Below, in pieces: positions 1-64,000 of a stretch of 64,000 nucleotides of DNA. A program made the translations under genes and the position numbers. Origin of the DNA: Dermatophagoides farinae (taxonomy: Eukaryota > Arthropoda > Arachnida > Sarcoptiformes > Pyroglyphidae); contig NC_134677.1 of the NCBI RefSeq assembly GCF_024713945.1, positions 3,785,001 to 3,849,000 on the forward strand, read 5' to 3'. Numbering within the stretch: the first letter of the stretch is position 1; every line of letters starts with the position of its first letter. The notes beneath the pieces were generated by a model. The model was not told where the DNA came from. It searched no databases and was given only the letters and a program-made list of their open reading frames with translations.

Positions 1-3000
1 ATATGTGTTAAATGAGAATCGAACATTGTTGTATCTTTTCCATTCATTCATGTTTCGTATAAATGAAAGTTATTTTTTATTCTATTGGCAATTTATTTCC
101 ACTTTCTAATGAAATTATATAGTTGTGTTTTCTTTTCATTTTTTTTTTTTTTTGGTCCAATCCATTGTATTACATTCATCTAAATTGATAATGATGATGA
201 TGATGAAAAAGAGAGAGAGAGAGAGGTGATTGGAAGATTGGTTGGGGTTGGATGGTGTTATTCATTCTATCATTTGGCTATTATCTTCATCAATAAAGTA
301 TTCTTGGTTGTTGTTGTCTAAAATAAAATGAAATAAAAAAAAACTACGACGACAATGATGATGAGGATAATGATGGTGGCGTCATTAATGGTCGTGTCCG
401 GTAAGCGGGTAACATTATATAAAAGATGGTAGTTTGATCACATCAAGAATGAATGTGGAAACCTAAATGATAATAATGTATATATATCGAGTATTAATTA
501 ACAATCATGGTAGTGTATGGTGTGTATGCTTGGATTTTTTTTTCCATCGTATATATGTGTGTTTGAATCATTGAAAATAATTGTAATCAATGATCACATT
601 TTGTCATTTATTTTCTTAATATTTTACTAACAACATTGGCTTGTAAAAGTTATTATTTTTGTCGGGTGTAATAATGAAAAGAAAAAAAAAAATTCGTAAA
701 GCAACATGGATTGAATATAACGATGAAAAGAAGAGAAATCTTACAATTTTTTTCCTTTCTCACTGTTGTTATAGTCTTCCTGTGTGTGTGTTATATTTTT
801 TTTAATGCTAATATAAATCAAGTGGAATGAATTGTATCCGATAGCACACACACACACATACACAAACACAACGATATATAAATGGAACATAATAATTCAT
901 TCGATAAAAATTGAATTCAATGATGAAATGATGACAACGATGCTTTGGCTAAAAAAATGGTTTTTTTTATTCAGACTAGAATTTTATACTGACAAAATAT
1001 TATCAAGAGAAAAAGTGAGAAAAAGAAAAATCTACGACAACTATCTGTGGAATTATGATGATGATGATGATGATTCAATAAGAAAATAAATTCAGATATT
1101 GAGACAGAAACATCATCATCATCAATAAAGTGGCAACAGAAAAAATGTGAATCACAATGTAGTCATAAATGTCGGATGATAATTTGTTCTTTGAAATTCC
1201 AAATGGAATATTTTGAAAAGCCCTCAAGGTGATCATCATTTCCATCATCATCATCGTCATCAACAGAAGCGACATTTATGTCAACACACTCAAAGAATAA
1301 AGTGTAAGAGAATATAAAGTGGGGCTGAGATCTACTGAAACCACCACATATACATAAGTGCCTTTAGGCTATAATACTAGGAATACCAGAATATTTTGAA
1401 CAAATCGAAGTATGATACAAAAATTCATCACCGAATCGAATAGAATCATCATCATTAATTGAGAAATGGTATTCAAAAAAAAGAGTGTGTATTGTGAGTG
1501 ACTAGCATTATTTTCACATCAAGAACCAGAAAAACAAAACAAAAAAAACTTGGATATGCCCGAAACAGAAACTTTTTCTCTCAATCAAACATGAAGTTAT
1601 CATAACAGCAACAACAACAAAAACAACGAAAAAAATGTAATTCAATCAACGTAAAAAAATAATGATAATTATGATTGGTATGAATCTAGGCGAAATTCAA
1701 TACTGATCGATATGAACTATTGTAACAGAGACATCATCATCATCATCAAAATCGACCTAGAATTGTCCTACGATATGTGGGGGGGTGTGTGGAGGAAAAA
1801 AATATATATCTAGTGCGTAATTCTTAATTGGCAATCATCATCATTGTGTTGCTTGCATCATCAGTATTATTATTATTATGACGAATGATAAGAATTAAAT
1901 TGAATACAATGAAATCTTCGCTAGTAATGATGGCGAAAAGAGTCGAATGTTTTTTTCTCTCTTCATCCATTGGACCGAAAACCAACAAATGAAGTGAATA
2001 TTTTTTTTTTCATTTGTGGTGTTGTTCGGGTTGATTCATTGAGAAAAGAATGACTATAGACAAATGAATCAGTGAAGCTAAAATCAAATCAGCAGCGAAA
2101 AAAAAAATAAAGAAAGAAAAAATACAATTTTTTCTCTCTTTTTTTTATCGTCCATTTTTCATTAAATTACTTCTTTTTCTGGTGGAAACAAAACCCAGAG
2201 ACCGAAAAAAAGGAACAGAATTATCAATTTGGTTTTCTTAATTTGGAGCTTTTCTTAATATTGTCGTTGTTAGGTCTCAAAAAAAAAATTTGTTTTCTTT
2301 CGTTTTTTTTTTCATTGCTTTGGTAATATGTTTTTGTGTTTTGTGTTTAAACGTTACGTTATCATCATCATTATTATTATTTGGCATGATCAAGTGATCC
2401 GTGAAAACAAGCAAAAGCGGAAAAAAATATAAACTCCCATTACGATTTCAGGAATCCATCTACATCTCGATATAATTTTCGTCTTTTTTTTGTGTTTCTG
2501 GGTGTGTGTGTGTATGGGTATGTATGAACTCATAGAATCAGAAACAATAATAATAATCTGCAAATGGTCTTAATGATTCGTATTTGTTTGCGTAGAAAAC
2601 AAAACAAAACTTCTTATGTGAGATCTGGTTTGATATTTTTTTCCAAAAAAAAATGAACCAAAAGACGTACACAATCGAACCAATGATATAGCCATCATCA
2701 TCATCATCATCGTTGGAATTCGACAGAATCGAACATTCTTTTTTTCTGGTATCATATATTTAATATATAAAGATATGCAAAACAAAACAGAACAAAACTG
2801 TATTACAATATCAAGTAAGTAATTATCATAATAACTGGATGGCAATATTTGCGGTAAATTTATTTATATTCATTGTTTATCCTTAAATTCTATCTAACAT
2901 TTATATACAGTTCCAACAATTCTTGAGACATTTCGATGAAAAAAAAACATTCCAATGAAATAATGCATCTTTATTAAAACCAATGGCAATCTATTCCTAT

Positions 3001-6000
3001 CTTATTTTTTTCTATAGATAAATGAAAACTTTTCAATTTTCTGTTTTTGTTTGTTTTGTAAGAAAAGAAAAATTATTCATTTATTTGTAAACGCCATAAG
3101 GATTATATGAGAGTAACGGTTTTTTTTTTGTTGTGTGTGTATATACCAATGGCATTCAATTGCATTCATTCATCATCATTTTACCGATGGATTTCAAATT
3201 CAAGAATTGAAAGTGGGAAAAAAATGAACATGAACACAGGACACCACATAGATATATATTCACTTGAAAAACTTTTTTTTTTTGCTTTTGTTTTTATTTC
3301 GGCTCTGTTCATTGGTAAATGGTGTGTGTGTACACAAACACGGTAGCTTAATACAAATAGGAATGGAAAATTATTCCGAAACATCAAAACAGAACCTAAA
3401 AAAAAGAGGAAATAATTTAAATGTATTTTGCTTGTTTTTTTTTTGCTTCAATTCTTTATTGTTTCTCTCATGTTGTTCATCATCGTCATCATCATTGAAT
3501 TCAAGTATATGAAGCTATGAATATTCTATTGTTTTTTTTATATATATGTGTGTGTGTGTGTTCATCTTCATCAACATCCTCTAAATACAAAACAATGGCA
3601 TGTTCCAAACTGCGTCAAAAAATGTAACTCTCTACATACATAGTGATGTGTGTGTGTGTGTGTGTGAATCATAAAAATTAAATTTCCATTTTCGACACGC
3701 ACACCACCATCAAAATACTGAAATAGTATACATTTGTGTGTGTGTGTGAATCGAGATACAATATTTTGGAATCCATATAAAGATTTTTTTTGTTGATGAA
3801 AATATATAAAAAAAATGACCACGTCAAAATATCCAAATGTGATCACAAATAACAATTTTCAGGGAGAAAAAAAAAAAAAATGGAAACTATACTTATCCAA
3901 GTGAATGATAATAGTGAAGAAAATTTTTATTCAAATTTTTTGAAAAAAAACGTATCATTTATCCACATATGATGATTATTAATAATTGTATTAGGTTTTC
4001 TTTTGCGTTAATGTAGAATAAAAAAAATTTTGATCATGTAATGAAACTCAAAAATGGCTCCAACCAAAAAAGAAGATCCAATACACAATCCATGTATTAT
4101 ATAATGACGATCAATCAATTGATTTTCCTTTTCGCTCTACCTTTTGGTTAAGAATAGCCATTAGCAATAGCATCGACTATATGCTAAAGCAATGAATATT
4201 ATTTTTTTTTATATTTACGAGTATATACCCCTGAAAACATATATTAATATATTATAAAAAAAACCTGCTATGCATCTCTTATATTAAATGAAATTTTTTT
4301 ATATCTAAATAGGACGTAACAGTATACGTATATATCAATAATAATAATAATAATGATGATCACAATGGGAAAAGGAAGAAGAATTGGGAAATGGTCTACG
4401 GAAATAAATTAAGTATCAGAATGTCAATTTTTCTGCATTGAAATGTAGAAAAAAAAACACACACACACACCAAAGACACATTGCAATTGGGAAAGATGTG
4501 TAATATGAATATGATGATGATGGAAAAAAACCATCCCTATATTATATACCTGAAAGAATTTTTTCAACGCACAAACACACTCACATGAAATTGAGGCCAT
4601 TGGACGGACCAAACACAGCAACCAACGGGGAATTCGAGAATTCTGTAATAATGATATTTTATTTCCATCATCATGATCATTTTGAAATAATGATGAATTA
4701 TTTAAAGAAAAATAGATAAAAAAAACGAAACTACAATAGAATACTTTCAAGGACAAAAAAAAATTCTATCTTCCATATGGAAATACCTGAGATGTTTCGA
4801 ATGGCAGAATTGTTCCTGCCAATGTGAAAAAAAACTCTTGCCATAAATACAATCGATGATGTGATGTATAATTATTATGATTATAATGAATTATATTGTG
4901 GCTAAAAGTAGATAAGCTCTTCATTGAAGAAAGAAAGTGAGAAAAAAAAACTAAATTAAGATGTTTAGCCAAAAAAAATCGGATTTCAACAACACGAATG
5001 ATATAGATGATGATGATAAAGGATAAATTTTATGGCACTAACTAATTCCAGCCATCATACCGATACACATACATGCATTTTTAATCTATTTTAACCAACC
5101 TAAGATATTGATACATTATCATGACTTAATTCTATTATTCTAGAAAAAAAAATCTGTCAAGAAATTTCTTGAAATTTTTTCTATCACAAATTACACTATT
5201 TTTTTCATTTACACATAGTTAATAGATATTAATCGATAATTATCAGATGATAATAATTCATAAATTACAATAATTTTTAATTAAAATCCAATTCAATTAT
5301 CATCATTGGATAGAACATAGGATTGGAACAAAAATGGAAAAAATTGTTACCATGTTTATTTTGTTTTCATAAAATAAAAACTAGAACCACATCCAAACTG
5401 GTTGGGAAATTCGAGTTATTCAACCATTCAACGCCCGGAGGAGAGCAGTCATGGAAAAAATAGTTTTTCTTTCTTTCTCTTGATATATGTTTGTTCATTC
5501 ACATCCTCATCACTACCATCATTATGGTCTTGGTTTTCACTATTCAAATAATCGTTTTTTGGTATCCACACACGCACACACAGAGACAGAGACAGAAAAA
5601 ATTTGTGTTTCAAAATAGGTTTCATTTCATTTTATATCCTCTACCTATTTTTGGAAAAAAATAAAATATCTACCTAGGAGACCTACCTAAAATGTGAATA
5701 CCCTGAGAAAAAAAACTATGGCCAGCAATGTACTTAACAGCGTTATATATGTGATACCAATAGAAACCAGAATTTTTTTTAACTCTTTTGCTTCAACACT
5801 TCAAATTCATCAGTTGAATGTATATGGTACGATTAATTCAAGCATTAAATTACATACACACACACACACAATTCTCATTTTTATTCTTTCACATTTTGAT
5901 TATAAAAGCAACAGAAAAAGAATATATTTAAGCTTTGATCATGATGATGATGATGATTATTATTATGGTGAAATTCAATTCACCCAAAAGGCTTTTGGTG

Positions 6001-9000
6001 ATGAAGCCAAAATCGTTTTCTCTCTCTCTTTCTAATTCTTTCCAACACACACATACAAAAAATAATATTTTTTCTGAAAGAAAAAAATAAAAACCTTTTG
6101 ATACGGATGAAAAAGAATATAGTAAAAAAAATTATTATCATCATAATAATCATTATTTTGCTGATTTGGCTGAAAATTTTATCATCATCGAATTCAAATC
6201 GAATTTTCGGATGAACCAGGCTGATTTTTGTTGTTGTTGTTGTTGTTGCCTGTTTATACATATATTCTTCACCTATTCTATTGATTCAAAGCCTTTTCTT
6301 CCTCTTTCTCTTTCACTCTATCTATTTTTATCTTGTTTTCTATGTGTATATAATATATGTAATTTTAGCCTGTTTGGGAATATAACAACACATAAATGAG
6401 AATAAACTTGGTACAAATAATAGGGAAACGGTTTTCTATTCCATGAATTCTCTCTCTCTCTCTTTTCAAGATTCTTTCTTTGTTCGCTAAATTGAATTCA
6501 TTCAATTTTCATTTAGATTCTGTATTCAAAGATTTGAAACGAACTAAACGATATACAGACCGACCAACGACGAAGAATTCATTATTAGCAAATTAATTTT
6601 GTCTGAACACCAAAAAAAAATTCGTTCCAGTGATACACGTATAGTATGCATGCCCACACACACACACACAAACGAATTCCATTTACGAAAAAAAAAAACA
6701 ACTACCTTTGTCATTATTGGCGAAATTTGTGAGTCTTTTTTAAATTCAGAATAGAAAATTCAAAATTCGTTTTCCAACGACATCAATAGAAAACGATCCA
6801 CCGATTGGTTGGTTGATTGATTGATTGACATTTTGATTCATGAAAAATGTAGAATTTTAAAAAAATAAGATAACTGGTCCATTCGACTTTTATTTGATTC
6901 TTTTTTTTCAAATCCTCGCAAATGTTGTAGCTGTTATTTGGAGCAGAAACAGGTAAAAAGGATTTTTTTTTGTATGATGGAATTTTTTTTAATGTATTAA
7001 CTCCATAATGGTGTGTGTGTGTAAGCAATAGAAGAGAAAAAGAAAGAATACATTAGTAGAATTGAACATTAACGTTGCCATGTTGCTGATGCTCTCAATA
7101 ATGATGATGATGATGATGTTCACATCTGATAGGTTGAAAAGATCGAACATCGAAAATCAATTTGCTACGATTTATATTTAATATATAAACAGTAAAGAGT
7201 ACATTTTTTTCATTTTTTCCTATCTATTATGGTACCTGTATAATAAATAAGACGGAAAAGTTTTTAAAAGTAAACTTTAACAACCAAAAAAAAAACTCAT
7301 TCCATTGACTATTGAAATGAAAAAAAAACCGGAAAAGTTAATTCATTTTCAATGTGATGACGGTAATAATAATAAATAAAATATATTTTGTATAGAAAAA
7401 AAAATTTTAGTTAATCCCCAGATGGCGTTGATGTATTTTGGGAGTTTTATTTTTATTTGAACAAAAAAGCCTTGGATACAAGAATATATTATTCCAAGCA
7501 CTATCCATTCCATTCGTATTAAATATATTCTCTTAGTACACTTATAATTATTGAGATTGCGCGCTACTGAAAACAAAAATGGACGAACCATATTTATTGT
7601 ATGTGTGTGTGTGTTCCAATCCAAAAAAAAAACTTGTTCCAATCACCAGAAAAAAATTCGGATTCTCTAGTTTATTCATGTTAGTGCACTATGGACAGAA
7701 TTTTTTTTTTTGGCCTATTGGCGACGCTGTATCGCCATCTTTCTTTGTTTGTGTTCTTGTGTGCACTCCATCATCATTATCATCGCGTTTTTTTTTGTTT
7801 TGTTTTGTTTTCATCAATTTTTATCTTACATCACTATCTTTTTAGCCAAAAAAAATATCCTTTAAAACTTCATACATTTACATCGTAAAGGTAAGAATCT
7901 TTTGTTTCATTGTCAATGAATGTAGTGTGTGTGTGTGTGTGAGATGAATTTTGATAACACCTATAAACATTTTCATTTTGTATTTTCTTTGTTTTTGTCA
8001 TACGAAAAAATTTCAATCAATTCATTCATCAGAAAACAAACCTTGCCATTTATTAGTTTCTCAAAGAGAAATTATTTCATTATTATACAGACCATTATAG
8101 AATTGTAGTCGATTATAAATTTTATTTTCAGATTTTCTAAGTTTAGTTGTTTCATCATATATTACATAGAAACCGATAAAACAACAATCATATATATATT
8201 GAAAGGGCGACACGACGACACAATTTATTATAGAGCGCATTCTCTCAATTCTGAGGTGTGGTACTTGGGACTTTTAATTCAAATGTATGTATCTGTGTAT
8301 ATTAGTGTGTGTGTGTGTGTGGGATTCTATTGGTTCCAAGCATCTCTATTTTTTTCTGTATCAGTTTATTCAATTCGAAGATCGAACAAAAAACCAAAAA
8401 AAAAAAAAAAACATTGGTTATCAGTTATTTTCAAAATATTATGAGAATATTTTTAGTCTGGCTATTTGGTTCCATTATCGATTTTTATTTCGCCCCTTTT
8501 TTTCTCTTTTATATATTGACATCTATGTTTTCCATGGACAAAAAAAAGGGATGACACCAGAATCCAAAATTGAATGATATCAGAATTTTTGTTTATATTG
8601 AAATCAAGACTCATTACTGAATACTGATTCATATAATAATGATGATGAAAAATCTCATAAAAAAACATGGTCATTCATTTCATTTTATTTCATCCAATAA
8701 TTCAAGTTTGACATTGCCGAAAAAGGAAATCAACCGAAATTTTATCAATCGTAAATGGTCACATTGATAATTTTGACCTTTTTTACATTTCTACTACTTA
8801 TATTCTACTATTGCCATCTGTCAAAAGTTCACAATCGAGAACAAGAGAAAACGCGCCAGCGAACCTAACCCAAAACCGAAACAAAAGCGTGTCATCATGA
8901 TGACTACGTATACACGTAGTATGGTGTATGAAAAAGGGGACTAGCTTGTGCTTTTCATTTGCCTTAAGCACTAATCTGTCATAGGATATAGTATAGCGAA

Positions 9001-9313
9001 AACTTCTTTTTTGTCATCATCATCATCATCATCAATGATTACAATCATACATCCTCAAGGCATTATTATTATTTTTGTAATTTCAATCCATATATAAAAC
9101 TTTCAAATATACATCATTATCGTTTAAACTTTTTTTTGTTTTGTTTCGTTCAAACATCAATTTTGTTTTTTGTTGAATAAAATAAAAATATCGGGGCTGC
9201 CACTACACATGAACTTAAACTTAAATATATAGCCCCCTTTTTTCTCATATATTTATTCGGCTATATTCATATACCTATGTGATTGGACATACGTGTAGGT
9301 TTCCATGACAATC

Positions 9314-9393
9314 CACACACACACACACACACACACAAACTTGGTGGCCAGGACAGATGCATACATAACCATGATGATGATGATGATGATGAT
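9314..9393. repeat. (CA)n and (ATG)n microsatellites
   Basis: A (CA)n run of about 12 units at 9314-9338 is followed about 30 bp later by an (ATG)n run of about 8 units at 9371-9393. The pair is typical of the simple repeats scattered through the first 36 kb. The reverse-strand reading gives poly-His and Cys-Val runs, which are not a gene. Confidence 0.9.
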
Positions 9394-12092
9394 AGTTTGA
9401 ATATATATCTGGCTTAGTCTTATAATATGGTAACAGCTGTTCAGCTATAGTATAGTTTTCCCCTATTAAAAACAATTATTTCCCTCTTTTTTCAAAATAT
9501 ATTTGTTGTTGTTGTAATACAAAACTTGTGGACCTTCTGTTTCATCATCATCATCAACATCATCATGATTTTTTTCTAATTTTTTGGTTTTTCATTCTCT
9601 CTCTTCTTCAAATCTTAAATGGTTGAGCAGCTGGCGCATGTCGTACAATTTTACATACACACAAATATACATTCGGACAATGTACAATTGGATCGAATTT
9701 GGATTTCGTTCAGCTTGTTACGCTAGCTAGCTAGGTCCTTTTTTCTGTCGGCTGTTCATCAAGAAAAAATTATGTGAATGAAACGATCGATCTATGAATG
9801 AAGCTAAATAAAACAGGATAGAGGGGTCACATATATCTAGAGACGCGTGCTGACACGTGCTTTGTCCTTTTCAAAATATGAATGAGCCAATCGGATGGAT
9901 TGATTTGTGACAATGAAAGATCTAGATTTAGAACGAAGGAAGAGGGCAATAAACATGGGGAAGGCCATATGTCCAAAGCCAAAAGATACCAAAAACCATT
10001 CACACAAACACAAATCGGTTGTAGTTTTTGATTTGGGTCTCATAAGCCCAAACTTCCTTGTCAATTCATTTCAATTCAAGACGAGACAAGACCACTGATC
10101 CCTGCTGTGCTACACGCGTTAGATTTTTAGCGTTAATACATCATTTCGGTTATGTTTCACGGGTTTCATAGGGCGTGTCTGTTTGTGCATCCTGACAATG
10201 TCATTTAAACAATGAGAACGGAAATGGATTTTTTTACCCGATATCTTTCACACTTGGCCAGAAAAAAACAATGAATATTGTCACATGAACAATATAAAAG
10301 CATATTATATTGATGAAAAATATTCATTGTTGTTCATCATTTTGAGCCGGGAATTCAAAAATTTTCTCAATGCTTAAAATTTTTTTTTTTCGTTCAACCA
10401 TTTGACATTGATGTCGCTGCGATCGAAAATTTTAAACATTTCTAGCATGGTCTATTTGTCTTTCAAAACGGAAATCGACGGAAGGATTTTTTTTGTTGTT
10501 GCTTTATCCGGCCATCGCATTTCAGTTCATTTTGTTCCATTTGAATTTACGCATGTTCGGTTATTTCAGTAGTGGTAGTAGCAGTAAGAATAGCAGTAGT
10601 TCATAGTATTTAGGAATAATTTTTTTTTTGTTTGACCATTATCATTATCATCATCATCCACCGAAAGCTTATTCTCATTGATGATGCTCGATGATGGCTC
10701 CTTGGTTGTAGATATATATACACACACACCTGGCCAATACACACCACACACGTGCATGCATAGAGTCATTTGGCCATTTTTTTTTATTGTTGGAACCCTT
10801 CCCTCCTTCTCTTATATGTTTTTTTTCTGGTTCATTCACATGTAATGCTTCTACTGTTTTTCATTCTTTCTTTGTTACTGAATTGCCTGAACCAAAACCA
10901 GAAGTAGTTGATACACAAACACACACACACACACAAGTAAAGTATATGAATATTTTTTTTCATGTATTTTCTGCGCCGATGTGCGTGTATGTCAGTGTTC
11001 CAGAAACAAAACACAAAAAGTACCAATGCTAGGACCCTCGCTGTACTTACTTATGTTTGTATGAATGGATCGATTCAAGCTGGCAGGGTAGTTATAAAAA
11101 AGGAAACGGCACATCATCGAATGACGTTATTGCCTATTATGCTTGCATACAATGAACATCATCATATATGATTTCGTATCATATTCAAAAAAAAAATCTT
11201 TTGAATATTTCTCGTTCGACATCATATTTATTCATCTATATTTGCTTATCTCCGTTCTTAAGATATATGGAAAACGATGTGTAAAAATTTGGTATTTTGA
11301 CATGCATCTACGACAACGATATTGCAAATATCAACCGAACATATAATAACAACAACGATTATGAATGTTGTTTTTGATCCAAACGAAATAAAAATGCTGT
11401 TATACAAATTATTTTCAAATCAGCAATATTTGTTTATGATTTTCAAATGTTATCATTACCATTTTTTTTTCTTTTTCCCGACATCAATCTATATTAATGA
11501 AACGAAAAGTTCAGTTAACATTCATTCGTACCGATCGACTGACCGACCGACCGACACATACAGAGAGTACCAATATTTTGGATACTTGGCCATGAAGAAA
11601 AATGAAGACAAAAAAAAAGAAGAAAAAGTTGAATGATGAAGATGAAGATGAAGACAAATCGAATTGGGCTTTCAATAATCCCCATATGGCTATGTTCTGG
11701 TTTGTTATTTGTTTGTTTTTTATCTGATCCATTAATTTTCATTAATATCAACGTTTTTATATACATGATACATATTCAATCATATTTTTTGTTGTATATA
11801 AATATAAGATTCGATCGATTTTAGTCAATATTTTTATTTAGTAGAATCACACACACGTCACATTCTGTAGTCATGAAATTTAAGTTTGCTGAAAATGATG
11901 AAAAAAAACTGGATAACGGATCCAATGTTATTTTTAATATTTGCATGTATTTCATTCGTTATATTTTTTTTCTTGGTATAGTTAGTTGTTTTTATCTTCA
12001 TTCATTTCTTCATTTATTTTTGCTTGCTTGCATCCAAAAGAAAATTACGGAATTCTCTCCTATTTATTGAATGTTCCATCATGTTCACTCTG

Positions 12093-12095
<3 letters not shown>

Positions 12096-12129
<34 letters not shown>
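12096..12129. repeat. (CT)n microsatellite
   Basis: A near-perfect CT dinucleotide run of about 17 units lies about 450 bp upstream of the mir-124 hairpin. No coding role is visible. Confidence 0.9.
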
Positions 12130-12131
<2 letters not shown>

Positions 12132-12583
12132 GGAACATGAAAATACTATCGCATTTTCTTGCTCGCTGCACACACGTCCGATATACACAGACACGCACAC
12201 AAAGATAAAGTGAAGAAATATAAATGAAAGTTAAAAGAAAAATTTTGGTAATCGACCAGATTAATACATAGAATTTTTTTCACTGAATTTTCCATACAAG
12301 ATAAAATTAAAAATATCAACCAAAAGCTAAAGCCACATATTTATAATGACGTTTGAAATAATATCTGATCCACTCCCACATGCACAATTTTTTTCTGATT
12401 ATAATTTCACTTCAAATGATATTATTTTAGAAAGCCGGCAAGAAATGATAGTTTTTAAATCAAAAAATAGTGTCTTTTTTTTGGTGTAAGCCAATGATCT
12501 AGCTAGATGTATTTAATTCTGGCAATTATTTGAGAAAAATAATGATATGATGGCCATGAAGAAAAAAAAATCATATAAATTTG

Positions 12584-12685
12584 AGGCTGATACTCTCCGT
12601 GTTCACTGTTTGCCTGAATGTTATCGTAAACCGAAATATGAATTGAAACGCATAAGGCACGCGGTGAATGCCAAGAGTTGATGCT
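12584..12685 (+). ncRNA. mir-124: mir-124 precursor hairpin
   Basis: Primary precursor of miR-124, the deeply conserved, mainly neuronal microRNA of bilaterians. The mature 3p arm is at 12653-12675. It begins TAAGGCACGCGGTGAATGCC and carries the seed AAGGCAC at 12654-12660; from memory it equals the fly miR-124-3p. The 5p arm, about 12598-12620, contains GTGTTCAC and TTGCCTGAA, which pair with GTGAA and AAGGCA of the 3p arm. The loop is about 12622-12650. The lower stem continues with ACTCT (12592-12596) against AGAGT (12674-12678). The precursor is on the plus strand. An open frame crosses it on the minus strand, but it reads through the hairpin and is not a gene. The host transcript, promoter and poly(A) site are not visible. 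The identity is firm; the exact hairpin ends are approximate. Confidence 0.95.
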
Positions 12686-14085
12686 ATAATTACATCATTT
12701 GTTACGACTGGAATAATGAAGAAATGGAAGGAAAACAAAAACAAATCGATTATCGATTGATGATCATTGGTTATGTAAGATATGAGAAAAGAAATTGATA
12801 AAAAATTTATTTTTTCGATTAGATTCGAAATCGATCCAATCACCTGGTTCTATTAGTTTCAGTTGTAATATAAAAATATGAATAAAATTAAAGAATTTTC
12901 TTTTCTTATTTTCATTCAGAATAATTATTCCATGATGAATTGACATGATGAGAAAATAACTTTTCTTATTTCGTTTTAGATATTATAAATGAATGATAAT
13001 AAAACATATATTGTGATCGGACGATGTTGCTCATTGTATAATAAAATCGAAGCTAATGATTTGAACCATTTATTGCTTATAATCATAATGATGATGAGTA
13101 TTCATCAATTTATAGCTCTACATATATATAAATGTTGCTTATATATTTAGTTTATCATTCGAAGAGAAAAAAAATTTGAAGACCATAGACGGCAACATTC
13201 TTTTATTCATCATTGTCATTGGCCTTGATAGGTTAATTTCATACTGACTAAAAAAAAAATTGTGAATAAAATAAAAGCATGTATATGAATATGTGACTAG
13301 AAAAAATTCAATTGACAAGGCAAAAAAAAATTTATCAACCTTCAAATGAACCGAATAATAATCCTCTATAATGTTTTTTTTTCCACATTACTATTTATTA
13401 TCCACCACCATTAAACCAAAGAATCTTTTCATCGTTTTGTTTTGTTTTTGCTGCTGCTGTTGTTTTTATATTTATTTTTTTTTCAAATTTACACACCATT
13501 ATCATAGTAGTAATAAGTGAAAGCTTAATATTCTATTGCTGATTAGCATTCGATTAAACACCATTGTGTATGTGTGTGTTTTGTGAAATTATTATCATTT
13601 TTATTAGTATGGAACACATATACAAAAAAAAGATCTCAAAAAAAATAATATTCGTTTCCCGAATATAACAGAAAAAAAAACAACGAAAAAGAAAAATTGC
13701 AATGCAAAGAACGGGACATATCCGATCAAATTAGACTCAAGTCACGTACACCACACACACACACACACACATTGCGTCCATTTATTCAATCGTGTTCATT
13801 TGTGTGTGTCCATTTTCGTTTATTTTTTTTTCTCGAAAAAAACGGATTCCTTCTCTTTTTTTTACAAAGAAAATATAAAATTGCACATCCGATTGGAAAT
13901 TTTGTTCGATTCTTCTAAGGAACGTTTGACAATATATAACAAAAATTGAGAAAGAAAAATTGTAGAATTTTTAATAATTTTTCTTTTCTTTTTTTTTATT
14001 TTAAAGCTTGTTTATTATGTCTTTCTCTATGTTTTTTTTTTATTCTCTCGTTGACAAATGACGTGGGCCGTATTATCGTATCTGT

Positions 14086-14111
14086 TTGTGTGTGTGTGTG
14101 TGTGTGTGTGT
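14086..14111. repeat. (TG)n microsatellite
   Basis: A run of about 13 TG units in AT-rich noncoding sequence. A (CA)n run of about 11 units lies 420 bp further on, at 14530-14551. Confidence 0.9.
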
Positions 14112-16187
14112 TTATTTTCACATACATAAAATAATCAACTGATCGACGTCATTGACATAATTGTCATGATAATAATAATAATATTAATAAAATGACATAA
14201 TTATAAATTAAATTAAGATTATGATGAACAAGTTAACGGCATTGACATCATAAACCGACTATATTGATGATGATGATGATGACAATGGCATTGACATTCA
14301 ATGTGAACATAAAATGAAATTTTATAAACAAAAATAACAACAACAAAAATTTTGCATTCGCAAATTCTATCATATACCTATTTTGCTGATATGTGTGCGT
14401 GTGTCCGTTGTCTATGTGTCACACTACCAATTTTCTGTTATGATTGTGAATAATATATGTATGGTCATTACTAAAATTCATCCATTATCAACCACACCAA
14501 TGATGACACGATACGACAAAACCAAAGAAACACACACACACACACACACACAACGTCATGGCCTAACACAACAGAAAATTCAGCACCAAAAACAAAAGAA
14601 TCCAGTCTATCTGGTTAGTATGAATAAACACGCACACATGAACCAAAGTACACACAAAAAAAAACAAAACATAAGATTCAAATGGAACGAAAGCCAGACA
14701 CCCGCCAGACATTGTTATCATCATCATCATGTATGTGTGTGTGCGTGTGTGTGTGTACGTTAAAGGCTCGAATTGAATAATTAAAAAACTGATGTTCTTC
14801 AATCTCTAATATTTTAGGTGGCTATTATTGGTGTGCATTTGATAAAATCGAGTTACAAAAGCTAAACACAAACACACACACCAATCACAAAAGCGTTACA
14901 TATAAAAATCAGATTCAAATTTCAAAGGAGAATAGCCAGATTTTTATTCTTTCTTTTTCTCTTTTTGAGTTTATATTACTTTAACAATAAAATAGAGATA
15001 TATATCGCCATTGGCTGTCGTCAATTGTTGGCCAAATTCAATTAACTTTTTTTTCATTTAATCTAAAAAGTGTGCCAAACTAACACAAGTTTTGCGAACA
15101 TATACATATACTCGATTCATAAATAGAATTAATTATACAACGTGCAACCATTGTATAAAATGAAAACTTTTTTTTCATTTCATATTGGAGAGAAATAGAA
15201 ATCCAGTGTAGAATTTAAATGAGTATAATTCACACAAACGCACATGCACTATCAATTCAGATTCTATGAAAAAAAAACAGGAAGAATTGTCCGTGCTCAA
15301 CAATCAAATCAATGTAAATTTCATATTACAATTCAAAACTTTAAATCTAAATTATTTAATAATCATTATTCAACTATTTATCTGGTAAACAGGAAAAAAA
15401 TCAATTAATCTGAAAATAAACAACAAATGCAAAATTTTCAATCGATGGATCAAAAAAAAAAAATAATTAATTTCATTCTTTTTTTTCATTTTTTAATAAT
15501 TTTATAATGTCACATATACATTCGGATCATCATCATCATCATTATCATCATCATCATCGACAACAAAGATTTAACAATGTAAACAATGATCCTGGCAAGG
15601 CAAGGTCTTTCAAAGCACAGAGAGAGAGAGAGAAACTAAAAATAAGTCAAAAAAAAAAGAAAAAAAGTCAACTCAATAAATGGTAAAAAAGTATGTCGTT
15701 CACAGACACACACACACACGCTAGCGACGTTGTTTGAAAATTGTAAATTGAAATTCAAAAAAAAAACCTACTCACACATTGACAAACACAAACACTAAAA
15801 ACTTGAATTTATTTTATTTTTTTTTTGCAATTAAATTGAATGTTGTTTAAATTAGAGGGAAAAAAATTATGAACAAACTAAACCAACTACCAGAATATAT
15901 ATTGAAAAAAACTTTATAAATAAACATACAAAGATAAAGAAAATTTCAATTTCAAAATTGCTTTTGAAATTGAAAAAATTATCACTACCCAAATACACAC
16001 AGTATGTGAAGATGACAAACATCATCATCATCATCATCATCATAATCATTGAATCGAATAATGATTGTACCACTCCCACCTAAATAAAAATATTGATAGG
16101 TTCCAAAAATGAAAGTAAATATTATACGGGCCCTAGAGAAAAAAAAAACTTTTTTCTCTTCTTTTTTCATTTCTTTCTACACTTTTT

Positions 16188-16214
16188 GTTGTTGTTGTTG
16201 TTGTTGTTGTTGTT
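16188..16214. repeat. (GTT)n microsatellite
   Basis: A run of about 9 GTT units. It reads as poly-Cys in one plus frame, which explains the apparent Cys-rich open frame over it. Confidence 0.9.
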
Positions 16215-16468
16215 TGCAATCTAATCAAATTGAAGTTTTGCCTCTTTTTTATTTTTCTTTGTTTTCAAAACCTCGAAAACTAAAAAAAAAAAAAATCTTG
16301 AAATCGAAATTCTTGAGCTACATATACCAAACAGACATACAGACACACACACACATACATGACTTATTCATTTTTCATAGGGCCACTATCATCATTTTCA
16401 TGACGATGCTAAATTTTGGTTCGATCGAATTGTGAATACCGAGTTGGCGCAATGTAAAACGAAAATTT

Positions 16469-16471
<3 letters not shown>

Positions 16472-16509
<38 letters not shown>
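16472..16509. repeat. (ATC)n microsatellite
   Basis: A run of about 12-13 ATC units, one of the longest trinucleotide runs here. In one frame it gives poly-Ser. Confidence 0.9.
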
Positions 16510-17941
16510 ACAAAAACCATCCCTTTGTCTATCGCTCTCTCTTTCTGTAACTTTAGATATGTAGCTGCCTTTGGAACTTTTTTTTTGTTGTTTTGTTTTG
16601 TTTCGAATGGATAGCTATAGGAATTGAACTAGCAGAATCTCTGGCTATGAGGAACAGAATCAAGCTGAGTTGTTACCATTTTGATATTGAACTTTAGAAA
16701 AAAGAAGCAAGGGATGTGTGTGCTGTTTCTGAATGCATTGTGTGGTTGCATAATGGCCATAGTCATGATGATGATGATGATGATGGCGCTAGAATCGTTG
16801 TATCCGAGGCATTTTCAAAGATTTTGATAACATCTCTCATATACCATGGATTTCTAAAAAGCAAAATGAGTATATGTGTCTTTATAATGTCGACTGAAAA
16901 AAAGAAGAAAAATATCGTCAGCACGGCAAATCCACCACCACCACCACCACTATAGGGAAAAAAATGTTTCGTTTTTATGTATGCCATCATCATCATTGAA
17001 TTTGTTTCTGGTAATATATTTGAGATGCTTGCTCTTACTCATGGCTGGTGTGTGTTGACTCATGGCTTCATCTTCCTCTCGTTTCCTTTTTTTATTTCAT
17101 CTTTTCTTTAGTTTAAGAAAAAAAAAAAGAAAACATGGGGTAGTTTTTGTGTATATACAAGAGAAAAAAAATTGGATCGATTTATACCCCCTGTCCTTTA
17201 CCACCGTTGTTCGTTTCCAAAATATACAAAAAATAGTTTACCAATTTTGTTGTGTGTGTGTGTGTGTGTGTTTGGATCCAATGAAGCTTTCGTTCTTAAC
17301 ATTTGGATACACAGAATTCATGTGTATGTGTGTATGAATGGTACCAATGATGAAGGGAATTTTTTTTTCTTTTTTCCTATTATTATATTCGACATATATG
17401 AGGGTATATAACATTCAAAGCTAATATATTGAATGACTGGGTTGGCTGATTTCAAATCGTCAATTTTGGATCAATGGCGTCAGTCTCGTCAACATACCTC
17501 TCTCTCTCTCTCTTTCTTTGCCTTATTCGTATTTGGCAATCTCATTTTTTCCCATTACGTGCCACATGTAACAGTTAACATAAACAGCAGAAGCAATAGA
17601 CGAATGAGAGAAAAAAAAAGAAAATTCCGTCAATATTATCCAGTCAAGTAAGCAAGCAGTCAAAAAAAAAAAAATGCTATTATACAAGAATATTATAATT
17701 TTTTTTCTGAATTCTTCAATTATTGGTATGTTTTGGTTAGTAACCTTCAAAATATTCACCAATATCTGTTATACAGAGTAATACAATACCAAAAAAAAAT
17801 TAATTGAATGAAAAAATAAAAGAATACAATACCAAGAAAAAAAACCTAGTATACATCACATTGAAATAAAAACAATAGCATACAAACACAATGAACCAAT
17901 TGTGAACAAACGTACAAATGGGTAATATAAACAACAACCAA

Positions 17942-17971
<30 letters not shown>
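17942..17971. repeat. (AAT)n microsatellite
   Basis: A run of about 10 AAT units with no coding context. Confidence 0.9.
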
Positions 17972-17972
<1 letters not shown>

Positions 17973-18870
17973 TCCTCAAGAATCGACAAATTTTTTCGGC
18001 ATTATAGTACAATATATAAAAATTTCAAACGGTATAGTAATCATAATCGTTTGAAAAAAAGCTTTATTTGAACAATAAAGGAAAGTAAAAAAAAAATTGA
18101 ATCTTTTATTTTATTTTATTTTATTTTTTGCCGTATCAATTAAATTACCAGAATTTTATGATACACACACACACACAATGTTAGGAGTCAAAGAAATGAA
18201 AAAAAATATTCTTATCAGAATTGTAAATAGAAACAATAGATGCATTGGATTTGTTTTATCCAATTTCCATTGAATATCCATTTGATAATCATAGTGGTAA
18301 AATAGTCATTTTTCTGTTTATTCACACAAAAACATATCCAGAGTGAGAGAAAGAGAGATGATTTGTATTGAAAAATATGATGCAACTATTCATATTAAAA
18401 ATCTGTATTCCAACAACAACAACAAAAAACAAAATTCTCAAAAAACATCGGAAATTTTTCATCATCAAAAAAAACCGCCTTTTCATATCTTATCCAAATA
18501 TGTGTCATCTATTCATTCAATTCAATTCATTCACAATTTTCTTGATTCAAGTCAATATTATTCTCAACAACAACAACAACAACAACAATAATAATAATGA
18601 CAGCAACAAGAATGCTATGCTTTATGTTCATTGATAAAATAGATGAATAGATAAATGGATTCTCTGTGTATGTGCATTGTGTGTGTGAGTGAATAAAAAT
18701 GAATTAAATGGATATGTGATTACAAAAACACACTACATACATATCATAAACACACACACACAAACACACTGAAATAGAGGAAGAGAGATTTGTTGTTGTT
18801 GTTTGTTCCTTCATGACATTTGAATGACAAAAAAAAATTGATGATTATGATGACGGTTATTACTAGAAAA

Positions 18871-18892
18871 TCAGACAATAAATATTGTCTGA
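18871..18892. repeat. Perfect 10-bp palindrome
   Basis: TCAGACAATA and its exact reverse complement TATTGTCTGA are separated by AA. This is a symmetric 22-nt element outside any gene. It could be a dimeric protein-binding site or chance in AT-rich DNA. Confidence 0.7.
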
Positions 18893-21800
18893 ATAAGATT
18901 GTTGGAAATATACATCACCATCGCCATATATATAATGATGATGGCATAATGGGGAAAAAAAAGTTTTAGCTCTAAAGTAAAACGAATAGAAAGAGTTTGA
19001 ATAAGAAAATCGAAATTTCCCGATGCACAAGAAAATATTTTCTTAAAAGTTATTCTAAAGTCAAATCAGATGATAGGACGAAATAGCTCTCCGAACAAAA
19101 CATTCCAATTATTGAAAAACAATTAGTGAAAAAAAATTTCGTTAAAAACAAAGTAGAATTGAAAAGAATTTTTTTTTCTAGTATATTTCTTTACCGAAAT
19201 AGAATCCTTATCCTTTTGAACAAGTTTTCACGGGACAAATTTTTTTTTTCTTGCATGATCATTTAATTTATTCTTCTTCATGTTTTTATTTATATTCTTG
19301 AAAAAACTTTTTTTTTTAGTGAACATTAGAAAGTAACAAAACGAAAATGAAAAAGACGTAGCGAAAAAAAAAATTCAACTAAACGGATAAATTATTTAAA
19401 ATTATTAACAAATTCAAATCTTTTATTCTTTTTGGTTCTGTGTATATAAAAAAAACTGTGTGTGTTTGTGTGTCACATCTTGAAATTCATTGAAATTACA
19501 TGAATAAGTTTGTTGGTGGGCAGGTTCTTAAGACCAATGAGATTATTAATATTAGATGAACAACAACATCATCTTCATCATATAAAGAATATATGTGTGT
19601 GAGTGTTTGTTTATTCATGTGTGTCATATATGTATGGCCTCATTTTTTGGATGAAAGATGACAATAAGAATAAGAAAAAAAATGAATGAAACTAAATACA
19701 TTGAGAAAAAATACCCGGATTACAATACTATGTCTATGAAATAGCCTTAAGGAGAGAATCAGCAAATTCATGATGATAATAATGATGATGATGATAGGCC
19801 AATGTGAATTGGTTTTAAAGAATGAAAACTTTTACTTCAAAATGTATGGATGAGAATAAAAAACATTTAAAAGAATAATTTCAAAGAATCATAAAGAGAA
19901 AGAAATTCCAATAAAAACCCAAGAGAACATAAACATTCAAAATTCGCGTGAACCTCGGTTACAATTCATAGTTGGTAACAAATACAAACAAGAAAAAAAT
20001 GTTGAAAACTTTGTTTGACAACCATTTAAAAAAAAAGTAAAGAGGAAACAAGCTCGAAATATAAAAACAAAAACAAAAAAAGTTCGTGTTCAGCCAAACC
20101 AAGATCAAACGAACCATTCATGGATGGAATATCCTATATGTTGCCCGTTGCCCAAGTGAAAGAGAATCGACATCGGGATGGAAGAATTTTTTTTTTATTT
20201 TCGTTTTTCGGTTCATTCATTTTTCTAACTATCCACGTTATATAATATAATCCAATCACTCGGGTAACTGCTGCTGTTGCTTGTTATTTGTAATTACGAA
20301 TGATTATTATTATTATTATTATTAGAGAAAAGTAAAGAGAGAGAGAGAGAATAAACCTAGAATTCTGGTGGAATGGTTTTTTTGGGCAAGTTCAAAGACC
20401 AAAAATTTCATAAGAATCTCGTAGCTATCTCCAGCCAAGCGACAAAAAAAAGATACCCGAAAAGATGAAAAATAATTTCGTTTCGTTTTAGTTTCTCTTA
20501 CTTTCTCGTTTTTCTCAAGCAGAGATCCTAATCTTGAATTTCACAGATAACAGAAAACGAGAAAGAGAGAAAGAAAAAACTGTTCATTGACAATGATCAT
20601 CACATAATTTTCTTTGTTATTATTATACACATAGTCTTGATGATGAGGATGATGATGATGATAATTGTAACCATCCACTAACAGACGAACTAATAAAAAA
20701 AAAATAATTGCAAGAAACAAGGTCGATGATAAGGGCCAATATATTGGAAAATTCTATCTGAACAAGAAAGCCAACGATATAACTCTTGTCCTTCATAATA
20801 GACCAGAGAACTCATATAACGCCATTGATGCCATCATCATCAACATCGTCATTGTTGTCGTCATCATCATTTTGAAACAGTCAACAGCAGCAATACACAT
20901 TGATCGAATGACAATAAAAAGATGGCCAAAAATGAATAGAACACACGTAAAGCTATAGTCTAGGCGGCTATAAGATTCATTCCATTATATTTTTTTTCAC
21001 TGTAAAGAGAATCTTTGATTGTATTGGCTCTTTTTTCTGATATTCGTCATTGCATCATCAATGGTGTTTTTTTTTTCATAACTAGACATTCTTGTTTTTT
21101 TATCTGGTTTGGTTTGTAAAACATGCGCACACATTTATGATGATGCCGCTTCTGATATAATACCGAATACCAGTTCCATCTTTCGTTATCACTCTTGGGT
21201 TCCAAATATAATGCATAATACCCTCGCCGAATAAGCTAGCCATAGAATATGAACAAACTCAAACAACAAAAATTAATGGCTTTGAATCAATTTAAACCAA
21301 CCAAATAAAAAAAACTTAACATAGACAGACAACAAGATAAAGATAATAGAAAGAGAGAGAGAGATACACATAGTGTTAGACATTATGTGAATATAGAAAG
21401 ATACAGACACAGAATAAGCAAAAGCAACAAACAACTAATAACAACAACAAAGATGAGAACGGATAGAATTTTTTTTTTCACCAAGCAGTCCAGATTATAT
21501 TCAACAACAACAGCGACAAAATAACGAAAGTTTAAAATGGAGACAAATAATATATAAAATAGAAGCTTCCAAAATAAAATTAAAAAAAACTTGTTTTTTT
21601 TGTCGAAAAATGGCAATCCAAAAAAAAGGATCAAATAGAAAAATTAGATGCAAAAAAAATAAACACACTCACATCAAGAGAAAAGATCATCAGAATTCAA
21701 AACTATTGTGTCAGATTTGAATTGTGAGTGCAGAAAAAAAACCCAAGGGTGCATGCATATTTTAAAACCAGGGCCCGACCAAAACATTCAATGTGGTAAC

Positions 21801-22580
21801 ATTATTATTTGGGCATCCATTCTTTCCAAAACCATTTGAACCAACGATGATGATAATGAAGCATTATGGGGAGGGAAAAAAAAGCCAAGTTAGAAAAAAA
21901 AAATTTTGGACAAGAATGTGTCAGTCAGACATTTTGACTATATGGTCTGACTAAATGTAAGAATATTTTGTTTTTTCTATCATTATTTGTTAGACACTAG
22001 GATTAGAGAATTCAACACAGACGTACATACATGCACAAAAAGGCAGTGAGGGAAAAACGAAATGAATATGAATAAGAATTCTTTTTTTTTGCAAATAAAA
22101 GTTACATCATCATCATTGTCAGAAGAAAAAATGGTTTTTCTTGTTTTATTAGTTGGAATTATATAACAAAACAACAATGAACCTGTCTGTCTGCCTATCT
22201 GTTCCAAACCAATGATGATGATGATTTGAACACGGAATTCAAATGCTTGTTGTCTTTTTCTCAACCAAAAGTAATAATAATAATAATAATAAATATATTG
22301 GAACATCAAAATGTGACAAATATAAAAGAAAAATAATAACGTAATAAATTCTCTTTAGAATAAAAAAAAAATAAATAAAAAAAAAACAAGAATCGATTCT
22401 TCAAATTTAGTATGTGAGACCTGATTGGTATTGACGACTACTATTATTATTGTTAGTTTGAATGTTATATAAGAATTAAATCAATAATAACGATTATTAT
22501 GACTGTAAATTAATGATAATGATAAGATTATTTGTCAAACTATCTATCTGTCTAGCTTCCTTTAATAATATTTACCTCTC

Positions 22581-22614
22581 TTGTTGTTGTTGTTGTTGTT
22601 GCTGCTGCTGTTGT
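22581..22614. repeat. (TTG)n/(CTG)n compound microsatellite
   Basis: TTG units followed by CTG units in noncoding DNA. Confidence 0.9.
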
Positions 22615-23908
22615 CAAAGATTTTGTTTCATTTCTTCAAGTCATTTCAAACAACAATAACGACAAAATAAAATAAATAAATAAATGAATGAATGGTGACA
22701 TTCTTAAATATCAGGAAACTTACTTTACTTTCTTATTATTATTCTTCTTTTTCATCAAATTCAATTCGTTTTTCATTTGTCGTTTTTCTCTTTCCGATGC
22801 ATTTTCCAGAAGAGTGTGTGTGTGTGTGTGTGTGATAGAGAAAAACAAACTAAACAAAACAAAATTATAGAAAAAGAGACAAAGCAACGACAAATTTTTC
22901 CTCTCTATTTATGTGTGTGTGTTTGTGTGTATGATTTCAAGTGTATGAAAAACAATCTATTGAACGTTCGGTCAGAATGTGATATACACAAACACACCCA
23001 TAACACTTGGAACCCTCAGGATAGAGAATGAGAAAGAAAGGGGCACTATGTATGAGAACAAAAGAATTTTAGCTTCATTGTACAGTGTTTGTGTGTGTGC
23101 GACCAATTCAATATAAATGAAAACTGAGATATTATTGAACGAATTGAGGCATAATATTATTTTGTTTTTTGTTTTTTATTTGGTGAAAATTACAATTTCA
23201 AAAAACCAACTAAATACAATAGATAGATAGGACAATGGCTTGTTGTGGATGTCCTCATTCAATTTCAATACATCAAATTCACATACACAAACACAGACAC
23301 AATTAAACAAACATTCTGTAAATTTCCAGAGGTAAAGCTTACATTTATTTTTATTTTTTTTTGTTGTTGTCGACTAATAGAATATAGAACAGCAAAGTGA
23401 CAATATTGCCCCTAGTGGATCTTTTTTTTCTATTTTCTTTGTCATCATCATTGATTTTTTTGCCCTTTCTCGCCAAATTGGAGTTGGAAAACAAAAACAA
23501 AAAAAATTGAAAAGAGTCTAGGAACACACAGCCTGTAAATTGACATTTTGGACTTTTAAAATAAAATTCTAATGATGTAAAAAACGAACAAACGCTAACC
23601 ACCCTTTTAGCACTGGCATATGGCATTATGAGAAGAAGAAAAAACATCTTTTTAGGATGTATTATAGAATCAAACAAGAGCACATCATCATCATTATCAT
23701 CATAATAAAATCAATCAAATGCTGATGTTAAGAATAAGAGGGAAAAACATTCGATAAAAAATGGTTCAAATCAACGAAATCAGTTATCCGAACAACAAAA
23801 TAAAAAAATTCTGGTCATGATTGTTAATTATGTTTTTATGTAAAACTGGACGTCATATCACATGCACCAAAACACAACACAGTAAACGAATAGGACAAAT
23901 GAAAATGG

Positions 23909-23966
23909 AAAAAAAAAAAAAAATCTCTAAACCAGAATTTCTATTTTTTTTTTTTTTTTTTTTTTT
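23909..23966. repeat. Poly-A / poly-T inverted pair
   Basis: A run of 15 A (23909-23923) is followed 20 nt later by a run of 23 T (23944-23966). The two could fold into an A:T hairpin. Length is likely to vary between individuals and to be unstable in sequencing. Confidence 0.85.
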
Positions 23967-24322
23967 GGTTTAAAAAAAATGCCCACAACAAACAAGCATG
24001 CAGAGCGAGATTCTTTCAAATTCATTTCTCTATTCATAATGTATGATAATAATGAAAATAATAATGAAAAATGAAAATTAATTTTCAACTTTCACACACA
24101 GACACACACACACGGCATTCGTTTCGTTTTTTTTTCTTCTTTTGGTATTTTTTCTGCACATGGTTATATTCAAATTGGTATGAATGGAAAAAAACTTTTG
24201 AATCGTGAAAATAATGCTATATTCTTGTACTTAAACACACACACACACACATACAATACTTTCATAAAATTCTCAAAAGGAATCACACATACAAACTGAG
24301 CCGCATGGATTCTATTATTACA

Positions 24323-24324
<2 letters not shown>

Positions 24325-24360
<36 letters not shown>
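24325..24360. repeat. (GA)n microsatellite
   Basis: An uninterrupted GA run of about 18 units, the longest dinucleotide run in this part. GAGA-type tracts can bind GAGA-factor-like proteins in arthropods, but nothing nearby shows a promoter. Confidence 0.9.
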
Positions 24361-24362
<2 letters not shown>

Positions 24363-26841
24363 TGACAGATGTCATCATACATATACAAAAACATTTACCA
24401 GTACAAAAGAATTTATTCGTCGAATCAAAATGAATTTATTGTTGAAAATGGAAATGATGATGATGATGATGACGAAATACAGTGTGAAGCAACAAAAAAA
24501 ACGGCCATAACGAATCGTATTTTTTAATTAAAAAAATTACTATCTTTATTGTTTGTTACAGGAAAACATAAGCATCGCTATTTTTTTTTTACAGGCGTCA
24601 GCAAATCAACTTGAAATACTAACAAAAAATTTTTTTTTCACATATACAATCATTAACGATGAATTCTATATATATAATTGATAACGACTAATGTGTAATG
24701 AACGAAGAGAGAAAAATTTCATTCGATTCTGATTGGATACAAATTAAAAATAACAGTATTACAAAAATGCCATACATATGTATTGTTATTGTCAATATAC
24801 ATTCACATACTATCAATCAGGTCTCAAATCCAATCATCTTCATCGGTGCCAGCAAGGTTGCGACATTTGGTAACAAGAAAAAGTTAGAATTAAAAGGAAA
24901 TCAAATATTTTTTTTTGTTTGCTTCAATCACCGACAATCGAATCATATCGTGATGATTCGATGCTGGCAAATAGTTTACCACCATATGGTGAGAATCAAT
25001 GAATGAATTGGAAATCTGTGTATTGTGATTTACCTTGAAGATAATGATGATCAAAAGAAAAGCAAGAAAACCGTTAAATTTTGCCAACTGTTATAAATTA
25101 ATAATTGGAATTGACTATTGAAAGCAATGGCAAAGTTTTTTGCACTTTGATTGTATACAATACAATATTGCGTTCATTAAAAGAAAAAGTTACGAATACA
25201 ATTCGATATGTTTTTCAATTCTTTTTGTCATCATATATGATTTTATTGAATATATATTATGATTCATAGAATTTGTGTCAAATCAAATAACCGGATTGGA
25301 ATATTGAAACTTGAATTTGATCAATGTAGTAATGGTCTAGTGAACATTTATTTTCAATGATATTTTAATGGAACAAGAAAAGTTATTCCAAGATTGACTG
25401 TAACAATATTTTCAATAAAGTAAAACAAATTAATAAGGCATTTATTGTTAACATCAAAATAAAAATTCCTTAAAAACTTTTAATATTGTGTAATGAATCG
25501 AATCTGTCCACTTGAATGAATTTCGATGGCGATAAAAATCCTTTTTAAAGTTTAGATCAATCATCATCATTGGTCGTCATGTATGCAGGGAAAAGAAGGT
25601 GGCCATGATCATATTTCAAAAATCTGAAATATAATAAAAAAAAAATTTTCATCTTGATTCTTGATTTTTCTACTTAGTTGAATGAAAAACTTCTTGGCAT
25701 TCTTGTGTGTGTGTGTGTGTATGTAATGTATAGCGGTATTCAGGTTCACAATCGTAACGACCTCGAACAAAAATGGTGATAACAAGAAAGTTGTTATCGG
25801 TCGATATGAAGCTTCGATTGTTGTTTGTTGTAAGTCCAATCGTTTTATGATTCATGACCATGTATTTTCCACCTGGTCTTGGCCAATTTGATGGTTTCCA
25901 TCCCAAAAATGTTTGGAGGAAATGGAAATAAAATTTCTCTTTTACGATGTCCTTTACAGGACACATTACATGTATGTGTTTTTTGTTTTGTAATTTTCAT
26001 CAAATTTTGAACACTCAGCATCACTGATACTTGGATTTTATTTTTTTATGATGATGCTACATAATATGAAAATTCTGAACTGATTTTTTCTCTTTGGGTT
26101 CGCAGTTTGCAATATTTTTTTTCTCTCTCTTGTGTTTGTTTGATCAGATTTTGATCGATTTTTATCGTTGTCAGCAAAATTTTTTTTTCACTCTCATTAT
26201 TTGTGTTATGGGTGTGTCTTCTGGTTGAATTGAATGGCCTAAAATTTTTCTCTAAAAAAAATATTCATTGGAATTTTATATTATCTTGTAATATTTAACA
26301 TTTTGTTTTTTATTTGATTTGTTTTTGAATTTCCTGTCAAATTCAAAATCTTAAAGAAAAATGATGATGATGATAATATAAATGTGAAAAAACTGGCTAA
26401 CCGAAAGGCGTCAAAATTCCATGTCATTTGTGTACGGGCAAAATAAACTTCGAATTTAATGTTTTTCTTTTTTTTACTCGTTTTTTTTTCGTTAACAATA
26501 TTCGAAAATTTATAGAATTTCATTGTTCGACTATTATAATAATGACAACAATGTGTATTGGTACCATTATTTGGCATCATTTTGACATTTTTTTTCTAAA
26601 TTTTGAAACATTTCATTTTTTCGAATACTTTGCCTCATAACCGTTATATTTTTTTGTGAGTAATATTAATATTATGACTAGTTATATTTATGGAAAAATC
26701 CTTTTTTTTCTCAGTAGTATAACAAGCAGGAAAAAGAAGCAGTCAATTTAGTGAAATAAAACTTGTGATTCCATTTTTTTCTCCATCATTGGTGTTGCTG
26801 CATTGCATTGTTGTCTTTCGTTCTCTCCGGAATACATCGGC

Positions 26842-28143
26842 ATGTCTGGCATAAAAATGTTTTCAATGCTGACGACTACTACATGGGCGGTAATTTTAAT
26901 GGCCTCGTTATGGTTCTGGTCTGGTCCATTTCGTTGTTATTGTTATTCGGCCAAATACGACAATAATAACGATCAAGATTTAAATATCTATCATCATGAT
27001 GAAAAAGATGTAAGAATAAAAAGTGCCGTTATTTCAAAATGGTCGGATGTTCAAAAGATTGTTTCGAGTCAAGCATTTCAAAATGATGATGACCGTATTG
27101 AGATTAACATTTTCCTATTGATATTGAATCCTAATGCCAGAAACCATCATCATCAACAAAAACGGATGTCAAAACATCGAAATAGCAAAAAAAGGAAACT
27201 TGGTGGCCATGATCATCATCATCAAAATGATGATGATAATAATAATGATAAGTATCAAAAGCAATATAGTGATGAACAAAAAGAAATCATCACACAGTTT
27301 CAATATTCGGCCACACATTTCCATTCGGTTACCTCCAAATATAATTTGATCAAGGATAATGATGTTGGACAGAAAAAAATTTTTCGTTTTATCATAATCG
27401 ATAATGATGATGATGATGAAAATGGTCTACAAAAACAACATAAAAAGATGCTCAATTATTTACGTCAACATTCAACTATTAATGAACGAACAATCATTGA
27501 TCAATGGCAACGTGAACGTGATCCTTTCATGTTGGTAAAATTGTCTAATCACCATCATGTTCAAATAATGAAAAACTATGTTCATCCACATGCAATTATG
27601 ATGGTATTCTGGTATGGAAAGGTGTGTCGGCTTCCATTGCTAAAGTATTCTGAAACAAGCCAAAATCAAATATCCGATATGATCAATATGACAATCCTTT
27701 TTGTTTCGATGATATCGTTAATTTTTGGTCAACGAAAAAATTTACCATACCTTCAACAATTAACGTCGTTGCCCGCTTTATTATATCCGATTGGTTTTGT
27801 TTGGAATCAAATTCATGGTAGTTCAAGTAACGGTGGACAATCACATTCATCATTTTTATCGATCATTCAGTTTAGTCCTCGTTCTAATGGACAATTTTTA
27901 TCGGAAAGCTTATTTATAATGGCAGCCAATTTTACTTTTTCATATTGCCTTTATATGTGTACTGATTGGTTTTCGAATCCAATTGAAAAATTGAAACCTG
28001 ATGCATCAAACAAATTCAATAGTGGAAAAGTTATTGGACATAACAGTAAAAATAAAAAAAGCCTTATAACTTATTTGATCATTATAATGGCTATATCTTT
28101 TTGGATTGTCAATTCTGTTTTCAAAATGAAATTAGGACAATAA
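26842..28143 (+). CDS. OST3/OST6-family (MAGT1/TUSC3-like) ER membrane protein, CXXC-less and divergent
   Basis: Single-exon frame of 433 codons from ATG 26842; an in-frame extension further upstream begins only at a TTG. Residues about 12-34 form a signal peptide or anchor. A luminal part follows to about 280, holding a thioredoxin-like core interrupted by a His/Asp/Asn/Lys-rich insert (about 100-145). Hydrophobic segments lie at about 281-296, 307-323, 353-373 and 407-425. The best family marks are FVWNQIHG (319-326), against the MWNxIRG of OST3/MAGT1, then QFLSES (351-356), against QFVAET, and a final helix ending SVFKMK. Family members are oxidoreductase subunits of oligosaccharyltransferase that help glycosylate hard sites. 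Here the region after the strand NIFLLILN (89-96) has no CXXC, so redox chemistry is doubtful. A poly(A) signal AATAAA lies at 28228. It could be a diverged retrocopy or a lineage-specific paralogue. Family assignment is moderate, from C-terminal similarity. Confidence 0.72.
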   Translation: MSGIKMFSMLTTTTWAVILMASLWFWSGPFRCYCYSAKYDNNNDQDLNIYHHDEKDVRIKSAVISKWSDVQKIVSSQAFQNDDDRIEINIFLLILNPNARNHHHQQKRMSKHRNSKKRKLGGHDHHHQNDDDNNNDKYQKQYSDEQKEIITQFQYSATHFHSVTSKYNLIKDNDVGQKKIFRFIIIDNDDDDENGLQKQHKKMLNYLRQHSTINERTIIDQWQRERDPFMLVKLSNHHHVQIMKNYVHPHAIMMVFWYGKVCRLPLLKYSETSQNQISDMINMTILFVSMISLIFGQRKNLPYLQQLTSLPALLYPIGFVWNQIHGSSSNGGQSHSSFLSIIQFSPRSNGQFLSESLFIMAANFTFSYCLYMCTDWFSNPIEKLKPDASNKFNSGKVIGHNSKNKKSLITYLIIIMAISFWIVNSVFKMKLGQ

Positions 28144-31016
28144 ATAGGATATATAATACGAACACTCGGTAATCCTTGAAGGATAATTGAATTTTTTTCA
28201 ACACAATTTATATATTTCATACAAGAAAATAAATTATTAAAAGTTTTTTTTTCAATATGATGATAAATGTTATTGTTGAATTCGTCATTTAGTAACTCAA
28301 AATATTGATGACTATGATGAAATGATTAATTTTACAATATAAAACCTAAAGCTTTCACTAGATATTTATGTTTAAAAAATGACATATTTAAGACAATTTT
28401 TTACAAAAACATAATTGTCGTGCGGGCACCACCACCATTCGAGTCGATAAAAATCAATAATTTGGAAAAAAAATCCTATGGTTAAAACAAACGAAATCAA
28501 ATTCGATATTCTCGATTTTTTTCACTCTTTCTTTCTTTTTAGATTCATTTATTTGAATAATACAAACACACACATACACACCCATGCAAATCTTTATGAG
28601 GAAATTCGTGATATGCATCCCATTTCAATCATTGAATTTTTTTTCCTTTTTTTTCCCGTTTTATTCTTGTTTTCCATTATACTTTATCATTTTATCAAAC
28701 ATTTTCAGATGATGATGAAGATGAAATTTATTAAATTGTGTTTAGTGTGTGTGTGTGTGTGTGTTCGTGTTTATGTGTACAAACAAGAAAACTTTGAAAT
28801 CAAATTTTTAAAATGCTGATCAAAAGAACGGAAACGACAATTTTTTCTAACAATGAAAAAGAGAAAGAAAAAAAATCAATATTATTGATTGACATTTTTC
28901 TGTTTGAAGTGTGATTGTTATTCTTACGTTGAAGATTCTATAGAATTCAAGAGCTAAAGAAGAAAAGCATACGAAAATCACTTTTTATTTCATTCCATTT
29001 TATTTTATAAGTAATTGTTGACATTTATGAAAAAAACCTGCATTAATTTTCTTTTGATTTTTTTTTCTTACATCCAACATGAAGCAGTAAATATTTCCTG
29101 AACAAACAAACGAATAATGGCCATAAATTGAATTTATTAAAAAAAAAAAAAAAATTTCCATCATTTGAAAAATTCAATTTCTGGACATCCAAAAGGTGAA
29201 TGAATCTGATTCTTACTATTTTATCTTTCATAAGTTTTATTGGAATTTATAGTTGAAATGGATATTTTGTATGGCCATTTTTTTCGAATATATAAACGGT
29301 GATATCAAAATAAAACAAAAACAAAAAAAATGATGATGATGATGATTATCATTATTATTGTTTTGGCTTATAAATTCTTGATCCATGATGATGTTTATGA
29401 TATTAATGATGATGCTTGATGGTTGCCTTTTAGAATAATAATAATAATAACTGAAAAACTTATTATCGCCGCGTAAATATAAGAAGAAGGATATTTGGTA
29501 CACTATAGTCTTGTTTTCGATGAAAAAAAATAACATTCAATGTGTATGTATAGTTCCAAAGTTTTCGCGTGAACAGAATATAACGATCATTATCCTAAGG
29601 AAATATAAATGCATGTGTATGTGTCTCTTGGATTTTTTTTTTCTTCTTTTTTGCTTTCTTGGTTGTTGCTATGTTTGCTTATTATTAGCATCACAACAAC
29701 GTTGAGAATAGATTAAACTAAATGGTCCCCAAAGTGAAACACATTGTACATATATGCATGCCTGAATGCCTGATTGGTTGGTTGGCTTGCTGACTGGCTA
29801 GACCCCTCAATCTAAAATCTTTTCAATTGCCGAATATATTCAATTCCTTTATTTCTGTCCTTAGACTAACTTTGATATATATAAGTTCGTCAAACATTCA
29901 TTCACATTGGCATTTTTGTTGTTGTTGTTGTTGCTGTTATTGTTAGTATGAACAAATCAATATTCGTTTCGATTCGTTGTGATTTCATAATGTCATATCA
30001 ATCTATTTGATATTTTTGGGTTTTTTCCTAAATTTGAACTCGATGATGATGGTAAAGATCTCTTGACAAAAAAATACAGTTTCAATAATGAAACAGTATT
30101 TTTTGTGTCTGTTTGTTATTCTGTGTGTTTTTTGTGTAATATAGATTGGTCAACATATCGAAAGAGAATAGTGAATTTCATTTTCTTCTTTTAGTACTTG
30201 AGTTTGAATTTGTTATCATCTGCTTCATCATTGTATTAGTAATTGTCATATGAAAATTTCCCAATATCTTTTTTTTTCTTATTCTTAGCTTTCTGTGTGA
30301 TTACAAATTGTGGCCACTTGGCCCAAAGAATCACACAATTGATACCTTTGGGTAGAATCTTTGAGCTAGAATCTAATGTTGATCAATATAGAGAATTTTT
30401 TTTTTGCCTTTTATCATTCGATATTGTTGCTCATGTTATTATTATTATTTAGAAGCGCATCATTAATTCAATTGAATTCAATTTAGTTTCCATTCACTTT
30501 TTTTTCGATTTTCAATTCGTATGTGTATAATGGTGTGTTTGTTATTATTAGATTTTCTGATTTTTTTTCATTCCAGTAGAGAGAAAAAGAAAGAAAAGCT
30601 CAAAGAATTTTTTTTCTCTCTCTTTCTTTACCTTTTGCATTTACTTTGATTTTGATTTTAACAATTCGTCATTTCGACACACACACACACACACTTGCAT
30701 TCGTAATCAAAGAAAGAGAAAAAGAAGAGGAAGAAGAATAAATTGAAATCTCTACACCATGGTGATGATAATTTTTTTTCTTCTGATCCGATTTTCTCTT
30801 TATTCTATGATCATTTTATTCATTTTTTTTTTCTCTAATACTGGTTGGTCGATCGGTCGGTTGCTAGCGTGTAAGTAATATGTGTTGAGCAAGTGTTTTG
30901 CCTCTCTCTCTCTCTATTTCTCTCATTTCCCCATTATTATAAAATGGATCCATTGAAATTGAATTCTGATTTGGATTTTTTTATTCTCCTTTTACTTGTT
31001 CGTTCATTTTTTTTAG

Positions 31017-31099
31017 TTCATGATATTCGTCGCCAACGAATAATATATGAAGCGCCGAAGAATGAAATCAATGGATCGAATATCTATGCACAGCCATAA
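31017..31099 (+). other. Candidate 3'-terminal coding exon
   Basis: A pyrimidine-rich tract ends in an acceptor AG at 31015-31016. The frame then reads HDIRRQRIIYEAP, then KNEINGSNIYAQP and TAA at 31097-31099. A poly(A) signal AATAAA follows at 31110. This peptide has normal composition, unlike the repeat-driven frames around it. The ending NIYAQP resembles ENIYAQRPP in the tetraspan protein encoded at 39563-40729. The upstream exon or exons were not found, so the gene, if real, is unidentified. Confidence 0.3.
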
Positions 31100-34000
31100 T
31101 ATCCAGTCAAATAAAAGAATTGGAATGAATGTTTTTGTTGTTGTTGTTGTTGTTGGTTATAATGAAATTTAAATTTTCAAATGACAACAACCAACATTAT
31201 GACACAGTATACTAGCTGACAATCTGTATGTTTATATGGAAATGGTTAAAATTACGCGATTAATAAATTGAATTCGCCGTTTCGGATTATTATTATTATT
31301 ATTCTGTTGAATGTTGATTTGGTAATTTTTTTTCGAGTTCCTCAATTGTACACATGGTTACAGAAAATTTCATTCACCATGGCAGAAAATTGGCTTGGAA
31401 TTTTTTTTTCTGCATTCAACACACACACACACACACATATACACACATTCTTTCTCTTTTTAATCCTGTTTTCCAAGTATCAACTTTTTTTTTCAATCAT
31501 AATGATGATGATGATGATAATGATGGCCATACTTTAACTTTTAATGTCATTCGATTTATTATCATTTGTGGTCGGTCGGTACTATTATTTATGTTTAAAT
31601 GTATATATCTCGACGGTTCGTTTTGAAATCCTACACACACACACACATGAAGTTTGAATATGAATTTTAGAAAAAAAATGAAATTTGTTTAATATGTAAA
31701 GGATTTCCATATTTTCTTCCGCTTTCTAGAATAATGGTCGTTTTGAAAGTGAAACTGATGATGATCATGAATATAGAAAACAGCTATTTATTATCCATTT
31801 TATAAAAAAAAAATCCAATTCCATTTCGTTCCACTATTTTGTGGTGGTGTTGTTGTTGGTGGGGTTTTGCTTAATTTTTTGCTTTTACTTTTGCTTTGCT
31901 CCTTCTGTTTGTTTGAACAGGGCCACTCATTTATTTTGTGCTTCTTTTAGATTAACTAATAAGTAATTCCGATTCCTTAATTTCAAAAAACTGGGCTATG
32001 TTTATCTTACTCTCTTTCTTTCTCGTTTCATTTTCATTGCTTTACAAAAATTCAAATTCCGGGAAAAAGCAAGAATTGAAACTAAAATTAAAGTTCATCG
32101 AAAATAAAATTTCTGTTTTTCTCTCGTATCCGATGAAATTAAGTATAGATAAGAAAATTTTCTCTGCTATTCATTTGTGATATGATTTTTTATGAAATGA
32201 AATGAATGAGTTTTTTTCAAGATTATTGAAGCAAAAAAAAACGAAGAAAAAAGCAAAACTCTACCAACTCCAGTAGTAGAAATAGAATTACTAGAAATAT
32301 ATAAATTCCTAAATCTGGTTTGACTGATATGAATGGAATTTAACACTATCAAGAATATTAGACAACAACGAATAAATCTGCTTTTTGCTTTGCGATGAGG
32401 TGAGATTAGACAACAACAACAACAACAAAAAATGTAATGCTACAAAATGTATAGCACCATAGGGTCGTATGATATAAATAATCAAATTATCCTGCCCTTC
32501 TTCATCATCCTAATCAAGGTTGTCATTTGTCGTCGTTGTAGTTGTCATGACACATCATAAAACATTTGTTTCACGATTTGTTAGCTACAACTCTGGTAGT
32601 AGAACTAGAAAATAATTCTAGTCAGAATTTCAACGAAAACATTAGATTGAAAGAAAAAAAGTCCATACATAATTCAATTTAGTCAAATTTTTTTTTGTTT
32701 TGTTCATATATCCCATCTTTGGATCCAATGATTTGCCCAAATATCTGATTCAATCGAGCAAAAGAGAAAGATGTTTAGATAAATAATAATAATGATGATG
32801 ATGATAATGATAATAATGATAAATATTTGAATTTTAAATTATTAATATTTTTTTCTGGAAAAAACATCCACGCCAAATTATGTTGAATTCTGATTTTCAT
32901 ATTATACCTCAATAAACGAACTAACGTCACCAAATCATACTATACTGTAGATGTGTATTGAATGTGTATGGATAGAACATTCTGATGAGAAATGCATCAT
33001 TTTTCAATCTCTTTTCATATGGTCCTGAATCGAGCATCCTGTATACTGAAAACAAATTGGAAACAGAAAATAAAAACAACAAATAGACAATATTGTTTGA
33101 ATTTTCATTTTCTCTCTTAGTAATGTCGCTATCTTTAATTTTGTCAATCAGTTTTGTGAAAACAAACACAATTGTGTCAAACTATGACCAAAGAAAAAAG
33201 ATTTCACCGATTCACTTTGATTCCAACTGTGAATGTCCCGTTGAGTATAGTTATATTGTATATGTGTAGGTGTATGGTACTTGGATTTTAAAGTTTTTTC
33301 TATATGGTGAAAATGCCAACAATCTTTACCAACGGCATTTTTTTCATTTTGTTTTCGTTTTTTTCATTTCTCTTTTCATTACTAGTGTCTATCTATATTA
33401 TTCTAGAATGAATGTTTATTTACATAACCATCTAAGTGATGGAATCAATGATAGTCATCATCATAGAGCAATGGGACAATGTAGAGATGATGATGTTGAT
33501 CCGACAAACAAATACACACATTGTTAGAATAGATGCAAAAATAGATGGATATAGAACACAGAGAAAAAAGAGAGAAATTCCAGAGAAAATTTGAACGTAA
33601 AGAAATATAAAAAAAAGATGATACCGAAAGAATTCCATAGTAACAAGCAATAATTTTACTAATAGTGATAGAGATAATGTTGACATACAAATAATGATTT
33701 TTTTTTCTGTTTTGTTTTTTTGTTTCGTTGAGCTTTATCAATTCTTATACATCCTGTGTGTGTGTGTGTGTGTGTTTGTGTGTATATTCATCATCCATCG
33801 ATACATTGCTATTCTGTCAAAATATAACATGAATATTTCTTTTCCCCCTTGTCTTCATTCTTTTGCTGACATTTTTTTTCTAGCTTTTTCTTACTCTACC
33901 AAAACAATAGATAGATACATTTGAATGAATGAATGAATGAAACGAATGAAAAAGGAAAAGTTTCAGATTTGTTGTTTTCATTTTTTTCCTATCGGAAATA

Positions 34001-36116
34001 ATGAACAAGAATGTTGTTGAATGGCGCCAAATAAACAACCACGTCGACGATTATCTCAAAAAAATAACAACAACAACAACAACAACAAAATGTTATTCTC
34101 ACCCAAACATCTATCTATAACATGAAATTATCAACCAACAAACAATGAAGGTTGTGAAACGTTGCGAAAAAAAAATACTGACAAGAAAAATGTATCCTAC
34201 AAACACACACACAAAGGATATGAGACTTTAAGCCATTTGATTTAGTTTCAAGTTATTTATTTTTTTTTTTGTTAAAATTTGAAATAACGTAACACAAAGA
34301 AAAATTCTTAGACACAGAAAATCAGATCGATCATAATCTTTTTTTTTTGGCTGTATTTAGGATATATGGATCATCATCATTATCATAACAATATTTCACA
34401 TTTCTCTATTTTTATATAAATAAGTGAATGGAAAATTTATTCTGAAAATAATGAAATCTGAATATGTGTATGGGTGAGTGTTTTGTATACCTGGTATTCA
34501 TAATTTATTCTTACAGACATGAAAAACAGACAGATATTCAATTCTTTTATCTAGAAAGAAACAGCTTTTATGAATTCTTTGTATTCTTTATTCTTCCTAA
34601 TATTCTCAAATAATCTTCTTCCATTCATCAATTTGTAATATTTGGCTGCAATTTTTATGTCCTGCTGTTTGAATCATCATCATCGAATCGTCGTATTAGA
34701 AATAATAATGTTGCAATACCATTTCTTGATCTGAAATTAGGTTTTGGATTGAATACCTATAAAATTTCATCATGGTAACAGATTTGGTCTTGATTTTTTT
34801 TTCTTTCGTTTTATATCATTACCAATAGAATTATTGACCGACTGTAAAAAAACACATAACAAAAAAAAATGTGAAAAAATTTAACGTCTCATTAATCTTT
34901 CCATCTGTAAATTTTAGTTAATTCTTTGAAAAAGTGTAAAGAATTTTTCTCGTACAATTTTTTTTTTTATTATTTTCGTCGCCATTTTTGTTTTCTTTTC
35001 TTTTAAAAGTATTTTATGGTCTTTTTTTTCTATCACTCGAGAATGAAAATCTTTTTTATTTCTTTCAACAAAAAAAAAAAAAAAATGTGCCATCATCTGG
35101 TCCAAACGTTTTTTCTCCTGAGTAAAAAAAAGTGCGAAAATAAGTTGTGAAAAATGGCTAACAGGAAAAAAAACCACAAAATCCAATCCATTGATATCAT
35201 TAGAATTCCAAAACCAAGAAAGTGAGTCTTAACATTGGCCTTCATCAATCAGCCATTCGAATTTATATATATTTGTTTGTATAAAGAATAGTTCATTCAA
35301 CAATCGAATCACTATTGTCGTTCGTATGGAATCATAATGATAACGACATTCTATCATAATCAACCAACAACAAACAACTGTACGGCTAAATTGCCAATTG
35401 CAAATTCAATTCTTGTTGTTGTTGCCGAATCTTGTATATATGGTGGGCGCCCAATTTGCATAAAATTTTTTTCACTGTCCGCTTTTTCTTTCATCAACTT
35501 TTTTTTCATTCTTATTGCTTGTGTGATGATGAGAATTATACTAACAACAAAAAAAAATAAATAAATAAATAAAAGAGTGTGAAGCACGAAAATTTCATTT
35601 CGGACATCTGTTAAAGTTTACACATATAGCCAGACAAAAAAAAAGATGTGTCAAAAACAGGACAAACGATTTTTAATTTTTTTTTTAGAACACAGGAAAC
35701 GGAAATTCCATGCTCTTATTCTATATCGTATGTCCAAATTGTTGTAAATAATAATGAAAATGAGAATTGCAAAAAAATAACACTTGACAATGGAATTCAT
35801 CATCATGATGATGATGGAAATCCTAGGGATTTTCACATTTCCTTTTTGATTTTTTATTTTGTTTTGTTTTGTTTTATATGCTCCATCATACTACATAAGA
35901 GCTACTATGATCATCATCATTCTCTCATTCACAGGATTGTCCAATTCCATTTCATTTTCAAATCGAGCAAATTTGGCATCTCAATTAACTTTTTGTTTGT
36001 TTGTTTGTTTGTTTGTTTGTATAATGATGATATCCTTTTAATTTTATGTTGTGATATGTTGTCATGAATGAAACCATTCATGTATAATATGGATTTTTCA
36101 TGGATCTAAACGTATC

Positions 36117-36139
36117 AAAAAAAAAAAAAAAAAAAAAAA
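36117..36139. repeat. Poly-A tract (23 nt)
   Basis: Uninterrupted run of 23 A followed by TTTTA, close to the boundary between the repeat-rich and gene-dense halves. There is no upstream retroposed coding sequence or target-site duplication that would mark it as a retrocopy tail. Confidence 0.85.
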
Positions 36140-36713
36140 TTTTACTTTAGGTTGTATTTTTTACTGGTCCAATTTATGTATGTATGAATTTGTGGCAATA
36201 GAATGAATTTTTTTTCTCTCTCTCTCTCTCTATTCTATGTGCATAGACGATGATGGCATCGTCGACGAAGCTTATTAAACACTAATTTAAACTGTCAACA
36301 TTTTACTATCATAATAATACTCTAGGCTTTGAAACTGTGGGCGTGTGTTTGTGTGTCTGATTGCTTCATTCTATGCGTTCTACATCATGTGACTTAATGG
36401 AATAGTCTATTTACTGTCAAGAATAATTGACTCTTTTCATATATATACGAAAAAGGGTAGTTGTCGTATGTGTTTCGGTGATATATTTCTCAAATCCTCA
36501 ATATGGATCGCGCCGCATCCAATTTAATGAAAAAGTGAGAAAAAAAAATCTACAAGGACATCTGGCGACATTGTTTGGAACTTTCAAAATTTTTAATTTT
36601 TTTCATCATTTTAAAATTAATCAAAATTTATTATACGAAAATGTATTTTATGATTATTGAAATAAACAATTTTTATGATTATATGGTAAAAATATTTTTT
36701 TCTTTTGCTTTAT

Positions 36714-38225
36714 CTAGCAAAGACTTTCATTATAATGCGGACAATAAACAATGGGTGATGAATAACGATTCAACATTTGTTGTGTCATAGCTTCATATTG
36801 TTCCATGCTTACATGTATACATGGTGACATACGATTACGCATCTGCATGATTGCATCCTGTACTTCAGTCGATATATCCTCTTTGAATCTTAAACGTTCC
36901 TTAATACGATTTCTTAGGCCAATTTTTAATTGAAATATGAATAGATAACCAGCCGAAGTAGCCAACAACAATAAAAGTATTAGTCCAATATTTGAAATGA
37001 ATGCCAATATACAGAATAATACAAAATTAACAATAGTAACAAATATGAGTAATGTTAGATTTTTTCTTATTACACCAATCAATCCTAGTACTTGATTCAA
37101 TACTGTCACAAACAATAATGTCAATGCAATCACTTCAATGATTAACATACGATTTTCATTTCCGGTTCTCTGATGATTAAGATTATTGAAACGTTTATCG
37201 ACGGATATTGTCGCCAATCGTTGTCGACTTGCTTGTAATGATTCTTCATCATTCGATCTACTACTACTACTGTAGAATATATCATCTTCTTCATTCAGAT
37301 CTTGACGATCTTTTGTTCGTGCATAATTATCGAAATTAGCAAATATTTTCGGATAGGATTTTGTATCATCATCACCATCAAGCTGATTTCTTCCATCAAG
37401 ATTCATTCTATCCGATGAATCATATGTTGGTGGCTGTGGTTTAGGTACCGGATATTGATGATAAAATTCATCAAGTAATGAAAGAAATGAACTACGATCA
37501 CAATGATATATTTGTTCATTGCTACCGAGATGCTTCGATAATGGTCGATGATTGATCGTGCCATAAGGACCACCATGTTGAACTATATTTCGATCACGGC
37601 CAATATTAAATGTGGATGCTGATAGATAATTGTTCGGTGCATAATTATTGTTATCAAGTGAATAATATTGTCCATTTATAAGTTCTTGTCGATGATGTAC
37701 ATCTAAAAACATTGAACCAATTGACATATTTGATCCATAAAATATGAAATGTATAAAAGTATTGATGATCAATGTTATCAATACTAATATATAAACCATA
37801 AATAGATAATATCTTGCACAAGCATAATAACTTGTCAGAACGGACAATTCTTCATTCTGTATTTGTTGTTGTCGTTGTAGATTTGTATTTATGATGACGT
37901 TAGATGGCTGTAATGATGCATTATTATTATTAATCTCTGTTGTTGCCATATTTGCAGTCGATCCAGTTCTGCCAATATTTGATTTATTATTATTGTTGCT
38001 GTTGTTGTTGTTTGAAACATTGTTGGTCATAATATTAGGTGTTGATGATGATGTTGATGACATCATCATTCTGACATTACTACTACTGATATTATTATTT
38101 TGTCGTGCTTTTGGCAATGGTGGTGGTTCTTGATGTATCAATGTTGAAATATTCGCATCACCATCCTTATAATCACGACTAATTATGATTGGATCAATTG
38201 TTGATTGATTCGAAGCTTTTAACAT
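36714..38225 (-). CDS. Four-helix (tetraspan-like) membrane protein, unrecognised family
   Basis: Single coding exon of 503 codons from ATG at 38225. The N-terminus (1-125) is cytosolic-looking and rich in Asn/Ser. A first helix lies at about 141-163 and a large polar loop at 164-358. Three closely packed helices follow at about 361-384, 390-412 and 413-433, then a basic and polar tail. The loop is acidic and Tyr/Asp-rich with few cysteines and no CCG motif, so it is not a classical tetraspanin. The stretch LNQVLGLIGVIRK (376-388) matches LNQTLAVYGLFKE in the divergent neighbour at 39563, with the same 1+3 helix layout. An acceptor-like TGCAG lies 8 nt before the ATG; a plausible 5'UTR exon upstream carries an in-frame stop, which supports this start. 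I do not recognise a described family. A membrane location is supported; function is unknown. Confidence 0.85.
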   Translation of the reverse strand: MLKASNQSTIDPIIISRDYKDGDANISTLIHQEPPPLPKARQNNNISSSNVRMMMSSTSSSTPNIMTNNVSNNNNSNNNNKSNIGRTGSTANMATTEINNNNASLQPSNVIINTNLQRQQQIQNEELSVLTSYYACARYYLFMVYILVLITLIINTFIHFIFYGSNMSIGSMFLDVHHRQELINGQYYSLDNNNYAPNNYLSASTFNIGRDRNIVQHGGPYGTINHRPLSKHLGSNEQIYHCDRSSFLSLLDEFYHQYPVPKPQPPTYDSSDRMNLDGRNQLDGDDDTKSYPKIFANFDNYARTKDRQDLNEEDDIFYSSSSRSNDEESLQASRQRLATISVDKRFNNLNHQRTGNENRMLIIEVIALTLLFVTVLNQVLGLIGVIRKNLTLLIFVTIVNFVLFCILAFISNIGLILLLLLATSAGYLFIFQLKIGLRNRIKERLRFKEDISTEVQDAIMQMRNRMSPCIHVSMEQYEAMTQQMLNRYSSPIVYCPHYNESLC

Positions 38226-38401
38226 TGAAACATCTGCATGTAGTAAATTATTAAAAAATGGTTAGAATAAACAATAACTTAAACATTACCAAACTTGAAT
38301 TTATTGTTTTGATTTGTTCAACTTGGCGATGTCCTTAAAAGAATATCACATTATGATTAAGATGACGATGTCGTTTTTTTTTCTCGATTCACGCATCTCT
38401 A

Positions 38402-38441
<40 letters not shown>

Positions 38442-39562
38442 TGGTTGTTGATGATGAGGATGATGAATATTTAACCAAAGTAAGATTTGTGCATACAACA
38501 ACAACAAAAACTGTTGCTTGGTAATTCGTCGTCTTTGGGATATTTTGTCATGCATAATGACAACAACAACAACAACATCAGCATCGGTGGAATTCATGCC
38601 TCAATATAATGGCCACATCTATGTTGTTCCAATCCCTCTCCCGCTAAAACCTTACTCTCAATAGCATAACATCTAAAAATAGTACCCTTCTCACTTTTTC
38701 TTATTCTTAGATTATTACTCAAATACAAATCAATATTTGGGACTCCGAATTTTTTCTTTTGAATAATTGTTCTTCACGATCATCATCGATTTCCGATATT
38801 CAATTTATTTATCATTAAAAAATTCATTCATCTATTAGTCAAACATGTGTGTTATGGTACATTCTTTAAACAATTCGTTTAGTCTGGAATTCATTTTTAA
38901 CTGTTGAATACAGGAAGTAAATTTTATTTCTTGCTGTAATGATGATGTCGTTTTTTTATGAATGAAGATTATGATTACTTTGTGTTCATTCTGTGAATCA
39001 TAAATATAAAAGTTATATTTAGATTTAAATGTTTTTCTAGTTTATTTTTCATTATTTACATTGCATTCATATGCACACAAACGCTAGCAGTAAACGATGA
39101 TGTTGTCTATCCATAATTACCATTCAGAATTACATTGCCTTCTATCATTTATTCTCTTCATTCAATGAATTTTTCGTTTTCCATACGATTCTTTACAATT
39201 TCACCATTTGTTCGAAATAGAGGAAAAAATGTTTTTATGTAATTCTCAAAGCAATTGAATCTTTTGCTTTTCAGCATTCATCAGCAAAAACTTAAATTCT
39301 TTGTTCGTGCCAATTTCATGCGTCTTCCATTTCATGTGTTTGCAATGTTGATTGAGAAATTTTAATAGCATAAACACATGCGGACACCATTCACTATTAT
39401 CATCACAAACATACAGGCATCAAATTGGTATTAAAGCCCTGTTAAAGTTATATCTATCCATTTGATTTGATTCATTAATTCCAATCAATCCAATCGATAA
39501 ATGAATGATCGATCTGCACATTTGTCTCAGCTAATTTATTGATTGATTGGTTCAAATGATTG
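38226..39562. promoter_or_regulatory. Divergent intergenic interval between two tetraspan-like genes
   Basis: About 1.3 kb between two start codons on opposite strands, so it probably holds both promoters. It contains a (CT)n run of about 16 units at 38405-38438 and otherwise AT-rich sequence. A likely 5'UTR intron of the minus gene occupies its left edge: acceptor TGCAG just upstream of the ATG, and donor-like GTAATG about 55 nt further out. No specific factor sites can be named. Confidence 0.4.
38405..38438. repeat. (CT)n microsatellite
   Basis: A CT run of about 16 units inside the interval between the divergent membrane-protein genes. Seen from the minus gene it is a GA tract upstream of the start, a position where GA-rich promoter elements occur in arthropods. 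A promoter role is only a possibility. Confidence 0.85.
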
Positions 39563-40729
39563 ATGAAAAGTATGATGAGAACCAATCAACAAACCAGTGA
39601 TTATGCATTGTCATATTGTCGGGATGGTATTGGATCGACATCAGCAGCATCAGCTATTGGTGCTGAATATTCTAGACATCAACAACGGAATCTTTTCCAA
39701 TTAATTAGCCGTAATTCTATGCCATTTCAAATTGTCAAATATGTATTGCTCATCCTTAACATAATGATAGTTGCAACCACAGCCATAGTCACCATAATCG
39801 TATGTCTATTGCCAACAATAATCTATGAGAAGAAATTAGCTTTGGATAATGCAAGTGCATTTCTCAAAACTGGAAATCTACAACAGCAACAGCAATTGAA
39901 TTATGATCGGCGATCATTGGATGAACATGAATTGATCCAATTATCAGCACAAGAAATCGATACGATCCGTTTGGTTCGATATTTCATCTTAGCATTATCA
40001 TCATTAATCATACTGAATCAAACATTGGCTGTATATGGCTTGTTTAAAGAACGATCATTTAACATATTGATTAGTACCGTAGTCATTGGATTGATTGGCC
40101 AATTAAGCTTATTTGTATTACCGGCAAGCATATTCATATTGATAACCATTTATTTAATTTTCAGCATTAGCTATGTTATTATATTAAATCATCTGAATCT
40201 AATGGTACGTGAACCTCAAATACGTCAACAAGTGACATCAAGAGCACCATCGATAGAACCATCACAACGAACTTGTTGCTGTCGATGTAAATCCTGCCAA
40301 TGTATGAATGTAATGACAAATCAATCAGTTGGATCTGCGATCATTGACAATGTACTTGTAAATCGAAAAGCATCGATTCATACAAATCACTTACCACAGC
40401 CGTCTTCTTCGTCATATCCAAATAATCAAGTTCCATATTACTATGGATCATTAGGCCGTGGTAAATCTCGTAATGCAGAATTAAGACCCGGTTCGATTAA
40501 TCAATCAACATCTGTGGCCAACAGTGAAAATATCTACGCACAGCGACCACCAATTCATCATCATTCGCATTCACGAAGTCCAGGACTACGTCCGACCAAT
40601 AAATGTTCTAATATGAATCTAGTCGACACCATTTCAGGTGGTTTCCAATCACGAAAAGAAATGACACCCACGCCAACAACAACAAATTATTTTGCCTTTG
40701 AAATGTCCAAAGATACTGATATTATATGA
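39563..40729 (+). CDS. Four-helix (tetraspan-like) membrane protein, paralogue of the divergent neighbour
   Basis: Single coding exon of 388 codons; ATG 39563 is in frame (a TTG precedes it). A short ATG-initiated frame at 39556 overlaps it and could act as an upstream ORF. Helices lie at about 58-84, 139-161, 166-187 and 188-208, with a short loop (85-137) holding a Gln run. The tail is long and cytosolic-looking: Cys-rich CCCRCKSCQC at 238-247, a possible palmitoylation or metal-binding cluster, then a Ser/Pro/His-rich region with ENIYAQRPP. LNQTLAVYGLFKE (151-163) matches LNQVLGLIGVIRK of the minus-strand protein, both at the end of helix 2, and spacing to helices 3 and 4 is alike. The two look like diverged paralogues arranged head to head. 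I do not recognise the family and assign no function. Confidence 0.85.
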   Translation: MKSMMRTNQQTSDYALSYCRDGIGSTSAASAIGAEYSRHQQRNLFQLISRNSMPFQIVKYVLLILNIMIVATTAIVTIIVCLLPTIIYEKKLALDNASAFLKTGNLQQQQQLNYDRRSLDEHELIQLSAQEIDTIRLVRYFILALSSLIILNQTLAVYGLFKERSFNILISTVVIGLIGQLSLFVLPASIFILITIYLIFSISYVIILNHLNLMVREPQIRQQVTSRAPSIEPSQRTCCCRCKSCQCMNVMTNQSVGSAIIDNVLVNRKASIHTNHLPQPSSSSYPNNQVPYYYGSLGRGKSRNAELRPGSINQSTSVANSENIYAQRPPIHHHSHSRSPGLRPTNKCSNMNLVDTISGGFQSRKEMTPTPTTTNYFAFEMSKDTDII

Positions 40730-41253
40730 CAAATTTGATCGACAATCTGATTTTAATCTGGGTCCAAAATAAAATCTTTTAAATTCATTCGAATATTGTC
40801 GAATAATTCCTGTATCAATTAATAACGGTTCATACTTTTGATTTATACAAAAGTGTGACTTGTCGCATATGAAATTGTTCATTTTCAAAAACACACCATA
40901 TTCTTCACTCATATTTATCATCTGTAAATATATTTTGTGGTGACGTAGTTATTTATCATTTGGTGGATTATTTTTTTGTGATTAGATATTTCAAATTTGC
41001 TTGCATTCAAGGTACCTGTATATTATAAATCAACAGTCCGAAAAATAACCGTTTTTTCTGATTAGAGCTTAGACAGTTGAAATTGCACTTGAACATCCAT
41101 GAAAGAGTCGAGTCTTCTAATTTTGATATCACAATAAACAATACCGATTAAATTGCATTTTTTTAGTGAAGTTTATATTTTCGTTCACTCATTTTATTTA
41201 TTTACATTTTGTTTAGATTTTGTTTCATTTATATAAATTAATATTGTTAAAAC

Positions 41254-42618
41254 ATGTTCTATCGTCTAATCATTCGTAAACATCTTTTCGTTCCAGTTTT
41301 ATCGGCTGTTCATCATATCCCAGGAAACCATTTTTCTTCTATTCGTTATTATTATTCACCAAGCAGATTACTGTCAAGCAATACGACAAAAATGGCTTCA
41401 TTGAACAAAGAAGAAACTGCTCGATACAGTCGTCAAATGTTATGTCCAGAAATTGGAAAAAAGGGTCAACTTCGTTTGAAGTCTAGCTCCGTTCTTGTTG
41501 TTGGTGCCGGTGGTCTTGGTTGTCCATCATCGTTATATTTGACTGCAGCTGGTATAGGCCGATTAGGATTAATCGACAGCGATGTTGTTGATACTAGTAA
41601 TTTACATCGACAAACATTACATTCGGAAGCTACAATTGGACAACCAAAAACAGATTCAGCTGTGGATCGTCTTCGACAATTGAATTCAAATGTCGAATTT
41701 GAAAAACATCAAGTTCGATTATCGGCCGAAAATGCAATGAACATTATCAAAAATTATGATATTGTCATTGACGGTACTGATAATCCAATGGCTCGCTATC
41801 TTTTGAGTGATGTCTGCGTTCTTCTCAAAAAACCAATGGTCAGCGGTTCGGCTTTACAATGGGAAGGTCAATTAACTGTCTACAATTACGATGAAGACAC
41901 TCCTTGTTACAGATGCCTTTTTCCTAAACCACCAGCACCAGGAACTGTGACCAATTGTGCTGATGGCGGCGTCATTGGTGTCGTACCTGGAATTATTGGT
42001 AATATTCAAGCATTGGAAGCTATCAAAATAGCTGCGGGATTGAAACCTTCATATGCTGGAACATTGTTGCTTTTCGATGGTCTTACCGGTCAATTTCGTA
42101 AAGTCGAACTTCGAAAACGAAAAGATGATTGCGTAAGCTGCGGAAATAATCCGACTATCACTAAAGAACTGATCGATTATGATGCATTTTGTGGAATCAA
42201 ATGCGATTCAGCTCAACAATTGAAAATTCTTGAACCAGAAGAACGAGTGACGGTTGAAGAATATAAACAGGTTCTTGACTCAAACGAACCACATTTATTG
42301 ATTGATGTTCGTCCTCAATTGCAGCAAGATATAGTTAAATTGGACAACGCAATTTCTATTCCGCTTGGCCAGATAGTTAAAGGGGACGGAATCGATAAAA
42401 TCACTACATTGATTGGCGAAAAATTGGATCAAACTTCAGATGTAAAAAAGAAAATCTTTTTTATGTGTCGACGAGGCAATGCATCTCAAAAGGCTGTCCG
42501 TGAATTGAAAAATCGGCTTGGCACCAAAATTGAAGATGATAATCTTGAAATCAAAGATGTCATCGGAGGTATTAGCAAATGGGGTGAAAAGATTGATCCA
42601 GAAATGCCAATGTATTAA
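41254..42618 (+). CDS. MOCS3: Adenylyltransferase and sulfurtransferase MOCS3 (UBA4)
   Basis: Intronless, 454 codons. The protein activates the C-terminal glycine of the ubiquitin-like carriers URM1 and MOCS2A by adenylation. It then thiocarboxylates them, serving tRNA wobble-uridine thiolation and molybdopterin synthesis. The E1-like domain spans about 54-300: nucleotide-binding GAGGLGCP at 84-91, TDNPMARY at 175-182, E1 cysteine C235 in TNCADGG, and zinc pairs C218/C221 and C293/C296. The rhodanese domain spans about 330-454 with the active-site loop CRRGNASQ, C405. Residues 1-46 are Arg/His/Tyr/Ser-rich without acidic residues and resemble a mitochondrial presequence. Met47 (MASLNKEE) sits where a cytosolic form would start, giving 408 residues. 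Family identity is very secure; the functional start is open. Confidence 0.96.
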   Translation: MFYRLIIRKHLFVPVLSAVHHIPGNHFSSIRYYYSPSRLLSSNTTKMASLNKEETARYSRQMLCPEIGKKGQLRLKSSSVLVVGAGGLGCPSSLYLTAAGIGRLGLIDSDVVDTSNLHRQTLHSEATIGQPKTDSAVDRLRQLNSNVEFEKHQVRLSAENAMNIIKNYDIVIDGTDNPMARYLLSDVCVLLKKPMVSGSALQWEGQLTVYNYDEDTPCYRCLFPKPPAPGTVTNCADGGVIGVVPGIIGNIQALEAIKIAAGLKPSYAGTLLLFDGLTGQFRKVELRKRKDDCVSCGNNPTITKELIDYDAFCGIKCDSAQQLKILEPEERVTVEEYKQVLDSNEPHLLIDVRPQLQQDIVKLDNAISIPLGQIVKGDGIDKITTLIGEKLDQTSDVKKKIFFMCRRGNASQKAVRELKNRLGTKIEDDNLEIKDVIGGISKWGEKIDPEMPMY

Positions 42619-43172
42619 TGGATTTATTCAATCGACCAAAACAAATTCCGTCCAAAAAAATCTTTCTCTCCAGAAAATTATTAATTATCCAAAAGATGGC
42701 ATCACATTCTGCTGCTACCGAAAAAGTTCATATGATTTCGTTTTATTTTTTTTTTATTAGTATTTGCACTGTAATACTCTTATTATTAACATTGTGAGTG
42801 CGTTTTATGATTATGATGAAACATGCACCCTAATGATGACGGTTTCACATTTGTCACAAGTTTATTTTTATTCTTTTGTTGTTAAATCAATAATGATGAT
42901 TAAATTACCCTCAACGATTTTCCTTCACAATATAGTGAAATTTTTAACAAGAAATAACAATCATGTTTGAAAACTTGACCATTGATTGAGCTATACTCAT
43001 CATCATCATTTATCTTTATATATTATATATATAATATAAAATAGAATCGTGTTCACATTTCAAGGTTCATCGATTCGATTGTTTAGTCATTCATCTCGTA
43101 TTGCTGTTTTTATTTATTTTTATCTGTATATGTTGAAGATATCACGGACATTGGACAATTAGAATATATCCA

Positions 43173-45738
43173 ATGATTTCAAATTGTTTAATGATTTTAT
43201 TAATCGGAATCCTTGTCATCTTGCTTTCGTTAGCCGTATTATTTATGTTAATTTCGCCATCTCGTTATAACATTATTCCAGATAATAGGATATCGAAATT
43301 TTTTTATCATTTAAGTTTGTTGGATAATTTTCATCTTAATTCTAGGCAAAAAATGTTGACCAAATTTACGTTGATATTTTTGCTTGCATTTATTCTGGTT
43401 GCAATATTCGTTTCAAGTTTTCTACATTTAATCAATACTGAAGATGATTACAATAATCATTTTCAAATAAATCAAACGCAAATCCTTAATGACCATGTAC
43501 AAATTGATGATAAATATGAAAATCTCTTCTGGTTCATCCATATTTCCGATACTCATCTAAGTTATTTTCGTGATCATGACCGTAAGACTGGCATGATTGA
43601 ATTCTGTCGTTCAGTGATACCTATAATTCAACCTAGTGTCCTTGTATTGACCGGTGATATTACCGATGCTCGAACCAAGTTTCCGCTCGGATCCGAACAG
43701 TATCGTGAGGAATGGATCATGTATAAGGATGTCCGTGAACAATGTTTGAAAGCAAATCCTGATCTAAAATGGCTTGATATCAAAGGAAATCATGGTATGT
43801 TATCAAAATTGAGTTTTATGCCATAAAATTAATCTATAATAATATTGTCTTCTATGCAGATACTTTCAATAGTTATAAGAATCACAACGATTTTAATAAT
43901 TTTACTGTTCAATCAAATATGTCTGCGGATGGTCGATCTTATCGTTATGAATACAAAGCAAGCGATGGAAATTTTTATTCATTCATTGGCGCTGATGCAT
44001 GCCTTAAGCCTGGTGTTCGTAGACCATTCAATTTCGTTGGTCAATTTGAAGAGAGTGAATTAAATAAATTGAGTAAATTCAAAGAAGATAGTCGTGTATC
44101 TACCTACACCATTTGGTATGGCCACTATCCAACTGCTTCCATCTACAATCGAGAAAGTTTTCGCAAAATTATTAATGGCCCTTATTTGTGTGGCCATTAT
44201 CATACCATTCATGGATTGGTACCGAATATGATCACCACCCAACAGCAAGGATATCTTGAAGCCGAAACTGGTGATTGGAAAGATTATAGAATTTTTCGAA
44301 TCGTTGCCATTGATCATGGATTATTCACATTCTCAAATTACTATTACCGACCTCATCACCAACAGCCATTGATTGTAATCACTAATCCTCGTTCCATTCT
44401 ACATCAAATGGAACATTTGGAACCATTCTGGCGAACAGCCAATTCAACCCATATTCGAGCGCTAATTTTTTCACATAGACAAATCATCGATGCCAAAGCT
44501 TATATAACAAAACAGCAAAAATTTAACCGTGATGAAGTTCTTGAAACATTCGAACTGAAACAGATACGTGATTCTCTATGGGTTAGCCCTTGGTCACCGA
44601 ATAAATACTCTAAGGGATTGTATTTTATAACTGTGATAACTTCGGTATGTGTGTGACATTTTTTATTGAATATCATATATTATTTACTTCTAATCCAAAA
44701 CCATTCATTGAAAAGGATGATCATTATTCCAATCAATTGACTGTACCGTTCTCGTTGGATCGCTCAAAGTCGGAATTTTCATTTTTAGCTCGATTGATTT
44801 TACGATTTGATTTTCGAACGATTGTAAGTGATATGAAATTATCATTGTTAAAATTATCAAATTTTTTTTATATAAAAAAACAGACCATGTTTTTATATTC
44901 CTGGGGATTCTTTATGGCTACTCTTCCATTAATATTTCTACGAATTTTCACATCAAATGATGATAATTATATCAAATATATGTGCAATCTTTCTCGACGT
45001 CGCTACATTCGCAAAGTGATTTTCAAATTATTTTTGCTATCACATCAAGATAAATTATTCTATCCAATCATAATCTTGCCTTTCTATTCATTGGTTGGTC
45101 CTTGGTTTCTGGCATTTTTGGTTTCTGATTATGTTGGAATTGTGTTTGCCTGGGGTCAGTTTATTGATGGAACTTTTCTTCCAGTCGGTTTTACATTTGT
45201 TTTTGCCGCAATTTTCGTAAGTTATTAACTCTATTTTTTATCTAATGGATATATAGAAGATTTATCTTTTTTTACAGATATTGATCTTCCATTTACCATT
45301 CATGGTTGGTCTGTCAATTGTCGTTTATCTTCGCTATGTTGAAATTGAAAAGAATGATCAAAATGGTAATGAACATTCCGATGACAGCCCAAGAACGATG
45401 AGAATAAGCTCAAACCGAATCTTTAAAAAGATGTATTTCTACGCTTTTATCTGTGTCATTTTAACTGCTTTTCAGGTAATTGCTTCATCCATTCTGCTCA
45501 AGTTTTAATTCATGTTTTTTTTTATCATCAGTTTTTTACTGCTCTCATCTTCTACACGTCTTATGGTTTCTTGGCATTTATCACTAATTTTTATGTATGG
45601 TCTTGTCTAGTTTATTTGATGTTGGTCAAATTTGCATTAAATCTGGATGGCCATAATTTTAAACTGATGGCCAAAAAAATGACATATCAACCATGTAGTC
45701 AAACTCGAAATAATATAAATGATGATGAACAAAATTGA
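43173..45738 (+). CDS. TMEM62: TMEM62-like transmembrane metallophosphoesterase
   Basis: Six exons: 43173-43794, 43860-44644, 44716-44823, 44884-45216, 45278-45475, 45532-45738. Introns are 65, 71, 60, 61 and 56 nt, all GT-AG, and phases agree (first phase 1, the rest phase 0). The product is about 750 residues. The order is two N-terminal membrane segments, a calcineurin-like phosphoesterase domain, a beta-rich section, then a multi-helix C-terminal membrane domain. Metal-binding motifs are visible: SDTHLSYF (DxH), LTGDITDA (GDxxD), GNHD rebuilt across the first intron, YGHYP, and CGHYHTIHG (GHxH). TMEM62 has no settled substrate in animals, so only a membrane-bound metallophosphoesterase role is claimed. 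It is longer than human TMEM62 (about 640 residues), partly through the extra N-terminal segment. The ORF stays open through the 60-nt third intron, so its retention would still be in frame. Confidence 0.9.
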
Positions 45739-46483
45739 AAATTATCCTATTCACCCTTATGCCGATATTATATTATTTTGTATTATATATTTTTTTCAAA
45801 AATAACTAATTTCCCTAACAAATTTCAAGGTTTTATCATCTGTTATAGCCAGACTAATACTAATTAATTATTTCGAATTTTAACATAAAAGGTCTTGATG
45901 ACCAAAATAATTTTTTTTATGATAAGACACTTGGATTCTATCCATGCAATCATTCATCATGAATAATAATGATTGATAACAAGGATACATATTGATAAAA
46001 GTGATAACTGTGATCACTTGTCTCCAAGCCGTAATAATCATCTGTCAATTAAGTCATGATTATTTTATTTGTCCTCCAAAATTTAAATTATTATTATTAT
46101 ATTTAAAAAACATGAAATTAGCCCAAAAAGAATAAATCTGATATTTTAGAATTCAATCATGATAGGTTAGAATCCAGGTGTCCAATAATCATTATTTATC
46201 AAAATTAAATCAATATATCATATTTAGCTGTCATTCATCATTGGCATCAAGGATTTCATTAATGACCATGTTACAAATTTAACACATGTGCCCTTCAATC
46301 TCAAATACAAATAATTCAATAACAATATTGTAGAGAATATGACAACAAAATGATGCGTTCATTAATCATATAGGATTCATTTCCGTACTAAAATCATTTG
46401 GTAACAGGTAGGGTGTTATAAATAAATAAATATAAAAAAATTTAAACATCAATTTTTTGCCATTATTAAACAGATTATTAAAT
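45739..46483. other. Intergenic, TMEM62 to first cystatin
   Basis: About 745 bp of AT-rich sequence with no coding frame or RNA gene seen. It presumably holds the TMEM62 3'UTR and the promoter and 5'UTR of the first cystatin. CAG at 46471-46473, just before the cystatin ATG, could be a 5'UTR splice acceptor. Confidence 0.4.
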
Positions 46484-46873
46484 ATGAATTCATTAGCCAT
46501 CATCATCTGTATACTATGTTGCTCATTGATTTTCATTGCCAAAGCAATAATACCCGGTGGTCTTAGCCGAATACCAACGAACGATATCAACATGCTTTTG
46601 GCATTAATACCACTGGAACGTGAAATGGATCATCGATGGAATTCGCCTAAAATTCATCGTATCGTACGAATACGAAGAGCTTATTCACAAATAGTATCCG
46701 GTGTTAAATACTATGTGGTTTTCGATTTTCATGAAACCGAATGTTATAAGACTGAAGAATGGAAGTTATCATCATGTAGAATTATTGGCAATAATCATGT
46801 TTGTCATGCACATATATGGGTTCAAGCTTGGAAGGGCAAAAATAAATTGGTATATTTTTCTTGCTTTAATTAA
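46484..46873 (+). CDS. Secreted cystatin (cysteine protease inhibitor), copy 1
   Basis: 129 residues from ATG 46484; an in-frame TTG further up is not used. A hydrophobic signal peptide covers about 1-21. Family marks are the N-terminal GG (after AIIP), the first-loop motif QIVSG (QxVxG) followed by VKYYV, and the second-loop Trp in VQAWKGK in place of the usual PW. Four cysteines follow the first loop, fitting the two disulfides of type 2 cystatins. Such proteins block papain-like proteases (cathepsins B, H, L) outside cells or in lysosomes; in mites they may regulate gut or endogenous cysteine proteases, which is inference. The coding region is intronless. It is tandem with a second copy 0.85 kb downstream on the same strand; the two share LEREMD, the QxVxG region and QAW. 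Confidence 0.9.
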   Translation: MNSLAIIICILCCSLIFIAKAIIPGGLSRIPTNDINMLLALIPLEREMDHRWNSPKIHRIVRIRRAYSQIVSGVKYYVVFDFHETECYKTEEWKLSSCRIIGNNHVCHAHIWVQAWKGKNKLVYFSCFN

Positions 46874-47725
46874 AAAAAAATAAAAATGATTACAATAATG
46901 ATTAATCTCCAATCCAAATGATTGCTATGTGATTCATGAAAAAAATTAATTTCGCCTGCAGTTAAGATTCCATAATAAGATTAGAGCATGTTTGAATGAA
47001 TCACATAAATAATAAAGACAAAATTTCAATACATTTTTGAAACATAACGTTTGTGTGTAATATTTGAAAAAAAACAATTTTACCATACCGATTTAACGAC
47101 TAACATATGGCAATGAGAATATTATCGATCATTTTTCTGATGAATCAATAATGATAACAGAACCTGTATATAAGTGGTCTTCAACTTATTTTTGGCTCAC
47201 AAGCGGTTTCATGTTTTGTTTCTGGTCAATTTATCATTGGAAATAAAAGTATGTAGCAAATGTCATTACAATTAATTGAAAAAGTAGATGACTTAACCGT
47301 TGCTTAAGTGTAAAAACTAACTCAAATAGGGCGGATTGATTTTGGTTATGACTGATCAACTTATTTGTCTGAGACAATTTAAAATTCTTTGTGGATCCGT
47401 GTTTGGAAATCACTGTTGTTAAATACACAAGCTGGCTTTTGGATACTGATTTACTTATTGCTGTATTTTGTTTTTGTTGTCGTTGTTGTGATCGGTTAGC
47501 GTTATATGATCATTATCTCGTAGTGTATATTGATGCAACATTGATTTTAATCGATGTACGTTGTTTATGTTTTAATAACTTGTCGTCCGAGCCAATTGTA
47601 AATGGTATAGATATATAAATATCACGAACGCCCTTGTAATTTAATTTTTCATCGAGTGAAAAAGTCTTTTAAAAATTCTGTTTACGTGTTTACTTTAACA
47701 AATCAACCAAATAAATTGGAACAAA
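46874..47725. other. Intergenic, between the two cystatins
   Basis: About 850 bp, AT-rich. A 75-codon open frame at 47391-47618 has no recognisable domain or signal peptide and is not called. The promoter of the second cystatin should lie here. Confidence 0.4.
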
Positions 47726-48142
47726 ATGAAATCGATATTCTTTTGCTTTGCCATCTTTACATCATGTGCCCAAGTTTATGTTTTTGGTGCTCAAAATAAA
47801 CAATCAGTGCCAATCGCTGGAGGCATTAGTGCCACTTCACCGGATCGCTTTCATATAGTCGTACCAACATTGATCGCTTTGGAACGTGAAATGGACGGGA
47901 AAATGGATTCACCATACATTCATCGTGTAAACAAAATTAAAGATCTTAAAACACAGGTGGTTGCTGGAATTCGATATTATGTCAAGTTTGATTTTGGACA
48001 AACTAGTTGCTTGAAGAATGCGACCACTGTTGATGGTATCGGTCAATGTAATGATGTTACTAAAACGCATAAATGTGAAGCCGATATCTGGGAACAGGCA
48101 TGGCTTGACCAACGTGATCTTCTTAATTTTAAATGTGTTTAA
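47726..48142 (+). CDS. Secreted cystatin (cysteine protease inhibitor), copy 2
   Basis: 138 residues. A signal peptide covers about 1-21. The mature part carries AGG near its start, the QxVxG motif as QVVAG followed by IRYYV, and QAWLDQ as second loop. Four cysteines lie after the first loop. It shares the block LEREMD, the His-Arg stretch before QxVxG, and the overall spacing with copy 1, so the two arose by tandem duplication. They differ widely elsewhere, which suggests an old duplication or fast divergence. Relative to copy 1 it has a longer N-terminus with a polar Gln/Ser/Pro stretch. The target protease is not predictable. Its 3' end faces the 3' end of the BAG2-like gene about 200 bp away. 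Confidence 0.92.
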   Translation: MKSIFFCFAIFTSCAQVYVFGAQNKQSVPIAGGISATSPDRFHIVVPTLIALEREMDGKMDSPYIHRVNKIKDLKTQVVAGIRYYVKFDFGQTSCLKNATTVDGIGQCNDVTKTHKCEADIWEQAWLDQRDLLNFKCV

Positions 48143-48347
48143 TTAACTCTCACAAGCTCTTGTAATGATTCTGTAAATGGATTCTATCTTTAATAAGCTT
48201 TCGAACTTGTTATTACTATTATTTCTTATGTTTCTGTGGATTTAAAAAAATGTTGGCTACACGAAATACAATAAAAAATACAATAAAAATAGCAAAAAGT
48301 AAATCTTTATTGATGAAATATAAGAGCGAGGATCTTTGTGGATCAAA

Positions 48348-49681
48348 TCATTTCTTTTCAATTTGTTCCAAAAAATGGTTCAATTTCTTTTTGATCATTT
48401 TTTGATCTTCCAACGAACAATCTATGACAATTTTTTGAAAACGTTCATCAATAGGAACGAGTAGTTCATGATTTTTATCCAGTGAATCATCTGATGTACA
48501 AGAACTGACATATGTTAAGCATTTTTTCTTGGCAATAATTTTGCCCTCCTGTACCAGAATCACTTTCAATGCATCAATATATTTGTTAGCTATTTCGAAT
48601 GCTTCAATCTGGCTGGATGAACGCATCGGTTTAATGATGATGTTGACACTTTCTAATCGATGTAATAAATCTTCCGTAGTTGCATGAATGTCTTGAAGAT
48701 CGACTATTGAATCATCGTCATAGAAATAGGATATAAATAATTATAATTCTAAAATAAAAATTCAAATTTTACTAACCTTCGGTGAATGATGAAAAACTTG
48801 ATGCTGGTGATTTCGATTCAATCTTATTCAATGCATCGAATAATTTGTTTTTCTCTTCTAATAATTCGAATGCAATTTCTCGTAAGAAAACTATACGCTT
48901 CTCAACTTGGTCTAATGTTTTTAGCACATCATCTTTCATTATTGGAACATTTGGGTCGTTAAGCGAAAATCGTTGCATTTGTTTGGTCGTCATTGTTGGT
49001 GCATTCGTTTGCATTTTTATTTTATGTTTATTGTCTGAGGATGATGTTGATGTTTCGCCATAAAAATCATTTGTTTGTAGCTGAGATGATTTTCCTGAAT
49101 ACAAGCGATTTGCACTTGATGATCGACGAATATCTCGAAGTCGTGTTTCAGGAGTATGATTATAATGGTGATTAGGATTTGTGCTAGCTGTGGATGAATA
49201 AGATGATTCATAACCAGATGATATTGGGGAATGACATCGTTCATTACTGGATTGGCTAAGACTGTTCATTCGTGACAACATTCTTGACAATGTTGGATCT
49301 GGTGATGATATTCGAAGATTGATTCGAGGATTAAATGATGATTGATAGTTGAAATGTTGTTTTATATTAGATGGTGATCGGCTAGTTTTTGGAACGGTAG
49401 ATTCATTTTCACCACTATGAGAAATTGAACGAAATATTGGTATAATACGAGTTCGTTCATTATTCATGGTACAAGGATTTTTATCTATATGTTCAGATGA
49501 TATCTATAGGGATTCGCATAATTAACGAATGGTTATGAAGAGAATGATAATTTTCAATAAAACAACTAACCTTGATAATTGATTTTCGCAACGCAGAATT
49601 ATTTGATGGCAATGTCGGGGGTAATCTAGAAGGAGTGGACGATATAGGTGTCCCACTCCTATCATTTCGTAATATTTCCAT
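48348..49681 (-). CDS. BAG2-like co-chaperone regulator with long Ser-rich N-terminus
   Basis: Three exons on the minus strand: 49571-49681, 48777-49503, 48348-48703. Introns are 67 and 73 nt and phases match (0, then 1; the second joins GAAG to TCGATC). The product is 397 residues. Positions 1-225 are low-complexity Ser/Arg/Asn/Pro. A coiled coil (231-266, LDQVEKRIVFLREIAFELL) aligns with the start of BAG2. The C-terminal block RFQKIVIDCSLEDQKMIKKK matches BAG2 [20 protein letters not shown] as I know it. BAG2 binds the Hsp70 nucleotide-binding domain, drives ADP release and inhibits the ubiquitin ligase CHIP. Human BAG2 is 211 residues, so this protein adds about 190 residues in front and lacks the last 30 or so. 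Start at 49681 is the first ATG of an open first exon; a shorter form from Met50 is possible. Confidence 0.85.
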
Positions 49682-51066
49682 TTTATTATTTGCCCTTCAA
49701 ATAATTAATTTGAAATATTAATCAACAAAAACACAAATCTTGAAAAGAATTCAACAAAATTCAGGCCAAAATTCTCCGATATATCGACAACTGTAAATCG
49801 AAATGAATTTGATGATCTTACATGTTAGATAGGACAGAATAAATAGGGATGAAAAAATAGAATTCAGATTTTTTTCTTGCCTGCCTGTTAAAAAAACGAA
49901 CAGAATTTGTATATGTGTCTGCAAAAGTGTTCTCCACTTGTCAATGATTATATGTCATCTGTTCGGAATTTTACTCGATGGCTGACGGAATAGTTTTATT
50001 GGGCAACGAGAATTCCACCCAACAACAAAAACAACAACAATAATGATGATAATAATAATCAAATAAAACAAGAAGATAACAGCCATGACTGTGAAAAAAA
50101 TGATGGCCGTTTGCCGAATTATTTCGTTGATGTTGGCTGTTTTGTTATTGTTGTTGTTGTTGTTGTTTTTGCTTGTTCTTTTTGGAATACCACCATATTT
50201 ATGTTGAATTTCATTGCCAAGCGAATAGAATCTCGGTCGTGGTGAATGGTGGTGATGGTAGCTAAAAATAACTCAAAAAAGGCGACAGAAATGAGACGCA
50301 GAGAGAATTCATTTCTATAATTCGTTAATGCGAATGAATTAGAAGCAAAAACAGTGAACAGTCTATTTGTGAATTGTGGTAGAAAAATGGATAGCCTGGA
50401 ATTCTCTTATTATCAACAACATTGTTGAATAAAAAAATTAATATGGCGATTCGTTGCTAATTATTCAACTTTTTACCAATCATTGCCTACATCAGCAAAA
50501 TCTAACAAGATTTTTCTTTAAAAAAACAAAAAACGGTAATAAAAAAGTGACTACCGGATGTAGAATTTTACATTAGGCACTGACAAATGTACGAATTCCA
50601 CATGACCAAAGAATTGCTGGATTTGTATCGATTATCGTTAACCGAAGTATCACCGTATTGAAGTTGTTTTTATAACAATCATCAAATCATTCAATAATCG
50701 CTATCCGGTTAATGTGATTTAATTGCGTATCATTATAAATAATGACGGATTATGCATTTAGCGACGTATTGGATTTGTATAACGTTTCATTGCCAAATAA
50801 TTTTGTTTATATATCACAGATGTTTATAACCGAACAACAATGATCTGAATTCATGTGGCGATCTGTTGAGAATTACCTAACCATCATTATTCCAAACATT
50901 GAAAGCAGGTGATAATTGCGCATGTGATACAAATTTAGTTTATGGCGCTTATGCGTTATTATAATCGAAATAATTTTCAACAAACGTTTTTTGTCGATCA
51001 AAATTACTTTATTCATTATTCTTTCATTTCATTCCAATCATCGACTCCAAGTGAGCAAACAACTTT
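49682..51066. promoter_or_regulatory. Divergent interval between the BAG2-like and InaF-motif genes
   Basis: About 1.4 kb between two opposite start codons. It contains AAC and TTG microsatellites (about 50020-50045 and 50145-50170) and two short open frames at 50587-50661 and 50742-50843 that may lie in the 5' leader of the InaF-motif gene. No core promoter element can be assigned with confidence. Confidence 0.4.
50742..50843 (+). other. Small open reading frame (33 codons), possible upstream ORF
   Basis: ATG to TGA with normal amino-acid composition, containing LDLYNVSLPNNFVYI. A 24-codon frame 80 bp upstream (50587-50661) contains LDLYRLSLTE, and both share the 11-mer TGGATTTGTAT. The similarity may be chance or a remnant duplication. 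Fly inaF is, as I recall, a locus with several small ORFs, which makes short ORFs here worth testing, but neither peptide has an InaF motif. Confidence 0.2.
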
Positions 51067-51639
51067 ATGCAACAGTTTGAGCCATCAAATTCAATCAAAA
51101 GACGGATCGATCAACATCAGAAAGCGGAAATGTCTTCGGCAACAAAAATCGCTAATGGAATGTCAGTGAATGGTCGATTGAAAAAACAGGATACATTTCA
51201 ATCGAATAGCTCGACAACGATCAATTTGACAAAATTTGATTCAAATTATCATTCATCGTTTCAATGCCGAATGTATAATAAATCAAATGTTCGAACATCA
51301 AAATTGTTTAGAATATTAACGGTAGTGGCTTATATTATTGCCGTTAGTATGGCTGCCATTCTTTTGTCCATTTATTATACATTCATCTGGAATCCACATC
51401 ATCATCGGGACGATAATAGTAAAGCGGTGGTGACTCTCATCAATCAACAACAAAAACAACAACAACAACTACAACAACAATCATATTCAACTACAATGAA
51501 TAGTATCTTTGTCAATGAACCATTAACATCCAGGTCATCACAATCATTCATACATGAACAAAAAAACAAAAATTCTTTGGAAATTAATTCCTTAAAATCA
51601 AGACCAATTACTAATCAAACCACTAATGTTAGACAGTAA
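51067..51639 (+). CDS. InaF-motif single-pass membrane protein
   Basis: 190 codons in one exon. The N-terminus (1-78) is polar and Ser/Asn/Lys-rich. A single membrane helix lies at about 83-107 with the signature LTVVAYIIAVSMAAILLS, followed by YY and an aromatic WNP turn. This is the InaF motif of fly INAF proteins and vertebrate INAFM1/2. Fly INAF-B is needed for function of the TRP photoreceptor channel, and the motif is thought to be a channel-associated helix. The C-terminal part (110-190) is low complexity with a Gln-rich stretch. A related channel-partner role here is inference. The start could be ATG 51067 or the in-frame Met22 at 51130; an overlapping frame begins at 50942 and has no family support. 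The gene converges with NUP133, about 300 bp between stops. Confidence 0.82.
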   Translation: MQQFEPSNSIKRRIDQHQKAEMSSATKIANGMSVNGRLKKQDTFQSNSSTTINLTKFDSNYHSSFQCRMYNKSNVRTSKLFRILTVVAYIIAVSMAAILLSIYYTFIWNPHHHRDDNSKAVVTLINQQQKQQQQLQQQSYSTTMNSIFVNEPLTSRSSQSFIHEQKNKNSLEINSLKSRPITNQTTNVRQ

Positions 51640-51945
51640 TTGAAATGAAAAATTATTTTTATTCAATTTTTATTCATTATTTATTACAAATTGATATAAT
51701 AAAATTTACGATGATCATAATGAAATTTAGGCTGATTTAATGAATAAATGAGATTGAGTCAGTTGAAAATTGAAAACTTTGATTCTGCTTTTTATTGGCT
51801 GTTTACTCATAACAGTTTCCACTCACTTTATCATTATTAGATTTGAAATTCCAAATTAAATTTAAGAAATGAAATTATGAGCATGACGTCATGTTAAGAA
51901 ATGATAATCAATTATTGGCGATAATTCAATTATTAGTACTTGATT

Positions 51946-54900
51946 CTATAGAATCATTTCATATGCGGCACGTAGGAAATAGGCAGCTTTTTGATTTTCT
52001 TTAACCAACGAAAAGTTTTCAGCCAATGCTTCAATATCGGGTAATTTTTTTGATTCGTCTCCTATATGAATTTATATTCAATATATTATATGAAAATAAA
52101 TTTAGAAAGAATGATCAGATATTCTCTTACCATAATAAGTGATGGCCAATTGATAGAAAAACGATTTTTTAATGAACAATTCCAAATTATCAGTGCAATA
52201 TTTGCTCCATCTGTAATTTAAAAAATTTTAAAAATTGAGCGAGAACCGTATCAAAAAACAGCCAAAATTACTTACTCATCTTTTTCGAATGCTTTTTGCC
52301 AGATTTTAAACAAGATCTGACGATGAAGATCAATCGAATATCGTCGTTCAACGATTTCAGCAATTTCAAGGGCCTTTTGAAAATTTTTCAATTCTTCATT
52401 TGGACCTTCGACACCTGAAATCAAAATATCGACCAATTGTTTGGGTGGAAAAACAGACATTGTTTTACGATCAAGACCATTTTTTTGTAACAAAGAATCG
52501 GAAAGATCGGATTGATATTGAAGAAAACAAAGTTGATCATCAAAATCTGTATAATTCGTATCACCACTTGCAATCAATGCCAATTTACCAATGCTAAGCA
52601 TTGTTTTTCTACGTGCAACACAATTCTCTTCAAATAGGCCAAGTTTTTTCAATGTTGAACTTGCTTCTTTGTATCGATGTGAATGCAATTGATGTAACCA
52701 TTTCAATGAATCATGATTGGATAAAAATGCATCCAATTTTTGATTATTAGCTGTTGTCGATGATGATAACATTTTACCTTGCTTTCCTTCTTTCAAATAC
52801 CATTCGAATAGATATTCGGCAAATCCCTTTTCGGCAAAACGTTGTGAATAATGTTTGAGCTGTTCTTGATTGTCCAATGCTTCACATATTTTGATGAGTA
52901 TATCAAAATCTTCGTATTTTTCGGCTAATTCAGCAACACGATCATATTGTTTTATTCGAAGCAATGGTTCAAGACATTTATATCGGATCATTTCAAAAGC
53001 TCGCCGTAGTGTTGCAAATTTTTCATTCGTTGGATTAAGATAACCGAGTTGACATACAAAACTATCAAGTATAATGTCGGCTAAATCAGCAAGTTTTTGT
53101 CCAACAAAAATCCATCGTTCTTCATCACCAATCATATGACATCGCGCATCGACTCGGAAGCATCGAATGAGTAAATCAAATTGTTTGATCCAAACATCTC
53201 GAACACCGCTTATCCGTTGTTCGGATGACCATGGTACATAATCACAATCGGCAACCACTGCTGATTGATAAATAACACCATTAATTTGTCGATATCGACA
53301 TACTTCAGCAAACACTGAGGTCATTATATCCGTTATCGAAATGATCAATTGTTCGTCATATGTATGACCTGTTTGGAATTGTGTTTCTTCTATCTCGACT
53401 AGCTGCCAGAATAATTCATCCACTTTGGTCACTTCACGATAGAATAAATCTTGATTAGTTAGATGACTATGTGAATCGAATCCTTTTAACACTCCGGTGC
53501 CTTTTCGTTTATCCAAAACCTTTTTAATTGCATTTACAAGAATGGTACCGTAATGTGGATGCAATTTCCAAAGTGCCATACAAACTAGTAGCTTTTCCGA
53601 ATGTTCACAAAGAATCAATTTGGTCGGCAAAATGGATTTGAAAGTTGTCAGCGATGTTAGTGAATCCCATATACCTGTTCTTTTTTGCAATTCGATGAAT
53701 GAATTGTGTGTCAAAATTTTCTCCTCTAATTGTGTCCCAATGATAACAGAACCAGGAGGCTCTTGTTGTTTCTGATTCGGCTGCTGTAGATCAAAACAAT
53801 TTTCATTATCAATAAAAGTTGACCATCGTGGATCAGCATGCGGTATCTGGTCACAGATATTCGTGCTGAGTGCACAGACAGTCGCATCCAATTCTGTTGT
53901 ATTTATAGGTTGTTTAATTTCAGCCGCTAGTTCTGTTCGGATGAACGGAAACGTCTCGTGTACAAGTAATTCAGCACGGGTTTTATCATCCTTCATAAAA
54001 AATTGTAACGCTCGTTTTAGCAAGGATAATTTATCAGTTTGATTAGAATGTATGAATTCTCGATCCGATGCAGATAATTGTTTGGAAGAGACCGAATCTG
54101 CTGTTTGACATTCAACAGATAGGAATCCATTCTTAAAGGTTAATAATAGAAGATTTTGATCAATTCGATTGACGCCGAGCAAAAAGTCATTCATGGATTC
54201 TAAATCGATTTCTTCAATACAATCTTGATTGTTAAGATTAACCTTATAAATACGAGTTGAATTGAAAATATAACAAATTTGTGAATCCATCATTGAGATA
54301 AGATTGAATTGACGATTTTGAGACAAAGACGGTGCTGATGGTGAACGTGATTGTAAAAGAAGTTCATTAAATGATAAACGATTGTCGGTTAAATATCGAG
54401 CTGATTTTATAGGCGAACTGGAATATTGTGACTCAAGGGGTGATCCATCTAATGGATATAAATCGGGCATTAATGAAAACAAAGCAAAATGATTATCATT
54501 TGGCACATCAGAATTGTTACACATGACCAACAGCATTATCTCATTGAATCGATTCAATGCAATATCCATGATCCAAATGGAAATCTGATTATGATGCGTT
54601 GTTGTACGGTCCCAAAATTTGTTGATGAAAGCTTCTTTTAAATGTTTTTCTAAATCGATTCGACCACAAAAATTTTCACCATCATAATCTTCAATAATCC
54701 ATTTTTGAATGGAACAATTGTGTAAAGCTAGAATAAAGACCGGTAAAACATCATCATTATCATCTAATGGCTCGTTACGAATAATGCGTAAAATTTGTCT
54801 GGATTCGGCCGAATAATTTGCAGTTGGTAATGATCCATATATGAATGAACTAAATTTTCGGCCAATACCAGAGAATAAACTCTGCGGAATCTTCAACGTA

Positions 54901-55555
54901 TGGCATATGATCGGTGATTGATTTGGTTCTTGGCGCGATCGATAATCAACATAAATGTGAGCTAACGAATTGGTGGTAGTGCCTAGTATACATCCTAACG
55001 GACGAATATCTATTAAAATTTGACATTCTTGGCCGTTCAGATCGGCACCGACGATCGCGTCATAAACATCATTCTCCTGAAATATACTTGGCCAATATCG
55101 GATCGAACCTTCAGGGCTTACAGCGATGGCACTAGGAAATCGGCTCTGTTGTTGCTGTTGATAATGGGTCATCGAATTCGATACACAAACTAGTTCAGCT
55201 TTGTGTGCAATATCACTAGCCGGCAATAGTAATTCATAACATTTGGTAGTCTTTGGTTTATTGCTAATCGTATCATCCAGATATCGCCAAATGAATAATT
55301 TACGTCCAACAACGAACCAAGCCCAGCCATCACGAGATATTCGTGCTGTCAAATTTTTCGATGCTAAATCTATCACAAATTAACCATTTTCAATTATCAA
55401 TTTTTTTCACAAGTTTTTCTCGACTTACTTGGTGTAGAAAGAGCTTCAATAATACGATAAGGAAGTTTTGATGGAAAATCTTTTACTACCAATGATGACG
55501 ATGAATTGCCATGAAAGTTATTCGAAGATATGTTCAGTTTTGATTTTGCTGACAT
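51946..55555 (-). CDS. NUP133: Nuclear pore complex protein Nup133
   Basis: Four exons on the minus strand: 55429-55555, 52276-55369, 52131-52210, 51946-52061. Introns are 59, 65 and 69 nt, all GT-AG, with joined frames open across every junction. The product is 1138 residues, close to human Nup133 (1156). Nup133 sits at the end of the Y-shaped Nup107-160 scaffold and is needed for pore assembly and mRNA export. Order: a short N-terminal tail (1-30), a beta-propeller to about 480 (GWAWFVVGRKLFIWRY at its start), then a long alpha-helical stack. The C-terminal block running through DEWSKYC, Nup107-binding in the family, is completed by the two small last exons; a single-ORF reading would lose about 65 residues. 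Its start lies 110 bp from the ZNRD2 start on the other strand. Confidence 0.95.
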
Positions 55556-55665
55556 ATTTATGAAATGCTAATGCGAATTTTAAAATTTTTAGAATTTCGA
55601 ATCAAAAGCATGAATGCATGTGAAGAAAAAAAAACTACCATTTATGAAGTTTAGTTCATTTATGA
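55556..55665. promoter_or_regulatory. Short bidirectional promoter, NUP133/ZNRD2
   Basis: Only about 110 bp separate the start codons of two housekeeping genes on opposite strands, so both promoters and both leaders must share this space or extend into coding sequence. No TATA box stands out; an eight- to nine-A run and short AT tracts are the only landmarks. Confidence 0.6.
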
Positions 55666-56275
55666 ATGGCCCAAGTTTCAAATACATGCTTTCACATGAA
55701 TTCATGTGTCAATATATTGAGCGTAATTTTGATGATAATGTCAACAACAAAAATGATCTCCCGAGAAGATTCCGATAAAATTAGCTCATTGATGGGCACC
55801 TATTTGCTTCAAGGTTATACCTTATTAGATGATTATTGTTCTATTTGCAAGGTTTGTGTAATTATAACGCTACATTAAATAATATTTAATATATAAATAT
55901 AATAACAATTTTTATAAAATAATAAATATAATATAGACACCATTGATGAGAAAAAGAATGGAATTGGCATTCTGTATGTATTGTGATCATCTCAAAAAGA
56001 AACCAGATAATGAAGAACAGTGGTCATGTGGAACATTTGAAAGAAAATCTCAAAATGAAACCTTGGCAATGATAAGTGACGATCAACCAGATGACGATAA
56101 TTTCACACCTAGAATCAGGAATAAAATGCAAAAAATCATCATGAATATGATCGAAGATCTTGAAACTCAGTCACAAATCACAAGCTTTCAAGGAAATGTG
56201 CGTCAGAATTTAGAAAATATGTCATTATTGATTGAAATGATTGATAAAACAATTGTAATGATGAAAAAATTATGA
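55666..56275 (+). CDS. ZNRD2: ZNRD2 (Sjogren/scleroderma autoantigen 1, p27) homologue
   Basis: Two exons, 55666-55851 and 55937-56275, with an 85-nt phase-0 intron joining SICK to TPLM. The product is about 174 residues. The conserved core DKISSLMGTYLLQGYTLLDDYCSIC matches the family pattern of a short helix, YLL.GY.ML, then a zinc ribbon. The metal ligands are two CxxC pairs, CSIC before the intron and CMYC after it. The C-terminal helix (LETQ...NLENMSLLIEMI) also fits. The mammalian protein is a small zinc-ribbon factor with a poorly defined role, linked to tankyrase binding and the centromere. The first 40 residues (MAQVSNTC...) are not family-like. Another frame from ATG 55662 reads openly over the same bases, so the true start may be a later Met, for example in MISREDSDK. 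Confidence 0.85.
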
Positions 56276-56560
56276 AAAATTTTATTATTAATTTTTGTGA
56301 TTAAATTTAATTTCCCATTTGATGGTTAATAAATTTGGCTATTTTTATATATCATAAGGAAATGAATAGAAAATCGGGAAATTACTTAATATTCCTTGTT
56401 TGTCATTGATGAATAAATGAAAAAACTTGCTACCACTACTACCTTAACTTAAATATGATTGAATAAATTGATTAATAATATGATTAAAGTATAATTAATC
56501 AAATAAAAAATAAAATGAATAATCAAAACTCGCTGGTTTAATTCTTCTTCATCCTTGAAT

Positions 56561-59129
56561 TTAAAAACGAGCTGCAGCCAATGAAAAGCAGAGTTTGAAG
56601 ACAAAAGGGAATTTTCCATCTATATATATAGTGACAGAATAAAATTAATTTGTAAATCGAATAGTTCAATTGATGATTGAATCTTACTTGGATTAGGAAT
56701 GGAAACATGATTACAAATAACTAATGCTTCAATGGCGTTTGACACAGTTTCGAATTGAATCAAACCAGAAGAACTTCGTTCAGCTAGAATTTTTTTTCGA
56801 ATTAGATAAGGAGAATTATGAAAACAATATTAACTTACTTTTCGATTGGAAAAATTTGATCGAATTTGGTTTGTTATTTGAACAATGTTCTTCAAAAATG
56901 TTCATAATATCCTGTTCAGTGATGCCATATGGAGCATTAAAGAAATGTAATACTTCGGCCGGTTGTGAGATACGATTCTTCAATGCAGATTCAGGATTAG
57001 TAAAACGATTATTACGATTTCCCATGAAATCTTTAAATGATGGTGTACCATCAGGTAATTCGAATGGTTGTTTAACATCATTGAGAAAAGCCTGTTTGGA
57101 GAAACCAAGTTGCATTTCATGGCCAAAAAATGAAACTTTATTCAACGAAGAAATTGATCGTTCAACCGAAATTGAATCACCCATCTGTACCATGGCACAA
57201 CCTTCTTTGCTTTTCAAGAATTTGATTCGCACAACATTGCCATATTGGCAAAGCAAATTAAACAAACGGTCACAATTCATGATCTGATGATTCAAACCAT
57301 ATACCATAAGAACAGCACCTTGCTGCGGTCCCCCTTGTTGTGTGACTGGAGTTCCTTGTATCAACGGTGTCTGACCAGGATAGCCAGAATTTGGTATACT
57401 TCCGAGAACTCCTGGACGGCCATCACGATAACTGAAACGAAAAATAATTGAAAAAACTAATTTCAATTTTTTTTTGAGAATTCTACATACGCATCGCCAG
57501 GTGGAAGGTAAGAATCCGGCATATATGGCGGTGCAGGATGACGAGTACCAGCATTGTATGCATCATGATGGCTGTAGGGATCTTCATCAAATTGAATGTT
57601 GAACCAAATTGATTAAAACAGATAAAAAGTGAAGATTAGTATGGAAGCTAATATATCTGAAAAGTGGAAAAAATTTTAATAAAAAGAAAATCTTAAGAAT
57701 CACTGAAACTTACAATTCTCAAAAAAAATTACCATCAGTTACGGGTAGTTTACCTGCTTTTTTTTAAAAATTGAATGAAAAAAGAATAATTAGATTAAAT
57801 GATTTTTAGAAAAAGAATAGTAATTAAAACAACAGGCATAATTTTTTCCGAATGTATTGCTGTGTGGAAATGAAAAATGGAGTCTGATCAAAATGATTAT
57901 CATTGGAAAGATAAAAAATCGATTGATCGTATCAATCAATCCTGAGCATATTTTTTTATCATTATAATTACAACACATTGGCGGCATAACAATTATATAT
58001 TATAATTGACAATTCCTCACCTAATCCCGGATTTGTATAGTCGAAGCTTTCAAGATCATTCTTGTAAACGTTCAGACGAACTGGCTGTGATTATTTTGTG
58101 TTCGTAGTGATTCGGATCATTCGAATATTTGTTTGGTTTGGTTTTGGTCAAAATTCAGTCATAAATGTTTTGTGAGATTTATAGTTTGATTAGTTTGTTG
58201 TTTGTGATGTTGGTTGTTGTTGTTGTTGTTGTAAATGATGGTTTGGAATTTTGTTTTAATTGATGTTCGGTTTGTTTTGTTTTGGTTTTTCAATTGTTGT
58301 TGGTGGTGGTGATGGTCATGTCAGTTTTTATATTTTGGAATTTCGATAAACATCGAAAAGATAAGAAAAAAAGTACATTATTAATATTTTGTTTGTTATG
58401 AATTAGATCATCTTTTTTATCGTTAGAATTATGTTTTGTGACAAATCTAGTTCCGATTTTTCGGCTGAAAAAAATGAATCGATTTTCATTCCTCACTAGA
58501 GTATCAGAGTTTTTGCAAGTTTTTTTCCACTCTCATTTTTTCAATATCAATCCATTCAGAATCGAATAGCATACCTTAGCATATTCAACACGAAGTGTAC
58601 AGCATCCACTATAAATGTCACATCCATTTAGGACACTTTTAGCTCGTTTAGCCGATTCAATTGAATCAAATTCGACCATTGCTTGAATGCCATTCTTTTT
58701 AAATATGACAATGCGCAACACTTTGCCGTTTGGGCTACAAATTTGATGAATGACTTCCTACAATAACCAATATTTAATAAATGAAAAAAATTGTATTACT
58801 GATTAGTACATACACATGTAATCGGATAGGCTGGATTTATGACAGTCAATAAGAGAACGTGATTAAGTCGTTCTTCATGCTCTCTGTATGCGTAACCAAT
58901 GAAAAAAACATTAATATTTTAAATCAATTCAATCAATAATACCTTGGCATGCCGGCATAACGAGAATTTGAATGGCTAAAGTAGTTATTGTTGTTGAAAC
59001 CACGATCCTGGAATAATTACCAACAAACACACATCAACAATATTGGAACAAATGAATTTAATAATGTATTTATACCTGATCAGTTTTTAGACGTTTTGAT
59101 GAATGTCCCTCATATGTTGCAGCAGCCAT
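56561..59129 (-). CDS. Heterogeneous nuclear ribonucleoprotein L (smooth) homologue
   Basis: Nine exons on the minus strand: 59076-59129, 58943-59007, 58814-58883, 58575-58757, 58021-58084, 57491-57581, 56839-57431, 56688-56783, 56561-56619. The product is 424 residues. It regulates alternative splicing by binding CA-rich RNA. Order: MAAATYEGHSSKRLKTD leader, RRM2-type domain (NHVLLLTVINPAYPIT ... DIYSGCCTLRVEYAK), Gly/Pro/Tyr-rich linker, RRM3-type (VLMVYGL ... NCDRLFNLLCQYGNV), and C-terminal RRM (NVLHFFNAP pattern, ending FPFVFKLCFS). The RRM1 found in vertebrate hnRNP L is absent; only about 70 bp lie between exons 1 and 2. An in-frame 21-nt microexon at 57733-57753 may add KLPVTD between exons 5 and 6. 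The two long introns (about 440 and 490 nt) would suit regulated splicing. Identity is strong; 3'-acceptor choices at exon 6 are the least certain. Confidence 0.92.
57733..57753 (-). other. Candidate 21-nt microexon of the hnRNP L homologue
   Basis: Flanked on the minus strand by AAAGCAG acceptor and GTAATTT donor. Between exon 5 (ends G) and exon 6 (starts AT) it keeps phase 1 and inserts G-KLPVTD before DPYSHH, with no stop. Length divisible by three and correct phase are expected for a cassette microexon. The acceptor's pyrimidine tract is weak and A-rich. Other exons may hide in these long introns. Confidence 0.5.
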
Positions 59130-59566
59130 GTTGATTTATTCCTGATGATTTGATTGATGAGAATTTCTAAAATCGAACAATAGAAATTGAATTCCCTCCA
59201 CTTACCAAAATATGAATAAAGTGAGATTTGTAAAAAAAAAATATTATCGGTTAAAGTTGGTGAGTGTGTGTTTAACGTGTAGAACAACAGCGCCAGAGTT
59301 TTGTCTATTGTGTGTGTGTAGCGGTGTGCTCATCATCATCATCGCCTTATGCATAAATGTATGTTGGCAACAAACAAAAGGTGAATCCGTCAAAACGATA
59401 ATCGATATAATCGTTGAAGATTCGTCCTTCACAATTTTTCGAAATTGTTTTATTTTAAATAAATTTTTTATTTAAAAAACAATTACAATAATAATAATAA
59501 TGTAAAAAAATGAACAATTTTTTTTCATATTATACACAATAGAAGAAAGAATCAATTTTTTATCAT
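59130..59566. other. Intergenic, SRP54 stop to hnRNP L start
   Basis: About 440 bp containing the 3'UTR of SRP54 and the 5' leader of the hnRNP L gene, both read on the minus strand. It includes AT-rich sequence and a TG-rich patch at about 59310. The lost RRM1 is not present here in any frame. Confidence 0.45.
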
Positions 59567-62174
<2,608 letters not shown>

Positions 62175-64000
62175 ATGAATATCATCATACAGGAACAAGA
62201 TTCCAAATCAAAAATGAATTCAAATAACAACTATAATAGTGATGATAGTGATATAAATCTACTGAACAACAACAACAACAATAATAATAATAATAATCCA
62301 ATGAAAAGTATCATAGATAACACAAAGACGACAAGAGAATCACCGATGAAGGACGATATAAATTATCAGAATAATCAGAATAATAATAATACAACTGATC
62401 TTCAAGTGCAATCATCCTCATCATCGGCCAATAATAGTCAAATATTTGGCACACCCATCACAATCACCAATGAAACTATATATGAATTTGGTAGCCATTT
62501 TGAGAATCCATCACATGTGATCAGCGAAAAGGTATTTGATTGATTGAGTTCAAATTCGATTGATGAAATTGTGTCATTGTAATAATGACTTTTGTTTATA
62601 TGTATGAATGTAGGTGCAAAATTTGGCATCACAAATCTATAATGAATTGCAAAAAATTCTTACTCGTTATAATGATGATGAAGAAGCAGTTAATGGTCTA
62701 ATGCCATTGATAGTCAATGTTCTCGAAAGTTTGGATCTAGCATTGATTGAGAATCAACAGCTACAGGTCGATCTGGAATTATGTAAAGATGATAATGAAC
62801 AATTAGTGCAAGCATTTGAAAAAGAAAAACAGCACAAGAAAAAGATTGAACAACGTTTATTTGAATATGAATTCTCCACTGAAGAAGAGAAACAGCATTA
62901 CCAACAACATATTGATTCATTGGCCAATATTGTTAAAATGTTGGAGTTGAAGGCTAAAAATTCTTCTGATCATTGTAAGTGTTTGTGAAATTATGGAATT
63001 TTTTTTCTCAATCAAATTTCATCTGTTTTCATATTATCATTTTGATTATAGCCACCAGACTTGAAGAGAAGGAAAGCGAAATGAAAAAAGAATACTCAAA
63101 ATTACATGAAAGATATAACGAACTTCGACGTAGTCATTTTGATTTAATGGAAAGAGTCAAAATCATATTGGGCACTGATATGGACAATAAAGATCAAAGC
63201 CTTAAGGAACCACCAAATTTTTCTAATTTATCCGGTGTATTCCGTACTAATTTACAGAAATTTGTTTCAAATGAAGATAATATGGAAAATTATGACCTAA
63301 GCGGAATGAGCACAATGACACCCAGAGTTGATGATGATGATTCATTTATTCATTCGAATAATTCATTTGTCACATCTGCCGGTACATCTTCGTTATCGAA
63401 TCGTCAGGATCGATGGATCGAAACAGAAATGTCATATGATGATACCACCACCATTATTGAAGATGTCGAAGAATTACAAAAGGATAACAATAAAGATAAA
63501 AATAATCGTGATCAAAGTCTATCAGGTATTTTCAAAATCTTGATTTTTTTTAATCTTTTAAACTCTTTTCAACGTTTGCACTAATCACTTGCTTACCATG
63601 ATGTGAAAATTAAGGGAAATATGTTCATCCAAGTGAATATTCTACAAATGGTATTCATTGATTAATTTGCTTCAAATTTTTTCCTCATTTTTTTATCTCT
63701 TGTTTCACTTGCATCACAATTTTTGTGTCACTGTAACTAATTTAAAATTTATTTTTTTAGAAAATTTTTTCGGTATGGAAAAAGAAATTGAAAATTTAAT
63801 CACCGAAAATAATGAACTGATGGCGACGAAAAATGCATTGAATATTGTCAAAGATGATCTTATTGCCAAAGTGGATGAACTACAAAGTGATTTAGCCATG
63901 TGTAAAAATGAAATACAGCAACGTGAAGCTGTTCAGGAACGATTAAAATCGCGAATATCACAATTGGAAGAGGAATTGAAAAAGAATAAAGAAGAGCTAG
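62175..64000 (+). CDS. JIP3/JIP4 (sunday driver, SPAG9-type) scaffold, 5' part, cut at window end
   Basis: Five exons visible: 62175-62531, 62614-62974, 63052-63525, 63615-63650 (36 nt), 63761 to the window end. Phases agree at each junction (0, 1, 1, 1). JIP3/4 proteins link kinesin-1 light chain, dynein/dynactin and JNK-pathway kinases on moving vesicles, especially in axons. The first 100 residues are an Asn/Gln/Ser-rich extension not typical of the family. The RH1 domain follows: ISEKVQNLASQIYNEL, MPLIVNVLESLDLALIENQQ, then the first coiled coil (LEEKESEMKKEYSKLHERY), which binds kinesin and dynein parts in known members. A linker with acidic stretches and the 36-nt exon (GKYVHPSEYSTNG) leads to the second zipper (NFFGMEKEIENLI, NALNIVKDDLIAKVDEL), matching family leucine zipper II. 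The WD40-like C-terminus lies beyond the window. Confidence 0.93.
63615..63650 (+). other. 36-nt small exon of the JIP3/4 gene
   Basis: Bounded by TTAAG acceptor and GTATTC donor. It keeps phase 1 on both sides and encodes KYVHPSEYSTN. Skipping it would leave the frame intact, so it may be alternatively spliced. The acceptor is not strongly pyrimidine-rich. Confidence 0.65.

Follow-up and report, generated by a model that had tools for sequence, protein, structure and literature searches.

miR-124 is an ancient small regulatory RNA that is best known from nerve cells. In general, a canonical microRNA derives from a stable hairpin in which at least 16 pairs join the mature strand to the star strand. 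The window analyzed here, which is the whole stretch of 64,000 nucleotides from the astigmatan mite Dermatophagoides farinae, contains a hairpin resembling mir-124 within a long tract of DNA in which no protein gene is recognized. The locus raises the question of whether this hairpin is a genuine mir-124 gene and whether the gene-poor DNA around it belongs to that gene as transcript and control region. The evidence reviewed below makes it almost certain that this is the canonical, apparently single-copy, and probably intergenic mir-124 gene of D. farinae. The product of mir-124 in this mite is already known, and the gene is an ordinary, expected animal microRNA. The published D. farinae small RNA is now tied to one genomic locus.

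The mir-124 Hairpin and Its Family Identity

The Rfam covariance model of mir-124 (RF00239, release 15) matches positions 12591–12679 of the forward strand (C1:3797591–3797679) over its full length (model positions 1–72) with a score of 50.2 bits and an E-value of 2e-8. This score lies only 1.2 bits above the curated cut-off of 49, and no other Rfam match in the window exceeds its curated cut-off. The mite hairpin is like the family in its arm order and in carrying the mature strand on the 3p arm, but its terminal loop is longer than that of the model, with 28 bases where the alignment skips 12 model positions. At 12653 the sequence reads TAAGGCACGCGGTGAATGCCAAG, and its partner is the 5′ arm around 12599–12619. 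The seed AAGGCAC and the mature sequence UAAGGCACGCGGUGAAUGCC, by which the miR-124 family is recognized, are both found on the 3p arm. The arms are joined by 11 contiguous pairs (12599–12609 with 12661–12671) and by 5 more pairs (12611–12615 with 12655–12659), and the duplex of mature and star strands contains 17 pairs in all (12599–12618 with 12653–12671). The mature miR-124-3p occupies 12653–12675 of the forward strand in its 23-nt form. The predicted miR-124-5p, or passenger strand, is placed at 12598–12619 on the same strand, with its ends derived from the pair list and a 2-nt 3′ overhang. A CNNC-type element (CATC, 12693–12696, forward strand) starts 18 nt beyond position 12675, where the 23-nt form ends, and the match to this motif could be chance.

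The 102 bases from 12584 to 12685 fold with −34.2 kcal/mol compared with a mean of −20.78 for shuffled sequences (z −4.69), and 0 of 200 shuffles equal this value. The antisense strand folds worse (−23.5 kcal/mol, z −2.20), with 5 of 200 shuffles as good. The preliminary description had placed the start of a mature miR-124 at 12653 on the grounds of sequence, seed, and pairing, and the RF00239 match and the paired arms bear this out. The fold that it had proposed as a check likewise has two arms that pair.

Published Small RNAs of D. farinae

The mature sequence at 12653 is identical over 23 nt to dfa-miR-124b-3p, which has already been sequenced from D. farinae (PMC10722260 Table 2). The same study reports five miR-124 entries with lengths of 19, 20, 21, 22, and 23 nt and a common 5′ end, and each of the five maps on the forward strand of the window only to 12653. 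The 21-nt form, dfa-miR-124-3p, was found at 1158.29 TPM in mites and makes up 64.5% of the summed 1795.57 TPM, while the 23-nt form makes up 10.9%. All five have this 5′ end, and a single copy was located in the genome; the entries are most simply read as 3′ length forms of one gene, which suggests that the five published names denote length variants. Conserved miRNAs are named in the tables of PMC10722260 by exact miRBase match, and 5′-shifted reads could therefore not appear there. Tables 2 and 3 of that study contain no row for miR-124-5p. The same miR-124 sequences are listed from D. farinae exosomes in the portion of PMC10434197 covered here, a paper that also names BioProject PRJNA945179 for D. 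farinae small-RNA reads. In the parts covered, the two D. farinae reports of dfa-miR-124-3p give no genomic locus, and their five entries compare with one site in the present analysis. Published D. farinae reads of identical sequence suggest that the miR-124 of this gene is expressed as a small RNA. As a test of the locus, small-RNA reads beginning at the miR-124 5′ end had been proposed, and those published (PMC10722260) favor the gene.

Two low-abundance novel D. farinae small RNAs (0.33 and 0.39 TPM; PMC10722260) were compared with the genome, and both match it without mismatch, in keeping with D. farinae as the source; one has a single site and the other has four. An exact match to the D. 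farinae miR-1 sequence is also present, at 5.49 Mb on C1, the contig of the window, but this sequence is too conserved to separate species. The Blo-t-5 family is typical of astigmatan mites. Its Pfam model has three matches over the cut-off in this genome, the best with an E-value of 2.6e-53, and none in 14 control genomes.

Two other published small RNAs deserve mention in their own right. Four exact copies of dfa-novel-miR38 lie at C3:1756906–1756996, C5:1645210–1645233, and C10:1653442–1653465; two of them face each other, their starts separated by 67 bases, and the sequence resembles a hairpin of repeat origin more than it does an ordinary microRNA gene. The published dfa-let-7b (1486.09 TPM; PMC10722260) is the reverse complement of let-7. 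Since the genome contains one let-7 sequence at up to 1 mismatch (C1:3022095–3022116), the listed dfa-let-7b RNA is antisense to let-7, either through transcription of the antisense strand or as an artefact of labelling or of the library.

Copy Number and Partner MicroRNAs

With up to 2 mismatches allowed, the miR-124 20-mer is found once in the genome of 62,435,336 bases; the reversed 20-mer, used as a control, is not found at all. The mir-124 covariance model also finds one place genome-wide, with 59 of 2122 first-look candidates scored. By both searches, mir-124 is apparently single-copy in this genome. The mite is in this respect like Drosophila, in which mir-124 is a single locus with expression in the central nervous system (CNS) (PMC3276548, in part). 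In the spider Parasteatoda three mir-124 copies are reported in the part of PMC4987109 covered here.

That the site is a chance sequence or a dead pseudogene is scarcely credible. About 5e-8 occurrences of an exact 23-mer would be expected by chance at this genome size (29% G+C assumed), and the exact 23-mer is joined here by paired arms, by its being the only copy found, and by published expression in D. farinae. What speaks for chance is that the 20-mer is also found once among bacterial and archaeal genomes, in a Shinella contig, though the fold there carries no hairpin signal and does not stand out from its shuffles, 44 of 200 of which fold as well (z −0.73). There are 0 matches to the 20-mer in viral contigs.

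The preliminary description had recognized no partner microRNA, and this remains so over 104 kb when judged by Rfam cut-offs and by 82 D. farinae queries. The 40 kb left of the window, scanned as four separate 10-kb pieces, contain no Rfam RNA over the curated cut-off. Within the window, 7 further Rfam rows appear at E-values up to 1, all of them below the cut-offs and the best (E 0.016; 10913–10998, reverse strand) within a CA/GT repeat; the number of tRNA genes is 0. The 82 queries were drawn from the 108 small RNAs in Tables 2 and 3 of PMC10722260, after 21 of the 42 entries of Table 2, which were almost all length variants, and 5 simple repeats among the 66 entries of Table 3 had been left out beforehand. 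With up to 3 mismatches they match the 104 kb at miR-124, exactly, and at one further place by a simple-repeat query with 3 mismatches. On a 200-kb control the same queries give 7 matches, each with 3 mismatches. The D. farinae miR-1 and the let-7 sequence mentioned above lie elsewhere on C1 (5.49 and 3.02 Mb).

Neighboring Genes and Extent of the Gene-Poor Tract

The hairpin lies in a tract of about 32 kb without a recognized protein gene, which occupies positions 1–26754 of the window and extends to the left of it to about −5.45 kb (C1:3779548), where the last exon-like frame stands beside exons of 3-hydroxyanthranilate dioxygenase (3-HAO). On the right it is limited by an open reading frame (ORF) at 26755. 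The size of the gap depends on the threshold of the coding scan: with a threshold of 12 bits it is divided into pieces of 21.9 and 10.3 kb by a low-complexity frame (16401–16511), and thresholds of 16 or 20 bits widen it to 37–39 kb because the 3-HAO exons drop out. Simple-sequence repeats make up 10.9% of the bases of the tract, more than twice the 3.9–4.8% in its gene-dense flanks. In a genome search that skipped simple repeats, the 1.1 kb left of the hairpin match only themselves, and the 1.3 kb to its right have two further partial matches of 50 and 56 bases. The hairpin had been described as lying alone in about 26 kb of repeat-rich DNA. It is indeed alone, and the DNA is repeat-rich mainly in simple-sequence repeats, but the length was understated since the tract continues past the left edge of the window.

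To the left of the tract, Pfam names domains in 4 of the 9 frames tested, and the neighbors identified in this way are a pecanex C-terminal domain, a transglutaminase N-terminal domain, and two 3-HAO exons. A guess by eye that the minus-strand left neighbor is macoilin was ruled out, as Pfam assigns one of its frames to pecanex. To the right, within the window, Pfam names domains in 5 of the 10 ORFs tested; the neighbors are an OST3/OST6-like ORF, a ThiF-rhodanese protein, a TMEM62 Ig domain, a nucleoporin (Nup133-like and Nucleoporin_C), and SRP54. The OST3/OST6-like gene at 26755 is on the forward strand and has 462 aa between stops, with a Pfam score of 22.6 bits that is under the cut-off of 27. 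Two long ORFs at 36714–38261 (reverse strand, 515 aa) and 39560–40729 (forward strand, 389 aa) have no Pfam match at an E-value of 0.001 and contain hydrophobic stretches that appear membrane-like by eye.

The OST3/OST6-like gene is the next recognized gene downstream and shares its strand with mir-124, and two weak exon-like frames lie between them on that strand (24417–24518 and 24922–24999). These observations would fit a mir-124 situated in an intron or untranslated region of a protein gene with missed exons, for example if the OST3/OST6-like gene had a further 5′ exon upstream. Such an arrangement is nevertheless very improbable. The OST3/OST6-like gene has its own long single frame, and the two weak frames score near 11 bits, comparable to frames in simple repeats. 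When 20 of the 30 ORFs of at least 90 aa in 1–26700 were given to Pfam, none had a match over the cut-off, 6 of the 20 having sub-threshold matches with E-values of 0.013 to 0.096. The codon-usage scan of the tract found no frames beyond low-complexity or near-threshold ones. An intergenic mir-124 is the preferred reading.

Is the Tract a Transcript and Control Region of mir-124?

The preliminary description had further proposed that the gene-poor DNA may be the miR-124 primary transcript with its neuronal control region. In this view the tract of about 32 kb would be wholly or in large part of this nature and kept gene-free by selection. In its favor, no coding exon is recognized in the tract. 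The mir-124 hairpin is also the strongest single hairpin found on the forward strand of 1–26700 (−30.7 kcal/mol), with a CA/GT microsatellite hairpin on the reverse strand at 10911–11000 being about as strong (−31.0 kcal/mol). Against this stands a control region of 200 kb on another chromosome, C2, in which the same coding scan finds a larger gap of 44.7 kb (C2:2072488–2117223) at all three thresholds of 12, 16, and 20 bits. The 50 kb containing the control gap have no Rfam RNA over the cut-off. In its content of simple repeats the control resembles the tract, with 13.3% in the control gap and 10.6% in the remainder of the 200 kb. The control is a single region and thus a small sample, in which coding gaps may be introns. 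In view of the control gap, a gap of about 32 kb is not clearly exceptional, and its size alone demands no explanation specific to a microRNA. The fly offers a second argument: in Drosophila, 4 kb of DNA upstream of the hairpin were enough for a reporter to reproduce the CNS expression, although the transgene used for rescue measured 19 kb (PMC3276548, in the part covered). We consider it unlikely that the tract is the transcript and control region of miR-124 under such selection, and a little less likely again that the whole 32-kb gap is spanned by a single long non-coding transcript that hosts mir-124 and serves as its neuronal regulatory domain, retained against compaction. The gene-poor DNA around mir-124 is not clearly unusual and needs no special explanation.

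A hairpin at 1956–2045 on the forward strand of the same tract, with −24.6 kcal/mol in 90 nt and no obvious microsatellite, has no Rfam match over the cut-off and is probably due to chance.

Proposed Biogenesis and Function in the Mite

The microRNA pathway comprises a primary transcript, its cropping by Drosha, dicing, the loading of one strand into an Argonaute, and the repression of seed-matched mRNAs. In D. farinae, RNA polymerase II would make the mir-124 primary transcript, which would be cut by Drosha and then by Dicer. An Argonaute would then take up the 3p arm, which begins UAAGGCAC at 12653, and the loaded miR-124-3p would repress mRNAs with GUGCCUU-type sites. By analogy with other animals the site of action may be neurons. 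For the mite we infer the promoter, the extent of the transcript, its processing, neuronal expression, and the targets.

Among other arthropods, ticks express miR-124, and its sequence is reported to be the same as in the fly (PMC3141673, in part). The portions of the main text covered of two Sarcoptes papers (PMC9456212 and PMC5441584) contain 0 occurrences of miR-124, and the part covered of a Varroa paper (PMC8966896) mentions the fly's miR-124 and a reference. The D. farinae genome contains 8 stretches matched to RNase III domains, of which two share a 780-aa frame, and 22 stretches matched to Piwi domains that are pieces of fewer genes; neither type of domain is specific to the microRNA pathway. 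For D. farinae, the part of PMC5805368 covered here describes a close Dicer-1 orthologue and an Ago1 that is likely to act in the miRNA pathway.
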